Part shown: piece after piece, positions 1 to 53,022 of the stretch | Layout of the letters: every line of letters starts with the position of its first letter | Position numbering within the stretch: position 1 is the first letter of the stretch | NCBI GenBank assembly: GCA_001897525.1 | Contig: MKTB01000004.1 | Span: forward strand, 184,012 to 237,033 | Reading direction: 5' to 3' | Length of the DNA: 53,022 nucleotides | DNA from: Bacteroidetes bacterium 43-16 | Lineage (GTDB): Bacteria; Bacteroidota; Bacteroidia; Chitinophagales; Chitinophagaceae | Position numbers and translations under genes: made by a program | The notes under the pieces: model-generated | The model's database searches: none | The model's input: the letters and a program-made list of their open reading frames with translations, nothing else | Told to the model about the DNA's origin: nothing

Positions 1-74
1 CGAAAATTTTGGCGCTTGGGGAGAGAGGAATTATGCACATATATGCATTTTTAACGCAATGATATAAGATCAAA

Positions 75-106
75 TTGACAGGCAATCAGAATATGTAGTA
101 AATTTG
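75..106 (+). promoter_or_regulatory. Candidate Bacteroidota promoter of msrB
   Basis: TAAATTTG at 99-106 matches the Bacteroidota -7 consensus TAnnTTTG, and a TTG at 75-77 lies 21 bases upstream, where the -33 TTTG element is expected. Transcription would start near 112, leaving a leader of about 45 bases before the ATG at 156. Motif-level evidence only. Confidence 0.4.
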
Positions 107-155
107 TGTACGGATAATATTTTATACAAAATTGGCAAAGACATATAACATATTA

Positions 156-677
156 ATGAAAAGAAGTGTGCTATGGTTGATTACTGTAGCGGCCTTACTT
201 TCTTTGGTTAATTGTACCTCCAATGCCCAAAAGAATGAAACTAAAATGAAAGCAGACAATCCTTATTATTCCCGGACTGATACGACCAAGCTGAATGTAC
301 CCAATGAGGAGTGGAAAAAGATCCTGAAGCCGGAATTATATTATGTAGCCCGCGAAGCGGGTACCGAACGCTCTTTTACGGGTAATATGTGGGAGGATGA
401 GACCAAAGGAAGCTATTTCTGTGCGGTTTGTGGTAATCCACTGTTCAAGTCCACCGCTAAATTTACGAGTATGTGTGGCTGGCCCAGCTTTTTTGAGCCC
501 TTGAGCAAAGATAATATGATCTATAAAGAAGATTATTCGCATGGTATGAACCGTATTGAGGTGGAGTGTGCGCGTTGTAACTCTCATTTAGGACATATTT
601 TTGATGATGGTCCGGAGCCTACGGGTAAGCGTTATTGTATCAATGCGATCAGCGTGGATTTCGAGCCGGAACCTTAA
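156..677 (+). CDS. msrB: Peptide-methionine (R)-S-oxide reductase MsrB, exported
   Basis: Reduces methionine-R-sulfoxide in proteins back to methionine. Counting from the ATG at 156, an N-terminal hydrophobic segment ends in LSLVNC (Cys20), a possible though non-ideal lipobox, so the enzyme probably works in the periplasm or on the envelope. The MsrB fold is complete: zinc cysteines in CAVC and CARC pairs, the CGWPSF motif, the SHLGHIFDDGP motif, and the catalytic cysteine in RYCIN near the C-terminus. An in-frame TTG at 132 would add eight residues (MAKTYNIL) but ATG156 gives a cleaner signal sequence. The gene is alone, with its own promoter-like site and a strong terminator. Confidence 0.93.
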   Translation: MKRSVLWLITVAALLSLVNCTSNAQKNETKMKADNPYYSRTDTTKLNVPNEEWKKILKPELYYVAREAGTERSFTGNMWEDETKGSYFCAVCGNPLFKSTAKFTSMCGWPSFFEPLSKDNMIYKEDYSHGMNRIEVECARCNSHLGHIFDDGPEPTGKRYCINAISVDFEPEP

Positions 678-714
678 TACGGTTCATCGCTTAAGGTCCT
701 GGTTATTTTATTGT

Positions 715-740
715 AAATCGTTCTTATGAACGATTTTTTT
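715..740 (+). terminator. Rho-independent terminator of msrB
   Basis: Perfect 9-bp stem AAATCGTTC/GAACGATTT with loop TTAT, followed by a T run. It lies 38 bases after the msrB stop codon. Confidence 0.85.
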
Positions 741-818
741 ATTTATATTGTATATTAAATCAATGCTAAAATGAATATTTAAAACAACGAAACGCCATAT
801 GTTGGCGTAGCTTCTGGC

Positions 819-826
819 TAGCTTTG
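819..826 (+). promoter_or_regulatory. Bacteroidota -7 element upstream of patatin-like gene
   Basis: TAGCTTTG fits TAnnTTTG and ends 16 bases before the ATG at 843. No convincing -33 TTTG is seen at the usual distance, so this is tentative. Confidence 0.3.
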
Positions 827-842
827 TATCAAATCATTTATC

Positions 843-3152
843 ATGGCAAAAACATACAATATCATACCTTCCAGGGGTAATTTTTTCCAGAGAGCTTCCC
901 TCATCCTTAAGGGCATCAAGGTCTTTTTGCCTTCTACTTTACTCTTGATCGTCTTCAGCATTTGCCTGATCTTATTGCCCCAGGGTAGCGATCTGCTGAC
1001 CAAGACCAGTGAGAACCAGCATTGGTACCCGGGCATTCTTGTGCTGGTAGGCTTGTTTTTCTGGAGTTATGTGATCTGGTACACGGGCAGGATCATTGCT
1101 TATTTCCAGAAGGGGATGTACCAGCAGATGCCGGGCATGATGTTCCATTTCCCCAGGATCTCCGGCTTTTATGTCTACATGATGTTCATCATTGCTTTCC
1201 TGGGCAAGCCCGGCCTGTGGTCGGCCCAGTACCTGAATAGCCTGAGCATATTTGTTTTACTGGTTTTATCCGGAGTTTATTATTGGTTGTTGAATGTAGG
1301 TATCAAAAGAGGTTCGGTAGTTTTTATCAAACGATTTGGCTTCGCCCTTTTTACGAAGATCTATCATTGGCTTTTCGTAGTCAATATATTATTGATCATC
1401 GCATTCGGGCTCATCCGGAACAGCAACTATACCATGATCCTTGCTGCATTGATCATGCAGGCGCTTTTTATGTTCCTGGTGGCCAACCGGAAAAGGGTGA
1501 ATGAGCTCTCTGCCCCTTTGAAGGTAAGAGATGCCTCACGCTTTATCCTGACGCGCATCTTCGGCTCTGCCCAGCAAAGGATTCCCCGGTATGAAGACCT
1601 TACTTTTATCGTACTGAATATTTTTGCGGCTGTGGCGGTAATCGTTTTTATCATGTCTGTCTTCTGGATGGACTTTTCTATCGGCTTTGGTACGCTCGGC
1701 GTGATCCTTTTAGCTTTTAGTTTTTATACCGGCCTGTTCAATTTATTAAGGGTTTTGTCCTGGGTCTATAAAGTCAACCTGGTGTTTTTTATCGTGCTCT
1801 CATTATTTATCGGCAGCATGATCAATGAAACGCATAAGGTCTATTTACGGGATGAGGCCGGTACCGATTATGATGAGCGGATCATCTTCAGGACTTATGC
1901 TATTGAGTGGCTGGGCCAGCATGAAAGGGCTTTGCTGGATGATTCTGTTGCTGTGGTACCGATGGTCTTTGTGCACTCTGACGGGGGCGCTTCGCGTTCC
2001 GGGTATTGGGTAGCCTCTGTACTGGGCCGCCTGGACAGCCTGAGCCAGGGTTATTTTTCAGAACAACTCTTTGTACTTTCCGGTGCTTCGGGCGGCAGCC
2101 TGGGCAATACGACTTTTTATGCTTTGCTCAAAAAGTCCATAGAACAGGGTGTTCCGCGTTATGACCTGACGCAGCAGGCCAAGTCTTTCCTGAAAACAGA
2201 TTTCCTGACCTTTACGGTATCGCGTATGCTGGGTTCTGAAATTTCCAATTATATTCTGCCTTTCACAGATGACCGCGCCCGGACCTTAGAGCGCTCCTTA
2301 GAGACGGGAATGTCCAAAAAGGACAGTTTGTATGGTTATTTCGCACAGGGATTTGCTTCGTTCAACGAGTTAAAGGTGAAGGAGCGTTTATTACCGATTT
2401 TATGCATCAATACGACAAGGATGCAGGACGGGAAACCAGGCATCGTGAGTAATGTGTGCATGGACAGCACGATTTACGGTAACCGGGTAGATGTGCTTTC
2501 GCTGATTCCCAAAGGCAAGGACCTCAACATCAGCTCTGCAGTGATCCTGGGTGCCAGGTTTCCTTACCTGAGCCCTGCGGGCAGGATAGATGAGGTGCTG
2601 GTGCAGGACAATAAGCAGGAAATCAGGAAGCATTATTTCGTAGATGGCGGTTACTTTGATAATTCGGGCGCTGGCGTGGTCCACGAGATGATCATGGAGT
2701 TGCAGAAACTGTTTGAAACAGATTTTTATATTAAAACCCGGTATGGGGCTGCTTTGCAGAAAATACGCTTTACTGTCGTTCATGTGTACAATACGCCGAA
2801 GTCGGCAGAACATTTCAAAAAGACACAACCCATTATTAATGACCTGGCAGCACCGCTGATCACGCTGGCGGGCTCTTACAGCTCCCAGACTTCTGTCAAT
2901 GATTCTCGCCTGAAGATTTTCATAGAGAACCTGTATAACACGGATTCACTGATCAAATCTTATGGTTTAAAAAACAATTATCATGAGATCAATTTGTACC
3001 AGGAAGATCCGCCGGAGGTAGCAGAGGATTACACGATGAACTGGGTGATCTCGCAGGCCACGCTGAGCCGGATGGATAAAAGACTGGAGGAAAACCAGGC
3101 GATCGCTGAACTGGCCAGGGTATTGAATGTATGGAAGGGAAAAGGCCGATAA
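843..3152 (+). CDS. Patatin-like phospholipase with N-terminal multi-pass membrane domain
   Basis: A 769-residue protein in two parts. Residues 25-325 hold roughly eight hydrophobic segments (about 28-47, 63-80, 110-122, 131-150, 175-190, 197-213, 254-274, 281-325). The C-terminal half has patatin-family motifs: the glycine-rich oxyanion region DGGASRSG (380-387), the nucleophile elbow GASGG with Ser416, and DGG with Asp601 completing the Ser-Asp dyad. It should be an acyl-hydrolase held at the cytoplasmic membrane, acting on lipids; the substrate cannot be read. It stands alone between a terminator and a cupin gene. The motifs make the family secure, the physiological role not. Confidence 0.85.
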   Translation: MAKTYNIIPSRGNFFQRASLILKGIKVFLPSTLLLIVFSICLILLPQGSDLLTKTSENQHWYPGILVLVGLFFWSYVIWYTGRIIAYFQKGMYQQMPGMMFHFPRISGFYVYMMFIIAFLGKPGLWSAQYLNSLSIFVLLVLSGVYYWLLNVGIKRGSVVFIKRFGFALFTKIYHWLFVVNILLIIAFGLIRNSNYTMILAALIMQALFMFLVANRKRVNELSAPLKVRDASRFILTRIFGSAQQRIPRYEDLTFIVLNIFAAVAVIVFIMSVFWMDFSIGFGTLGVILLAFSFYTGLFNLLRVLSWVYKVNLVFFIVLSLFIGSMINETHKVYLRDEAGTDYDERIIFRTYAIEWLGQHERALLDDSVAVVPMVFVHSDGGASRSGYWVASVLGRLDSLSQGYFSEQLFVLSGASGGSLGNTTFYALLKKSIEQGVPRYDLTQQAKSFLKTDFLTFTVSRMLGSEISNYILPFTDDRARTLERSLETGMSKKDSLYGYFAQGFASFNELKVKERLLPILCINTTRMQDGKPGIVSNVCMDSTIYGNRVDVLSLIPKGKDLNISSAVILGARFPYLSPAGRIDEVLVQDNKQEIRKHYFVDGGYFDNSGAGVVHEMIMELQKLFETDFYIKTRYGAALQKIRFTVVHVYNTPKSAEHFKKTQPIINDLAAPLITLAGSYSSQTSVNDSRLKIFIENLYNTDSLIKSYGLKNNYHEINLYQEDPPEVAEDYTMNWVISQATLSRMDKRLEENQAIAELARVLNVWKGKGR

Positions 3153-3217
3153 TGCCACTTAGTGGGTGTTGTACAAAAATAGTTTATTGTGAAGAACCTG
3201 TTTAAAAACTTAAGTAA

Positions 3218-3577
3218 ATGGATAAAGTAAATGTAGCACAGAAATTATCGCTTTTTGCGGAATACTGGTCGCCTAAAATTGTAGGAGAACTGAATGGGCA
3301 ACATGTAAAATTAGCTAAGTTCAAAGGGGAATTTGTCTGGCACAAACATGATGAGGAGGATGAACTGTTTTATGTTGTTTCGGGGAATTTAAGTATAGCT
3401 TTCAGGGATAAGACCGTTGAATTGGCAGCAGGTGAGTTCCTGATCGTGCCCAGGGGCATAGAGCATAAACCTATAGCGGAAGAAGAGGTTGCCGTATTGC
3501 TGTTTGAACCGGCAAGTACTTTAAACACCGGCGATACAGAAAGTACGCTTACGCAAAGGGACCTGGACCGTTTATAA
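3218..3577 (+). CDS. Cupin-domain protein
   Basis: A 119-residue single cupin fold. Motif 1 reads WHKHDEEDELFYVVSG and motif 2 GEFLIVPRGIEHKP; the two histidines and glutamate of motif 1 and the histidine of motif 2 are the usual metal ligands. Small cupins of this kind may be sugar- or metabolite-binding enzymes or sensors; no substrate can be assigned. It follows the patatin-like gene by 65 bases on the same strand and ends just before a bidirectional terminator. Confidence 0.85.
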   Translation: MDKVNVAQKLSLFAEYWSPKIVGELNGQHVKLAKFKGEFVWHKHDEEDELFYVVSGNLSIAFRDKTVELAAGEFLIVPRGIEHKPIAEEEVAVLLFEPASTLNTGDTESTLTQRDLDRL

Positions 3578-3590
3578 GCCATATTCCATA

Positions 3591-3625
3591 AAAAGCTTCC
3601 GGGAATAAGGTCCGGGAAGCTTTTT
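3591..3625 (+). terminator. Bidirectional terminator between cupin and GNAT genes
   Basis: Stem AAAAGCTTCC (3591-3600) pairs with GGAAGCTTTT (3615-3624). A-rich left and T-rich right flanks suit termination from both converging genes. Confidence 0.8.
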
Positions 3626-3640
3626 ATTATGCTTAAAGCA

Positions 3641-4477
3641 TTACAGGTTTTTAATCATTTCAAACTGGTTGATGGTATTGACAAGTCCTTGTTTTTCGAG
3701 GAATAGCTTCAGGCTTCCTGCTGCTTCATCCACATTGTTCAATTGTACTTTTTCATGGCCAGTTTGTTGCTGCAGCCGGGCTAGAAGCTGCGTAGCAATC
3801 CCTTTCCGGCGATGCGCAGGTGCTACGGCCAACTGGTACAGACGTTTTTTAGCGGGGCTGAACAGTACATAGGCCAGCAATTCTGTTCCGGCAAATGCCC
3901 CCAAGGCTTGAGGCGCAACCTTATCCATACTGGCGGCAGCACTTTGCCAGCCTGGTGTAATGTCCCAGAAAGACTGTAAGGTATTCCAGTTTAAGTGATC
4001 CAGCGGCCGGATGGCAAACAGTTCTGTTGCGCTGTTCTCTTTTAGTACTCCGTCAAAACACAACAATTTTCTTTGGATCGAAAAACCGTTTTTCTCGTAA
4101 GCACGAATTGCAGATTGGTTGTTTTCGATCACTTCCAACATGAGTTGTGTCACCTTATGCTCTTGTAGCAAGGGCTGCAGATGGTCGTATATTTTGCCGA
4201 CCAGTCCCTGTCCGCGGTATTCGGGCAGTGTTCCTGTTCCGGCATTGTACAGCACAGGTTTGCCATCTATCGTCCTCATGCCATGCATGATGAAAGCGAT
4301 CATTTTATTTCCATCAAAAACACCTGCCGACCATTCCGGCAGGATATCTTCTGATGCCATTTTAAATTGCAATTGTTCCATGTTCAGCTGAAAGGGCACG
4401 ATATAATCTGCAAAGGCACCATTTACGGCGTTTAACAGATCTTCTGTATCCTCCCGGGTTAAGCTACGTATCTCCAT
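3641..4477 (-). CDS. Tandem-domain GNAT N-acetyltransferase
   Basis: A 278-residue protein with two acetyltransferase repeats. The first (about 1-140) has the acetyl-CoA loop YRGQGLVGKI and a C-terminal NQSAIRAYEKNGF; the second (about 150-278) has HRRKGIATQLL. Such enzymes transfer an acetyl group from acetyl-CoA to an amine; the substrate is unknown. ATG at 4477 lies only 6 bases after the stop of a decayed upstream reading frame (4484-4486), so the gene was probably the downstream partner in an operon. Confidence 0.88.
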   Translation of the reverse strand: MEIRSLTREDTEDLLNAVNGAFADYIVPFQLNMEQLQFKMASEDILPEWSAGVFDGNKMIAFIMHGMRTIDGKPVLYNAGTGTLPEYRGQGLVGKIYDHLQPLLQEHKVTQLMLEVIENNQSAIRAYEKNGFSIQRKLLCFDGVLKENSATELFAIRPLDHLNWNTLQSFWDITPGWQSAAASMDKVAPQALGAFAGTELLAYVLFSPAKKRLYQLAVAPAHRRKGIATQLLARLQQQTGHEKVQLNNVDEAAGSLKLFLEKQGLVNTINQFEMIKNL

Positions 4478-4483
4478 CGTTCA

Positions 4484-4740
4484 TTATTTTAATTTGTGAT
4501 ACCAATGTAGGGCATTTTTTGCTTCCCGTTTTAAAAATTCACCTTTAGCCTTGTTGTAATCATTTCCTGCTGCCCGATCTTTTTGTATCAACCTTTCTTT
4601 GAAAGCCTGGCAGGCCTTCAAAACAGGGGGATACTGGTTCAGGTAGGTGCAGCATTTAATAGCTTACTTTCAATTGATTTTAAGTGCTGGTAAGCTGTCT
4701 TTGAGTTAGAGAAAATACCTTTTATGGTCAATGAAAAATG
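4484..4740 (-). pseudogene. Decayed gene upstream of the GNAT gene
   Basis: On the minus strand, 4664 to 4484 reads an open, start-less frame beginning AIKCCTYLNQYPP and ending HWYHKLK-stop. Just upstream, about 4740 to 4655 reads protein-like in another frame (GIFSNSKTAYQHLK, then SIESKLLNAAPT) before a stop. The two pieces join sensibly only across a frame change. I see a 3' gene remnant that formerly preceded the GNAT gene; I do not recognise the family. Confidence 0.4.
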
Positions 4741-4764
4741 CGAAGTTCTTCAGACTTCGCATTG
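4738..4764 (-). terminator. Minus-strand terminator hairpin
   Basis: Perfect 10-bp stem AATGCGAAGT/ACTTCGCATT with a 7-base loop. On the minus strand it is followed by TTTCATT. It probably ends transcripts from the TylF-type gene about 250 bases upstream. The stretch 4765-5017 holds no gene I can support. Confidence 0.55.
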
Positions 4765-5017
4765 TATGTATCAGCCCTTGTTATAGCGCTTATATATGTT
4801 TAATGATCACCCGTAGTTTTTTAGCGACCCTCTCGTATTTTTTCTGCTTTGATTTTGTGTTTACCAAAGTTGACAATGCTTAGAGTTATTTTTCCGCATC
4901 TCCTTTTCCTTTATGTACACCAGGAAATCGAGTATAGTTCTATACATCCAGGCTATTGATAAAGAACTCACATCACTTCATATGTCAGCCTATAAGTCAG
5001 TTGGCTCTATTTGAAAT

Positions 5018-5686
5018 TTACTTACTGATGACTACTGTGCCCCAGCTATCTGTTATGGGCACAAAAGGCACATCATATTTCTCGCAAAACTCTCTTACCG
5101 CTTGTTTTGCACCTGCATACGCATCATTATTGTAATCATGCACAAAAATATATCCTCCTTTTTCTAAACGTGGATAGAAATACTCTAATCCATCCAAAAT
5201 AGGCTTATACAAATCAGGATCCAGGGAAACGAAACAGAAACTGTCCTCTAAGCCATCTAAAGAATCAGGGAAATAGCCCTTTTTTATAATGCAATTCTCT
5301 TTTTTGCTCATTTTACTCAATACTTCATTTACTGAGGTATTGGAAAAGTCCTGGTCTCCTGAACTGAAATTGTTACTTACTTCAACATTAATGTCTTTCT
5401 TGTCGAAGCCTTCAAATGTATCAAACAGGTAAAGTTTTTTTTCAGGGAAAGCCCGATTAATGAATTTAGCAAATTCTCCCTTATATACCCCCACTTCAGC
5501 CACTGAACCTTTTAATTGTTTCTCTTTAATTTCCTGTACTACCAGTTCGAAGTTGCTGATACGGATATAATTTGTGGCCAGGGGTACTTTAAAATTCCTT
5601 TGCCTTTTTAAGCCCAATAGAATATGATCAAAAGCCACTTTTTTTTGCATTAAAAGTGACATTAATCCAATAATTTTCTTTACCAT
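5018..5686 (-). CDS. TylF/MycF-family class I SAM-dependent methyltransferase
   Basis: A 222-residue Rossmann methyltransferase. The SAM-binding motif I reads SVAEVGVYKGEF, followed by KLYLFDTFEGF, typical of the TylF (macrocin O-methyltransferase) family. The region CFVSLDPDLYKPILDGLEYF resembles the family's acidic metal/acceptor site, and EKGGYIFVHDY follows. TylF itself methylates sugar hydroxyls of macrolides. Homologues outside antibiotic clusters often sit with glycan genes, but here the gene is isolated, so the acceptor is unknown. Confidence 0.85.
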   Translation of the reverse strand: MVKKIIGLMSLLMQKKVAFDHILLGLKRQRNFKVPLATNYIRISNFELVVQEIKEKQLKGSVAEVGVYKGEFAKFINRAFPEKKLYLFDTFEGFDKKDINVEVSNNFSSGDQDFSNTSVNEVLSKMSKKENCIIKKGYFPDSLDGLEDSFCFVSLDPDLYKPILDGLEYFYPRLEKGGYIFVHDYNNDAYAGAKQAVREFCEKYDVPFVPITDSWGTVVISK

Positions 5687-5884
5687 TTTATCCCTTAAAT
5701 AAGGAACAAAGATATTCTTTTTCTTTTCAGAATTGTTAGAAATAGAAGTGCGTCAGGGATATAGATAATTGTATAGTGGGTAAATCTCTGTTATGGGTTG
5801 TAACCCGTTTAATACTAAAGATTTCCCCATATTCCAATTGATCTAATATTTATCATGGGGATATGTTAATTGAACTATTCAAAA

Positions 5885-5920
5885 AATGAAAAAGCCCGTC
5901 TTTCGACGGGCTTTTTCATT
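5885..5920 (-). terminator. Strong bidirectional terminator, probably the native tRNA-Ser terminator
   Basis: A 16-bp perfect stem (AATGAAAAAGCCCGTC at 5885-5900, GACGGGCTTTTTCATT at 5905-5920) with a TTTC loop. It lies directly outside attL, where the transcript of the minus-strand tRNA-Ser would have ended before the island inserted. Confidence 0.85.
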
Positions 5921-5922
5921 GA

Positions 5923-5960
5923 TGCAGAGAGGAAGGGATTCGAACCCTCGATACAGTTGC
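5923..5960. repeat. attL: duplicated 3' end of tRNA-Ser(GGA)
   Basis: Identical over 38 bases to 12916-12953; the match stops at 5922 and 5961. It covers the T arm, the acceptor 3' strand and part of the variable arm. It lacks the 5' half and cannot form a tRNA. Confidence 0.9.
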
Positions 5961-6565
5961 GCAAACTTCATGTGCATAATTACAACTAATTTAATCTGTT
6001 ATGAAAAATTACAGTCATAACAGTTACGTTTTGTAGAACAAAGGTAATGACGAGTTATGGAATTCCAGACGATTCTGAAAATAAATTATAAATATTGAGA
6101 TACAAGAGTAAGCTGTAAACCTGCCAACTGCGTTCAAATCCACCTCAAATCCAATACAGGAGCGGATATAGCGTCACAACTGTTGATTTGGTCAACTTTA
6201 AATCCTTTAAAAGTCAATACAGGACTGAATTACAGCGGAATTCTTACATCACAATAGCTTATACTAATAAGAAGAAGAGAGAAAAGAATAATAGTTAATT
6301 ATTCTGAAACACCGTTTGTGACGTTAAGTCATTAATTATTAATAAGTTATAACACTTTGTAATAAAGTTAGCAAATAAACAAGCTATTCTAAACAGCAAA
6401 GAAACCATATCAAATGAAATGTGAGTGGAGCGACATATTTCACTTTGAATTGTTGAAGCGCAGCGAAACAACCTTAAACTATGTTCTTACTATGTTATTT
6501 GCTCATATTTCGTCTTTAGCCTTAAAGCATAACTAATAGTGTAAGAAAGAAGAAATAGAGCAGTT
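5961..6565. other. Gene-free left end of the island with short repeats
   Basis: No credible coding sequence in 605 bases. It holds an inverted repeat CTGTTATGA (5996-6004)/TCATAACAG (6015-6023). It also holds two direct copies of CAATACAGGA at 6152-6161 and 6215-6224, 63 bases apart (six helical turns). Near an att core such repeats could be recombinase arm sites; this is inference. Confidence 0.4.
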
Positions 6566-7225
6566 TTATTTTCTTGTACAGGCTTTCACAAATTGTTCTC
6601 CAAACTCACTTAAAGTAAATACTTTAACATTATCTGTTCCACTATGCATATCTCCAGGTATGTACCCTGCATCAATTAAATCTAATCGCAACAAGTTCAA
6701 AGAGATTTCAAAAGAAATAAGCATAATCCCTAGCTTATCATTTGTCTGTTCAGTATTTGGTTGATCTTTCGTTTCTTCAACTTGTAAATAAATTCCTTTG
6801 TAGAAATAAAGAAATTCTAATGCCTTTACTTCAGGTGTCGATAGCTGTCGTAATATGTCTGGGTAAACGGTTAATGTCAGGTTTTCATTCGGGTCTAAAT
6901 AATTCGTAATTAAATTCGCCCAAGCATCCTGCATTTCTTCATCTTCTTCTAATGACACATTTTCAAGGTAAGGAAATAGTACTTTAAGATTAAGTTGTTT
7001 AGGGTTAAATCCAGAATTCTTGCAATTTTCAACAACCTTTTTCACGTTTTTTATTTGCCTTTTTACCCTCCACATTTTAATATTTTCAGCCAAATACAAC
7101 CCGAATTCTTCACTTGCGGATTTGGTAATTGGCTTTAGCGCATCACTAAGAGTATCAATCGCTTTTTCAACTGTTTCAGAGCTAATATTTATTTTTCCAT
7201 CAAACATATTCCCAAATTTTATCAA
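6566..7225 (-). CDS. Abi-alpha family (DUF4393) protein, putative phage defence
   Basis: A 219-residue soluble protein. The central segment with LFPYLENVSLEEDEEMQDAW followed by ANLITNYLDP is the hallmark of the DUF4393/Abi-alpha family, named from abortive infection contexts. The N-terminal third is helical and the C-terminal part (about 165-219) looks like a winged-helix-type ending, with FTLSEFGEQFVKAC. It is the first gene inside attL and reads toward it. Position on a tRNA island fits a defence role; the mechanism is not known from sequence. Confidence 0.72.
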   Translation of the reverse strand: MIKFGNMFDGKINISSETVEKAIDTLSDALKPITKSASEEFGLYLAENIKMWRVKRQIKNVKKVVENCKNSGFNPKQLNLKVLFPYLENVSLEEDEEMQDAWANLITNYLDPNENLTLTVYPDILRQLSTPEVKALEFLYFYKGIYLQVEETKDQPNTEQTNDKLGIMLISFEISLNLLRLDLIDAGYIPGDMHSGTDNVKVFTLSEFGEQFVKACTRK

Positions 7226-7424
7226 AGATATACCAATCTTAACAATGTATAATAGCTATAATATTTTTGGAATTAGTGCAACAAAATAAATTTCATACTA
7301 TTTAAAGAAAAAGCAGTTCAATACCACAATAGAACGCTAGAAGATATTTTTAAGAAGCAGACATCTGTTGGGTTAGTGGTATTTCTCATCCGGTGTTTGT
7401 TTTTTAATTTTAATAAATACCACA

Positions 7425-8708
7425 ATGATTATACAATATCCCAAAGTTAGTAATAGGAATGAGTTTACGCAACATACCGCAGACGATATTCTTTCACTTA
7501 TAAAATCACCTAAACAATATGTTTTAGAAGCAATACGCTATTTTAGGTATACACTTTCACATAACCCACTTTATAAAGCCAACTACAAAAAAGAACGTAT
7601 AGACAACGTTCCCGCCATTCAATGGAATAAAACACAAGCAGGGGATTCTTCTTCATTCATTTATTTTGACTTTGACTACAGTAGCGTTGACGAAGCTTTA
7701 TCTGCACAAGAACGATTCATTAAAAATTGGGGAGGTGGCATCTATGCGTGTTGGAAATCTTTATCTGGTACAGGCTTAGGAGTTTTGTTTCAATCAGATT
7801 CAGAAATTAATGAAGAACAATTCCTTAAATTGTACGATTGGCTGACTGAAGAATTAAAAAAGGAGGGATTTAACCCAGATCCTAAAAGAAGGGATTTTTC
7901 TTCAGTTAACTTTTTATCTTATGACGCAGATATTGTTATTAAACGAAATTCCATTAAGACTAAGGACATATTAGCAGATTGGGAAGAAAAACAATTATCA
8001 AATTCTAAAGAGCGAAAGGAAACACTTGCTGAAAAGCAGCACAAAGAATTTTCTAGTACACTCATTCTTAAATCACAATATGGTTGGCGACCAAAGGAAT
8101 ACATAAAGGCAAAAGCAAAAGATGCAAAACACCTTGAAATTAACTTTTTTGCGTCTATTAAAGTCGGCAATCGGGGAAATACTTATTCAGCAGTCGCAAC
8201 AAAATTATTCCGTTTAAACCCACAACCAGAAAAGCTGAATGAGATTAAAAAAGTAATTGTGTGGCTGAATAATAATAGAGCTGAAAAGCCTTGGGATAAT
8301 ACAGAAGTTCAACACTTTGTAGATAACATTGAAATTCACAAAAAGGGCAAGGCAATAAGCAGTAAAAAAGTGGTTATTAAGAACCCGACCTATTCTGAAT
8401 TACTAAATGTATTCGATCAGGTGAACAAGATTAACTTGAAATCAATGGAACAGACAATAGTAAACATAGTGCAAAGAGCAGATAATGAACTGAAAATAAA
8501 CAAAGCCGTCAAAGGCGGAGCAAAGACCCTGAACGATATTTATAAGAATACTGGCATATCAAAGACCACGATTACAAAATACTATAAAAGCCAAGGCAAG
8601 CAATATTCAGAGCAACTTGCCATATCAGATGTAAAGGATGTGGTAAAGCAGTTAAACGAATTTATTCACGAACTGATTCAGGCAAATAATGAAGCTTTAG
8701 CAGCATAA
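7425..8708 (+). CDS. BT4734/BF3469-type protein (VirE N-terminal-like primase domain)
   Basis: A 427-residue protein. The N-terminal ~190 residues resemble the VirE-N/BT4734 family of Bacteroidota mobile elements: AGDSSSFIYFDFDY, GGIYACWKSLSGTGLGVLF and DPKRRDFSSVNFLSYD. The centre is a charged linker (EEKQLSNSKERKETL). The C-terminal part has a predicted HTH (TLNDIYKNTGISKTTITKYYKS, about 365-390). Families of this sort are linked to replication or priming in mobile elements. The start is 43 bases after a T-rich leader; a strong terminator follows directly. Confidence 0.65.
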   Translation: MIIQYPKVSNRNEFTQHTADDILSLIKSPKQYVLEAIRYFRYTLSHNPLYKANYKKERIDNVPAIQWNKTQAGDSSSFIYFDFDYSSVDEALSAQERFIKNWGGGIYACWKSLSGTGLGVLFQSDSEINEEQFLKLYDWLTEELKKEGFNPDPKRRDFSSVNFLSYDADIVIKRNSIKTKDILADWEEKQLSNSKERKETLAEKQHKEFSSTLILKSQYGWRPKEYIKAKAKDAKHLEINFFASIKVGNRGNTYSAVATKLFRLNPQPEKLNEIKKVIVWLNNNRAEKPWDNTEVQHFVDNIEIHKKGKAISSKKVVIKNPTYSELLNVFDQVNKINLKSMEQTIVNIVQRADNELKINKAVKGGAKTLNDIYKNTGISKTTITKYYKSQGKQYSEQLAISDVKDVVKQLNEFIHELIQANNEALAA

Positions 8709-8743
8709 AAAAATGAGGTAGTGCAAATACTACCTCATTTTTT
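8708..8743. terminator. Bidirectional terminator between convergent island genes
   Basis: TGAGGTAGT (8714-8722) pairs with ACTACCTCA (8729-8737); A6 precedes and T6 follows, extending the stem. It serves the primase-like gene and the convergent outer-membrane gene. Confidence 0.88.
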
Positions 8744-8761
8744 ATTTCTCTTTCTTTTTAT

Positions 8762-9673
8762 TTAATATAGGTTTACCCCAACTTTAAATCCAATTTCCAT
8801 CACTTTACTATAGGAGAAGGAAGTACGCTGTGATTTGTAGTAAATATTACCGCCATCCATCGCATAGTTGTAATAAGAGTAAAACCTTAAATCAGGATCT
8901 CTTCCATCAACAAAGTTTAATTGTAAACCATAAGAAATTCTCGATGCCCTTTTAGAAAAAATATTAAATTTTGTATTTGTTCCTACATAGAGATGAAGTC
9001 TTAAATTTTCGGGCGTAAAAATGCTGTTTCGGTTAAAATCATGCACCTCTTGGTACGTATAGGGTAATAAATAAGTATTCCCGTTTTTCTCAATGACCCA
9101 TGAACCCCGAAGGCTTTCGTAATCATCTATTTTATTGAGATTGAAAGGAATAGAAGCCCCAATTCTAACTTCAAATTCATTGTTGCTGATTTTAAAGTTT
9201 TTACCTAAATGTAGCCCAAAACTTAACAGGTTAAGCCTTTGATTGTAGGTGAATGTCCGGCTATCCGCCGCTTCAAAGGGGATGCCAGAGATATACTTAT
9301 CAAAGTTATAATCATATCGAACCCTATTGTTTAGCGTTCTGTACTCTGCTCCAACAGTAAAGAAAAACCTATAGGGAAGCCACATTTCATAATCTACTCC
9401 TGCTGCAAAATTCATGTTATTCTTTACAGAAACAGTAGCAGGAACTGTATTTTTATCATCACTTGATGGAACTCTGCCCTGACTTACGCCATTTAAATCG
9501 TGATTATCAAGTACTGGTTCTTTTTCTATACCCATTTTATTGATGCTGTAAATAGGCATAACATAAGGCTTAATACCTTTTGTGGTAAAGCTCTTTTGAG
9601 CAAATGTTGTTATGCTGCTACAACATTGCAGCAGCATAACAACGATAACACTTATTTTATAACTTTTTATCAT
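8762..9673 (-). CDS. Outer-membrane beta-barrel protein, function unknown
   Basis: About 303 residues with a signal peptide (MIKSYKISVIVVMLLQCC, cleavage likely near FAQ-KS). The rest alternates hydrophobic and polar residues in many short aromatic-rich strands (GVDYEMWLPYRFFFTVGAEY, FGLHLGKNF, YGLQLNF) and ends in a strand plus aromatic residue (VGVNLY), as outer-membrane barrels do. The ATG at 9673 sits 2 bases after the stop of the upstream lipoprotein gene; ATG 9685 is an alternative. The two genes are certainly co-transcribed and may form a surface complex. Confidence 0.72.
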   Translation of the reverse strand: MIKSYKISVIVVMLLQCCSSITTFAQKSFTTKGIKPYVMPIYSINKMGIEKEPVLDNHDLNGVSQGRVPSSDDKNTVPATVSVKNNMNFAAGVDYEMWLPYRFFFTVGAEYRTLNNRVRYDYNFDKYISGIPFEAADSRTFTYNQRLNLLSFGLHLGKNFKISNNEFEVRIGASIPFNLNKIDDYESLRGSWVIEKNGNTYLLPYTYQEVHDFNRNSIFTPENLRLHLYVGTNTKFNIFSKRASRISYGLQLNFVDGRDPDLRFYSYYNYAMDGGNIYYKSQRTSFSYSKVMEIGFKVGVNLY

Positions 9674-9675
9674 AA

Positions 9676-11115
9676 TTAAGGACACATTGGAAGTTCAATG
9701 TTTAATTTTAATTGTTCTCCACCATAATAAGCGAAGTGATAGCTTTTAATGTAGTTAAACATAACAGGGTTTCTCTTACCATATCTATCAACAGCCGTAA
9801 TGGATTTGTCATTTGTGTTTTCATTTGACTTTTCTTTGTATTGCCACTGTCCACATTCATCAAAAGACAAATTCGACATTACTTTTGCGTAAATTTTCCG
9901 GTACGGCCCGGTTTTTTCCTTTTTCCATTTATTATTACTGTTCTTCTTCCAAAATTCAGTTTCCGCTTGAATATTGTTTGCCCAATATGAAGAACGACCC
10001 ATTATTCTACAATTAATTTTTGCCTTCCCATCAGCGCTGGTAGCTACCTGGTTTTTTTCTTTCATAGTCTCTTTGTAGCAGTATCCAGTTAATGAATTGG
10101 TAATGGTGATCGGGGAAAAGGGTACAATAATTTCTTCATGTCCATAGATAATTGAACCAACTCCGGAAATATAATCACCTAACAAAATGTAATATTTAAT
10201 ATAAGGATGATAGGTTCCCATTGCCGGGTAGACGTGATCTCTTTCGAACTTAGTGAGCAGGTCAATATTGTTATTTACAGTACTATCACCATCGCCCCAG
10301 TATATCGTGGATTTTGCACTGTAAACGCCTTTTTTCACATTAATTATTGAAACATTAACCTTCCATGCCAATGGGTCGCAGCCAGGTTGGAGTATTTCCT
10401 CACGGGTTTTAATAAGACCATCCGCCTGAGGTGTATATCCAGGGTCAGTACCAATAACTCTACCTGATTCAGAAGGAGCTAGTATTAATAACTCGGTAAA
10501 TATTCCCGGTTTATTTTTTAATACCCATTCACCAATAGAAGATGCGTTTGTTTGATTTGCTTTTGGTATTGTAGCCATAAACGAATAATGATCCATGCGA
10601 TTTTTTGGGAAACCAACAACAGCATCAACATTTAAATACATGAAAATTGAATCACCAATTATTACAGATTTGTCCTTGTTTAAAGAAGATTCAAAGAGTC
10701 TATCAATAAACGGATGCTCATTGACAATATCTTCGAATTTATCCCAGCCTACATTATTGAGAATATCAAAGGTTCTTACAGCTTCGCTCCTGAAAGAAAC
10801 GAAATTACTGAAATTTGCCTGCTCGTACGCCAATAAAATTTCATCGGTGGACAGTTTATTGGTATCTGCGGCATTATCATCTTTATTTTGTTTTTCAAAC
10901 TCGCCGTTTACATACACTTCCAGACCTGAGATGTAGCGATCAAAATGTTCACGGTCTTTAAAAGAAAGCATACCATTTTCAACGGTAGGCATTGATCCGT
11001 TAAGCACTGTTCCGTTTAAAAAACCAAAAGAGCCAGGTTTAGCATCGTCATTAGGCTTCTTACATGAAACTGCAAGCAGTATACTAGATACCGCTAATAA
11101 AATTAATTTTTTCAT
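9676..11115 (-). CDS. PKD-domain lipoprotein
   Basis: A 479-residue protein with a lipoprotein signal: MKKLILLAVSSILLAVSC, Cys18 followed by KKPNDD. Residues about 260-320 look like a PKD/immunoglobulin-like domain, with the typical core STIYWGDGDST then ERDHVYPAMGTY. No enzyme motif is seen. It is probably exposed on the cell surface or in the periplasm and is translationally linked to the barrel protein that follows. The function of the pair, whether adhesion, substrate binding or a phage receptor change, cannot be read. Confidence 0.65.
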   Translation of the reverse strand: MKKLILLAVSSILLAVSCKKPNDDAKPGSFGFLNGTVLNGSMPTVENGMLSFKDREHFDRYISGLEVYVNGEFEKQNKDDNAADTNKLSTDEILLAYEQANFSNFVSFRSEAVRTFDILNNVGWDKFEDIVNEHPFIDRLFESSLNKDKSVIIGDSIFMYLNVDAVVGFPKNRMDHYSFMATIPKANQTNASSIGEWVLKNKPGIFTELLILAPSESGRVIGTDPGYTPQADGLIKTREEILQPGCDPLAWKVNVSIINVKKGVYSAKSTIYWGDGDSTVNNNIDLLTKFERDHVYPAMGTYHPYIKYYILLGDYISGVGSIIYGHEEIIVPFSPITITNSLTGYCYKETMKEKNQVATSADGKAKINCRIMGRSSYWANNIQAETEFWKKNSNNKWKKEKTGPYRKIYAKVMSNLSFDECGQWQYKEKSNENTNDKSITAVDRYGKRNPVMFNYIKSYHFAYYGGEQLKLNIELPMCP

Positions 11116-11225
11116 AAAACTTTAAAAAAAGGTGAGCCGCAAAGGTAGAGTTATAGTTTACTCCCAACAATGGGGGAATTCCCGTATTTTTTATAGTATT
11201 ACTTAAAATCATCGTCAACTACTAA

Positions 11226-11447
11226 CTACTTTGTACTGTTAGCAGTTTTAATAATTTCAACAATTTCATCTTCCGTTTCTTTTACATTAATAGACAAAGG
11301 CTCTCTATCTTCACCTCCGACATTAATTTGTGTATAATCACTACCTTCATTTGTATAATCATGACATGATTTAAAACTAAGAATTTTATCAGAAATAATA
11401 AATACAGGTTGATTAGAAATGTAATCAGTAAATTTTAATGCTTGCAT
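11226..11447 (-). CDS. Small acidic protein, unknown
   Basis: 73 residues, acidic C-terminal half (GGEDREPLSI, then ETEDEIVEII), no signal peptide or membrane segment. I do not recognise it. The amino-acid make-up looks protein-like and the ATG at 11447 stands in an AT-rich leader. It faces away from the phage-like genes that begin at 11562. Confidence 0.5.
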   Translation of the reverse strand: MQALKFTDYISNQPVFIISDKILSFKSCHDYTNEGSDYTQINVGGEDREPLSINVKETEDEIVEIIKTANSTK

Positions 11448-11561
11448 AATAGTATTTGTTTAATCTGCTGAGACATTTCAGCATGAATGCAATAAAATGT
11501 ACAAAAAATATTCCATTTATCCAAATGTGTCAATTTGTCTGTATGCTACTTAAAAAAGAAA

Positions 11562-12163
11562 ATGGCAAATAAATTATACACCGACACAGAAATAAAAGGA
11601 AAATTAGAAGTTGAAGGGGAAGTGACCTTTACAGGTGCAACAGGTAACGGCAAAATTATCCACTCGACTTATCCAAATGCAGCAAGGATTCGTGTTCAAA
11701 ACGCAAATCAAAGCAGTAGCACACAAGTACATGAAAAAGGAATTACCATATCAGGTAATGGCGCATCGCATTACATAGATGATTCGCAAGTCTACTATTG
11801 GTTTGGGAAAAATGACTGGCAGGGTAAATGGCAAATGTCTAATGTAAGCTTTCAATCAAGTTACATCAATATCTATACAACCGGAGGTATTCAAATCACC
11901 GGAGGCGAAAATCTAAACATTACAGGTTCGCAAGGTGGTTTAACCGTTTATAGTATTGAACCTGATAATTACAATAGACTTTGGGATAGAAAAGATAAAT
12001 TTCAATTAAAACAACTGGCTTTAGCGGTTTCTATTCTAATCTTTCAACAAGCACCTTAACCGCTAATCGCAGGCACAACTTACCTGATGAAGACGGAACT
12101 ATAGCTACAAGGGAATGGGTATTGCAAAAGATCAATGAATTTTTAAATATGCAGAATATTTAA
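11562..12163 (+). pseudogene. Phage tail-fibre-like gene with a frameshift
   Basis: From ATG 11562 (preceded by AAAAAAGAAA) the protein starts MANKLYTDTEIKGKLEVEG and continues with glycine/serine-rich beta repeats (YINIYTTGGIQITGGENLNI), as in phage or tailocin fibre tips. The frame drifts after DKFQL at an AAAA run (about 12008-12011) and stops at 12059. In the next frame the sequence carries on naturally (TTGFSGFYSNLSTSTLTANR, then HNLPDEDGTIATREWV) to a stop at 12161-12163. The LPDEDGTIAT ending is typical of tail-fibre C-termini. It may be a real mutation or an assembly error. Confidence 0.6.
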
Positions 12164-12170
12164 AAATAAA

Positions 12171-12592
12171 AATGGAACAAACAGACATTAGAAATTACTT
12201 TATTGAAACAATAACTTTTAGCCTGGCTAAAAAAAGACCTGTTCTTTATCGGGCAGACATTATCAACAAAATATGTGAATAGCGATATCGCACCATTCAT
12301 TAATAATATTAATCGCTCATGTGTGGATGCAATAGGCCTTGATATTGATGTGGTTATTACCTTAACGATAGAACAATTGTTTTCAATCATTGACAAGCTG
12401 GGTAAAGAGCCGGAGTTCTATTATGCACAATTCAATAAAGAAATTAATGATACATTGGCACAGGCAATAATTGAAATGGAGGATGATGAATTAAAGAATT
12501 TCATCATAGATAATCTTAGTATTAAAAGAACAAGCATTGATAATCACAAGTCAAACCTGATTAATCAGTACATCAAGACACAAGGTTTATAA
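12171..12592 (+). pseudogene. Unknown phage-like gene, frameshifted at an A7 run
   Basis: ATG 12171 opens MEQTDIRNYFIETITFSLAK and hits a stop at 12280-12282. Dropping one base from the A7 tract at 12226-12232 restores one frame: AKKDLFFIGQTLSTKYVNSD, continuing to IKTQGL and the stop at 12592. The restored product is about 140 residues, acidic and helical, and unrecognised. It starts 8 bases after the tail-fibre-like gene ends, so both probably belonged to one phage-derived operon, and both are now broken. Confidence 0.5.
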
Positions 12593-12641
12593 AATAAATT
12601 GTTCTTTTCTGCATTAAAAAAAATAATAGAATATTTAAATA

Positions 12642-12860
12642 TTATACAACGCAGATTAGAGAAGCAGTTATCTCGCGGTACTCAATAGTGGCACCAGTAT
12701 TAATGGTACCATAATAGGACATTCTTTTACCGTGAACATGGTCGGGGGGTGGCTCGTACCATTCGACCCTCCATCTTTTAGAAAGATCATTATTGTAATG
12801 CCGTAAAATTGGGGGGAAATTTTTTTCTTGTTCCTCTGTCGAATTTATCGACTGATACAA
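12642..12860 (-). pseudogene. Probable N-terminal remnant of a tyrosine recombinase
   Basis: A 72-codon frame on the minus strand, possible TTG start at 12860, ending at 12642. The middle (NDLSKRWRVEWYEPPPDH, then GKRMSYYGTIN) resembles the N-terminal arm-binding segment of Bacteroidota phage-type integrases, which often start with a basic W-rich beta region. Its position (start 55 bases from attR, reading into the island) is where the integrase of a tRNA island should be. No catalytic domain follows, so the gene would be deleted after its first domain. The identity is an inference from short similarity plus place. Confidence 0.4.
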
Positions 12861-12881
12861 GCGTTTTTGATTTGATACAAA

Positions 12882-12907
12882 AGAAACCCGCCATAATAGC
12901 GGGTTTT
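12882..12907 (-). terminator. Island-supplied terminator for tRNA-Ser
   Basis: AAACCCGC (12884-12891) pairs with GCGGGTTT (12899-12906). On the minus strand it is followed by CTTTTG. It ends 11 bases from the tRNA 3' end and replaces the native terminator left at 5885-5920. Confidence 0.7.
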
Positions 12908-12915
12908 ACTTTACT

Positions 12916-12953
12916 TGCAGAGAGGAAGGGATTCGAACCCTCGATACAGTTGC
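12916..12953. repeat. attR: tRNA-Ser 3' end shared with attL
   Basis: Perfect 38-base copy of 5923-5960. At this end the repeat is part of the intact tRNA gene, so insertion kept the tRNA functional. Confidence 0.9.
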
Positions 12954-13004
12954 CCGTATACTACCTTTCCAGGGTAGCTCCTTCAACCACTCGGACACCT
13001 CTCT
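12918..13004 (-). tRNA. tRNA-Ser(GGA)
   Basis: 87 bases on the minus strand. Acceptor AGAGAGG (5') pairs with CCTCTCT (3') and the discriminator base is G. The anticodon stem CTACC/GGTAG closes the loop CTGGAAA, giving anticodon GGA. A T arm with TTCGAAT and a long variable arm are present, as expected for serine tRNAs. CCA is not encoded. It is the integration target of the adjacent island. Confidence 0.95.
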
Positions 13005-13075
13005 TCGTGATTGGGTTGCAAATATAGCAGATTTTCCAGAATTCATAATAAAATATTTACTTTTGCTGTCTGATC

Positions 13076-13849
13076 ATGATTATGCAGCTCCCTCAAGGCA
13101 AAAAAATATTCTTCGCTTCCGATTTTCACTTAGGCATCCCTGACAAAGCCGGAAGCCTCGTGAGAGAAAAAAGAATTTGTGCCTGGCTGGACCGTATCAA
13201 GGCCGAAGCCCATAAGATCTATCTCCTGGGGGATATCTTTGATATGTGGTTTGAATACAGAAATGTAGTGCCTAAAGGCTATACCCGCCTCCTGGGCAAA
13301 CTGGCAGAACTGACTGATGCAGGTATCTCTATAGAGGCCTTCGTGGGCAATCACGACCTCTGGATGCGCGATTATTTTACGGAAGAGCTGAATATTCCCA
13401 TCCATTTCGGCCCTATTCAGATCGAAGTCAACGGCAAAAAGTTTTTCCTGGCCCATGGTGACGGCCTGGGTCCGGGAGATAAAACATACAAGTTCATCAG
13501 GGCGGTGATGTCTCATCCCTTCTCAAAATGGCTCTATTCCTGGTTTTTGCATCCCGACATCGGGCTGGGCCTGGCCAATTACCTGAGCCAGCGCGGTGCT
13601 AAGCATGAAGGGGCTCATGACGGAGCCTTTAAAGGAGAAGATAAGGAATGGCTCATTCTCTTCGCCAAAGATTATTTACATAAAGAACACATTGATTACT
13701 TTATTTTTGGGCATAGACATCTTGCCCTCACCATACCGCTGGAGCAGCAAAGCTTGTATGTAAACCTGGGAGACTGGATTACCTACAATTCTTATGGGGT
13801 GTTCGACGGGCAAGCTTTTTCACTGAATTATTTTAACCCTCATGAGTAA
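13076..13849 (+). CDS. lpxH: UDP-2,3-diacylglucosamine diphosphatase, LpxH-type metallophosphoesterase
   Basis: A 257-residue calcineurin-like phosphoesterase. All metal motifs are present: DFH (Asp16, His18), GD (Asp53), GNHD (Asn92, His93), H127 in AHGDG, and GHRH (213/215). The domain order and length fit LpxH, which makes lipid X in lipid A synthesis at the inner membrane. Extra residues after HGDG (GPGDKTYKFIRAVM) match Bacteroidota LpxH-like proteins. It heads an operon and its stop overlaps the following phosphatase gene by 8 bases. LpxH is inferred from motifs, not from a search. Confidence 0.85.
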   Translation: MIMQLPQGKKIFFASDFHLGIPDKAGSLVREKRICAWLDRIKAEAHKIYLLGDIFDMWFEYRNVVPKGYTRLLGKLAELTDAGISIEAFVGNHDLWMRDYFTEELNIPIHFGPIQIEVNGKKFFLAHGDGLGPGDKTYKFIRAVMSHPFSKWLYSWFLHPDIGLGLANYLSQRGAKHEGAHDGAFKGEDKEWLILFAKDYLHKEHIDYFIFGHRHLALTIPLEQQSLYVNLGDWITYNSYGVFDGQAFSLNYFNPHE

Positions 13850-14345
13850 GCGTTTTGTTATTATCCGTCATGCCAAATCCAGCTGGGCCACACTAGGACA
13901 GGCAGACTTTGACCGGCCTTTAAATGAAAGAGGTCAAAAGAATGCACCTGAAATGGGTAAGCGCCTGCTTCAATATGGCCTTATACCCGACCTGGTCCTG
14001 GCAAGCAGCTCGAAACGCACCCGGCAAACGACCAAAGCACTCACAACGGCTATGGATTATAAGGGGGAGATCGAATGGCTGGATAAGCTTTACCATGCTC
14101 CTGTTGAAACGATAGAAGATGTGATCAGCACCACTGACGACAAGTACCAGACTATATTTATTATTGCCCACAATCCCGGGCTCACCCAATTTTTGATCGA
14201 ACACGGGGACCGTTTTATCACGGACAATATGCCCACCTGCTCTATAGCGGCCTTTGAAATGGATGCCGATACCTGGACCTCTTTTCACAAAGCCCATAAA
14301 GCAATCATAAAATACGATTTCCCAAAAAAAACTGTAACAGAATAA
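13842..14345 (+). CDS. SixA-type histidine phosphatase
   Basis: A 167-residue member of the histidine phosphatase superfamily. The RHA motif (phospho-His10) opens the protein, followed by RPLNERG, and the second catalytic histidine sits in AHNPG (His110). The length and RHAKSSW start match SixA-like protein-histidine phosphatases, but the substrate could equally be a small molecule. Start codon overlaps the end of the LpxH-type gene (8 bases) and the next gene follows after 5 bases, so translation is coupled within a three-gene operon. Confidence 0.88.
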   Translation: MSKRFVIIRHAKSSWATLGQADFDRPLNERGQKNAPEMGKRLLQYGLIPDLVLASSSKRTRQTTKALTTAMDYKGEIEWLDKLYHAPVETIEDVISTTDDKYQTIFIIAHNPGLTQFLIEHGDRFITDNMPTCSIAAFEMDADTWTSFHKAHKAIIKYDFPKKTVTE

Positions 14346-14350
14346 GTATA

Positions 14351-15811
14351 ATGGAAACGAAAAATGACTATATAGAAAGTTTAGAAAACTTGTACGAGCA
14401 GCAGTTCGGCGAGCCTGCAAGTTCAGTTTCAACCATCGCGCCTTCCGGCTCTGACCGGATGTATATTCGTCTTTCCAGCGGCAATGACAGCGCTATTGGC
14501 GCTTACAGCAAGAATGTAAAAGAGAACAACACTTATTTCTATTTTTCCCGCATTTTCAAAAAGAACAACTTACCCGTACCGGAATTATTCCTGCAGAGTA
14601 ATAAGAATATGTGTTACCTGATGGAGGACCTGGGCTCTGACTCGCTCCTGGACATTCTGTTAAGGGAAGGCAAAACAGAGCAGGTAAAAGCTTATTATGA
14701 GCAGGCTGTTGAGGACCTGGTACGTTTTCAATGGATCGCCGGCGGAGAAATAGATTATACGATGTGCTACGGCACTCAGTATTTTGATAATAAAGCGATC
14801 CTGGCAGACCTGAACTATTTCAGGTATTATTTTGCCGATGTATTGAAGATAGATTATAATAAGGCCATGCTCCAGGATGAACTGGAAGAATGGGCCAAAA
14901 ACCTGGATGCCGAAACGATCAAAACATTTATGTACCGCGACTTCCAGAGCCGGAACATTATGATCAAGGACGGCACGCTCGGGTATATCGATTTCCAGGG
15001 TGGTATGCGCGGTTTGCCGCACTATGACCTGGTGTCTCTATTGTGGCAGGCCAAGGCGCAGCTACCTAAAGACTGGAAAACGCACCTGGAAAAGCAATAC
15101 CTCAAAGCGATCAAGGAATCTAAAGCGGTGCCTGATATTGACGAACTGCATTTCATGAAGGTGTACCTGGAATGTGTCTTGCTGCGCATTATGCAAACCC
15201 TGGGCGCTTATGGTCTAAGGGGATTGATCGAGCGCAAGCAGCACTTTCTTTCCAGCATCTACCCGGCTTTGTTACAATTACAGGAATACCTGAATGAGTA
15301 TTCACATATCATCCGTTACCCGGAACTGGCCAGGGTACTGGGCGAGATCGTAAAACCTCAGATCGTAGACCGCTTCTTCACTCCTAAACAGGACCCTGAA
15401 AAGCCTTTACAGGTAAGGATATACTCTTTCTCTTATAAGAAAGGATTACCGGCAGAGACCTCGGAGCATGGCGGAGGTTTTGTTTTTGACTGCAGGGGCA
15501 TTCTTAACCCCGGCAGGTTTGAACCTTATAAACATCTTACCGGGCGTGATTTCCCCGTACAGGAGTTTTTACAGGCCCAGACTTTAATGCCTTCTTTTTT
15601 AGATAATATTTTTGCTACTATTGATATCACCGTTAACGATTACCTGAACCGTGGTTTTGATCAGCTCAGTATCAGCTTTGGCTGTACGGGCGGGCAACAC
15701 AGATCTGTATATGCGGCGGAACAAACTAAAAAACACCTTAAATCAATATACAATATAGATGCGGAGCTATTGCACCTGGAACAGGATCCTAACGATCATA
15801 AAAGGAGATAA
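14351..15811 (+). CDS. Sugar-kinase (APH fold) fused to a RapZ C-terminal domain
   Basis: A 486-residue two-domain protein. Residues about 20-310 are an aminoglycoside-phosphotransferase-type kinase: catalytic YRDFQSRNIM with Asp197, metal motif YIDFQGG with Asp214, as in AmgK-like amino-sugar kinases. Residues about 352-480 match the C-terminal domain of RapZ, including GCTGGQHRSVYAAEQ (444-458), the region that in E. coli RapZ senses glucosamine-6-phosphate. The N-terminal P-loop domain of RapZ is missing and replaced by the kinase. It lies in operon with LpxH- and SixA-type genes, which suggests a role in amino-sugar supply for the envelope; that is inference. Confidence 0.82.
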   Translation: METKNDYIESLENLYEQQFGEPASSVSTIAPSGSDRMYIRLSSGNDSAIGAYSKNVKENNTYFYFSRIFKKNNLPVPELFLQSNKNMCYLMEDLGSDSLLDILLREGKTEQVKAYYEQAVEDLVRFQWIAGGEIDYTMCYGTQYFDNKAILADLNYFRYYFADVLKIDYNKAMLQDELEEWAKNLDAETIKTFMYRDFQSRNIMIKDGTLGYIDFQGGMRGLPHYDLVSLLWQAKAQLPKDWKTHLEKQYLKAIKESKAVPDIDELHFMKVYLECVLLRIMQTLGAYGLRGLIERKQHFLSSIYPALLQLQEYLNEYSHIIRYPELARVLGEIVKPQIVDRFFTPKQDPEKPLQVRIYSFSYKKGLPAETSEHGGGFVFDCRGILNPGRFEPYKHLTGRDFPVQEFLQAQTLMPSFLDNIFATIDITVNDYLNRGFDQLSISFGCTGGQHRSVYAAEQTKKHLKSIYNIDAELLHLEQDPNDHKRR

Positions 15812-15850
15812 CTTCACATTGAATTAAACATTTATTGCAACAACACTACA

Positions 15851-17410
15851 ATGGAAAAAATAGGAAAAAAAATATTAAACCTGGAAGCACTGGAGCAAAT
15901 CGTGCTTCAAAAAGATGAGATCAGTATTGATGCAGATGCAGCCGCAGAAGTAGCCGCATCGCACAGCTTCCTCAAAAATTTTGCAAAAGACAAACTGATC
16001 TACGGCATTAATACCGGTTTCGGGCCAATGGCCCAATATAGAATTGAAGATGAGGATGCCCGTCAGCTGCAATTAAACCTGATCAGGAGCCACAGCTCAG
16101 GAATGGGTACTTTACTTACTCCGGACCAGAGCAGGGCGCTCATGCTGGCCAGGCTGAATACTTTATTAAGAGCTTACTCCGGTGTGCACCCGGAACTGAT
16201 AGAACTGATGACGGCATTGATCAATGCAGAGGCCTATCCTTGCGTGTATCAGCACGGAGGCGTAGGTGCCAGCGGCGACCTGGTCCAGCTGGCTCACCTG
16301 GCATTAGGCCTTATCGGTGAAGGTTATTTTCAATACAAAGGGGAAGTGAAGCCTGCCAAAGAAGTATTTGAAGCGCTGCAACTGAAGCCGCTGAATATGC
16401 ACATCAGGGAAGGGCTCTCTTTACTGAACGGCACTTCTGCCATGACGGGAATAGGGGCCATAAATGTGTTGCATGCACGCAAACTGATGTGTGGACAGAT
16501 CCTGTTCTCCTTAATGGTGAATGAGATCATGGAAGCTTACGATGATCACTTCTCGGAAGAACTGAATGGCGTTAAATTGCATAAAGGCCAGCAGGTGGTG
16601 GCCGCCGCTATGCGGGCCATTACGAAGAATTCAAAATTGATGCGCAAGCGCTCTGAGCACTTGTATGAGAAGAAAGTAACGGAAACGGTCATAGAAGATA
16701 AGGTACAGGAATATTATTCTTTACGTTGCGTGCCGCAGATCTTAGGCCCTATCTATGATACGATCGAATATACGGCACAGATCATCGAGCAGGAATTGAA
16801 CTCTGTAAATGATAATCCTGTAGTGGATTACCGGACGGAAAACATTTATCACGGGGGTAATTTCCATGGTGATTACGTCGCGCTGGAAATGGATAAATTA
16901 AAAATTGCCATCACTAAATTGTCTATGCTGGCGGAACGCCAGTTGAACTTTGTCCTGAACCCCGCGCTCAACAAGCGTTTGACCCCATTTGTGAACCAGG
17001 GCATACTGGGCTTAAACTTCGGGATCCAGGGTATGCAATATCCTGCGGTAAGTAATGTGGCGGAGAACCAGACGCTGAGCAATCCTGCTTATATCCACAG
17101 TATTCCTAATAATAATGATAACCAGGATATAGTAAGCATGGGAACGAATGCAGCATTGATCTGTGCCCGTGTGATAGAAAATTCTTTTGAAACCCTATCG
17201 GTGTATGCTTATGCATTGATACAGGCCATTCATGCCAAGGATTTCCAGGACCGTTTATCGCCTGCCACAAGATGGATGTATGACGAAATAAGTGCTATGG
17301 CACCACCATTCATTGAAGACAGTCCTGCATTTGAGAAACTGGCTCATATCAAAAACTGGCTGATGACCACGGAAGTGGGTGCAAAAATGAAAAAGCTTTT
17401 AGGCTGGTAA
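15851..17410 (+). CDS. Aromatic amino acid ammonia-lyase (HAL/TAL family)
   Basis: A 519-residue enzyme that removes ammonia from histidine or tyrosine to form urocanate or coumarate. The MIO cofactor tripeptide is Ala140-Ser141-Gly142 in GGVGASGDLVQL, Tyr51 lies in YGINTGFGP, and later motifs (EYYSLRCVPQILGP, HGGNFHGDY, NNNDNQDIVSMG) are all present. NLIRSHSSG and the overall wording resemble, from memory, the tyrosine lyase of Flavobacterium johnsoniae more than classical HutH. No hutU, hutI or hutG lies near, which argues against a standard histidine degradation operon. HutH remains possible. Confidence 0.85.
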   Translation: MEKIGKKILNLEALEQIVLQKDEISIDADAAAEVAASHSFLKNFAKDKLIYGINTGFGPMAQYRIEDEDARQLQLNLIRSHSSGMGTLLTPDQSRALMLARLNTLLRAYSGVHPELIELMTALINAEAYPCVYQHGGVGASGDLVQLAHLALGLIGEGYFQYKGEVKPAKEVFEALQLKPLNMHIREGLSLLNGTSAMTGIGAINVLHARKLMCGQILFSLMVNEIMEAYDDHFSEELNGVKLHKGQQVVAAAMRAITKNSKLMRKRSEHLYEKKVTETVIEDKVQEYYSLRCVPQILGPIYDTIEYTAQIIEQELNSVNDNPVVDYRTENIYHGGNFHGDYVALEMDKLKIAITKLSMLAERQLNFVLNPALNKRLTPFVNQGILGLNFGIQGMQYPAVSNVAENQTLSNPAYIHSIPNNNDNQDIVSMGTNAALICARVIENSFETLSVYAYALIQAIHAKDFQDRLSPATRWMYDEISAMAPPFIEDSPAFEKLAHIKNWLMTTEVGAKMKKLLGW

Positions 17411-17439
17411 GCTATAATTTAGCGCCTGTCTGCAAAATC

Positions 17440-17480
17440 CAACTGTGTCCTCTTTCGCTTGGCTAAGGAGGACACAGTTG
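17440..17480. terminator. Long hairpin between convergent genes
   Basis: Perfect 13-bp stem CAACTGTGTCCTC (17440-17452)/GAGGACACAGTTG (17468-17480) with a 15-base loop. It lacks a clear T run but sits exactly between converging genes, so termination is the likely role. Confidence 0.55.
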
Positions 17481-17523
17481 AATAAACTCAGGGTGTCCAT
17501 TAAGCCGGACTGCCGCTTTTCCA

Positions 17524-18210
17524 TTAATTGAAACTTACAGGAAGATTGTTGTAAAGGGATACCATTAACTGGTTCCTGGAGTTCTGCGCCAACATTTGGC
17601 GCATAAAGCCTACATCAAAACGAAGGTCTTTTTTGATCACATATCCTACGCCCGCAAAACTCCTGTTGCGGTCAAAGATAGCGCCGGAAGTGTGTATAAA
17701 CAGTTCGTTGTAGCCGGACAGGTAAATGGCATTGGCCTCCATTGCAGGCTTATTTACAGGTATGGTAACACCGAGCAGGTAGCGAAAGCGTAGTTTGAAA
17801 TTATCCGGTAAAAAGCGTTGCTCAAAGCGGTAGCGATGCTGAACATTTACCCGGGCAATACTTTGCTTTGTGGTAAATTGCTGAAACAGCCGGTGCTCAT
17901 TCACGGTATATTTCTCGTCTAAACCTTGTTTTACATATGGTCTTCCGTGAATGAATCCGTAACCCAGCAGGATATTATTATTACCCGGCGTTAAATTGTA
18001 ACCTATACCGGTGCGGAGCAGTAATTGTTCCAGGTCTCCCCCTTTATTAAAGTTGCGGTATTGAATCTCGGTATGCAGGTTCCAGTTGCTTTTTTGCAGT
18101 TGCTGGTTACCGAAGTAGTTGTACCAGGCCCCGAGTTCATCCGGCTGCCCATAAGTAATAGCATTCAAAGCCATTGCTCCCGCAATGGTCAACATTTTCT
18201 TTATCATCAC
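17524..18210 (-). CDS. DUF2490 family outer-membrane protein
   Basis: A 228-residue protein with a signal peptide (cleavage likely after TYGQ). The mature part is made of alternating beta strands rich in arginine and tyrosine: GAWYNYFGNQQLQ, NLHTEIQYRNFN, VQHRYRFEQRF. This is the pattern of DUF2490, a small barrel-like family common in Bacteroidota. It ends in YNNLPVSFN. No function is known for the family. It converges with the ammonia-lyase gene and diverges from the PLP-enzyme gene. Confidence 0.82.
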   Translation of the reverse strand: MMIKKMLTIAGAMALNAITYGQPDELGAWYNYFGNQQLQKSNWNLHTEIQYRNFNKGGDLEQLLLRTGIGYNLTPGNNNILLGYGFIHGRPYVKQGLDEKYTVNEHRLFQQFTTKQSIARVNVQHRYRFEQRFLPDNFKLRFRYLLGVTIPVNKPAMEANAIYLSGYNELFIHTSGAIFDRNRSFAGVGYVIKKDLRFDVGFMRQMLAQNSRNQLMVSLYNNLPVSFN

Positions 18211-18327
18211 ATATCTATTAAGGTTACCTGCAAATATAATGGCTTAATTGTTAAAGGTTCTTTATAAGCGCCTGGTATCCAATTCGTAAAAAATGGCGAC
18301 ATTTGTTTGAACCAAGACAACAATTTT

Positions 18328-19527
18328 ATGACGTTTAATCCGGCAGACAAGATCCAGGACCTCCAGTATTTTGGAGAGTTCGGTGGGGTCAATCCCTCGA
18401 TCTCAGATTCCTCTACGTACACCTTTCTTTCCGCAAAGAAGATGTTCGACACTTTTGAAGGTAATGCAGAAGGTTGCTACCTCTATTCAAGACATTCCTC
18501 TCCCAGCAATCTTTATTTAGGTAAGGCGCTGGCGGCAATGGAAAATACAGAAGCCGCCAACGTTGCCGCTTCTGGTATGGGCGCTATTACCTCTGTGCTG
18601 TTGCAGCTCTGTGCTGCAGGTGATCACATTATCTCCAGCAGGACGATTTATGGCGGCACTTATGCCTTCATGAAAAACTTCCTGCCTAAGCTGAAGATCA
18701 CCACTTCTTTTGTGGACAGCACAAAGATCGAGCAGGTAGAGGCCGCTATCACTCCCGATACTAAAGTATTGTATTGTGAAACGGTCAGTAATCCTTTACT
18801 GGAAATCACAGACATCCCTGCTATGGCTGCACTGGCCAGGAAGCATAAGCTCAAACTTGTGGTGGACAATACCTTCTCACCGCTGGCCATAGCTCCAAAA
18901 GATATGGGTGCCGATGTGGTGGTACATAGTCTTACCAAGTTTATCAACGGCAGCAGCGATACGGTTGGCGGTGTTGTCTGTGGTACGCAGGAATTCATTG
19001 ATGCCTTAAGGAATGTAAATGATGGTGCGGCCATGCTTCTGGGCCCTACAATGGATAGCTACAGGAGTGCCAGTATTTTAAAAAACCTGCGCACCTTACA
19101 TATCCGTATGCAGCAGCACAGCAGGAATGCCCTGTACCTGGCAGAGCGCTTTGAACAAGACGGCCTGAAAACGGTATACCCGGGACTGGCCAGCCACAGC
19201 GGTCATGAATTGTACCGCAGTATGTTTAATGCAGCATATGGCTTTGGCGGTATGATGACCCTGGATGTGGGCAGCCTGGATAAGGCCAATGAATTAATGG
19301 AACTGATGCAAAACCGGAACATTGGCTACCTGGCGGTGAGCCTGGGCTTTTACAAGACCCTGTTCAGCGCTCCGGGCACTTCTACCTCGAGTGAAATATC
19401 TCCTGAAGAGCAGGCTGAGATGGGCTTAAGCGACGGACTCATCCGCTTCTCTATAGGACTGGATAATGATATTGAACGTACTTACCAGATGATGAAAAGC
19501 TGTATGCAGGAAGTAGGTATCCTGTAA
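18328..19527 (+). CDS. Cys/Met metabolism PLP-dependent enzyme (gamma-lyase/synthase type)
   Basis: A 399-residue fold-type I PLP enzyme counted from ATG 18328; a TTG at 18307 would add seven residues. The PLP lysine is Lys204 in HSLTKFINGSSDTVGG, the cofactor aspartate is in VVDNTFSP, and YSRHSSPS and SGMGAITSVLL fit the cystathionine gamma-synthase/methionine gamma-lyase family. Substrate choice (methionine, cystathionine or O-acyl-homoserine) cannot be decided from motifs alone. It stands alone and is followed directly by a MITE-like hairpin that may serve as its terminator. Confidence 0.87.
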   Translation: MTFNPADKIQDLQYFGEFGGVNPSISDSSTYTFLSAKKMFDTFEGNAEGCYLYSRHSSPSNLYLGKALAAMENTEAANVAASGMGAITSVLLQLCAAGDHIISSRTIYGGTYAFMKNFLPKLKITTSFVDSTKIEQVEAAITPDTKVLYCETVSNPLLEITDIPAMAALARKHKLKLVVDNTFSPLAIAPKDMGADVVVHSLTKFINGSSDTVGGVVCGTQEFIDALRNVNDGAAMLLGPTMDSYRSASILKNLRTLHIRMQQHSRNALYLAERFEQDGLKTVYPGLASHSGHELYRSMFNAAYGFGGMMTLDVGSLDKANELMELMQNRNIGYLAVSLGFYKTLFSAPGTSTSSEISPEEQAEMGLSDGLIRFSIGLDNDIERTYQMMKSCMQEVGIL

Positions 19528-19531
19528 TGAG

Positions 19532-19681
19532 AAAAGGAGCTGTCTAAAAAGTACTATTTCGTCATTTCGACTGTAGCATAGCGGAATGGAGAAATCTAAA
19601 CGTCAAGTATTTATACTTGTGAGATTTCTCGACTTCATTATATTTCGCTCGAAATGACGCGCCTTTTAGACAGCTCCTTTT
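19532..19681. repeat. MITE/REP-like long inverted repeat
   Basis: 150 bases with perfect 18-bp ends: AAAAGGAGCTGTCTAAAA (19532-19549) and its complement (19664-19681). Inside, CGTCATTTCGA pairs with TCGAAATGACG and GAGAAATCT with AGATTTCTC, so nearly the whole unit folds back. It carries no gene. The CGTCATTTCGA...GAGAAATCT wording recalls dispersed repeats of Bacteroidota genomes; copy number could not be checked. Confidence 0.75.
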
Positions 19682-19696
19682 ATATTAATTGCTTTA

Positions 19697-22078
19697 TTAT
19701 CCTTCATCTGCACCACCTCTCTCCATCAGGTTATCATGCTCTTTGGCCTGCTGGTTGAAACGATAGGTAAAGGTGAGCCTTGCACTCCGCTGCCGCCATT
19801 GAAACATGGTCTCTGACTGGATATCGGGCGTATTTACGGTGCTTCTCCATTTGCGCGAATTCAGCAGATCGCTTACATTAAAGCCGATGGTAGCTTTGTT
19901 CTTCAAAAGATCTTTAGACAGGGCAAAATCCATAAAGTACATACTCAATCGTTTACCCTGTGCCATCACCTGCGGGGCTTCATAGTTGCCACTCAACTGG
20001 AAGCGCCATCTTTGCGGCAAAGTAACATTCACACTGGTCCGATTGGTCCAGCTGAAATTATCATAATTAAAACTCTGGTTGTCTACTTCGCCCCGGATCT
20101 CTTCTCTGAAGAAATTAAAACCGGAGGTGAGGCGAACCCATTTTGCCGGGTTGTAATTGGCATTAAACTCCAGGCCAATCGCATCGCGCCTGTCGATGTT
20201 TACCGAACGACTATAGATTATACTATCCTGCAGGTAAGTGATGCGGTCGAATTTATTTTTGGTATGGCGATAATAAACCGAAGACAACAAAGACCCTTTT
20301 TCCCAGGAATTCAACATACCTGCTTCGTAAGCATCGGTCAACTCAGGATCAAGATCCGGGTTTCCTACACGCATATTCCGGTTGTCACCAAATTTCATGA
20401 AGGGCATCAGGTCCCACTGTCCGGGGCGGTTGATCCGGCGGCTGTAGCTCATCTGGTAAGTATGCACGTCGCTTTGTTTATAGGATAAGGCCAAGCTGGG
20501 GAACAGGTTGAGATAATCTCTTGTGCTGCCATTTTCCAGGGAATGTTGCAGGGTATATATTTCACTGTACTCTGCCCTCAATCCTGCCTGCACCCCCAAT
20601 TTACCAAAGGTGTTGGAACCCATCAGGTAGGCAGCATATACGTTTTCCTGGTAGTTGAAGCGATCATTAAAGGTCGGATTGCTCACCCAATCGGCAGCTA
20701 CCAGTTTACTGTAACCGAATTTATTGTCATAATCGCGCACATGCCCGCGGATACCTGCTTCTATCTTTCCTTTTTTCCAAACGGGTAAACTAAGGTCTGA
20801 TTGCAGCAAGAGCATATTTTCCGTTACATAAGCATTAGAGCGCTCTATCAACACATCTGAGCTTACATTTGAGGTCTCTTCATAATCTGAATCTTCAAAA
20901 TCCAGGTCATTAAAGAACCGCAACTCGGTCTTCCATTCTGCACCTTCTTTTTTGAATTTTTTATTATAGCCTAAAGTGGCTTCGATCATATTTTCTCTTT
21001 CCTTCTGCAATTCAAAACGCTCATCGCGGCTTACCGGCTGCCCGGTAATTTCATAATTATCATAGCTACGATCATATGTGTTATGGCCCCTGCCATAGCG
21101 CAGCCCAACGGAGGCGCTCAGCGTATTCTTCGGATTGATCTCATAATCGGCACCGATATTGACATTCACGCCATTTTTTTTGCGATTATGTTTATAACCC
21201 TGGTCGTAGATGAAAGCGGTATCTGCATTTTCCAGCCTTTGATGGGTCGTGCTGCGGCCTATCACCTGGCGATAGTTGTAGTTTGCCGAGCCGTATAAGT
21301 TCAATTTATCTTTGCGATAGTTGGCATTAAAACCAACACCATGATCGGGATAATAACCCGTTCTCAGCGTTGCCGAGCCGTTAAAGCCGGCCTTCTTACT
21401 TTTCTTAAGAATGATATTAATGATACCCGCTTCTCCCTGGGCTTCATAACGTGCAGAGGCATTGGTAATGATCTCTACTTTATCGATCATATCGGCCTGC
21501 AACTGCTGCAGGGCTTCTGCCGAGGAAGCAAAGCCGGAAAGCTTTCCGTCAATAAGGACACGCACGGCCTGGCTGCCCCGGAGGCTTACGTTGCCTTCTG
21601 CATCAACGGTGACGGAAGGGATATTTTGCAATACTTCTGAAGCATTAGCACCCTGGTTATTGAGGTCTGAACCTACATTAAAAACACGCTTATCAATCTG
21701 TAAAGACATCTGCTCGCGATCGGCCACCACTTCAACGCCTTTAAGCGCTGTACTGGAACCTGCTTTTAAAGCGATCTTGCCCAGGTCCAGCTCTCCAGAT
21801 TGGCGGGCAAGTTTTATGTTTTGGGTATTCAAGCCAAAGAAGCTGACTTCAATATAATAATTACCCTCTGGTACAGAAAATTCAAAACTGCCGTCTTCAT
21901 TACCGGCCAGGCCGGTCACAAGTGCAGAGTCCGCAGCATTATGGATATTTATGGTCGCATAAGGCACTGTCTCATTCAGATTATCAAAAATAATTCCCTT
22001 TACTTTAAGCTCCTGCTGTTGTGCCATCGCAGACGTAGTCATTACAATGGCCACTCCTATTCCAAATATAGATTTCAT
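19697..22078 (-). CDS. TonB-dependent receptor (OMP_b-brl_3 type)
   Basis: About 793 residues from ATG 22078 (the in-frame start 10 codons upstream would spoil the signal peptide). Signal peptide ends near SAMA-QQQ. A carboxypeptidase-regulatory-like domain follows (VKGIIFDNLNETVPYATINI, about 27-110). Then comes a plug domain (DKRVFNVGSDLNNQGANASE, VLQNIPSVTVDAEGNVSLRG, VRVLIDG; about 120-230) and a large barrel to the end (MSYSRRINRPGQWDLMPF). This set-up belongs to outer-membrane importers or surface receptors of the DUF/OMP_b-brl_3 class; the ligand is unknown. No SusD-like partner is present. Confidence 0.88.
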   Translation of the reverse strand: MKSIFGIGVAIVMTTSAMAQQQELKVKGIIFDNLNETVPYATINIHNAADSALVTGLAGNEDGSFEFSVPEGNYYIEVSFFGLNTQNIKLARQSGELDLGKIALKAGSSTALKGVEVVADREQMSLQIDKRVFNVGSDLNNQGANASEVLQNIPSVTVDAEGNVSLRGSQAVRVLIDGKLSGFASSAEALQQLQADMIDKVEIITNASARYEAQGEAGIINIILKKSKKAGFNGSATLRTGYYPDHGVGFNANYRKDKLNLYGSANYNYRQVIGRSTTHQRLENADTAFIYDQGYKHNRKKNGVNVNIGADYEINPKNTLSASVGLRYGRGHNTYDRSYDNYEITGQPVSRDERFELQKERENMIEATLGYNKKFKKEGAEWKTELRFFNDLDFEDSDYEETSNVSSDVLIERSNAYVTENMLLLQSDLSLPVWKKGKIEAGIRGHVRDYDNKFGYSKLVAADWVSNPTFNDRFNYQENVYAAYLMGSNTFGKLGVQAGLRAEYSEIYTLQHSLENGSTRDYLNLFPSLALSYKQSDVHTYQMSYSRRINRPGQWDLMPFMKFGDNRNMRVGNPDLDPELTDAYEAGMLNSWEKGSLLSSVYYRHTKNKFDRITYLQDSIIYSRSVNIDRRDAIGLEFNANYNPAKWVRLTSGFNFFREEIRGEVDNQSFNYDNFSWTNRTSVNVTLPQRWRFQLSGNYEAPQVMAQGKRLSMYFMDFALSKDLLKNKATIGFNVSDLLNSRKWRSTVNTPDIQSETMFQWRQRSARLTFTYRFNQQAKEHDNLMERGGADEG

Positions 22079-22105
22079 CAAAAAAAAAACAGATATATAA
22101 ACGGA

Positions 22106-22113
22106 CAAAGATA
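22106..22113 (-). promoter_or_regulatory. Bacteroidota -7 element of the TonB receptor gene
   Basis: TATCTTTG on the minus strand fits TAnnTTTG and lies 28 bases upstream of the chosen ATG. A -33 element was not convincing. Confidence 0.4.
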
Positions 22114-22186
22114 TTTAAATTAAAAGCTTAAAGGTGGCTTTAGCTTTTATTTATAGAATTTGTTAAGCTAATATGACATTATTAAG

Positions 22187-22214
22187 AAGGGCGGCACCAG
22201 ATGGTACCGCCCTT
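22187..22214 (-). terminator. Terminator of the M49 peptidase gene
   Basis: 12-bp stem AAGGGCGGCACC/GGTACCGCCCTT with an AGAT loop, 23 bases after the M49 stop. The single non-Watson-Crick position is C-A on the plus strand but G-U on the minus-strand RNA, which supports minus-strand use. Confidence 0.7.
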
Positions 22215-22236
22215 GCTATTTATCACTGAAAAAAAC

Positions 22237-24312
22237 TTAGTTTTTTACCGGAAGTAAAGCATATTTCTTACCGAACTCGAGCATTTGCTCATAGAATGAA
22301 TTCGGGTATTCCAGTTTCACATCGGTGATCTTACCGTCTTTCTCCACCGGAACTAATCTTGGTTGAATAAAGCCTTTGTAAGGTTTGATATTTAACTTGG
22401 CATAACGTGCTAACACTTCTTTGTGCAGCTCCTGGTTTACTTTCACGCCATAATTTTCTACCAGGTCCCTGCCTGCTTTATAGTCGCCTTCAGACTTGAT
22501 GCGCTGGATCTCTTTCAACAGTTCACCAAACAATGTTCTCAGTTTTTCGTAATTATTTACCTGAACATAGGTCTTGCCATCTTTCTTAACGAATTCCACC
22601 ACTTTATCTTTCGCACCTTTTTCTAAAGCCCAGTAAGCCACCAGTGCACGGTTGCGCATATGTGCTTCTTCGATCTCATCTCCTTGTTTGATGCGCACCA
22701 GTTGGGTCATTAAACCATTCATCATATAGTTATCGTATTCTGCTTTACCCACTTCCAGGGAAGGCATCACACCTATATCTACTAATTTCTGATCCAATAC
22801 ATAATACAATGCAACGAGGTCAGCACGTGCTTCTTCCAATGTAGAAGCATAGTTTTTCAAAGTCTGGTCCGGCGTACCTACGCCCGGGTTGATCTGCCCG
22901 GAAGCATGACCGATACATTCGTGCATATCAGTATGCAGGTCGGAAGAGAGACTGCCGTATTTTTTTGAACGTGCTTTCACTTCATCATTGATCGCAAACT
23001 CATCGGTCATACCAGATCCGGCGCTGTTATTATAAGCACTCACGATATTGCCCAGGGAAACAGATTTAGAACCATGCTCTTTTCTTAACCAGTCAGAGTT
23101 GGGCAGGTTAATACCAATCGGCGTGCTTGGTGCAGCATCTCCTGCTTCCATCACCACGTTAATCACTTTGGCATTGATCCCTTTTACGTTTTTCTTCTTA
23201 TGAGATTCTATTAAAGGAGAGTTATCTTCAAACCACTGTGCCTGCGCGGCAATGGCTTCGATACGCTTGGAGGATTCAAAATCTTTGATGGAAACGATGG
23301 ACTCATAGCTTCCTTTTTTACCGATCGCATCTGCATATACTTCAATGAAACCATTGGTGAAGTCTACTACAGAACTTGTATTTGCCGTCCATGCAATGGC
23401 ATATTCATCCCATTTCTTAAGATCACCTGTTTTATAGTATTCTACCAGTAATTGCAGGGCTTTCTTTTGTTGTTCGTTTTCAGAAAGCGGGATGGCTTTT
23501 TCGATCCAGAAGATCATTTTGTCTATCGCTGCACCATACATGCCCCCGGATTTCCATACTTTCTCTACCAGCTTACCGTTCTCTTTCACCACTTTACTGT
23601 TCAATCCCCACTCCGGTTCATGATCGCTCTTAGGGAACGTCGCATAGAAGGCATCTACTTCGGCCTGGGTTACGCCTTCATAAAAGTTATTGGAAGATGC
23701 TGCTATGTGATCGATGCCCGCTTTGAAGTCGGCCATTTTAGGCATATAGCTTTTATCAAAGATTACTTTTTGCAGGCGGGCCAGTAAGCCGTCCACATTT
23801 TCGCCCTCTTCTAAAGGCAATAATTTAGCATCACTGTTTTTCACCAGGTCTGCAAAATAAGTCTCGTTAAAGGCAGGCATTATTTTATCATTGCTGTAAT
23901 GATGGTATAGGCCATTGCTGAACCATACCTGGCCGGCATATGTTTTGAAGTTTTCCCAGTCTGCACCTTCTTTCTTTCCGCTATAGGTACCATAGACCGC
24001 CTCTAATACTTTGCGAACGGTAAGGTTATATTTTCCTCTCTGGTCCCAGATCATGTCCCTGCCTGCAAGAGAGGCTTCAGACAAATAATAGATGAACTCT
24101 TTTTGCTGCGGGGTTAATTTATCCCATCCCGGTACCTGGTAACGTAAAACCTGTACATCTGCAAAGGATTCTGCATTGTACTGGAACTCGCCCTCTTTAC
24201 TTGTTTCCTTTTGTGTACCTGTAGTAGCTTTGTCGCTACCGCCACTGTTACAAGCGGCAAATGCTAATGTGCCCGAAAGCATAATCATTCCTAATTTGAA
24301 TTTATACATCAT
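22237..24312 (-). CDS. M49-family dipeptidyl-peptidase III-like lipoprotein
   Basis: A 691-residue zinc peptidase. The family signature HECIGH (464-469) gives two zinc ligands and the catalytic glutamate; the third ligand lies in EEARADL (493-499). N-terminal MMYKFKLGMIMLSG followed by TLAFAAC (Cys21) is a lipoprotein signal, so it probably acts in the periplasm or on the cell surface, trimming dipeptides from short peptides. The length matches bacterial M49 enzymes. ATG 24312 and ATG 24309 are both possible. It is the last chromosomal gene before the conjugative element. Confidence 0.9.
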   Translation of the reverse strand: MMYKFKLGMIMLSGTLAFAACNSGGSDKATTGTQKETSKEGEFQYNAESFADVQVLRYQVPGWDKLTPQQKEFIYYLSEASLAGRDMIWDQRGKYNLTVRKVLEAVYGTYSGKKEGADWENFKTYAGQVWFSNGLYHHYSNDKIMPAFNETYFADLVKNSDAKLLPLEEGENVDGLLARLQKVIFDKSYMPKMADFKAGIDHIAASSNNFYEGVTQAEVDAFYATFPKSDHEPEWGLNSKVVKENGKLVEKVWKSGGMYGAAIDKMIFWIEKAIPLSENEQQKKALQLLVEYYKTGDLKKWDEYAIAWTANTSSVVDFTNGFIEVYADAIGKKGSYESIVSIKDFESSKRIEAIAAQAQWFEDNSPLIESHKKKNVKGINAKVINVVMEAGDAAPSTPIGINLPNSDWLRKEHGSKSVSLGNIVSAYNNSAGSGMTDEFAINDEVKARSKKYGSLSSDLHTDMHECIGHASGQINPGVGTPDQTLKNYASTLEEARADLVALYYVLDQKLVDIGVMPSLEVGKAEYDNYMMNGLMTQLVRIKQGDEIEEAHMRNRALVAYWALEKGAKDKVVEFVKKDGKTYVQVNNYEKLRTLFGELLKEIQRIKSEGDYKAGRDLVENYGVKVNQELHKEVLARYAKLNIKPYKGFIQPRLVPVEKDGKITDVKLEYPNSFYEQMLEFGKKYALLPVKN

Positions 24313-24594
24313 TATTAAAATGGATTTTTTTAGAAAAAACTTTAGATAAAAGTAAAAGTAAGCAAAACGGTTAAAACTGTTACTAAACAGTAGTTTATAA
24401 AATAGCAGTCTTTGTTTGGAAGTCGGTGTCTGATAGGTTTGGGGCTTAAATAGGCAGGGTTAGGTTACTAAATCATTACCTGTTTTAAATTAATAGACGT
24501 AAATATAAGTGATTATATTTCAGTCTTTTGCACCTCTTTTCATATTCCCTTGTAACTCATAAAAAATTAATTTTAAACATTAAATCTTTGAGTT

Positions 24595-25860
24595 ATGGAG
24601 CGTGAGAAAAGATCCACTTTCAAGTTATTGTTCTACTTGAAAAAGAACGAACCTAAGAAAAACGGAAATGTCCCTGTTATGGGCCGTATTACCATTGATG
24701 GAACTCCGAAAACATTTGGAACCAAATTAGAAATCAATCCTGAGACGTGGGACTTAAAACACGGTCGTGTTTTGGGAAAGAGCAATCTGGCAACCGACAT
24801 CAACCAGAAACTCGATAAAATACGCGTTCGCATCAACAAAATCTATGAAGACATGATGAAAGATGATGGCTTTGCGACCTCACAAAAAGTAAAGCTGTCT
24901 TTCCTTGGTGTGGGTGTTATGGAAGACGCTATCTTAAGGGTATTTAAAGAGCAAAATGAAGATTTTGAAAAAATGGTTTCAAAAGGAAAGCGATCACAGA
25001 ACACTTACAATAAATACAAGACAGTATTCAATCACCTTTCCGAATTTATCAAAGAGCGATACCATAGAGATGATATGGCCTTTAGGGAGTTAACAGGTGA
25101 TTTTATTCGTGAATTTGATTTTTTTCTTCGCATTGATAAGGAATGTACACACAATACGGTTTGGGTTTATACGATGCCTGTTATTGCCTTGGCTGATCTA
25201 GCAATTAAAAAAGGCCTAATAAAACAAAATCCTTTTGAAGATTATGAAATCAGTATGCAAGAAATTGATCGTAGCTATCTCCTAAAGGAAAATGTAGAAA
25301 AGCTCATGTTATTGAAGCTTTCTAAACCTAAATACGAACTTGTAAAAGACCTTTTTATTTTCAGTTGTTTTACTGGCCTTTCATACATTGACATTAAGAA
25401 GCTGAAATGGAGTAACATCCAATCTTTCTTTGATGGCCATCAATGGATCATTAGCAGGAGGAAGAAATCTGACGTTTCTTCAAATGTCAGACTTCTGGAA
25501 ATCCCCAAACGTATTATAGAAAAATACCGGGGGTTAACCAGGAATGATTATGTATTTCCTATGCCCTCAAACGCAACCTGCAATAGCCATGTTGCTAAAC
25601 TTATTAAGGAGGCTGAGATTGTTACTGAGCAGAAAGTTACCTTCCATACCGCACGTCATACATTCGCTACAATGTTTCTAACTGAAGGTGTACCCCTTGA
25701 AAGCCTTAGCAAAATGATGGGTCATAAAAATATTTCGACCACACAAATCTATGCAAAGATTACAAGCCAGAAAATCAGTAAGGATATGGATTTGGTATCT
25801 CATAAATTTGCTGGAATGGAAGCTGCCTTTATTGACATGGAAAGTGATGTTCTTGTTTAG
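24595..25860 (+). CDS. int: Tyrosine recombinase (integrase) of the conjugative element
   Basis: A 421-residue integrase with an arm-binding N-terminus (1-90), core-binding domain (about 110-215) and catalytic domain. The HTARH motif gives His351 and Arg354, His377 lies in MMGHKNIS, and Tyr386 is the nucleophile in TQIYAKI. In box I the usual arginine is replaced: CFTGLSYIDIKKL has Ser263, as known for IntDOT-type recombinases of Bacteroidota transposons. It is the first gene of the element, has its own terminator, and reads inward. Confidence 0.93.
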   Translation: MEREKRSTFKLLFYLKKNEPKKNGNVPVMGRITIDGTPKTFGTKLEINPETWDLKHGRVLGKSNLATDINQKLDKIRVRINKIYEDMMKDDGFATSQKVKLSFLGVGVMEDAILRVFKEQNEDFEKMVSKGKRSQNTYNKYKTVFNHLSEFIKERYHRDDMAFRELTGDFIREFDFFLRIDKECTHNTVWVYTMPVIALADLAIKKGLIKQNPFEDYEISMQEIDRSYLLKENVEKLMLLKLSKPKYELVKDLFIFSCFTGLSYIDIKKLKWSNIQSFFDGHQWIISRRKKSDVSSNVRLLEIPKRIIEKYRGLTRNDYVFPMPSNATCNSHVAKLIKEAEIVTEQKVTFHTARHTFATMFLTEGVPLESLSKMMGHKNISTTQIYAKITSQKISKDMDLVSHKFAGMEAAFIDMESDVLV

Positions 25861-25884
25861 AGCCATTGTTTTGGTATAAATTGA

Positions 25885-25908
25885 AGCAGGATTAAGTCCT
25901 GCTTTTTT
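25885..25908 (+). terminator. Terminator of the integrase gene
   Basis: AGCAGGA (25885-25891) pairs with TCCTGCT (25897-25903), loop TTAAG, then T run to 25908. Confidence 0.85.
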
Positions 25909-26019
25909 ATTTGCCATTTCATGATGTAATACTGCATTAAGTTCGACTGATATTTTTAAATTTACATAGCTAAAGCAAATATAAACCAGCTTCTAAAGAA
26001 GATATAAAACAACGAGATA

Positions 26020-27408
26020 ATGGAAGAAATCGACCTCACAAAAATCAAATATTATCCTGATAGATTTTATATCTGTTTAGACGGTTTTGATATTGAAAAT
26101 CTAACGGATTTCCTAACCGACCTGCAAATTGGTCAACATCAATCCATATTCATTCACGAATATTATCATTACCTTACCAACATAGCTACATTGCCTGGCA
26201 TTCGTCAGTTTTGCCTGAATTTTTGCGACAGGTTTCGTGCATCAACCATTTTAACGGCCACCGAAGGAATCAATGCGTATCCCATCAACACAAACACTTT
26301 TCAAAGCTGTAAGAACATGGTAGATTATTGGAACGATGCAGTTGCAACATTTTCCGAAGATGATATTGATTATAAAGTTGTAGAGGATACAAATAACGCA
26401 ACGAATAAAAAATTCGGGATTGCATCCATAGAAAAGACTCACCGGTCAATGGAAGTTATTGTAGGTGGAGTGCAACATACGGGGGAAAGACACTTTATTA
26501 CCATACATACTACAGGTCTTATCAATATACATAGCTTTAACCTGACATTTGGTGCTATTGACGAATTTTTAAGTTCCGCAATCGATGAATACCTTTTTGA
26601 AAATGACCTATCGGATATAAATCCGAGTATGCTCAGTCAAAGGCCTTTTTATCCATATTGCTTTTTTAACGAAATCCTTTCATTTTATGGAATGAAAAGA
26701 CCTTCAGCATTTGAAAAAATTCTTATTGCATACTTTGCCCTGAACTCATCAAATCCCCCGGTAGTCCTTATCGAAATATTGGAAAAATTAAGAGATGGTG
26801 GTTATGAGCCATTTCAGGAAAACCCAGAGACATATTTACTATCTAATTTCTCGGAAACACTGCAGTACAACGACGTACTCAATAACATAAAGTATTTTGC
26901 TGACCTAACATCCCAGCAAGGACGCATCCATATATCACAGGCATTAAAATATTATTACGATAAATTTTACGTGGCGCAGAAAGTAAAGGAAAATGATTTC
27001 TTTTTCTTTGTCAGACCATTCTTTGTTTCGGACGAAAACACGATCAAATACAAACAGAAATTCCTTCTGGAACTTTCGAGGATAATAAACCTCTTTACGC
27101 CGCCTCTTATACTTAAAGACAAGCAGTTTTTTTTCATCGATAAGCTTACGACCTTTGGTCAAGCAACTGTGTTGATATTGGCTACTTACGAAATTTTTGA
27201 AAGCCTGCGAACAAACCGTATTGCATCAAGACCGGCATACCAAAAGGCTAAGTACACCTTTCCTGATAGAGATCCTGATTGTGATAATTTTGAAAAGTTC
27301 ACGCCGCCGCCAATTAATGGTATAGCATTCAGGCTGGCTCTTAATGAGCTGAACCTGTATGGCCTGTATCTTCAGGAGTTGGAAAATCTAAAACAGACTA
27401 ATAGCTAG
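26020..27408 (+). CDS. Unknown protein with an HExxH metallopeptidase-like motif
   Basis: A 462-residue soluble protein without signal peptide. The only sharp motif is FIHEYYHYLTN: His46-Glu47-Tyr-Tyr-His50 fits HExxH, which in zincin peptidases supplies two zinc ligands and the catalytic base. A third ligand is not obvious; acidic stretches such as IDEYLFENDLSD are candidates. The remainder is aromatic-rich and globular. It is separated by one base from the DUF4238 gene and shares its strand, so the two probably work together. The position next to the integrase suits a cargo or defence cassette. The motif may be accidental; I do not know the family. Confidence 0.55.
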   Translation: MEEIDLTKIKYYPDRFYICLDGFDIENLTDFLTDLQIGQHQSIFIHEYYHYLTNIATLPGIRQFCLNFCDRFRASTILTATEGINAYPINTNTFQSCKNMVDYWNDAVATFSEDDIDYKVVEDTNNATNKKFGIASIEKTHRSMEVIVGGVQHTGERHFITIHTTGLINIHSFNLTFGAIDEFLSSAIDEYLFENDLSDINPSMLSQRPFYPYCFFNEILSFYGMKRPSAFEKILIAYFALNSSNPPVVLIEILEKLRDGGYEPFQENPETYLLSNFSETLQYNDVLNNIKYFADLTSQQGRIHISQALKYYYDKFYVAQKVKENDFFFFVRPFFVSDENTIKYKQKFLLELSRIINLFTPPLILKDKQFFFIDKLTTFGQATVLILATYEIFESLRTNRIASRPAYQKAKYTFPDRDPDCDNFEKFTPPPINGIAFRLALNELNLYGLYLQELENLKQTNS

Positions 27409-27409
27409 T

Positions 27410-28285
27410 ATGGGTATTTCCAAGAGACATCACTATATCCCGCAATTCCTCATAAAGCGATTTGCTGACAAAGACAATATGCTTTATCTCTACGACAAGG
27501 AGAAACAGGCTTTTGCAAAAGAAAAAAGAAGTCCCAAATCTGTCTTTTTCGAAATGAACAGAAATACCTGGTACTTTGAAGGAACGCCTAATGACAACAT
27601 GGAAAAACTCTATGCCGAACTTGATGAGAAATTTTCAAAAGATATAGTAGAAATATCACGTACAGGCATTATTACTGAAGAGGCGTTAACATCCATATTG
27701 GTCATGGCATCATCCATGAAATGGCGATTACCATCAAATGATGATCTCTTTGATGCCAAACATAAAGAATACCCTTATGATAAACTCCCTATCAACATTG
27801 TAATCAAAAGGGAGGATGGTTCCGACCACAAGGAAGCATTGGAATATCTAATGAACTCAGAATTATTTAAACAAACAAAAAAATTGATCTTTCCCTTTCT
27901 TCCTTTCTATGACAACCTTAACATCAGTAAAGAAAAATTACTGCAGGTACACCGCAATAGTTATGTAAATACCAATCCCAACATCAAATCAATTCTTGGC
28001 GATGCCCCATTGATAGAAAGCGACACTAATAATCTTGAAGATTTTGGCAATTTCATATTACCACTTAGTAGCAGCGAAACATTTATTTGCAATGATTCGC
28101 AGACAAAACGTGTTCAGAATATTGCATTCTATCTTAATAAGGATTTAGCAATGTTCCATCAGGCTAAAAAATATGTCGTAAGTAATGATATAGAGTATCT
28201 TAAGCAGATTATAGATGCTTATTCCCAGCTTCAAGCTAATGGGCAGGTAGAAATAATATCCCGCTACTTGTTTCGGTTAGCCTAA
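27410..28285 (+). CDS. DUF4238 family protein
   Basis: A 291-residue protein opening with RHHYIPQFLIKRFAD (residues 6-20), the signature of DUF4238, followed by YDKEKQAFAKEKRSPKS. The centre has MASSMKWRLPSND, and the later part SNDIEYLKQIIDAY. The family is widespread in phage- and plasmid-rich regions, and its biochemical activity is not established to my knowledge. Its ATG comes one base after the stop of the HExxH gene, which means coupled translation. A terminator follows 20 bases after the stop, closing a two-gene unit. Confidence 0.75.
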   Translation: MGISKRHHYIPQFLIKRFADKDNMLYLYDKEKQAFAKEKRSPKSVFFEMNRNTWYFEGTPNDNMEKLYAELDEKFSKDIVEISRTGIITEEALTSILVMASSMKWRLPSNDDLFDAKHKEYPYDKLPINIVIKREDGSDHKEALEYLMNSELFKQTKKLIFPFLPFYDNLNISKEKLLQVHRNSYVNTNPNIKSILGDAPLIESDTNNLEDFGNFILPLSSSETFICNDSQTKRVQNIAFYLNKDLAMFHQAKKYVVSNDIEYLKQIIDAYSQLQANGQVEIISRYLFRLA

Positions 28286-28305
28286 GTAGCACAATCATAA
28301 CATTT

Positions 28306-28336
28306 AAAGGCGGACAGTTCTGATCCGTCTTTTTTT
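28306..28336 (+). terminator. Terminator of the HExxH/DUF4238 unit
   Basis: AAAGGCGGA pairs with TCCGTCTTT (one G-U) around a 9-base loop, followed by a long T run. Confidence 0.8.
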
Positions 28337-28824
28337 ATGAACATACTTATTACTTAAAGCACATTCACTTCTACGGAACACTCCTATTGCCATGAAGAAG
28401 CTTTGAAAGAACGTATCGATCAATCAAAAAAATCTTTACTTCTATCCCCAACAACATTTTCCATTACCGTTTAGGTAGCTTCCTAGACCAAAATACTTCT
28501 AAACAGCAAAAGGTCTTTAAAAAATTCTGTTACCTAAAAATGCAGATTTTGTAATCACTTAGACCATTTCCCAATGCCTTTTCCATAGGCTTCCACAGTG
28601 CTTTTTATTCAAGAACCGGTATGCTGGTTTTGTCCCATTTCAAGAGCAAAGGTATGATCGTGTTCTTAACCCAGAAACAAGGTCATGGCCCTTGGGTTTG
28701 ACAAAAAATCTCCACCCATGCGGGTTGTATTTGTTTGACAAAACCTTGTTTCTGCTAAACACTAACCTTTTATGCTCGTGAAACGAAACAAAGCATACTC
28801 CGGCTCTTTAGACGAATAAAAAAA
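28337..28824. other. Gene-free structured region upstream of ssb
   Basis: No credible gene. CAGAAACAAGGT (28672-28683) is repeated inverted at 28743-28754. Inside the pair lie two direct copies of GTTTGACAAAA (28696-28706 and 28733-28743) flanking a small hairpin ACCC-ATGC-GGGT. Such nested repeats could be a replication or transfer origin, or a binding site for an element regulator. Nothing in the sequence decides between these. Confidence 0.45.
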
Positions 28825-28953
28825 ATGTCAGTAATGGAAAAATACAGCATTGGAAATGGTAACAGAGTGAAACGAAACTTCAGCACCTCCTCTCATTACC
28901 GAATAAATCTAAAAAAAACAAATCAGAACAAATTTCATAACGCAAAAAAGTAG
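28825..28953 (+). CDS. Possible small basic peptide upstream of ssb
   Basis: 42 codons from ATG 28825 to TAG 28951-28953, beginning MSVMEKYSIGNGNRVKRN and ending FHNAKK. It stops 5 bases before the ssb ATG, so it could be a leader peptide or a small basic protein. There is no similarity I recognise. The frame may be chance in an A-rich leader. Confidence 0.25.
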   Translation: MSVMEKYSIGNGNRVKRNFSTSSHYRINLKKTNQNKFHNAKK

Positions 28954-28958
28954 AAATC

Positions 28959-29351
28959 ATGAACATCACAGGAAGACTGACAAAGGATGCGGATGTACGC
29001 ACAACGTCACAGGACAGACAAGTAGTAAACTTTTCGATAGCGACAAACGACAGCTACCGAAACAAACAGGGCGAGCGCATAGAGCAAACGACCTATTTCG
29101 ACTGCTCCTATTGGATAAGCCCGAAAGTAGCCAAGATACTAACCAAAGGCACTTTGGTGGAACTCACAGGCAGGGTAAGTGCAAGAGCGTGGACAGGCAA
29201 TGACGGCGAAGCACACGCAGGACTGAATTTCCATACCTCAAACATCAAACTGCACGGAGGTAGCAAGAAATCAGAAACCGTACAAGCTACTGCACAAACG
29301 GCAGGTAACAGTACAGCGGGACAAGGCACAGAGGATGATCTCCCATTTTAA
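28959..29351 (+). CDS. ssb: Single-stranded DNA-binding protein
   Basis: 130 residues: an OB-fold (NITGRLTKDADVRTT, VVNFSIATNDSYRNK, TYFDCSYWISPKVAKIL, LVELTGRVSARAW) and a flexible tail ending in the acidic tip DDLPF that recruits partner proteins. Element-borne SSBs protect the transferred strand and assist replication after conjugation. It opens the plus-strand maintenance block that includes DUF932 and PRTRC genes. Confidence 0.93.
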   Translation: MNITGRLTKDADVRTTSQDRQVVNFSIATNDSYRNKQGERIEQTTYFDCSYWISPKVAKILTKGTLVELTGRVSARAWTGNDGEAHAGLNFHTSNIKLHGGSKKSETVQATAQTAGNSTAGQGTEDDLPF

Positions 29352-29395
29352 CAACAAGTATTCAATCATTTTTTAACATCAAAATTTTAAGCATC

Positions 29396-30469
29396 ATGGC
29401 ACATAATATCAATTTCAACGAGAGAACAGGACGTTATTCATTCTTTAGCGTACAACAAAAAGCGTGGCACGGTTTGGGGCAAATTGTAGAACAATACCCA
29501 ACAAGCGAGGAAGCTATCAAGTATGCAGGGTTAGATTATGAAGTCGTAAAATCCCCACTGTTTACCAAAGGTTCGGGTATTATCGAAACTTCGGGCGGTA
29601 TCGAGATAGGCAGTAGCGAATTGGAAGTACCTAACTATTTCGCCAACATACGCGCAGATAACAATGCAGTATTGGGCGTAGTGGGTAAAGATTACCATAT
29701 CGTACAGAACCGTGAAGCCTTTAATTTCTTTGATGCCATTGTAGGCGGTGGCGAGGGAATTTTATACGAAACCGCAGGAGCGTTAGGCAACGGAGAACGC
29801 ATTTTTATCACAGCCAAACTGCCCGACTATATCCGTGTAGGCAATGGCGATGATGTAACGGAAAAGTACATTTTCCTAACCACTTCGCACGATGGTAGCG
29901 GAAGTATTACAGCCGCATTTACTCCTATCAGGATTGTATGCCAAAATACGCTGAATGCCTCCTTACGTAGTATGACCAACGTAGTCCGTATAAAACATAC
30001 TTCGGGAGCAAAACAACGTATTGAGAACGCTCACAAGATTATGGGACTTGCCAACACGTTGAGCAACCAATTAGAGGGCATTTTCAACGAGTGGACAAAA
30101 GTAAAAGTATCAGACCGAGAAGTAAAAAAGCTAATCCAATTGGCACTTTGCCCCAACAAGGAAACACTTGACCTACTCAAAAAAGGTGCAGAGGATGAAG
30201 TATCGACCGTATTTAAAAATGTGGTTGATGATGCTTTTAGCTATGCGATGATAAGCGACACACAACAAATGGACACGACCAAAGGTACATTGTTCGGAGC
30301 GTACAACGCTGTGACAGGCTACTATCAGAACGTAAGAAACTACAAGAACGATGAAGCCAAGCTACAGAGTATTGTATTGGGTGGTACTGCTCAACTCAAA
30401 TCACAGAAAGCATTTGAATTGTGCACCGCATTTGCTTTGAACGGTGCGGAAATCCTAAATCTTAACTAA
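29396..30469 (+). CDS. DUF932 phage/plasmid-like protein
   Basis: A 357-residue protein with the family start FNERTGRYSFFSVQQKAWHG then LG, followed by KSPLFTKGSG, DYHIVQNREAFNFFDAI and the core ITAAFTPIRIVCQNTLNASL. This is the phage/plasmid-like TIGR03299/DUF932 family, very common in Bacteroidota conjugative elements beside ssb and PRTRC genes. No activity is established to my knowledge. It follows ssb by 44 bases on the same strand. Confidence 0.87.
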   Translation: MAHNINFNERTGRYSFFSVQQKAWHGLGQIVEQYPTSEEAIKYAGLDYEVVKSPLFTKGSGIIETSGGIEIGSSELEVPNYFANIRADNNAVLGVVGKDYHIVQNREAFNFFDAIVGGGEGILYETAGALGNGERIFITAKLPDYIRVGNGDDVTEKYIFLTTSHDGSGSITAAFTPIRIVCQNTLNASLRSMTNVVRIKHTSGAKQRIENAHKIMGLANTLSNQLEGIFNEWTKVKVSDREVKKLIQLALCPNKETLDLLKKGAEDEVSTVFKNVVDDAFSYAMISDTQQMDTTKGTLFGAYNAVTGYYQNVRNYKNDEAKLQSIVLGGTAQLKSQKAFELCTAFALNGAEILNLN

Positions 30470-30477
30470 GTAACCAC

Positions 30478-30505
30478 AGGCTACCGCCTTAATCGGTGGT
30501 AGCCT
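30478..30505 (+). terminator. Hairpin after DUF932, without T run
   Basis: AGGCTACCGCC pairs with GGTGGTAGCCT (one G-U), loop TTAATC. With no T run it may attenuate or protect RNA ends, not fully terminate. Confidence 0.45.
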
Positions 30506-30521
30506 ACTATAAACAACAGCT

Positions 30522-30905
30522 ATGACAAAGGAAACCTATAAAGCAACGCTGAAACACGACACAGGCACGGTAACGCTGACAGTGGTATCACTAAGTGGAA
30601 AACAGGGAGCTATACAGCAGATAAAAACCGCAGAGGGTTGCCCCGAATGTGCCATTGCAGATATAGTGCAGATTGATAAAAATACAATACAGGATGAAAT
30701 GAAAGCAAAGACGATAGAGGAAGCCAAAAGTTTGGCCAAAGGCAAGAGCCTTGAAAAGCAATACAAAGCTGAAGCGATATACATCATCTATTGCAACAGA
30801 ACCAAGTATTTCTATATAGATACCGACAGCCTTATACGGCTATGGGAACAGCTGATAGGTTACTATGAAAATGGAACTTATACCGCTGAGAAATCACAGT
30901 CATAA
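30522..30905 (+). CDS. Conserved element protein, unknown
   Basis: 127 residues. An N-terminal beta-rich part (TYKATLKHDTGTVTLTVVS) with a CPEC pair (positions about 40-43), then a lysine-rich helix (KSLAKGKSLEKQYKAEAIY). No signal or membrane segment. I recognise the gene only by its usual place between DUF932 and PRTRC genes in Bacteroidota elements. Function unknown. Confidence 0.65.
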   Translation: MTKETYKATLKHDTGTVTLTVVSLSGKQGAIQQIKTAEGCPECAIADIVQIDKNTIQDEMKAKTIEEAKSLAKGKSLEKQYKAEAIYIIYCNRTKYFYIDTDSLIRLWEQLIGYYENGTYTAEKSQS

Positions 30906-30921
30906 CCTTAAAGCAAATGCA

Positions 30922-31260
30922 ATGGAAACTAAAGTAATAGCTACAAAGTTTGTTCGCCACGATGTTCCCGAATTGAAATCCCTGCAAAATGCAAAAGTCT
31001 ATCTATTGAGGGAAAAATTAAATAAAGGCGAAAAGATGAACAGAGCCGAAAAGAATTGGCTTGCCGAAGCCGTAAACAGAAATGCTTTTTTTAAAAGAGC
31101 CATTCCCTTGCAAGGTTATCGGTTCGGGTTTGAAGATGTGCTAAAAACCTATGTGGTAAAACAGTTCGGCAATTGGGCAGAATACAATGCTCCCGATAAA
31201 ACGAGCCTTAGAAGCATTGTTTACGGCAGGATTGACCAGATAGCAGAAATCAGTAAATAA
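30922..31260 (+). CDS. Conserved element protein, unknown
   Basis: 112 residues from ATG 30922 (METKVIATKFVRHDVPELKS). An upstream in-frame ATG at 30865 would overlap the previous gene by 41 bases and is less likely. Predicted mostly helical, basic (REKLNKGEKMNRAEKNWLAE). It lies in the same run of closely spaced genes as PRTRC E and C. No function can be assigned. Confidence 0.65.
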   Translation: METKVIATKFVRHDVPELKSLQNAKVYLLREKLNKGEKMNRAEKNWLAEAVNRNAFFKRAIPLQGYRFGFEDVLKTYVVKQFGNWAEYNAPDKTSLRSIVYGRIDQIAEISK

Positions 31261-31274
31261 CAATCAGACCAGTA

Positions 31275-31469
31275 ATGAAAATAACAGATTTACACGGTTG
31301 CGAAATTGAAGTAACCGACCTAAGGGAAGCTATCAAGACAGCTAAAAGGAACACAGGCTACAGTCACGTGGACAAAAGTTTCTCAGAGTTCGATAAAAGG
31401 CAAAAAGCCTATTGGACGGACATACACGAGAAATTGACAGCAATAAAAAAACGAATAGCAAACAATTAA
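31275..31469 (+). CDS. Small conserved element protein, unknown
   Basis: 64 residues, MKITDLHGCEIEVTDLREAI, charged and helical at the end (WTDIHEKLTAIKKRIANN). It begins 14 bases after the previous stop and ends 12 bases before PRTRC E, so it belongs to the same transcript. No recognised domain. Confidence 0.6.
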   Translation: MKITDLHGCEIEVTDLREAIKTAKRNTGYSHVDKSFSEFDKRQKAYWTDIHEKLTAIKKRIANN

Positions 31470-31481
31470 AATTTCAGAACG

Positions 31482-32081
31482 ATGAACAGCAATTTTTTCA
31501 ATCAGATACAGCAGTTGGACTTTACAGGAGTATTGCAACTGAACATTTCCAAAGGAGCAGAAAACAACCTTATCGTATCGGTTCTGCTCAACAACGAGCA
31601 GTGCGGAGATAACGCCAAAAACCTAATTCCCCCATTGACATTTAACGCCACGCCCCAGGAGTTTGACGAGGGATTTTTTCAGCAGATATCAGCACCTATC
31701 CAAACCATTTCGGGTGTAATGGTCGATATGGATAAATTCCTTAAACAAATGGAAATAGTAAAGCAGCAATCGGCAATGGAAAAAGAAAAAACCGAGAAGG
31801 CGAAAAAGGAAAAGGAAGCCAAAGACAAGAAGTTTAAAGACGGAATGGCAAAGGCTGACGAATTGGAGAAAGAGGGCAAATTCCGTGAAGCGTGGATGAA
31901 AGTTCCCGATATAGCGGAGTTTCCCGAAAAAGCAGACGAGATACGCAAACGTAAAACATCATTGTCCGACAAGTTTGCCACACCAAACCTTTTCGGAGCA
32001 ATGGAAGAAGCAACACCCGAACCGCCACAGGTGGCAGAAGTTATAGCCGATTATCCTATAGATGAAACAGACGAAGAATAA
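31482..32081 (+). CDS. PRTRC system protein E
   Basis: A 199-residue protein: beta-rich N-terminal part (FNQIQQLDFTGVLQLNIS, NLIPPLTFNATPQEFDEGFF), then a long charged coiled-coil (about 85-125, MEKEKTEKAKKEKEAKDKKF), then an acidic tail. This is the usual layout of PRTRC protein E in ParB-Related, ThiF-Related Cassettes. The cassette's biochemical job is unsettled. It is followed directly by PRTRC C. Confidence 0.8.
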   Translation: MNSNFFNQIQQLDFTGVLQLNISKGAENNLIVSVLLNNEQCGDNAKNLIPPLTFNATPQEFDEGFFQQISAPIQTISGVMVDMDKFLKQMEIVKQQSAMEKEKTEKAKKEKEAKDKKFKDGMAKADELEKEGKFREAWMKVPDIAEFPEKADEIRKRKTSLSDKFATPNLFGAMEEATPEPPQVAEVIADYPIDETDEE

Positions 32082-32107
32082 AGTGTAAATCCCAAAATCG
32101 AAAAGTC

Positions 32108-32326
32108 ATGTTATTAGCAACGCAATTAGAACGAGTTTTTATACTCAAAGATAAAGGACAGGACATCAGACTGACCGACCCCGAACCACGTTGGAGCGTG
32201 GAAGCCGTAATGAATTTTTACGCCAATATGTACCCGATACTCACAACCGCAAAAGCATCTGCACCACAGATAAAAGATGATGCGGTAGAATACAAATTTG
32301 AGAGCGTAATGGGAACGAAAGGTTGA
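32108..32326 (+). CDS. PRTRC system protein C
   Basis: 72 residues, a compact ubiquitin-like-sized protein. The wording LERVFILKDKGQDIRLTDP and EAVMNFYANMYPILTTA is typical of PRTRC C. Because the same cassette encodes a ThiF/E1-type protein, a ubiquitin-like relation between C and ThiF is tempting, but the C-terminus (SVMGTKG) lacks a clear di-glycine. Confidence 0.85.
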   Translation: MLLATQLERVFILKDKGQDIRLTDPEPRWSVEAVMNFYANMYPILTTAKASAPQIKDDAVEYKFESVMGTKG

Positions 32327-32343
32327 ACCAAATATTTAAAGCA

Positions 32344-33498
32344 ATGAACTATGCACAAACATATCCTATCGGGAACTATCACAATACCCGAACAGCAACG
32401 ACAACGGCAATTGCACCGTCAGTTAAACGAGTTCGCCAATTGGATGCAAAAGCCAAAAGATGCAAGCGAAGTACGGAAAGACAAACGCAAATCAGTACCG
32501 ACAGCAATGTTGCCAATGGTTTTCTAAACTGCACGTTTCTACCTAAACTGAAAGAAACAAAAACCGTACAGGCTTGCAGGAAATCGGATAAAACGGAAAG
32601 GGATTTTTTTCAGTCCCTTTCCAAACTTGCCGAGCATTACCAAATTGAACCTATGCACAGTAAACAATTTTCATATCCCTACAATATGGCATTGGCAATG
32701 TCGGATATGGAAGAAAAACTAAAACAAAAGGTATTGGATTGGGAAGAAATCCGTTTAGTACAGGACAGTAAGAAAACCTATTTTGTAAGTGAAGAACGCT
32801 ACAATACGGGAGCAACACTATTTTATATTCCCGTTGCTTCCCTATACCGAATGTTGCACAATCCCAAACGAAAAACAAACGCTCACTTACTATTGTCCGT
32901 TTGTGCCTATCTCTATCATATAGCCGATATTCCTTATTATAGACAGGAAGCAAGCTATCTGTATTGGATGTATGAAATGATGAACGATTGGGTTGAACAG
33001 GACGACTATACTGACGAAACGGAGGTTTATCTTTCGGAAATCAAACAAGCCGAATACATCGGGGATTATATGGAACAGCGGATTTATAACCGCATTAATC
33101 TGACCGTATTTGAACAGCGTATAAATGGGTTTAAAGTTAAAGATGATATTGACGGAGAATGTTTGAGCGTAGCAAAAGAAGCCTTTGCCCTCTATCAGAC
33201 CTACCCGAATGAAAACGTATTCCGCAATGCCAAACCTAACGGAGAAGCATCAGAGGAAGATATGGAAAACATTATCGGAATGGAAAAATACATATCCTTC
33301 TACGCAGACCACAAAGGTTGGCTAAATGAAACGCTCATAGAATCGGTTAACAACGAAATACAGGAATATGGACAAATGGAAGAACCCATTATCCAAAAAC
33401 AGTTTGACGGCAGGGATATAACTACCAATAACCTTTGTTTTGAAAACCGATTGTTTGAACTACTGCACAAGCTAAGTGATATTTTACACACCTTTTAA
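32344..33498 (+). CDS. PRTRC F-like protein (start uncertain)
   Basis: Located between PRTRC C and B, where protein F is expected. A TTG at 32323 and ATG 32344 share the frame, but the first ~60 residues look like out-of-frame translation. The convincing protein begins near 32521 or at ATG 32653 (MHSKQFSYPYNMALAM). The body is helical and aromatic (LLLSVCAYLYHIADIPYYRQ, YLYWMYEMMNDWVEQDD). It ends just before PRTRC B. See the 58-codon overlapping frame. Function unknown. Confidence 0.6.
   Translation: MNYAQTYPIGNYHNTRTATTTAIAPSVKRVRQLDAKAKRCKRSTERQTQISTDSNVANGFLNCTFLPKLKETKTVQACRKSDKTERDFFQSLSKLAEHYQIEPMHSKQFSYPYNMALAMSDMEEKLKQKVLDWEEIRLVQDSKKTYFVSEERYNTGATLFYIPVASLYRMLHNPKRKTNAHLLLSVCAYLYHIADIPYYRQEASYLYWMYEMMNDWVEQDDYTDETEVYLSEIKQAEYIGDYMEQRIYNRINLTVFEQRINGFKVKDDIDGECLSVAKEAFALYQTYPNENVFRNAKPNGEASEEDMENIIGMEKYISFYADHKGWLNETLIESVNNEIQEYGQMEEPIIQKQFDGRDITTNNLCFENRLFELLHKLSDILHTF
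32351..32527 (+). CDS. Protein-like 58-codon frame overlapping the PRTRC F-like gene start
   Basis: ATG 32351 opens MHKHILSGTITIPEQQRQRQ and continues LHRQLNEFANWMQKPKDASE to TAA at 32525-32527. This reads more like a natural protein than the overlapping frame, whose first 65 residues are unusually rich in Thr, Arg and Lys. A one-base shift back at the TTTT tract (32520-32523) would join this frame smoothly to the downstream protein (…MVF|LNCTFLPKLKE). It could be a separate small gene, the true N-terminus after a mutation, or a programmed shift. Confidence 0.5.
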   Translation: MHKHILSGTITIPEQQRQRQLHRQLNEFANWMQKPKDASEVRKDKRKSVPTAMLPMVF

Positions 33499-33508
33499 AA
33501 TTGGAATT

Positions 33509-34234
33509 ATGGAAACGGTAAATGATATAACAAAGGATTTTGGCACATTGTACCATCCAAAATCCGCTTTGGTATTCTACGAAACCAAAGGAAACAATAC
33601 CGATGTATATGTAGAGCATTTTGATATGGATAAAAACGGCAATCCTATCAACGCCCACCCATTGACAGTAAGGGAAGCTAGTGTATTGGCAAAGGCACTC
33701 AACACCGAACAGGAAAAGAACAGAGCCTTTCTGAAATCAAACGGAATATTGCCTACCAACATTCTGCACATCAATCCCAATGCAAATAAGGGAGCGGTAA
33801 TTTGGTACAGCAAAGCACAGCAACGGCAATTGTATTTTGTGGATAGTCTGCACATTCCAAGCGGAAAAGCACAAGTACCGCCAATGCTTTGGAAAGCGAG
33901 TAAAAACAGTTTGAGTGTGTTTGCCCTTGCAAGCGATCGAAGACCAACAGAAAAAACAACGCTGTATCATACACCATATTTCAATATATACGAAGACGGT
34001 AAAGTCTGTATGGGAACGGTAAGTGTAGATATTAAAAAATCCGCTTCGGTGGAAGAATTTATACAGGCTTGGGAATACTATTTTTTCAATTCCTATTTCA
34101 GCCATTTATTAGGTAACCACAATCCGATAAAAGGAAATTGCGTAGACCTTTGGAAAGACCTTATTAACACAGATAAAAATTTTCCAAAAGAAGTATTGAA
34201 AACAAATAACAAAACCCTCAAAAATCTATTATAA
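33509..34234 (+). CDS. PRTRC system protein B
   Basis: 241 residues from ATG 33509; an upstream in-frame GTG (33476) would overlap the previous gene and is unlikely. Family features: FGTLYHPKSALVFYE, LTVREASVLAKAL, KGAVIWYSKAQQRQLYF, LYHTPYFNIYEDGKVCMGTV, and a late FSHLLGNHNPIKG. Found next to ThiF-type genes in PRTRC cassettes; molecular role unknown. Its stop TAA shares a base with the ThiF ATG (TAATG), so translation is coupled. Confidence 0.85.
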   Translation: METVNDITKDFGTLYHPKSALVFYETKGNNTDVYVEHFDMDKNGNPINAHPLTVREASVLAKALNTEQEKNRAFLKSNGILPTNILHINPNANKGAVIWYSKAQQRQLYFVDSLHIPSGKAQVPPMLWKASKNSLSVFALASDRRPTEKTTLYHTPYFNIYEDGKVCMGTVSVDIKKSASVEEFIQAWEYYFFNSYFSHLLGNHNPIKGNCVDLWKDLINTDKNFPKEVLKTNNKTLKNLL

Positions 34235-35040
34235 TGGAAACAGTAAAAACAGCAGTCCATTTTACGGACAACTATTTGATAAGTCCTACCAACCCGATAG
34301 AAGTCAATTTGATTGGTGCAGGTGGCACAGGCTCAAAGGTGCTGACCGCCTTAATGGAAATGGGCCATAGCCTAACGGAATTGGGACACGCAGGTTTACA
34401 GGTGCGTTTATGGGACGATGATATTATTACGGAAGCCAATTTGGGAAGACAGCGATTTGCCCCAAGTGAAACAGGATTGTACAAATCAGTAGCCTTGATA
34501 AACCGTGTCAATCGGTTTATGGGAACAAATTGGAAAGCCGAAACCCAAAAGTTTGAACATAATGTGTTGGGTAGATTGCCCGAAAATGCAAAGGCAACGA
34601 TATACATTACTTGTGTAGATAATGTACAGGCAAGATTTGACATTGCCGAAATGCTCAAAGCTATGAGCAAACGCAGAACCAACCGTGATGAGCCTAAGTA
34701 TTGGTTAGACTTTGGTAACAGCCAACAGACAGGACAAGTCATCCTATCCACTATCGGAGAGATTAAACAACCCAACTCCGAGAAATACGAAACCGTGGCA
34801 AGCCTGCCAATGGTTACGGATGAATTTGGCGAGTTGCTCAAGACATCCGAACAGTCGGACGATACGCCAAGTTGCAGTTTAGCAGAAGCATTAGAAAAGC
34901 AGGATTTGTATATCAATGCGACATTGGCTCAAATGGGTTGCTCATTACTTTGGTCTATGTTCCGTTATGGAATGACCGAAAACAGGGGGTTCTTTCTTAA
35001 TCTGAAGAATTTTCATACCCAACCCCTAAAAGTCGCCTGA
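34234..35040 (+). CDS. PRTRC system ThiF/E1-family protein
   Basis: 268 residues, a ThiF/MoeB-type adenylating enzyme. The nucleotide loop reads NLIGAGGTGSKVLTAL, followed by LWDDDIITEANLGRQRF with the conserved Arg/Gln region and YITCVDNVQARFDI. No obvious catalytic cysteine pair for thiocarboxylate transfer, so it may adenylate only. It is the last gene of the plus-strand PRTRC block; a long hairpin follows. Confidence 0.88.
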   Translation: METVKTAVHFTDNYLISPTNPIEVNLIGAGGTGSKVLTALMEMGHSLTELGHAGLQVRLWDDDIITEANLGRQRFAPSETGLYKSVALINRVNRFMGTNWKAETQKFEHNVLGRLPENAKATIYITCVDNVQARFDIAEMLKAMSKRRTNRDEPKYWLDFGNSQQTGQVILSTIGEIKQPNSEKYETVASLPMVTDEFGELLKTSEQSDDTPSCSLAEALEKQDLYINATLAQMGCSLLWSMFRYGMTENRGFFLNLKNFHTQPLKVA

Positions 35041-35056
35041 CCCGAAAAGTCGGGCG

Positions 35057-35099
35057 GCAAAAAGACACTCCCTCCCGATGGTCGGGGCAGCCTTTTTGC
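35057..35099 (+). terminator. Terminator-like hairpin ending the PRTRC block
   Basis: GCAAAAAG (35057-35064) pairs with CTTTTTGC (35092-35099), with an inner CCCGA/TCGGG stem. Another small stem, CCCGA-AAAG-TCGGG, starts directly at the stop codon. Confidence 0.6.
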
Positions 35100-35402
35100 A
35101 TCTAAGCGGTGCAACCACTTTGCCAAAATGTACCACTCCGCATATTCCTTTCTTTGCATTTTAGCAAATAGGTTGTTACGTCTTTAATGGGATATTTATT
35201 ATCCCTTCATTGTTTTAGCAGACTTCTTTTCTTTCTACACGGCGACCAAAGAAAAGAAGCAAAAGAACGCCGCCTGATTAGGGGTCATTTTTGCCATACT
35301 ATCTGTGTAACGATGGGCTTAATTATAAAATGTACTGGTTTATAAACATACAGAAGCAGTAAGACATCAATCTTCAATGAAAGCAACTTTATTAACGCTT
35401 TG
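35100..35402. other. Gap between PRTRC block and fur-like gene
   Basis: About 300 bases without a supportable gene. Purine-rich runs (around 35230-35265) and an imperfect GGGATATT/TTATCCC repeat (35190-35206) are visible, nothing I can assign. Confidence 0.3.
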
Positions 35403-35780
35403 CTACAAAGAACAATCTTTACATGTTCCCATAAGTATGCAGTTCACACTTTCTATACGGTAGCCAGCATCTAAAGGTAGATTGACTGGCATAGCCAGGC
35501 ACTCTATAGTCTGGCATTTTGAGCATTGGAAATGAAAATGATTATCTGTAAACTTATTCTCATCGAATTTCATACGTGCAGCAAAATATTGCTTTCCGTC
35601 TTCGGCTACAATTCTGTGTGCTAAGCCGTCTTCGCAAAAGCGGTTAAGGACCCTGTAAATTGTAGCCCGGTCTATTTCGACATCTATTTTCTGCTCAATT
35701 GCTTCACGACTCAGGGCTTTTCCGGCACTAACCAATAAATCAAGTACGGCATGTTTTGAGGGTGTATTTCTACGATTCAT
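35403..35780 (-). CDS. Fur-family metal-dependent repressor
   Basis: 125 residues from ATG 35780 (MNRRNTPSKHAVLDLLV); an upstream TTG at 35801 would run into the operator. Winged-helix DNA-binding part (LSREAIEQKIDVEIDRATIY, RVLNRFCEDGLAHRI), then the dimer domain with HFHFQC and zinc cysteine pairs CSKC and CKDC. Fur, Zur and PerR cannot be told apart by reading. A perfect inverted repeat lies 20 bases upstream, a likely autoregulatory operator. The gene faces away from the methyltransferase. Confidence 0.88.
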   Translation of the reverse strand: MNRRNTPSKHAVLDLLVSAGKALSREAIEQKIDVEIDRATIYRVLNRFCEDGLAHRIVAEDGKQYFAARMKFDENKFTDNHFHFQCSKCQTIECLAMPVNLPLDAGYRIESVNCILMGTCKDCSL

Positions 35781-35800
35781 TTCTGATATTTTCAATAGCA

Positions 35801-35829
35801 AATTTAATGCAAATAAATCGCATTAAATT
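35801..35829. promoter_or_regulatory. Probable Fur-family operator
   Basis: Perfect 10-bp inverted repeat AATTTAATGC/GCATTAAATT with a 9-base spacer, just upstream of the fur-like ATG and within the divergent region shared with the methyltransferase gene. Confidence 0.6.
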
Positions 35830-35990
35830 ATTGCAATGGTGTCGCAACAATTGAAATCTTTCTTACATTTACCTAAAATAGAGTTTTCGAAGCAATATCA
35901 TTTTGGCAAAAATCCACAACGCTAAATTGCTTGACTACTTCCTGCTTATATCAGATGCAAAAATGTAGGCAGTAATATGGCTGAAACTTT

Positions 35991-36004
35991 AGAAACATGT
36001 TTCT
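35991..36004. promoter_or_regulatory. Palindrome upstream of the methyltransferase gene
   Basis: AGAAACATGTTTCT is a perfect 14-bp palindrome 50 bases before the ATG at 36055. Nearly symmetric flanks (CTTT.../...AAAG) enlarge it. Possible operator; the binder is unknown. Confidence 0.4.
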
Positions 36005-36054
36005 TAAAGATACAAGTTTACACTTTGTTATTATGATTTTTATAAGGCAACAAT

Positions 36055-36654
36055 ATGAAAGAATTTTGGGAAGAAAATTTCATCGAAAAACAGGCTATAT
36101 GGGGCTTTCAGCCTGCTGACTCAGCTATACGCTCAAAAGACTTCTTTCTAGCAAATGGCTTGAGGAATATTCTTATTCCTGGCATTGGTTACGGAAGAAA
36201 CGCACAGGTATTCGTAAGCAGCGGAATGGATGTAACAGGCATCGAAATCTCTAAAGCGGCCATTGAACTTGCGAGAAAACATTATGGGACGAAAATGACC
36301 ATTCATCATGGCTCTGTAACAGATATGCCTTTTGATACCAACGAATATGACGGAATATTTTGCTATGCCTTAATTCATTTGCTTGATGGTAAGGAAAGAT
36401 CAAAGCTTATTGCTGATTGCTATAAACAATTAGCTAAAAACGGCTATATGGTTTTTACAGCCATCACAAAGGAGGCAATAACTTACGGACAAGGAAAGGA
36501 AATTGGTAAAGATCGCTTCGAAATGTTTGGTGATCTTAAAATGTTTTTTTACGATCGAGAAACTGTAGAAGAAGAATTCGGGAATTTCGGTCTATTTGAA
36601 ATAGCGGAAGTAAACGAAAAATACCCATTTTATATGATAAAATGCCGCAAGTAA
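36055..36654 (+). CDS. Class I SAM-dependent methyltransferase
   Basis: 199 residues. SAM motif I is LIPGIGYGRNAQ, then acidic VTGIEISKAAIELA, GSVTDMPFDTNEYDGIFCY and a C-terminal sheet. Wording such as WEENFIEKQAIWGFQP fits TehB/thiopurine-type methyltransferases, which act on small or toxic compounds, but the substrate is not readable. It diverges from the Fur-family gene; shared regulation is possible. Confidence 0.8.
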   Translation: MKEFWEENFIEKQAIWGFQPADSAIRSKDFFLANGLRNILIPGIGYGRNAQVFVSSGMDVTGIEISKAAIELARKHYGTKMTIHHGSVTDMPFDTNEYDGIFCYALIHLLDGKERSKLIADCYKQLAKNGYMVFTAITKEAITYGQGKEIGKDRFEMFGDLKMFFYDRETVEEEFGNFGLFEIAEVNEKYPFYMIKCRK

Positions 36655-36764
36655 AATGAGTTAATCGACTCCCATAAAAATATATAAGGACTGCAAATTA
36701 TCAAATACAGCGACCTTCTACAGCTAAAAAAGCGAACATACAGGATTCTAAAAGCTTGGATAAT

Positions 36765-36811
36765 ATAGGTAATTTACCTATTGTTTTTTACTCTACTTAA
36801 AAAGAACTTTG
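36765..36811 (+). promoter_or_regulatory. Box A: palindromic operator plus -7 element of the two-component locus
   Basis: A 17-bp palindrome ATAGGTAATTTACCTAT (36765-36781) is followed, 22 bases later, by GAACTTTG (36804-36811), a -7-like element. A 15/17 copy with the identical spacing lies at 39190. This box probably binds the NarL-type regulator of the locus at the -33 position. Confidence 0.55.
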
Positions 36812-36830
36812 TTATTTAAAATATAGGAAA

Positions 36831-37157
36831 ATGACGATAAATGAAAATACAGGTAGGGTAATTTCTTTAGAAGAAGCAATGTCATACACGGCAACATTTC
36901 AAAAAAACAACCCAGATTCCATTAAAGCATTCTTTATTGGATCAGAAAAAGTTAACATGATCCTGCAACAAGAAAACTGTATTGGCATACGGGTATACAA
37001 CGGGTACAATGAAACGTTAGACAAAAATAATCTTGTTTTAGTTGGTGTCGATAAAAAAGGGGAAGATATTTCGGAAGGAATTATTTTGGAAGATTTGTTT
37101 CCCTGTCCTCCCCATTGCTCAAAACTAAGCCCGTTAATTGATCCTGATTTTGTATGA
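36831..37157 (+). CDS. Unknown protein, first gene of the two-component locus
   Basis: 108 residues, soluble: ISLEEAMSYTATFQKNNP, then AFFIGSEKVNMILQQENCIG, and GYNETLDKNNLVLVGVD. It ends in a cysteine pair region (FPCPPHCSKLSP). No recognised domain. It stands directly behind box A, and its end overlaps the following membrane-protein frame by 20 bases, so it belongs to the same transcript as the kinase and regulator. Confidence 0.6.
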   Translation: MTINENTGRVISLEEAMSYTATFQKNNPDSIKAFFIGSEKVNMILQQENCIGIRVYNGYNETLDKNNLVLVGVDKKGEDISEGIILEDLFPCPPHCSKLSPLIDPDFV

Positions 37158-37785
37158 TGCTCTTACATACATAGCGCTATTATCTGGAGTATTGCCGTTA
37201 TCAATACTTGTCATTAGATACAAGTCCGTTTTAGTAAAAGGGCATATTATGCCATTTATCTACCTCACAGCTACTGCAACGGCTTATGAGTTTTTCTGCT
37301 CACTTTTATTGAATGTAAATAGTTCGTATTGGTCACAAGCTTATTCTCTTTTCGAATTGTGTACAATTTATTATTTCTATAATAAGACATTCCAAAGAAA
37401 ATATAAAAGCCTCTTCATTCTTTCTTTTGTCGTTTTGGTTGTTACTTACTGCGTCTCTGCCTTTTTTTGGACTTCGACCAATAGTCTGCTGGCAAAGGCT
37501 ATCAATAAACTACCGATTACAGTATTCGTACTTGGCTTTTCATTTATGTGGGTGAAGGATCTTTTTGGGGAAATGGCTATTGATGCGCCTCAAAACTCCT
37601 CTACTTTTTATTTTATAACAGGGCTATCAATGTACTACTCAATAACATTTTTACTTTTCCTGTTTGGCTACTATATAGCAAATAGCAGTGATTACTTCTA
37701 TGATTTTTGGGTGATCAATATTATAGCAACGATAATTTTAAGAATCTGTTTAACTGTTGGTGTATGGAAAATGAAACCGAATTGA
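37138..37785 (+). CDS. Multi-pass membrane protein, possible sensor partner
   Basis: 215 residues with about seven hydrophobic segments (LTYIALLSGVLPLSILVI; FIYLTATATAYEFFCSLLL; SLFILSFVVLVVTYCVSAFF; ITVFVLGFSFMWV; YSITFLLFLFGYYI; INIIATIILRICLTVGVW). No ATG at the N-terminus; TTG 37138 or TTG 37150 must start it, inside the end of the previous gene. The gene overlaps the kinase by 22 bases. Because the kinase lacks a sensor domain, this protein may be the sensing half. Confidence 0.6.
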   Translation: MILILYDALTYIALLSGVLPLSILVIRYKSVLVKGHIMPFIYLTATATAYEFFCSLLLNVNSSYWSQAYSLFELCTIYYFYNKTFQRKYKSLFILSFVVLVVTYCVSAFFWTSTNSLLAKAINKLPITVFVLGFSFMWVKDLFGEMAIDAPQNSSTFYFITGLSMYYSITFLLFLFGYYIANSSDYFYDFWVINIIATIILRICLTVGVWKMKPN

Positions 37786-38531
37786 AAATACTTTTTTATA
37801 TAGGAACCGCAGTAATGGCACTATCTGTATTAGCTGTTATACTCCTTATCGTTGCATACAGAAGCAAGATCAATTATGTGAATCGTAGAGAATCCGAAAG
37901 CCTGTTGCGCAGCTCTCTGGAGTCGGAAAAAAGAGAACGAAAACGAATTGCTTCAGATCTGCACGACAGTATCAGTGGGGATCTAAGTGCGATCCAGAAT
38001 TACATAACCATACTTCATAATAAGGAAAAGGACACTTTTAAAAAATCAATATTCCTGGAGATTGAGACAGCCTTAGGAAATGTATTAGAAAATGTTCAGG
38101 ATATAAGCTATAACCTAATGCCTCCGATGTTGGAATCTTTAGGCCTTATTTCTACACTAAGAAGCTACTTTTCAAGAATAAGAAAATGGAATAATGTAAC
38201 AATTTATGAAGAATGTGTTGTAGAAAATGTGTACGTCCCTTCTTCGAAAGCCTATGAACTATATCGTATAATTCAAGAACTCATTAATAATATGATCAGG
38301 CATGGGAAGTCCAGCAGAATTGATTTTACCGTCAATAGGGCTGATAAATGGATCGTTTTTGAAATTTCCGATAATGGTACTGCTTTTGATTTTTATAAAA
38401 GTGTAAAAGAACCAAATGGAATGGGTCTTAAAAACATAACTTCAAGGATGAGGCATATCGGTGCAAATCTGACTCAGCTGGATACAGATACAGGCAACAA
38501 ATTACAAATTCATATAGAAAACGAAAAATAA
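37764..38531 (+). CDS. NarL-group sensor histidine kinase without sensor domain (HisKA_3 type)
   Basis: 255 residues from ATG 37764. One transmembrane helix near the N-terminus (KILFYIGTAVMALSVLAVIL), then the dimerisation helix ERKRIASDLHDSISGDLSAI with phospho-His67. The ATP lobe follows: N-box ELINNMIRHGKS, G1 SDNGTAFD, G2 GMGLKNITSRM. There is no periplasmic or PAS domain, so input must come from a partner, probably the membrane protein just before. Stop and regulator start share TAATG. Confidence 0.88.
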   Translation: MENETELKILFYIGTAVMALSVLAVILLIVAYRSKINYVNRRESESLLRSSLESEKRERKRIASDLHDSISGDLSAIQNYITILHNKEKDTFKKSIFLEIETALGNVLENVQDISYNLMPPMLESLGLISTLRSYFSRIRKWNNVTIYEECVVENVYVPSSKAYELYRIIQELINNMIRHGKSSRIDFTVNRADKWIVFEISDNGTAFDFYKSVKEPNGMGLKNITSRMRHIGANLTQLDTDTGNKLQIHIENEK

Positions 38532-39193
38532 TGCTACAAATTGCAATAGTGGATGATCATACACTTTTTAGGAAAAGTTTGGCTCTCTTAATTAATAGTT
38601 TTTCTGAAATGGTTGTGGTTATCGAAGCTTCGAACGGCGTAGAGCTACTCGATAAACTTAACAGTAAGCCTGTCGATATCATACTCCTGGATCTGCAAAT
38701 GCCAGAAATGGATGGTTTTGAAACGTGTAGAAAAGTGAAGCAATTGTATCCCAGCATCAAAATTTTGGTACTTACTCTTATGAATGAGATCGATACTATT
38801 CGAAACGTTGTAAACATGGGAGTACAAGGATATTTTACAAAAAATACCCCGCCCAAAGAGCTGGAAGATGTTATTTGGAAATTGGAAGACAATGGATTCT
38901 ATTTTGAAAAGAGCCTCACTTCGGTAATAAATGAAATACTTGCAAATCCCGATAGTAAGATCTATGAACAAAATGTTCAATTCACTGATCGTGAACTTGA
39001 AATTATCTTATTAACTGCTCAGGGAATGAAAGCTAAGGAAATTGCTGAAACTTTATTCATTAGTACTAAGACGGTAAACGCACACAAACAAAACATTCAG
39101 CATAAATACAATTTCGAAAATATCATGTCTGCCATATTATACTGCGTCCACCATAACATCATTGATTTAAAATCAATTGCCTCGAATAAATAG
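38531..39193 (+). CDS. NarL/LuxR-type response regulator
   Basis: 220 residues. Receiver domain: Asp8-Asp9 acidic pocket, phospho-Asp54 in ILLDLQMP, Lys104. C-terminal LuxR-type HTH from about 150: FTDRELEIILLTAQGMKAKE followed by ISTKTVNAHKQNI. Translationally coupled to the kinase. Its probable targets are the two palindromic boxes at 36765 and 39190, of which the second overlaps this gene's last codons and stop. Confidence 0.92.
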   Translation: MLQIAIVDDHTLFRKSLALLINSFSEMVVVIEASNGVELLDKLNSKPVDIILLDLQMPEMDGFETCRKVKQLYPSIKILVLTLMNEIDTIRNVVNMGVQGYFTKNTPPKELEDVIWKLEDNGFYFEKSLTSVINEILANPDSKIYEQNVQFTDRELEIILLTAQGMKAKEIAETLFISTKTVNAHKQNIQHKYNFENIMSAILYCVHHNIIDLKSIASNK

Positions 39194-39236
39194 TTATTTT
39201 ACCTATTGTACAGGATTTCAGGGTGCGCTAATTTTG
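39190..39236 (+). promoter_or_regulatory. Box B: second copy of the operator with -7 element
   Basis: ATAGTTATTTTACCTAT (39190-39206) matches box A at 15 of 17 positions. After the same 22-base gap comes TAATTTTG (39229-39236), a perfect TAnnTTTG. It precedes the glycine-zipper gene. The shared core is TTTACCTATTGT (36773-36784 and 39198-39209). Confidence 0.6.
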
Positions 39237-39303
39237 AAATAGATCATTCGGTAGCTACAATGATGAATAATTATGATTATTTAATTTCTAAAATTTAAGT
39301 ATT

Positions 39304-39978
39304 ATGGCTACAACCTCAATTTTAAGCAATCCCTACAATCAAGTTGGGCAAATGCACAACGACGGAATGCAATTTGTTATCGGCAATATTAATCCGTCTT
39401 CCACCATAGAACAGATTGTTCAGTCTTGCGCATCGTATGTTCAAAAATTGTCAGACAATTCCAGTTCTGAGGCATACGTAAATTGGAACGCATTCATCTC
39501 GGAATCAATTAACAGAACTGAAAAATTGCAGTTGTCCGGTATGATCGACTGGTTACAGCAAAAAGATTTAATTACAAAAGAAGGGATAGATTTTATAAAC
39601 TCCATTAATGATTTATCAGACGATCTATCGTTAAGCGAAGTAGTAAGTAAGATCGACAGCATTGAAAATGATATTCTATCGAGTAAGATGAGTGTCGAAC
39701 AACAATCCTATCCTCTTCTTTATGCAGCTGTTGCAAAATACAGTGCCCAATATGGTGAACTACAGGAAACGAGTTCTAACTCAAAATGGAAAGAGATCAA
39801 AACTGCAAGAAAGTTTAGCTGGCCCTGGAAAAAAGATGCTGAAGGAGCAATAAGCGGAGCAATTGGTGGTGCTATCGGCGGAATAGGTGGCGGCTTGGCT
39901 GGTGTAGGCATAGGGGCATTACTGGGAGCTATCGGTGGTGGGCTCGGATCTTCAATAGCAGCGATTTTTATCAAATAA
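39304..39978 (+). CDS. Unknown protein with C-terminal glycine-zipper membrane segment
   Basis: 224 residues. The N-terminal NPYNQVGQMHNDGMQFVI looks like a conserved start of a Bacteroidota family, followed by a helical acidic part (30-155). Residues 181-222 are a glycine-zipper hydrophobic hairpin: SGAIGGAIGGIGGGLAGVGI and more GxxxG steps. No signal peptide and no double-glycine leader at the N-terminus. Such tails resemble those of pore-forming or membrane-inserting peptides. Box B and a -7 element stand just upstream, so this is the most likely regulon target of the two-component system. Function unknown. Confidence 0.65.
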   Translation: MATTSILSNPYNQVGQMHNDGMQFVIGNINPSSTIEQIVQSCASYVQKLSDNSSSEAYVNWNAFISESINRTEKLQLSGMIDWLQQKDLITKEGIDFINSINDLSDDLSLSEVVSKIDSIENDILSSKMSVEQQSYPLLYAAVAKYSAQYGELQETSSNSKWKEIKTARKFSWPWKKDAEGAISGAIGGAIGGIGGGLAGVGIGALLGAIGGGLGSSIAAIFIK

Positions 39979-40062
39979 TAACTGTTGAATTTAAATCTTA
40001 AAAAGCTAACTTAAGTAAGGCAGTTGTTAAAAATTGCCTTACTGTTCAAATATATTGAAAAT

Positions 40063-40638
40063 ATGTTATCGAGAATTTTGTTTGTGCTTCTGTTAAACCC
40101 TTTGCTATTATTCTCTCAAACAAAGGCTGGTGGAAATTGCATTGAGAGTATCAAGCTTTACACAAGCTTTAAGAACTATGAAAATAACCAAGCTAACGAT
40201 AGCATCTGTCTTTCGGGTAAATCTAAAAAGTTCAGCATTTTCTATAATAAATTGGTATTGAAAGATGGACAAAATAAACGTAAATATGCACATGGAAGTT
40301 TATGGGGATATCAAAAAGGCAATGATTTATTTCGTTATTTCGACAAAACTACCACTTTTGGTACGTACGGGTATCACAAAATTATAGATACAGCAGGGCT
40401 CATCATATATTCCAAAAAGGAATCAGGTGGTTACCGGATGTCTTCAACGTATAAACTGTATTTCTACAGTAAGGATTTGAATTCGCCTTTAAAAAAGTTA
40501 ACGATAAAGAATTTGGAAGCCGACTTTCCTAATCCTGAGTTTATTGCCGAATTGAAAAAATTGAAAAAGCTTTCGGTTACACAGGCCGACTCTAACCTGA
40601 AGATTAACGATATCTACAACAAATTTTACAAACATTAA
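40063..40638 (+). CDS. Secreted protein, paralogue 1
   Basis: 191 residues from ATG 40063; an upstream TTG is unlikely. Signal peptide MLSRILFVLLLNPLLLFSQ. The mature part has two cysteines (NCIESIKLY, DSICLSG) and the core YAHGSLWGYQKGN, then DTAGLIIYSKK and YKLYFYSKDL. It aligns along its length with the next gene's product, so the two arose by tandem duplication. It could be an immunity protein, a surface protein or a partner of the glycine-zipper protein; none of this is proved. Confidence 0.65.
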   Translation: MLSRILFVLLLNPLLLFSQTKAGGNCIESIKLYTSFKNYENNQANDSICLSGKSKKFSIFYNKLVLKDGQNKRKYAHGSLWGYQKGNDLFRYFDKTTTFGTYGYHKIIDTAGLIIYSKKESGGYRMSSTYKLYFYSKDLNSPLKKLTIKNLEADFPNPEFIAELKKLKKLSVTQADSNLKINDIYNKFYKH

Positions 40639-40824
40639 TTTCATGCATCTTGCTTGAGCTTAGTATAACTAGGTGACTCCCTTAATATTATTAGAACTTG
40701 CTAGGAGCTGTTGGTAAAGCATTGGTCAGTTAAATAGCAGCGGTATTTTCCAGAGAAAAAAGTGTTAATTATTTGCACATGTCAATTCGATTAATTGACT
40801 TATGCTTTTATAAATAAATATTTT

Positions 40825-41430
40825 ATGTCATTATTATTTAGATTTTTATTAGTACTGAGTCCTGCATTTATTTTTGCTCAAGGACATGTAAAAGAAATTG
40901 ATTGTGTAAATAATATTAAGCTTTACAAATCGTATGAAGACTATTCAAAAGGAAAAGTTCTTGATAGTGCGTGTCTATCAAAACAAGGAAATGAACTTGA
41001 AAAATATTGGGGGAGAATAGTACTCAAAAAAGAAAAAGAAAAGAAAAAATATAGCCATGGCAGTTTATGGGGATATCAAATAGGAGAGACTTTATATAGA
41101 TATTCTGACGACGGCAAAACTTTTAAAATTGTATATGGTTACTCCGAATTAGTTGATTCAGATGGATTGTTCATTTATATCTTTCGGGAAGGTTATAACT
41201 ATGGCATTAGGGGAACATACAAAATTCACTACCAATATAGTAAAGACTTAGAATCTCCAATAAAAGAGCTAACCATTAGTAATCTTGCAAAGGATATACA
41301 GAATGCAGATTTTATTGCTGATGTTAAAGCAACTGTTGAGGATTTATCAAAAAACAAAAGTAGCTCGATAAAACAAACTGCAATTAGTGAATTCAACACA
41401 AAATACAGAACGCACTTTCCAAAAAAATGA
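40825..41430 (+). CDS. Secreted protein, paralogue 2
   Basis: 201 residues from ATG 40825. Signal peptide MSLLFRFLLVLSPAFIFAQ. Conserved with paralogue 1: DCVNNIKLYKSY, DSACLSK, YSHGSLWGYQIG, DSDGLFIYIF and YSKDLESPIKELTISNL. The C-terminal tail is lysine-rich. Its stop overlaps the following gene's ATG (ATGA). The 190-base gap in front contains no obvious box A/B copy. Confidence 0.65.
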   Translation: MSLLFRFLLVLSPAFIFAQGHVKEIDCVNNIKLYKSYEDYSKGKVLDSACLSKQGNELEKYWGRIVLKKEKEKKKYSHGSLWGYQIGETLYRYSDDGKTFKIVYGYSELVDSDGLFIYIFREGYNYGIRGTYKIHYQYSKDLESPIKELTISNLAKDIQNADFIADVKATVEDLSKNKSSSIKQTAISEFNTKYRTHFPKK

Positions 41431-41924
41431 ATTTCACATATCAAAAAAAGATGGTTAAATATATTTTGGCACTTATAATCTTGTTTATTTCTCCAATGTT
41501 TTTGCAAGCTCAAATACCAGGAGTTTATAAGTACCATATACCGCATAAAAATAAATCTCTTACAAATAATCTATACAGACAAGGTGTTTTACCAAAAGAT
41601 GCCTTTCCTAATAAGATTATAGAATGGGAAAAAAAACAATTTCTCTTAGTTCAAAAATCTAAAAAAAGTGTTATAAGGGCTTTTAAAATACTGGAAGAAA
41701 GGGAAGAATTTTACATTTTATGTAGTGAGGATGTTGATATTTGTTACTGCAAATCAAGTAGTTTTATTTATTACAAACCTAGCTATAAGCTTCAAAGAAT
41801 TCAAAAGGCTTTTAGCTTTTCACTGAAGCGAAACTTAATTGCAAGACTTCATCAATTCAATATTCCTGTTCCATCAAATTACGAGGATTTGAAATTTTGT
41901 GAGCTTTTGAAACAATTAAAGTAG
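41427..41924 (+). CDS. Small exported protein, unknown
   Basis: 165 residues; ATG 41427 overlaps the previous stop, ATG 41451 is an alternative. Signal peptide VKYILALIILFISPMFLQAQ; the mature part is basic, with ILCSEDVDICYCKSSSF holding three cysteines. Not related to the paralogue pair by reading, but translationally coupled to the second. No recognised domain. Confidence 0.55.
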   Translation: MNFTYQKKMVKYILALIILFISPMFLQAQIPGVYKYHIPHKNKSLTNNLYRQGVLPKDAFPNKIIEWEKKQFLLVQKSKKSVIRAFKILEEREEFYILCSEDVDICYCKSSSFIYYKPSYKLQRIQKAFSFSLKRNLIARLHQFNIPVPSNYEDLKFCELLKQLK

Positions 41925-42156
41925 ACAAAAAGGTGTCACATTTCTGTCGTTATGCGAGTAGTAAGAAAGATCGAAAACATCTAAAATGATATTCCATCGG
42001 TGCAATTAGAGGTTCCTTTGGTGGTATTGATGGATGTAATTGGATAAGGCTTCAAAAACTAGTGTACCTGATGATACAACGAGTGGCTGCCTTAAGAGCT
42101 AATAATATTTACAATAAATATATCGGAAATACCTAAATCACTACTGCCTGATCACT

Positions 42157-42600
42157 TCAATGAACATCCCTAAAATACTGCTCTGCCATTTCCTTTACTC
42201 CCGGACTAAAGTATCTACCACCACTATAAAGTACTTGAAGAGCTGCTCTCAATTCATCAGGATCTGCACCTTTTAAAATATATCCATCAATACCTGATTG
42301 CAACATCCTTGAAACATCACTCTCATCATCATTAATACTAAAACCTAATATTTTTATCATTGGATACTTTTCCTTGATAAACTTAGCGGTTTCGATACCA
42401 TTCATCACCGGCATATTCACATCAAGGATACATACATCCGGCATTATATCACATTTTTCCATTTTTGCTAAAGCTACTTTTCCATTTTCGGCTTCAAATA
42501 TGGTCTGGAAACCAAAGCTTTCAAGACACTTACAAAGTTCACCCCTAAGCAGATCATGATCGTCGATTAGAGCGACCCTGATGATTTGTACTATACTCAT
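42157..42600 (-). CDS. Stand-alone response-regulator receiver
   Basis: 147 residues, CheY-like: acidic pocket LIDDHD, phospho-Asp60 in ILDVNMP, Ser88, Lys110. The wording is NarL-type, but no HTH follows; the protein stops soon after YFSPGVKEMAEQYF. It may act by protein contact or interfere with the nearby two-component system. Its ATG overlaps the stop of the upstream gene (ATGA). Confidence 0.82.
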   Translation of the reverse strand: MSIVQIIRVALIDDHDLLRGELCKCLESFGFQTIFEAENGKVALAKMEKCDIMPDVCILDVNMPVMNGIETAKFIKEKYPMIKILGFSINDDESDVSRMLQSGIDGYILKGADPDELRAALQVLYSGGRYFSPGVKEMAEQYFRDVH

Positions 42601-42854
42601 TTTGTCTTCCTTTTGGATTTTAAAGATACATGTGGTTCAGGTTGTTGTTTGCTGGTAATCCCGTCATCAACTGCGATATCTCTTACACCGTTAGCTATTA
42701 ACCAATCACCAAAATTGGTAATATCAGGAGGCTTAAAGCGGATAATGTCGCCATTTTGGAGAGAAATGATAAAAATATCGATGCAGAGGCTAAATGCTGA
42801 TAACTGTGGGGCAGCATAATTAAAATCGGGGTAAAAAATATCCTTTTTGTCCAT
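42597..42854 (-). CDS. Small unknown protein upstream of the receiver gene
   Basis: 85 residues from ATG 42854 (MDKKDIFYPDFNYAAPQL); a longer frame from 42944 would reach into a palindrome and is unlikely. Features: FSLCIDIFIISLQNGDIIRF, DITNFGDWLIANGVRDIAVD, and a basic tail (SLKSKRKTK). Coupled to the receiver gene by an ATGA overlap. Unrecognised. Confidence 0.6.
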   Translation of the reverse strand: MDKKDIFYPDFNYAAPQLSAFSLCIDIFIISLQNGDIIRFKPPDITNFGDWLIANGVRDIAVDDGITSKQQPEPHVSLKSKRKTK

Positions 42855-42902
42855 AATCTCAATGTTTTGTGTGTAGAGCATGGCACAAAAAGAGGCGCAG
42901 GC

Positions 42903-43037
42903 AACCACACTTAACGCACATTGAGGTACTGGTATACCCGACAACGAATAAGCGAGCGCCCACGCCTATAGCATGAGCGTTCTTCCTTATCGTCCCGTTG
43001 TCTAAAAATTACCAGTTTTCAATGTGGGACTTAAAGC
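42903..43037. repeat. Long imperfect palindrome
   Basis: CACATTGAGGTACTGGTA (42917-42934) pairs with TACCAGTTTTCAATGTG (43010-43026), and inside GACAACG (42940-42946) with CGTTGTC (42996-43002). Weaker ACTTAA/TTAAAG pairing extends it. The whole can fold into a large hairpin or cruciform in front of the receiver unit. Confidence 0.6.
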
Positions 43038-43121
43038 AAAAACACTTTAAGATTTTTCTAAATGTTGCCGCAAAGATACAAAAATCGTTCCTAAATGGAA
43101 GGTTATTTGGGACAATAATGG

Positions 43122-43421
43122 TTATTGTCGATCGGTTTTAGTGGAAATATAATTTTGCTCCAGTATGTGTAGAATATCGGTTTCCTTATAGATAATCTTG
43201 CCTCCAATCTGTATAAATGGTAGGATATTATCATCACGATACTGCTGTAACGTACGTTTGCTAATATGTAACAGCTTGCACATGTCTTCGCCCGAAAGGT
43301 ATATTTCCCCGTTCATTACCGGACGGTAATTTTTCAATATACTTTCGATATGGTTTTTTAGCTGTATTATCATTTCCTGATAGGCAACGATTTCTTCTTT
43401 GTCATTCGTCAATAAATCCAT
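43122..43421 (-). CDS. HTH/excisionase-like protein 2
   Basis: 99 residues from ATG 43421 (MDLLTNDKEEIVAYQEM). The HTH reads GEDMCKLLHISKRTLQQYRD, then DNILPFIQIGGKIIYKETDI, as in MerR/Xis-type DNA-binding proteins common on Bacteroidota elements. It overlaps the upstream paralogous HTH gene by 20 bases. Probably controls excision or transfer. Confidence 0.8.
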   Translation of the reverse strand: MDLLTNDKEEIVAYQEMIIQLKNHIESILKNYRPVMNGEIYLSGEDMCKLLHISKRTLQQYRDDNILPFIQIGGKIIYKETDILHILEQNYISTKTDRQ

Positions 43422-43713
43422 TATCGGCGGTATTGTACGGCTGCCCGGCTTCAAGCAAAGCCTGCACATCCGAGCGTTTATAATAATTCTTACGGTTCAG
43501 TCTGGAATAAGGCAATAAGCCCTTGTTTTTATACGTCTGCAAAGTCCGTTTGGTAATGTTCATCATCAGGCATACTTCCTGGTGATCGAGCCATTGTTCT
43601 TCTGCGAAAATTGGTGTGTATCTTTTCGTGGCATTTTTGGTCAGTTCCAAAAGTGCCTTCAGCTCATTTTTCATTCCCTCCAGTGTGGATTTTTGTATTG
43701 CGATAACTTCCAT
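43402..43713 (-). CDS. HTH/excisionase-like protein 1
   Basis: 103 residues. The HTH reads HQEVCLMMNITKRTLQTYKN, followed by KGLLPYSRLNRKNYYKRSDV, similar to the neighbouring gene's product, so the two are diverged paralogues. N-terminal coiled region (STLEGMKNELKALLELTKNA). Such pairs act as excisionases or regulators in CTnDOT-like elements. Confidence 0.8.
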   Translation of the reverse strand: MEVIAIQKSTLEGMKNELKALLELTKNATKRYTPIFAEEQWLDHQEVCLMMNITKRTLQTYKNKGLLPYSRLNRKNYYKRSDVQALLEAGQPYNTADNGFIDE

Positions 43714-43782
43714 AGTTTGCTCATTTTTGCTGTGGAAGTCGAATTTATAAAGGCTTAGTGCTGCATTGGGGAATGTTGCAGG

Positions 43783-43812
43783 GTTTGGCGTTGAGAGGCA
43801 GTGTTTGGCGTT
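43783..43812. repeat. Tandem direct repeats upstream of HTH pair
   Basis: GTTTGGCGTT occurs at 43783-43792 and 43803-43812, exactly 20 bases apart (about two helical turns), 70 bases upstream of the first HTH ATG. Possible regulator sites. Confidence 0.4.
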
Positions 43813-43877
43813 TGATAATCAGATTAGGTTCCACCGAGGGCCCACTTACGGAATTGTTATTTAGTACGTTTTAAAAG

Positions 43878-44846
43878 CTAATTGTCTTTTGCTTTTGTTA
43901 AGAGAGGAATTGCTTTTATATAAAGCAGTTCAAAGAAAATTTCAACAATTGTCTGCGTTACAATAACCACGGCAACCAATTGATTTTCGGGAGCAGGTAA
44001 AGCTAGTGCCAACGGCAATACTACCAATGAATTTCGTGTACTTGTTGAAAATGAAATAGCTCTAGATCCATAAAAATTAACCCTGAATATTTTGGCTGAT
44101 AATTTCCCGATAAATGGGGCAATTATCGCAAATGCTACATAAATCGGAACAACTTTTAAAATTGGTTCGGGGTTGTTATACAATACGCCGATTTGAGAAG
44201 CAATAACCACAAAAAAGGTCAAAGCCATCAAAGGAACAGGCAACCAGCCTGAAAAATCCAAAATTGCTTTTCCGGATTTGCTGTTTGACTTCGATAATAC
44301 TTGTGTTATGATAGAAAGCAGAAATGGAATGACAATTAAGTGAAGAAATGCTTTTACAAACGGGGTTATTTCAATGATCCCTATTGTCTCTTTACCAAGA
44401 AATATCCATAAGTAAAGAGGTAATAATAACATTTGAAGAATAAACAGCAACGGAGTGGAAGCCAAAACAGCTTTAGAATTTCCTTTTCCCAAATGCGAAA
44501 AGACAATGACATAATCGATGCAGGGAGTTAGCAGCACTAAGAGTATTCCAAGCGTTATTATTGACGTTGTTGGAAAAATCCTTATTAAAATCCAAACCAA
44601 TAAAGGGATCAGCAAGAAGTTTCCAAACAATATAGCCTTAAAAAAAGAACGGTCTTTTAGCGCTTGCTTCAACTGTAAAAACGGAATTTGGCAAAACATA
44701 CTGTATAGCAAAATCCCAATTACTGGTTCAATGGCTTTTTCAAGTATGTTAGTCTCCTTCCAATATAGCCCGACAAAAACACTAATTATTAGCGTGATAA
44801 AATATATGCCGATTTGTTTTTCTTCAAGCGTTTCTCTTTTAATCAT
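43878..44846 (-). CDS. Bile acid:sodium symporter/ACR3-like arsenite transporter family protein
   Basis: 322 residues with about ten membrane segments (FITLIISVFVGLYW; VIGILLYSMFCQIPF; LVWILIRIFPTTS). The motif LLTPCIDYVIVFSHLGKG recalls the conserved cysteine region of ACR3-type arsenite exporters. The related SBF family is equally possible, and no ars regulator or reductase is beside it. It is probably cargo. Confidence 0.65.
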   Translation of the reverse strand: MIKRETLEEKQIGIYFITLIISVFVGLYWKETNILEKAIEPVIGILLYSMFCQIPFLQLKQALKDRSFFKAILFGNFLLIPLLVWILIRIFPTTSIITLGILLVLLTPCIDYVIVFSHLGKGNSKAVLASTPLLFILQMLLLPLYLWIFLGKETIGIIEITPFVKAFLHLIVIPFLLSIITQVLSKSNSKSGKAILDFSGWLPVPLMALTFFVVIASQIGVLYNNPEPILKVVPIYVAFAIIAPFIGKLSAKIFRVNFYGSRAISFSTSTRNSLVVLPLALALPAPENQLVAVVIVTQTIVEIFFELLYIKAIPLLTKAKDN

Positions 44847-45029
44847 TTAAAGTCCAAGTTCTGAAATAAAAAAGTATTTTGCCCCGTTGCGCTTAACAAT
44901 TCTAGCCAGGGTTCAACTGGAACGCCACTAACAGAGATTGACAAAGTTAAAAAAATCGAAACACTCCTTTCTATTTTAATGAACCTGTAAACTCGAACAA
45001 TAGTTGAACTGTTGGTACTATTGAGACGA

Positions 45030-45053
45030 AAAAGCCCCAAAAATCAGGGCTGT
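45030..45053 (-). terminator. Terminator of the RibD/DHFR-like gene
   Basis: Stem AGCCC/GGGCT (45033-45037, 45047-45051) with a T run on the minus strand, 40 bases after that gene's stop. Confidence 0.65.
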
Positions 45054-45091
45054 GTTTATTATTTCAAAAATGACTATTAATGGCTCCTTGT

Positions 45092-45634
45092 TTATTCAGG
45101 TTCGTAAGTAAGTTCAACAACTCCCGATTTAAAAATGTTGGTATTGATTAGTTTCAATCCGATGCGGCCTTTCAAATCTTCAAACAATGGTTTCCCACTT
45201 CCCAAAACAACCGGATGTACCGATATTTTGTAGATATCAATAAGTCCCAGATTAATAAACGTCTTTATGAGATTTGCTCCTCCGTAAAGCCAAATATCTT
45301 TACCGCCCTGCTGTTTAAGCTCAGCTACTTTATCTGCTATGCCTGAAGTGACGAAAGTAGCATTCTGATCTCTTCTATCGTGGTGCGAGAAAACAAATTT
45401 ATTTTTTGAATGTATTCCATTCCACATTGTTTTTTCCGCTGGACTTATACTTTCATCAGGCTGATAATTGCCCCAGGCATCATAACTAACCCTGCCATAA
45501 AACATCGTGTCTATGCTTTCTATAAAGGCATTAAAATTCATGTCATCATCCATAATGCACCAATCAATTTCGCCGTTTGCTCCTTCTATAAACCCATCTA
45601 AGCTAACTGCTAAATTTAAGATCACTTTTTTCAT
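45092..45634 (-). CDS. Dihydrofolate-reductase-like protein (RibD C-terminal domain family)
   Basis: 180 residues. Start VILNLAVSLDGFIEGANGEI, then TMFYGRVSYDAWG, and the nucleotide-binding KDIWLYGGANLIKTF with the C-terminal LGSGKPLFED. These mark the RibD-C/DHFR-like reductase family, which reduces an unknown substrate with NADPH. Such genes are common as mobile cargo in Bacteroidota, beside AraC regulators, as here. Confidence 0.87.
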   Translation of the reverse strand: MKKVILNLAVSLDGFIEGANGEIDWCIMDDDMNFNAFIESIDTMFYGRVSYDAWGNYQPDESISPAEKTMWNGIHSKNKFVFSHHDRRDQNATFVTSGIADKVAELKQQGGKDIWLYGGANLIKTFINLGLIDIYKISVHPVVLGSGKPLFEDLKGRIGLKLINTNIFKSGVVELTYEPE

Positions 45635-45699
45635 ATCAAACTATTTTTAGCAAAATTAGAAATTGGTCTATACTCATACTTTGGAAAAATGCGACAAAA

Positions 45700-46437
45700 T
45701 TAAAGTTGGGAAGGGAAAACACCGGTGTTTCTTTTTATTTCATTGGCAAGGTGCGAATGGTCATAAAAGCCACACTCAAAGGCAATATCCAATAAACTTT
45801 GCTCATTGGAAGAACTTTTAATCAGGGCAAAGGCATTTTGAAAACGTACGATATTTGAATACGCTTTCGGGGTAATTCCAATATATGTTTTAAAATTCCG
45901 TTCTAACCATCTTACCGTTACGAAGTTTCTTTTAGCAAGATGGTCTATACTCAATTGACCGTTTGATCTATGAATATCCGCAATCACCGACTGAAGTAAG
46001 CCATTATGGGTGGTTTGTAGCCTGTTGACAAAAAAACTGTTAAGATAATCGGCTGGATTTCTAATAAGTTTTTCAATGCTAAATGAATTTGACTTTTCAA
46101 ACTGAACCGTCTTGCCAGTCAGTTCGTTTAGTGCCGCAAAGCTGTAGAAATTTGAGAAAGACGCAGGTTTAAGGCATACCCCAAACAAATGGGTACCTTC
46201 TTCAATAAAACTGTCTTTGAAGGAAGTCATCGTTCCCACAGCATACGTTTTACCGAAATCCATACGAAGCACCCCGTTGTCGGTGATACATTCATTTCCT
46301 AAATTGATGACCAACCCCGGACATCCGTCGGGGAAATTCCGTTCCCATTGGCTATCGGTTTCGTCGCCCTTTAATTCCCAAAAAGAATGGATATACGGTT
46401 CTAATGCTATGGTAGGTTTTAATTCTCTATATTTCAT
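45700..46437 (-). CDS. AraC-family transcriptional regulator
   Basis: 245 residues. The N-terminal part (PYIHSFWELKGDE, FPDGCPGLVINLG, GTHLFGVCLKPASF) matches the DUF6597-type sensor domain; the C-terminal HTH pair has DHLAKRNFVTVRWLERNFKT and SLLDIAFECGFYDHSHLANE. It lies 65 bases upstream of the reductase-like gene on the same strand and probably regulates it. Confidence 0.88.
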   Translation of the reverse strand: MKYRELKPTIALEPYIHSFWELKGDETDSQWERNFPDGCPGLVINLGNECITDNGVLRMDFGKTYAVGTMTSFKDSFIEEGTHLFGVCLKPASFSNFYSFAALNELTGKTVQFEKSNSFSIEKLIRNPADYLNSFFVNRLQTTHNGLLQSVIADIHRSNGQLSIDHLAKRNFVTVRWLERNFKTYIGITPKAYSNIVRFQNAFALIKSSSNEQSLLDIAFECGFYDHSHLANEIKRNTGVFPSQL

Positions 46438-46475
46438 TATCCTGTGGTTGGTAGTTTTTAAAGCTACTGGATTGC

Positions 46476-46754
46476 TTATCGTAATTGTTCCGTTTTCACT
46501 TGCGGCTGCTGTTTTTCCTTATCTTTTTTCTCACGAGAATAAACCCATAACGACAATAATCCAAAGACAATCAAAGCATAAGCTACCCATTTACCAACCC
46601 GTTCAATCAATTTAATGAAAACCGAACTTTCGTAAGAGGAAAAGCCTTCTGCGCCCATCGGCCCACGCCTGTAAAATTTTCTCCGGTTAATCCAATAGCG
46701 AAGTCCCAAGCCTGCAACCAAAAATATGATACCAATAACCAATGATGCGACCAT
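46476..46754 (-). CDS. Small two-helix membrane protein
   Basis: 92 residues with two hydrophobic helices (VIGIIFLVAGLGLRYWI; VAYALIVFGLLSLWVYS) and a basic tail (KKDKEKQQPQVKTEQ). In between RKFYRRGPMGAEGFSSYESS. I recognise it only as a small protein often present in Bacteroidota; function unknown. Confidence 0.55.
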   Translation of the reverse strand: MVASLVIGIIFLVAGLGLRYWINRRKFYRRGPMGAEGFSSYESSVFIKLIERVGKWVAYALIVFGLLSLWVYSREKKDKEKQQPQVKTEQLR

Positions 46755-46818
46755 AACAAAAACACTTTAAATCTATCTTTTAAATTTACAAAAATTATAG
46801 CTTCGAGGTGCCTTAAAA

Positions 46819-46846
46819 AAGAAATCCTGCTTTTGGGCAGGACTTC
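46819..46846 (-). terminator. Terminator, probably the old end of the tra operon
   Basis: On the minus strand GAAGTCCTGC pairs with GCAGGATTTC (one G-U), loop CCAAAA, then T6. It lies just beyond the traQ tail remnant. Confidence 0.7.
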
Positions 46847-46855
46847 TTCTATTCA

Positions 46856-46945
46856 CTAATCATTACTATTAAACTGAAAATTCATATGTTTTTCATTCCC
46901 AAAGCTGTCTGAAATCTAAATCTCAATGTTTGTCACAGCAGTCGT
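46856..46945 (-). pseudogene. Duplicated, decayed 3' end of traQ
   Basis: Minus-strand reading TAVTNIEI-stop-ISDSFGNEKHMNFQFNSND matches the TraQ end (…SAVSQSFDVWISDSFGNEKQINFQFNSSD split over the W). The tryptophan codon is now a stop. The nucleotide match to 48340-48430 is close. Together with the intact traQ it brackets the cassette 46960-48320. Confidence 0.75.
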
Positions 46946-47113
46946 TTAAGTGTGCTAGAGATGGCTAATCCTTTTGTAATAGGTACAAATCGTACGATTG
47001 GTTACATATCGATTTACCTATAACTGAAAATAGGAAAATTAAAAAAAAATGTCGTATATAGTTTACATTTAGTAACGATTTATTATCTTTATGATAATTT
47101 TATAAGACCTAGT

Positions 47114-47497
47114 ATGAAAAATGGAATGCATATTAAAAGTATATTTTGGGCCTTGATTTTTTCTGTTAGCTTCGCAGTTGGTGTGTATTGCCTGTCCAAA
47201 TATTCGTTACCAATACCGCTAGCACTGCTAATTATTGTGTTTAATTCGCTTTTGTTCGGGGTATATACCTTCAAAAGTATACGAAGCATAAGCTCTTTGG
47301 ATGAAGTACAAATCAGAATTCAATTGGAAGCCGTATCTGTTGCATTTTTTATGTCGTTGCTTTTGGTAATGATTTTAGGAATGGTAGGATTAGTTAAAAA
47401 CTTGGGATTAGATAACATAAGTTACTTGTACATATTTCCTTTGTTCTTCTTTTTCTATTTCATTGGCTTTTTCATTTCAAAACGCAAATACAGATGA
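47114..47497 (+). CDS. Four-helix membrane protein paired with an HTH regulator
   Basis: 127 residues with about four membrane helices (FWALIFSVSFAVGVYCL; LALLIIVFNSLLFGVY; VAFFMSLLLVMILGMVGLV; YIFPLFFFFYFIGFFIS). Small membrane proteins coupled to a Cro/CI-type regulator are frequent, and the next gene overlaps this one by 4 bases. Function unknown, possibly a signal- or toxin-related membrane partner. Confidence 0.7.
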   Translation: MKNGMHIKSIFWALIFSVSFAVGVYCLSKYSLPIPLALLIIVFNSLLFGVYTFKSIRSISSLDEVQIRIQLEAVSVAFFMSLLLVMILGMVGLVKNLGLDNISYLYIFPLFFFFYFIGFFISKRKYR

Positions 47498-47700
47498 AAA
47501 ATACGATAAAAGTTGAGCGAGCAAAGAAAAATTGGACACAAGCAGATTTAGCAGAAAAAATTGGCATATCAAGACAAGCGATGAACTCGATTGAAACCAG
47601 CAAGTTCGTTCCCTCCACTCTTTTAGCTTTAAAATTGGCCCATGCATTTGGGACACCGGTAGAAGAAATTTTTCAATTAGAAGATACCGATTTCAAATAA
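47494..47700 (+). CDS. Cro/CI-type HTH regulator
   Basis: 68 residues, a single HTH_3 domain: KVERAKKNWTQADLAEKIGI followed by SRQAMNSIETSKFVPS, then a short tail LEDTDFK. ATGA overlap with the membrane protein gene indicates a single unit. Confidence 0.9.
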   Translation: MKNTIKVERAKKNWTQADLAEKIGISRQAMNSIETSKFVPSTLLALKLAHAFGTPVEEIFQLEDTDFK

Positions 47701-47717
47701 CTCAACATAATATAGCT

Positions 47718-48209
47718 ATGAATGCACATTCAACTGACAAAAAAACCTTTCAACTGACTGAAAACGGTCAGCGTTTAGGAGAAATAAGTTACGAAAATCT
47801 ATTCTTTCTTAAAGCAGAAATCAATCTTGTAAATACCGAAAAATATAAAGTAGCACCTGTTGGATTTTTTGGAACAAGTATTTCTGTAACCCAAAACGAA
47901 ACACCGATTGCAAGTTTGTCATTAAGCTGGAATGGGAAGATTATCATTACATTTCAAGACGGACAAGAATTTGTCTTAAAACTGAACGATATTTTTTCCG
48001 ACAAATACACCATTGAAAACAAAGACAAAGAAAAGCTCATTGAAATTAAGTCAAAATTCAATTGGAGAGCGTTTCAATACACTCATGACATCTCGTATAA
48101 CGTTGAATATCAAAATAAACCAGAGGAAATGCTACTCGTAATGCTTGGCATATATTCTGTAAACTATTTTATAGCGACTATGTCAGGAGCAAACGCTGGC
48201 ATAATGTAA
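47718..48209 (+). CDS. Unknown, possibly tubby/LURP-like beta-barrel protein
   Basis: 163 residues, beta-rich: FQLTENGQRLGEISYENLFF, GFFGTSISVTQNETPIASLS, SWNGKIIITFQDGQEFVLKL. The pattern recalls the LURP-one/tubby-C fold of small cytosolic proteins. The end is hydrophobic (MLLVMLGIYSVNYFIATMSG). Third gene of the cassette between the traQ copies. Confidence 0.5.
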   Translation: MNAHSTDKKTFQLTENGQRLGEISYENLFFLKAEINLVNTEKYKVAPVGFFGTSISVTQNETPIASLSLSWNGKIIITFQDGQEFVLKLNDIFSDKYTIENKDKEKLIEIKSKFNWRAFQYTHDISYNVEYQNKPEEMLLVMLGIYSVNYFIATMSGANAGIM

Positions 48210-48291
48210 GTAATAACAAACGGCTAACACAGTATTGTTTAGAGGGCGCGTTGCAAAATTGAAAGTTTTTCCCGCCGAAAACTAAAAAGCA

Positions 48292-48316
48292 AAAACCGAC
48301 TTTAAAAGCCGGTTTT
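48292..48316 (-). terminator. Terminator downstream of traQ
   Basis: AAAACCGACTTT and AAAGCCGGTTTT can pair (one G-U on the minus strand), with a TTTTTGC run on the minus strand, 20 bases after the traQ stop. Confidence 0.55.
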
Positions 48317-48336
48317 CATCTTCATTTGTTTGGTTG

Positions 48337-48786
48337 TCAATCACTACTATTAAACTGAAAATTTATCTGTTTTTCATTCCCAAAACTGTCTGAAATCCAA
48401 ACATCAAAGGACTGTGATACGGCAGATGTTGAAGTGTAATATAACCGAAACTGCTCCTTTGGTAATTGGTAAAGGTCATTGGGCAGATAAGGCGGTTCAT
48501 CGTAGTATTGTAACATTCCCTGACCATCAAACTGGAAATAACGTAGGTAATATTGCGTGTTGCTATAATTGCCAGTACGTTTTATGGTCATACGTATTTC
48601 TACCGTCTGTCCATTGGGAACGTCTTTTGGCACAGGCATCACATTTACCTCAAAAGGGAAATCGTTCTGTATTTCGAGTTCGTCATCTTTGCTGCAAGAT
48701 ACCAATGTTACCGAGGCTGTGAGGATTGCCAACAGTATATATAATGGCATTAGCCCTGTTCTGAATTTATTGAATATTGCTATCAT
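48337..48786 (-). CDS. traQ: Conjugal transfer protein TraQ (DUF3872 type)
   Basis: 149 residues. N-terminal hydrophobic stretch with lipobox SVTLVSC (Cys31), so a lipoprotein or envelope protein. The mature part FPFEVNVMPVPKDVPNGQTV, IRMTIKRTGNYSNTQYYLRY and WISDSFGNEKQINFQF is the DUF3872 pattern. Last gene of the tra operon; 11 bases after traO. Confidence 0.85.
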   Translation of the reverse strand: MIAIFNKFRTGLMPLYILLAILTASVTLVSCSKDDELEIQNDFPFEVNVMPVPKDVPNGQTVEIRMTIKRTGNYSNTQYYLRYFQFDGQGMLQYYDEPPYLPNDLYQLPKEQFRLYYTSTSAVSQSFDVWISDSFGNEKQINFQFNSSD

Positions 48787-48797
48787 TGTTTCACGTT

Positions 48798-49358
48798 TTA
48801 AAAGTTAAACCTTAATCCCACACCTGCAGAGGGGCGAAACTGCTGTAAATCCGTACCCCATAAGACTTTTGTGCGTCCTTGCAGGACTAATACAAAACGG
48901 TCTGACAGGTACGTTTCAAAGGTGAGACGACCACCTGCACCATAAATGAAATTGTCCTCGCTCAATATTTTCGCACCATCATACAACATTGCTTTTCCCC
49001 GGTTAATGGTTTCGTAACCGACCACGCCCGTTATCCCTAAATTCAGCGTGATGTTCTTTCGGGCATCGCCCAACAAAAAGAAACTATAGCCGCCTTCAGC
49101 GGAGTACGTTTCTTGTGGTATACGCACATCTTTATAATTGTGGTATTGATGGGAATATTCAAACGCCCAGAGCTGGTAGTTACCGTTCTTTCCGTTTACG
49201 GTCATTGCAGCACTGATGTAATAATCATTGCCGATTTTATCATTGGATAATACGCCTGCACTTATTTCCAATCCTTTCTGCTTTGGCAGCATCCTTTGCG
49301 CCTGTGCAGCCGTGATGCCTATCATAACAAGCAGCACACTATAGATATACTTTTTCAT
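48798..49358 (-). CDS. traO: Conjugal transfer protein TraO
   Basis: 186 residues with a signal peptide (MKKYIYSVLLVMIGITAAQA). Beta-barrel-like strands (EISAGVLSNDKIGNDYYIS, LNLGITGVVGYETIN) ending in SAGVGLRFNF. This matches TraO, an outer-membrane part of the Bacteroidota transfer apparatus. Gene order traN-traO-traQ supports the call. Confidence 0.87.
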   Translation of the reverse strand: MKKYIYSVLLVMIGITAAQAQRMLPKQKGLEISAGVLSNDKIGNDYYISAAMTVNGKNGNYQLWAFEYSHQYHNYKDVRIPQETYSAEGGYSFFLLGDARKNITLNLGITGVVGYETINRGKAMLYDGAKILSEDNFIYGAGGRLTFETYLSDRFVLVLQGRTKVLWGTDLQQFRPSAGVGLRFNF

Positions 49359-49378
49359 ATTCTTGTTTTAAAGGGTTA

Positions 49379-50272
49379 TTAAAATTTCAGGTACATGTCG
49401 TTTATCAAACGGGCTTTGATCAGATCCGAATTTTCGACCTGCAATGTTTGATGCCTGCCGCCGTTTTTCTCGAAAATCTCAATCAGCAGCGCCTTGTCAT
49501 CGGCAATGGTAAACTGGTCTAACAGGAACACGTTTTGCTCGGTCGATTTTCCGGCAATGCCATTCAATGGCGTGTAAGTTCTCAAAGGAGTTAGTGGGCG
49601 TTCCTGAACTACGGTGCGTTTAGCTACCTTTTTATCCACCACTTTGAAATTGATAAAATCAATCTCGTAAGGCACATTGGTACGGTTTCTCAATTCCGTG
49701 TGGAAATAGTATTTGCCGTTGTGGATGTAAATGCCTTTGAGAATAAACAGAATGCCGAAACTCTTAGCCCCGATATGCTTTACAATGCGCTTGTCTTTCT
49801 TGTAAATGGTTTCCAGTAGTAATCCGGCCAATGAGGGGGAATTGTTACCCAGTTCCTCAAAAAGCACATCATTACCGTTAGCTTTATCCACTGCCTTTTG
49901 CATCGTGAGCAGGTCATAGCTCATTGCCTCCGGGTAGGAACTGTAATGCACATTGAAGCTATAAAAACGTCCGTCATTGGTAATCACAGAAAAATTGGTT
50001 TCCGGCTCAAAATCCCTTACCGATGCTTTTACACGCAAAACATTTTCGGCATCTTCTGCTTTACCTGCAATCAGGTATTCGCTGCCTAAATCCACATAAC
50101 GGATAGCGGTCGGAAAAATCAGGTGAGAAGTTTTGTCGTAAGTGACTTCCAAACGGTAGGGTTCTATCTTACCTAATGCAAGTGGCGTTCTGGTACTATC
50201 CTGAGCATAAGACTGTACGGCAAAGCCGAGTATAAGGGCAAAAGCCCAAAAGGTTTTTAAATGATTTTTCAT
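49379..50272 (-). CDS. traN: Conjugal transfer protein TraN (DUF4138)
   Basis: 297 residues with signal peptide (cleavage near SYAQ-DS). Core: KIEPYRLEVTYDKTSHLIFP, AIRYVDLGSEYLIAGKAEDA, LRVKASVRDFEPETNFSVIT, and the C-terminal RNRTNVPYEIDFINFKVVDK. It is the VirB9-like beta-rich transfer protein TraN of CTnDOT-type systems, probably part of the outer-membrane core. Confidence 0.9.
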   Translation of the reverse strand: MKNHLKTFWAFALILGFAVQSYAQDSTRTPLALGKIEPYRLEVTYDKTSHLIFPTAIRYVDLGSEYLIAGKAEDAENVLRVKASVRDFEPETNFSVITNDGRFYSFNVHYSSYPEAMSYDLLTMQKAVDKANGNDVLFEELGNNSPSLAGLLLETIYKKDKRIVKHIGAKSFGILFILKGIYIHNGKYYFHTELRNRTNVPYEIDFINFKVVDKKVAKRTVVQERPLTPLRTYTPLNGIAGKSTEQNVFLLDQFTIADDKALLIEIFEKNGGRHQTLQVENSDLIKARLINDMYLKF

Positions 50273-50359
50273 TGTCGTTAATATTTAATTTTTAATGGTA
50301 ATGAAGCATATTCCGTTGTGCGGAGCAGGTTTCAATTTCTTATTTAGTTGAGTTGAACA

Positions 50360-51700
50360 TTATTTTTTTGATACAAGGAAGACTTGATGACCAGCTTTGA
50401 GTGTAACTTTCGGTGTTCTTACTTTTTTGGAGAAGTAGCCAGAAATTCCCTGTATTACGCCACGGCTCATGTCAGCAGCGATCTGTTGCCCTGCCGAGCG
50501 GCTTAACATGAGGCTAGTCCCCGAAGTTTGGCTCATATTGCCCGCCATTTCTGTCAGCGCGTTCATTTCCGGCGAGTACGGAACGTATAAGCCCTGTTGT
50601 CCATCTATGTCGTAAATCGTAATATCTACCGGAATGATATTACCTTCCAGTTCTACAGACATTACTTTTAACTGTAAACGCCCGCCCTGAAATTTGGCAT
50701 TTGCGGTCACAATTGTTCCTTTAGGGATGGTACGTTGTGGCGTTTGGGCTGGCTCCAATAAACGCAAACGCACTCCAGTTTCGCCTATAACCGTTTGCGC
50801 TTCGTGTACGGAGGCTCTAATACTATTTTTGGGCTGTACTACCTGTCCGGTAGCACCTGCGCTGTAGAAACCCCGATTTTTGGATTGGCTCCAGTCTTCT
50901 AAGAAAGCACTGTCCGTCGGTTCTCGATAAAGGGCTGAAACAGTATTTTTCCGTGCCGGTGTAAACGCTACAAAATGCTCTTTTTGGTTTATACCCGCAG
51001 CAGCGGGAGTTGTACCGCCAGTGGGGGCAGCGCTCCCGGTATTGGCATTTTGTGGCAAATACTTTGCGGCCATTTCGTAGGACTTCTCCATTAATTTTAA
51101 TTGATCATCTACTGTTGCTACAGGCGGCACATCTCTTTCTGATAATTTTTCTTTCAGTTCATCTACTTGTCTTCGGAGTTGCATTGTTTCCGAATTATCG
51201 TCCTGATAGAATGAACCCAATGTACTTTGCATATTGCGGTAGCTGTTCAATGTGGGATTTCCGTTTCTTCCAGGTTTTCTGCTATTACTGCCAAAGCCAG
51301 AATTCTCCTCCTCATTAGTAAATAGCTCCTCTGTAGGCTCTTCTTTTTCTTCCGAATTCCAGTAGTCTGATAGCGTTGCCAGAGCATTACGTTTTTCCTG
51401 GTCTTTACGTTCCAACATTTCCTGTTCATAAGCCTTGCCTTTATCGTCAGGCATTCCTGCTCCCGTTGCCTGTGGAACGGCATCGTTCAGTCCGATATTC
51501 TCAGTGGTCTTATTATCTTCGGAGGGCTTAAATATGAGGTACATACAACCCACGAAGACAATCGCCATTAAGCCAAAGATTAAAGGCTTTTTCAGCTTTT
51601 CCTTGTTATTCTGTGCGCCATTTTGTAGCACATCAGCAGTTGCAGCCGGATTTCCCTCGGTTACCCGAACAACCGATTTTTTGTTCTCATTTTCTTTCAT
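50360..51700 (-). CDS. traM: Conjugal transfer protein TraM
   Basis: 446 residues. One membrane helix (LIFGLMAIVFVGCMYLIF), a long charged and disordered linker, then the VirB10-like C-terminal domain (VRLRLLEPAQTPQRTIPKGT, KVMSVELEGNIIPVDITIYD, GQQGLYVPYSPEMNALTEMA). TraM spans from the inner membrane to the core complex. Overlaps traL by 14 bases. Confidence 0.9.
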   Translation of the reverse strand: MKENENKKSVVRVTEGNPAATADVLQNGAQNNKEKLKKPLIFGLMAIVFVGCMYLIFKPSEDNKTTENIGLNDAVPQATGAGMPDDKGKAYEQEMLERKDQEKRNALATLSDYWNSEEKEEPTEELFTNEEENSGFGSNSRKPGRNGNPTLNSYRNMQSTLGSFYQDDNSETMQLRRQVDELKEKLSERDVPPVATVDDQLKLMEKSYEMAAKYLPQNANTGSAAPTGGTTPAAAGINQKEHFVAFTPARKNTVSALYREPTDSAFLEDWSQSKNRGFYSAGATGQVVQPKNSIRASVHEAQTVIGETGVRLRLLEPAQTPQRTIPKGTIVTANAKFQGGRLQLKVMSVELEGNIIPVDITIYDIDGQQGLYVPYSPEMNALTEMAGNMSQTSGTSLMLSRSAGQQIAADMSRGVIQGISGYFSKKVRTPKVTLKAGHQVFLVSKK

Positions 51701-51971
51701 AAATCCTATTTTTTAAAATTGTTGATACACTATCCTGCAACCTTGCAGGATTTTTACTTTTTAGGACAGGGTTTTCGATATGCTCTATGACCATATCGTT
51801 GCCAGACTTTGAGGTATCGTACATCACTTTGCCGATGACCGCTACGGTAAGCAGCAGATAACCCACAAAGAAGTACAGCGTATATTGGTGCTGTTTGCGT
51901 ACTGGCAATGCCCGCCAACGGTCATCCAACTTGTCAAAGTACCTGTCCATATTTGCTCTTAATTTTTTCAT
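51687..51971 (-). CDS. traL: Conjugal transfer protein TraL (DUF3989)
   Basis: 94 residues: KLDDRWRALPVRKQHQYTLY, a single membrane helix (FVGYLLLTVAVIGKVMY) and a short tail. This is the small DUF3989/TraL inner-membrane protein that stands before traM. Its stop overlaps the traM start. Confidence 0.87.
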   Translation of the reverse strand: MKKLRANMDRYFDKLDDRWRALPVRKQHQYTLYFFVGYLLLTVAVIGKVMYDTSKSGNDMVIEHIENPVLKSKNPARLQDSVSTILKNRIYERK

Positions 51972-51989
51972 AGCTTTACTATTTCTATG

Positions 51990-52418
51990 TTAGAGCTTGA
52001 AACGTTTAGGACTTTTCCCGGCCTGTTGCTTCGGCGCATCGTTGACCAATGCGACCGCTTCCGTTAATTTAGGTGCAGATATTACGGACAGGTTTGCCAG
52101 TTCCGCTTTTTTGAGCAGTTGCCCAAAGCCGTCCTTCTTGGCTATTTCCATTCGGCTCAGTGAGAATTTGCCATTCAGGTACTTTATCCACATATTACAC
52201 TCTACATGGGGTTTGTCATCGCCCGACCATTGCAGGTAGCCTGTCAGCAACAAGTCCTGTTTAGGCAAACTGTCTGCACCTTTTTGGCAGCTTTCGAGGT
52301 AGTCGCGGATGCTGTCTTTCAGCTTTCCGGCATACGCACCCTGCGTATGGAAATACCCGTTGTATCCTTTGTTGCTAAGGATTTTTGCGAACGTGCTTAA
52401 ATCTGATAATGCTTCCAT
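51990..52418 (-). CDS. Unknown gene between traK and traL
   Basis: 142 residues, soluble, no signal: TFAKILSNKGYNGYFHTQGA, LLTGYLQWSGDDKPHVECNM, MWIKYLNGKFSLSRMEIA and a basic tail (GKSPKRFKL). In the standard CTnDOT order traK is followed directly by traL, so this is an added gene or a lineage-specific part. The tight spacing (11 and 18 bases) shows it is co-transcribed. No recognised domain. Confidence 0.65.
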   Translation of the reverse strand: MEALSDLSTFAKILSNKGYNGYFHTQGAYAGKLKDSIRDYLESCQKGADSLPKQDLLLTGYLQWSGDDKPHVECNMWIKYLNGKFSLSRMEIAKKDGFGQLLKKAELANLSVISAPKLTEAVALVNDAPKQQAGKSPKRFKL

Positions 52419-52429
52419 AAGATTGTTTT

Positions 52430-53022
52430 TTAGCGTTCGATAACCTCTATATCCTTATTTTCCACGACTGCAAATTTTTCAATATTGAAGCCCTGCGGAT
52501 TATTGTCGGAACGAACGGAGTTGACGAGATAGCAGGAAGTAATCAGGTTTCGCCTGGTTACATTGCTTGACCGGATGATGAACTGTTTGGCATAGGTACG
52601 CACTGCATACGGGTAGTTGTCGAAATTGCACGCCACACTATCTACCTCTATACGCTGCTGCACGTTCCCCGAAATGATGCGGCTGTAATAGCCTTTTTCC
52701 GACAAGTCTTTGTAGTAATCGAAAGCACTTTTATCGGCAAGGTTAAATGCCCGTTTCATATTGCTTTCAATAGCGTTCTTATCGGGGGCAAGCGTAAAGA
52801 AAAGTTCGTGAAATCTCCTGACGTGTTCTCTTGCTTCAACGGGCCGGTTGATGGCCGCATCCTGCGACAAGGCAAGCATCATGGATTTACCATTATCCAG
52901 TACATATATTTTTTGACGTTGTTCTTCTGCAAAGCGATAGGAACGCCATACGGCGTATCCTACCACACTGGTACAGAGAACAGCAAACACAATGGCATAT
53001 AATCTTATCTGCCTAAAGCTGT
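52430..53022 (-). CDS. traK: Conjugal transfer protein TraK, partial at the window edge
   Basis: The frame stays open to the right edge: SFRQIRLYAIVFAVLCTSVV reads through the only internal start candidate (GTG 52990). The full protein begins beyond 53022, near the expected MEFK...RNIE start. Membrane helix near the N-terminus, then YRFAEEQRQKIYVLDNGKSM, REHVRRFHELFFTLAPDKNA and FNLADKSAFDYYKDL. This is the VirB8-like TraK, an inner-membrane scaffold of the transfer machine. Confidence 0.9.
   Translation of the reverse strand, partial: SFRQIRLYAIVFAVLCTSVVGYAVWRSYRFAEEQRQKIYVLDNGKSMMLALSQDAAINRPVEAREHVRRFHELFFTLAPDKNAIESNMKRAFNLADKSAFDYYKDLSEKGYYSRIISGNVQQRIEVDSVACNFDNYPYAVRTYAKQFIIRSSNVTRRNLITSCYLVNSVRSDNNPQGFNIEKFAVVENKDIEVIER

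What the first reader, a model, noticed from the sequence alone, without database searches (positions are those of the whole stretch)
36765..39236. Two near-identical operator boxes with identical spacing define a regulon for the element's two-component system
Box A (36765-36781) is a perfect 17-bp palindrome. Box B (39190-39206) matches it at 15 of 17 bases. In both cases a -7-like element (GAACTTTG, TAATTTTG) begins exactly 23 bases after the last box base. Box A precedes the operon that encodes the regulator; box B overlaps the regulator's stop codon and precedes the glycine-zipper gene. This implies autoregulation plus one dedicated output gene. Identical placement at the -33 region is unlikely by chance.
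Basis: partly seen in the sequence, partly recalled or inferred. Interest (0 to 1): 0.75.

Follow-up and report, generated by a model that had tools for sequence, protein, structure and literature searches.

The report
Private operator pair of ICE-borne two-component system
A mobile element in a Pedobacter-type bacterium carries its own sensor-regulator gene set with two matching DNA docking sites, one in front of the set itself and one in front of a single glycine-rich output gene, and a relative of this system on the same chromosome uses the same site layout, with different letters, in front of dozens of genes, a few of them antiviral.

Summary
Box A (36765-36781) is a perfect 8-1-8 palindrome. 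Box B (39190-39206) matches it at 15 of 17 bases. Both lie exactly 22 nt before a KANNTTTG element. A second site this good at this geometry is expected 2-3.4e-5 times per window. In the 4.73 Mb genome the exact pattern occurs only at these two places. Pedobacter antarcticus carries the same element (95-97% identical) at another chromosomal place, and its genome has the same two sites only.
A paralogous operon (cis108-TM-HK-RR) in the same genome supports the reading. Its promoter region, and that of its relative in G240, carries a different palindrome, ATACGGGAATTCCnGTAT, also ending 22 nt before KANNTTTG. That operator occurs 28 and 17 times in the two genomes with this RR, and 0 or 1 times in the other 382 of 384 family genomes. 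Geometry is kept while operator letters and HTH diverged (REC 63%, HTH 38% identity). The window boxes are therefore most likely the private operators of the element's own regulator: autoregulation plus one output, the glycine-zipper gene. Binding and direction of regulation are untested.

The parts
36765..36781 (+). Box A, perfect 17-bp palindrome (operator of the TCS operon)
   Evidence: no difference to P. antarcticus across box, spacer and -7 element, while 10 of the 110 bases before the box (36655-36764) differ
36782..36811 (+). TG completing a TTG with the last box base (-33-like), 22-nt spacer and -7 element GAACTTTG (36804-36811)
   Evidence: consensus TAnnTTTG/TTTG from passages of PMC7366714
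36831..37157 (+). cis108: small protein with a C-terminal PCPPHC motif, first gene of the operon; no Pfam, NCBIfam or PADLOC match
   Evidence: homologues in 57 of 195 family genomes at E<=1e-3
37138..37785 (+). TM210: hydrophobic protein, 40% identical to its paralog; no Pfam match; start codon uncertain (TTG at 37138; 37153-37782 was used in the searches)
37767..38531 (+). Histidine kinase, HisKA_3 + HATPase_c, no sensor domain recognised by Pfam
38531..39193 (+). Response regulator, REC + GerE (NarL/FixJ type)
39190..39206 (+). Box B, 15 of 17 identical to box A, overlaps the RR stop codon (operator of GZ)
   Evidence: unchanged in P. antarcticus through the -7 element (the 90 bases before it, RR coding, have one difference)
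39207..39236 (+). TG completing a TTG, 22-nt spacer and -7 element TAATTTTG (39229-39236)
39304..39978 (+). GZ: 224-aa protein, N-terminal NPYNQVGQMHN motif and C-terminal glycine zipper; putative output gene
   Evidence: no family match; structure model too poor to use (mean pLDDT 39)
40063..40638 (+). S6, unknown, 44% identical to S7
40825..41430 (+). S7, paralog of S6
41451..41924 (+). S8, unknown
41943..41999 (+). Decayed piece of a second GZ-like gene (84% over 58 columns to 39624-39681)
   Evidence: 0 of 100 shuffles reach the score

Best explanation
The two boxes are the private operators of the NarL/FixJ-type response regulator encoded by the cis108-TM210-HK-RR operon of an integrative conjugative element. 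The phosphorylated RR would bind as a dimer to the 17-bp palindrome, whose downstream edge merges with a TTG (-33-like) and lies exactly 22 nt before the -7 element. Its centre would then be about 40-45 bp before the start of transcription, the classical class II activator position (recalled). There it would recruit the Bacteroidota housekeeping sigma factor. Box A would make the operon self-amplifying; box B would switch on GZ as the one dedicated output. Shown: sites, spacing, rarity, conservation in a second host, and the same geometry with other letters in the paralogous system with its many sites. Inferred: binding, phosphorylation dependence, activation rather than repression, the transcription start, and that GZ is the effector.
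For: (1) Chance at this geometry is 2-3.4e-5 per window, and only two exact sites exist in 4.73 Mb. (2) P. antarcticus has both boxes, spacers and -7 elements unchanged, next to a stretch before box A with 10 differences in 110 bases, and no other site at this geometry in its 4.6 Mb. (3) The paralogous operon C33 (L059) and the G240 operon (L088) each carry two copies of another palindrome, ATACGGGAATTCC[A/C]GTAT, each followed by TG (making TTG) and by GAATTTTG after 22 nt. (4) searched that operator without a promoter: 46 places, loci for 30; 23 of the 30 read in the TTG direction; of these 18 have KANNTTTG at exactly 22 nt, 1 at 21 and 4 at no gap from 10 to 39; two of the 18 also have one at 14. 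(5) Operator plus promoter at up to 2 mismatches: G000 28, G240 17, 18 genomes 1 each, 364 of 384 none; these two are also the only genomes of 384 listed with an RR 91% or more identical to RR_p. (6) The flank AATA, outside the query pattern, is conserved at 0.71-0.93 in 45 sites. (7) Between the two RRs REC is 63% (76/120) and HTH 38% (24/63) identical, and the recognition helix differs, matching diverged operators.
Against: No binding, footprint or transcript data. The two genomes with RR_p are of one genus, so the co-occurrence is not two independent events. The fixed geometry is not seen in more distant homologous operons: no palindrome of 7 of 8 or better at 21-23 nt in 18 loci (L060-L077, both strands) and, at 22 nt, only one in 14 further loci (L103, 4518, + strand, pointing away from cis108); none at 22 nt in 7 loci around other RR relatives. 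G099 has an RR 47% identical to RR_p but no such operator and no recognisable cis108, TM210 or HK in the 16 kb fetched. The -7 element of box A begins with G, not T. Box B is an imperfect palindrome. Another DNA-binding protein that always travels with these operons is not excluded.
Confidence: 0.85

Rival explanations
1. The boxes are operators of the RR, but the RR represses at least one of the two promoters (negative autoregulation, or GZ kept silent until the signal).
For: The box merges with the -33-like TTG, so a bound dimer could also block RNA polymerase. Both promoters have recognisable -7 elements.
Against: The position is the one expected of class II activators (recalled). The -7 elements of the paralog's sites often start with G (0.47 of 45 sites), as weak, activated promoters might. 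This is inference from position only.
Confidence: 0.2
2. The boxes are bound by another regulator of the element or host (for example the FUR-family gene at 35403-35801 or the orphan receiver at 42157-42600), not by the RR of this operon.
For: Such genes lie within about 4 kb. The operator assignment rests on comparison only.
Against: The orphan receiver shows only a receiver domain in Pfam. The paralogous operons at C33 and in G240 have the same geometry, and their operator co-occurs with that RR among 384 genomes.
Confidence: 0.08
3. Chance resemblance: box A is one of the common palindromes of AT-rich DNA and box B a coincidental partial copy.
For: Perfect 8-1-8 palindromes occur about 1.9 times per 53 kb in random sequence of this composition; loose patterns are not enriched.
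Against: Joint expectation 2-3.4e-5; same geometry in the paralogous operons; footprints unchanged in P. antarcticus.
Confidence: 0.02
4. Box B is not a separate output promoter but a duplicate left by recombination; GZ is simply the fifth gene of the operon.
For: No terminator-like site between RR and GZ; GZ follows RR on the same strand.
Against: Box B keeps the exact spacing and a consensus -7 element (TAATTTTG) and is unchanged in P. antarcticus. The two promoters differ in their spacers.
Confidence: 0.1

Closest known systems
NarL/FixJ-type two-component systems (NarXL, LiaSR/VraSR, UhpBA)
   Same: HisKA_3 kinase with a REC-GerE regulator; best solved relatives are VraR (3.1e-30) and NarL (1.3e-24). 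Palindromic operators and autoregulation are common in this group (recalled).
   Different: Two extra genes (cis108, TM210) in the operon; 17-bp operator locked 22 nt before a Bacteroidota -7 element; carried by a mobile element with one apparent output gene.
Bacteroidota primary promoter (-7 TAnnTTTG, -33 TTTG)
   Same: -7 elements TAATTTTG and GAACTTTG; TTG next to the box at the -33 place (consensus read in passages of PMC7366714).
   Different: Box A's -7 starts with G; the -33 part is only TTG and merges with the operator. The same passage says that no -33 motif could be identified in Flavobacterium johnsoniae.
PpoS/PpoR of Marinomonas mediterranea, a TCS controlling CRISPR-Cas (PMC8523701; abstract and outline seen)
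   Same: A two-component system with CRISPR-Cas genes among its targets, as the chromosomal paralog here may have (Cas6-Cas3).
   Different: PpoS/R resembles BarA/UvrY and acts with CsrA and sRNAs; here a dispersed operator is seen and the evidence is sequence only.
Cdz glycine-zipper contact-dependent bacteriocins of Caulobacter (PMC5380434; passages seen)
   Same: Glycine zipper in the putative output protein; carriage on a genomic island.
   Different: CdzC/D are 86 and 84 aa with type I secretion genes; GZ is 224 aa with an N-terminal NPYN..G..HN module, and the neighbours scanned gave no secretion family. No killing activity is known.

Membership tests
NarL/FixJ-type response regulator | REC domain followed by GerE (LuxR-type) HTH | tested here: met
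   PF00072 4.7e-27 and PF00196 1.6e-16
NarL/FixJ-type response regulator | HisKA_3 kinase in the same operon | tested here: met
   PF07730 2.6e-6, PF02518 1e-7
NarL/FixJ-type response regulator | Equivalog level of a named member (NarL, UhpA, RcsB and others) | tested here: not met
   best NCBIfam match NarL, 122 bits against a cut-off of 250; all 25 shown of 104 are below their cut-offs
Autoregulated two-component system | Operator in the promoter of its own operon | tested here: met
   box A ends 49 nt before cis108; the same arrangement in L059 and L088
Autoregulated two-component system | Regulator binds the operator | not testable with these tools
   needs EMSA or footprinting
Class II activated promoter | Operator overlaps or abuts the upstream promoter element at fixed distance from the -7/-10 | tested here: met
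   22 nt in both window sites and in 18 of 23 paralog sites
Class II activated promoter | Transcription rises on regulator binding | not testable with these tools
   no expression data
Bacteroidota primary promoter | -7 TAnnTTTG | tested here: inconclusive
   box B TAATTTTG fits; box A GAACTTTG misses the first T
Integrative conjugative element | Integrase and conjugation genes, different chromosomal places in different hosts | tested here: met
   Phage_integrase 24595-25860 and Transposon_TraM 50360-51700; homology to P. antarcticus starts at 24324 at 95-97% with different neighbours. Transfer itself and the right end were not examined.
Cdz-type glycine-zipper bacteriocin | Small (about 5-10 kDa) zipper protein with type I secretion genes | tested here: not met
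   GZ is 224 aa; the ten cassette and neighbour proteins scanned show no secretion family
Known anti-phage defence system | PADLOC match in the cassette | tested here: not met
   cis108, TM210, HK, GZ and S6 give none at E<=0.01; RR, S7 and S8 were not scanned

The most novel reading that the evidence does not exclude
In this Pedobacter-like lineage a four-gene two-component system (cis108-TM-HK-RR) commands a dispersed regulon of about 28 promoters in G000 (17 in G240) through an operator locked 22 nt before the -7 element, including CRISPR-Cas (Cas6-Cas3) and a TIR-NLR gene in G000 and a TIR-TM gene and a PARIS-like AriAB gene in the sister genome: a chromosomal coordinator of antiviral and conflict genes. 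The element of the window carries a copy whose HTH and operator have changed together while geometry and receiver stayed, so that it runs its own toxin-like output (GZ) without entering the host's regulon.
Probability: 0.35. Interest if true: 0.75.

Novelty: new variant of a known kind. Interest (0 to 1): 0.52.

Why it matters
Operators of response regulators in Bacteroidota of this kind are little described (my own knowledge; the searches made are listed under Tried and rejected). Here operator, promoter spacing and regulator can be read off the sequence in two paralogous systems, one mobile and private, one chromosomal with many sites. That gives a clean, testable case of specificity divergence after duplication, and a candidate two-component coordinator of dispersed defence genes.

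Tried and rejected
Loose pattern searches (at up to 2 mismatches) gave no enrichment over controls and were replaced by strict, geometry-bound tests. One search's chance estimate from 10 Mb of random sequence found no match at all and was repeated with 60 Mb for each of two models. Two 1-mismatch places elsewhere (ATGGCTATTTTACCTAT, C4:79231 and C15:246946) lie inside ORFs and were dropped as chance. Palindromes of 7 of 8 or better near KANNTTTG in more distant loci (L090, L091, L100, L105, L106; L265, L267; L103) are at other gaps or, in L103, at 22 nt on the strand pointing away from cis108; I take them as chance. P1 of the paralog as a small peptide gene: only short ORFs with TTG or GTG starts. 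Rfam gives nothing but the tRNA in the window. A second GZ remnant before S7, suggested by a 17-aa match, was not borne out by DNA comparison (12 of 100 shuffles reach the score) and is dropped; the remnant behind S8 is kept. The GZ structure prediction is too poor, so no fold search was made. The share of defence genes behind paralog sites was not compared with a random gene set.

Literature: open-library searches (12 of 546 papers listed; 20 of 42; 4 of 4; 10 of 287,329; 5 of 5; none found). No listed title or abstract describes this system or operator; that covers only this library, these terms and what was listed.

Full report
What was checked. Box A at 36765-36781 is a perfect palindrome of 8 paired bases around one centre. 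Box B at 39190-39206 has 15 of its 17 bases. Each is followed by TGT, making TTG with the last box base, and a -7-like element starts after exactly 22 nt (GAACTTTG, TAATTTTG). In random sequence with the window's dinucleotides, a 17-mer this close to box A is expected 0.02-0.03 times in the window on both strands, and 2-3.4e-5 times together with the -7 element at 22 nt. The pattern with promoter gives four places at up to 3 mismatches, none in the reversed control: box A (0), box B (1), C7:59586 (2) and C8:26728 (3, which is also a paralog site at 1).

Surroundings. Box A precedes an operon of four genes: cis108, TM210, a HisKA_3 kinase and a REC-GerE regulator. Box B overlaps the regulator's stop codon and precedes GZ, a 224-aa protein with a glycine zipper. 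No Pfam or NCBIfam family matches cis108, TM210, GZ or the three genes behind GZ, and PADLOC none of the five cassette proteins scanned. The cassette is cargo of an integrative element with a Phage_integrase gene and a TraM gene. Homology with Pedobacter antarcticus begins at window 24324 and runs at 95-97% to the window's end apart from two gaps, but the neighbouring genes differ: an M49 peptidase in the window, an enoyl-CoA-hydratase-like gene (named by reading its translation) in P. antarcticus; 100 kb of that record were compared. In P. antarcticus both boxes, spacers and -7 elements are unchanged, while the 110 bases before box A carry ten differences. Its genome has exactly these two sites at up to 3 mismatches.

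The paralog. The same genome holds a second cis108-TM-HK-RR operon (C33, L059; RR 51% identical), and genome G240 of the same genus a third (L088, RR 91% identical to L059's). L059 has no window-type box and none shows in the L088 scan. Instead both carry, twice, ATACGGGAATTCC[A/C]GTAT followed by TG and, after exactly 22 nt, GAATTTTG. This operator is frequent in just these two genomes. ATACGGGAATTCCNGTATTGT at up to 2 mismatches gives 30 places in G000 and 16 in G240 (palindromic double readings included), 0 in the three other genus members, and reversed controls 0 in all five. With the promoter and up to 3 mismatches: G000 36, G240 22, G192 3, G031 1, G125 0; reversed controls in that order 0, 1, 0, 1, 1. 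Across 384 family genomes at up to 2 mismatches: 28 and 17, then 18 genomes with one hit each and 364 with none; eight genomes have one reversed-control hit. P. antarcticus has none. Of 30 operator loci fetched without asking for the promoter, 23 read in the TTG direction; 18 have KANNTTTG at 22 nt, one at 21 nt, four at none of 10-39 nt. The outer AATA, not in the query, is conserved in 45 sites. This is strong comparative evidence that the regulator of such an operon binds a palindrome at this fixed place, and it carries over to the window's boxes, whose regulator differs most in the HTH (REC 76/120, HTH 24/63 identical).

What the paralog may control. In 42 fetched stretches 52 of the 58 sites of G000 and G240 were re-found; four of them belong to the two operons themselves. 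Behind the 48 others I chose 34 first ORFs (sites without a clear ATG ORF of about 55 aa or more nearby were dropped). At E<=1e-5 the PADLOC matches include TIR-NLR (L192, 2e-123), AriAB (L211, 1e-115), Cas6b (1.4e-87; L182 is the Cas6 by Pfam) and TIR-TM (L202, 1.6e-12). Pfam adds Fic, zeta toxin and Cas3 behind Cas6. At most nine of the 34 have any Pfam match at E<=1e-3, so most are of unknown kind. Several defence genes sit behind variant sites (GGGTTTTCC, or AGTATAGG) that might belong to another regulator, the zeta-toxin site has its -7 element at 21 nt, and no random-gene control was run; the defence reading is a lead.

Mechanism. The operator centre lies about 40-45 bp before the expected start, as in class II activators (inference; the promoter consensus -7 TAnnTTTG and -33 TTTG is from passages of PMC7366714). 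The likeliest circuit is positive autoregulation through box A and one output through box B. GZ could be an effector. Of four weak relatives looked at, L078, L095 and L096 share the N-terminal motif, L078 and L096 look like lipoproteins, L096 also ends in a glycine-rich stretch, and L097 shares only a glycine-rich stretch. S6 and S7 behind GZ are paralogs (44%), and a decayed GZ piece lies behind S8. This would fit a toxin-like gene with partners, but nothing here shows activity, and the structure prediction failed.

Results against. Palindromes of 7 of 8 or better were not found at 21-23 nt in 18 more distant loci (L060-L077), at 22 nt in only one of 14 others (L103, pointing away from cis108), and at 22 nt in none of 7 loci with further RR relatives. 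G099's RR (47% identical to RR_p) lacks both the operator and recognisable partner genes in the 16 kb fetched. Co-occurrence rests on two genomes of one genus. There is no terminator-like site between RR and GZ, so box B may add to read-through rather than act alone.

Noticed in passing
window 11140-11183 (-): A paralog-type operator and promoter without mismatch (GGGAATTCCCCCATTGT, then TACCTTTG after the same spacing) in front of a lipoprotein-like gene (about 9679-11115, -), outside the element.
   Followed up: partly
L059 5815-6051 (-); L088 5875-6130 (+): The paralogous operon has two operator-promoters 219 (L059) and 183 (L088) bp apart; between them lies a terminator-like hairpin with a T run, so the upstream promoter may make a short RNA of about 120-160 nt. 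The fold is stronger than shuffles in L059 (-40.5 against -24.9, sd 3.5) but not in L088 (-16.8 against -14.5, sd 3.1).
   Followed up: partly
L182 (G000:C10:122500-125900): A Cas6-Cas3 CRISPR gene set starts 46 nt behind a paralog-type operator-promoter (1 mismatch, in the -7 element).
   Followed up: partly
L178 450-1322: Lipoprotein-like protein behind a paralog-type operator without mismatch has an N-terminal motif (YYNVGLVHNLGLQHLI) resembling that of GZ (YNQVGQMHNDGMQFVI; 12/33 identical, E 0.004 in a single comparison).
   Followed up: partly
window 41943-41999: Decayed piece of a second GZ-like gene behind S8; P. antarcticus has about 130 additional bases near there.
   Followed up: partly
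window 24324 and L273 12901: Left end of the element; it sits beside an M49 peptidase gene in the window genome and beside an enoyl-CoA-hydratase-like gene in P. antarcticus.
   Followed up: partly
window 43813-44868 and 46953-48339: Two stretches of the element absent from the aligned P. antarcticus copy, the first holding a sodium-bile-acid-symporter-family gene (43878-44846).
   Followed up: no
G000 C17:262750, C17:300633; G240 C3:39608, C8:417459 and others: A variant operator GGGTTTTCCAGTATTG with the same promoter geometry, before AriAB-like, Fic and unknown genes; it may belong to a further related regulator.
   Followed up: no
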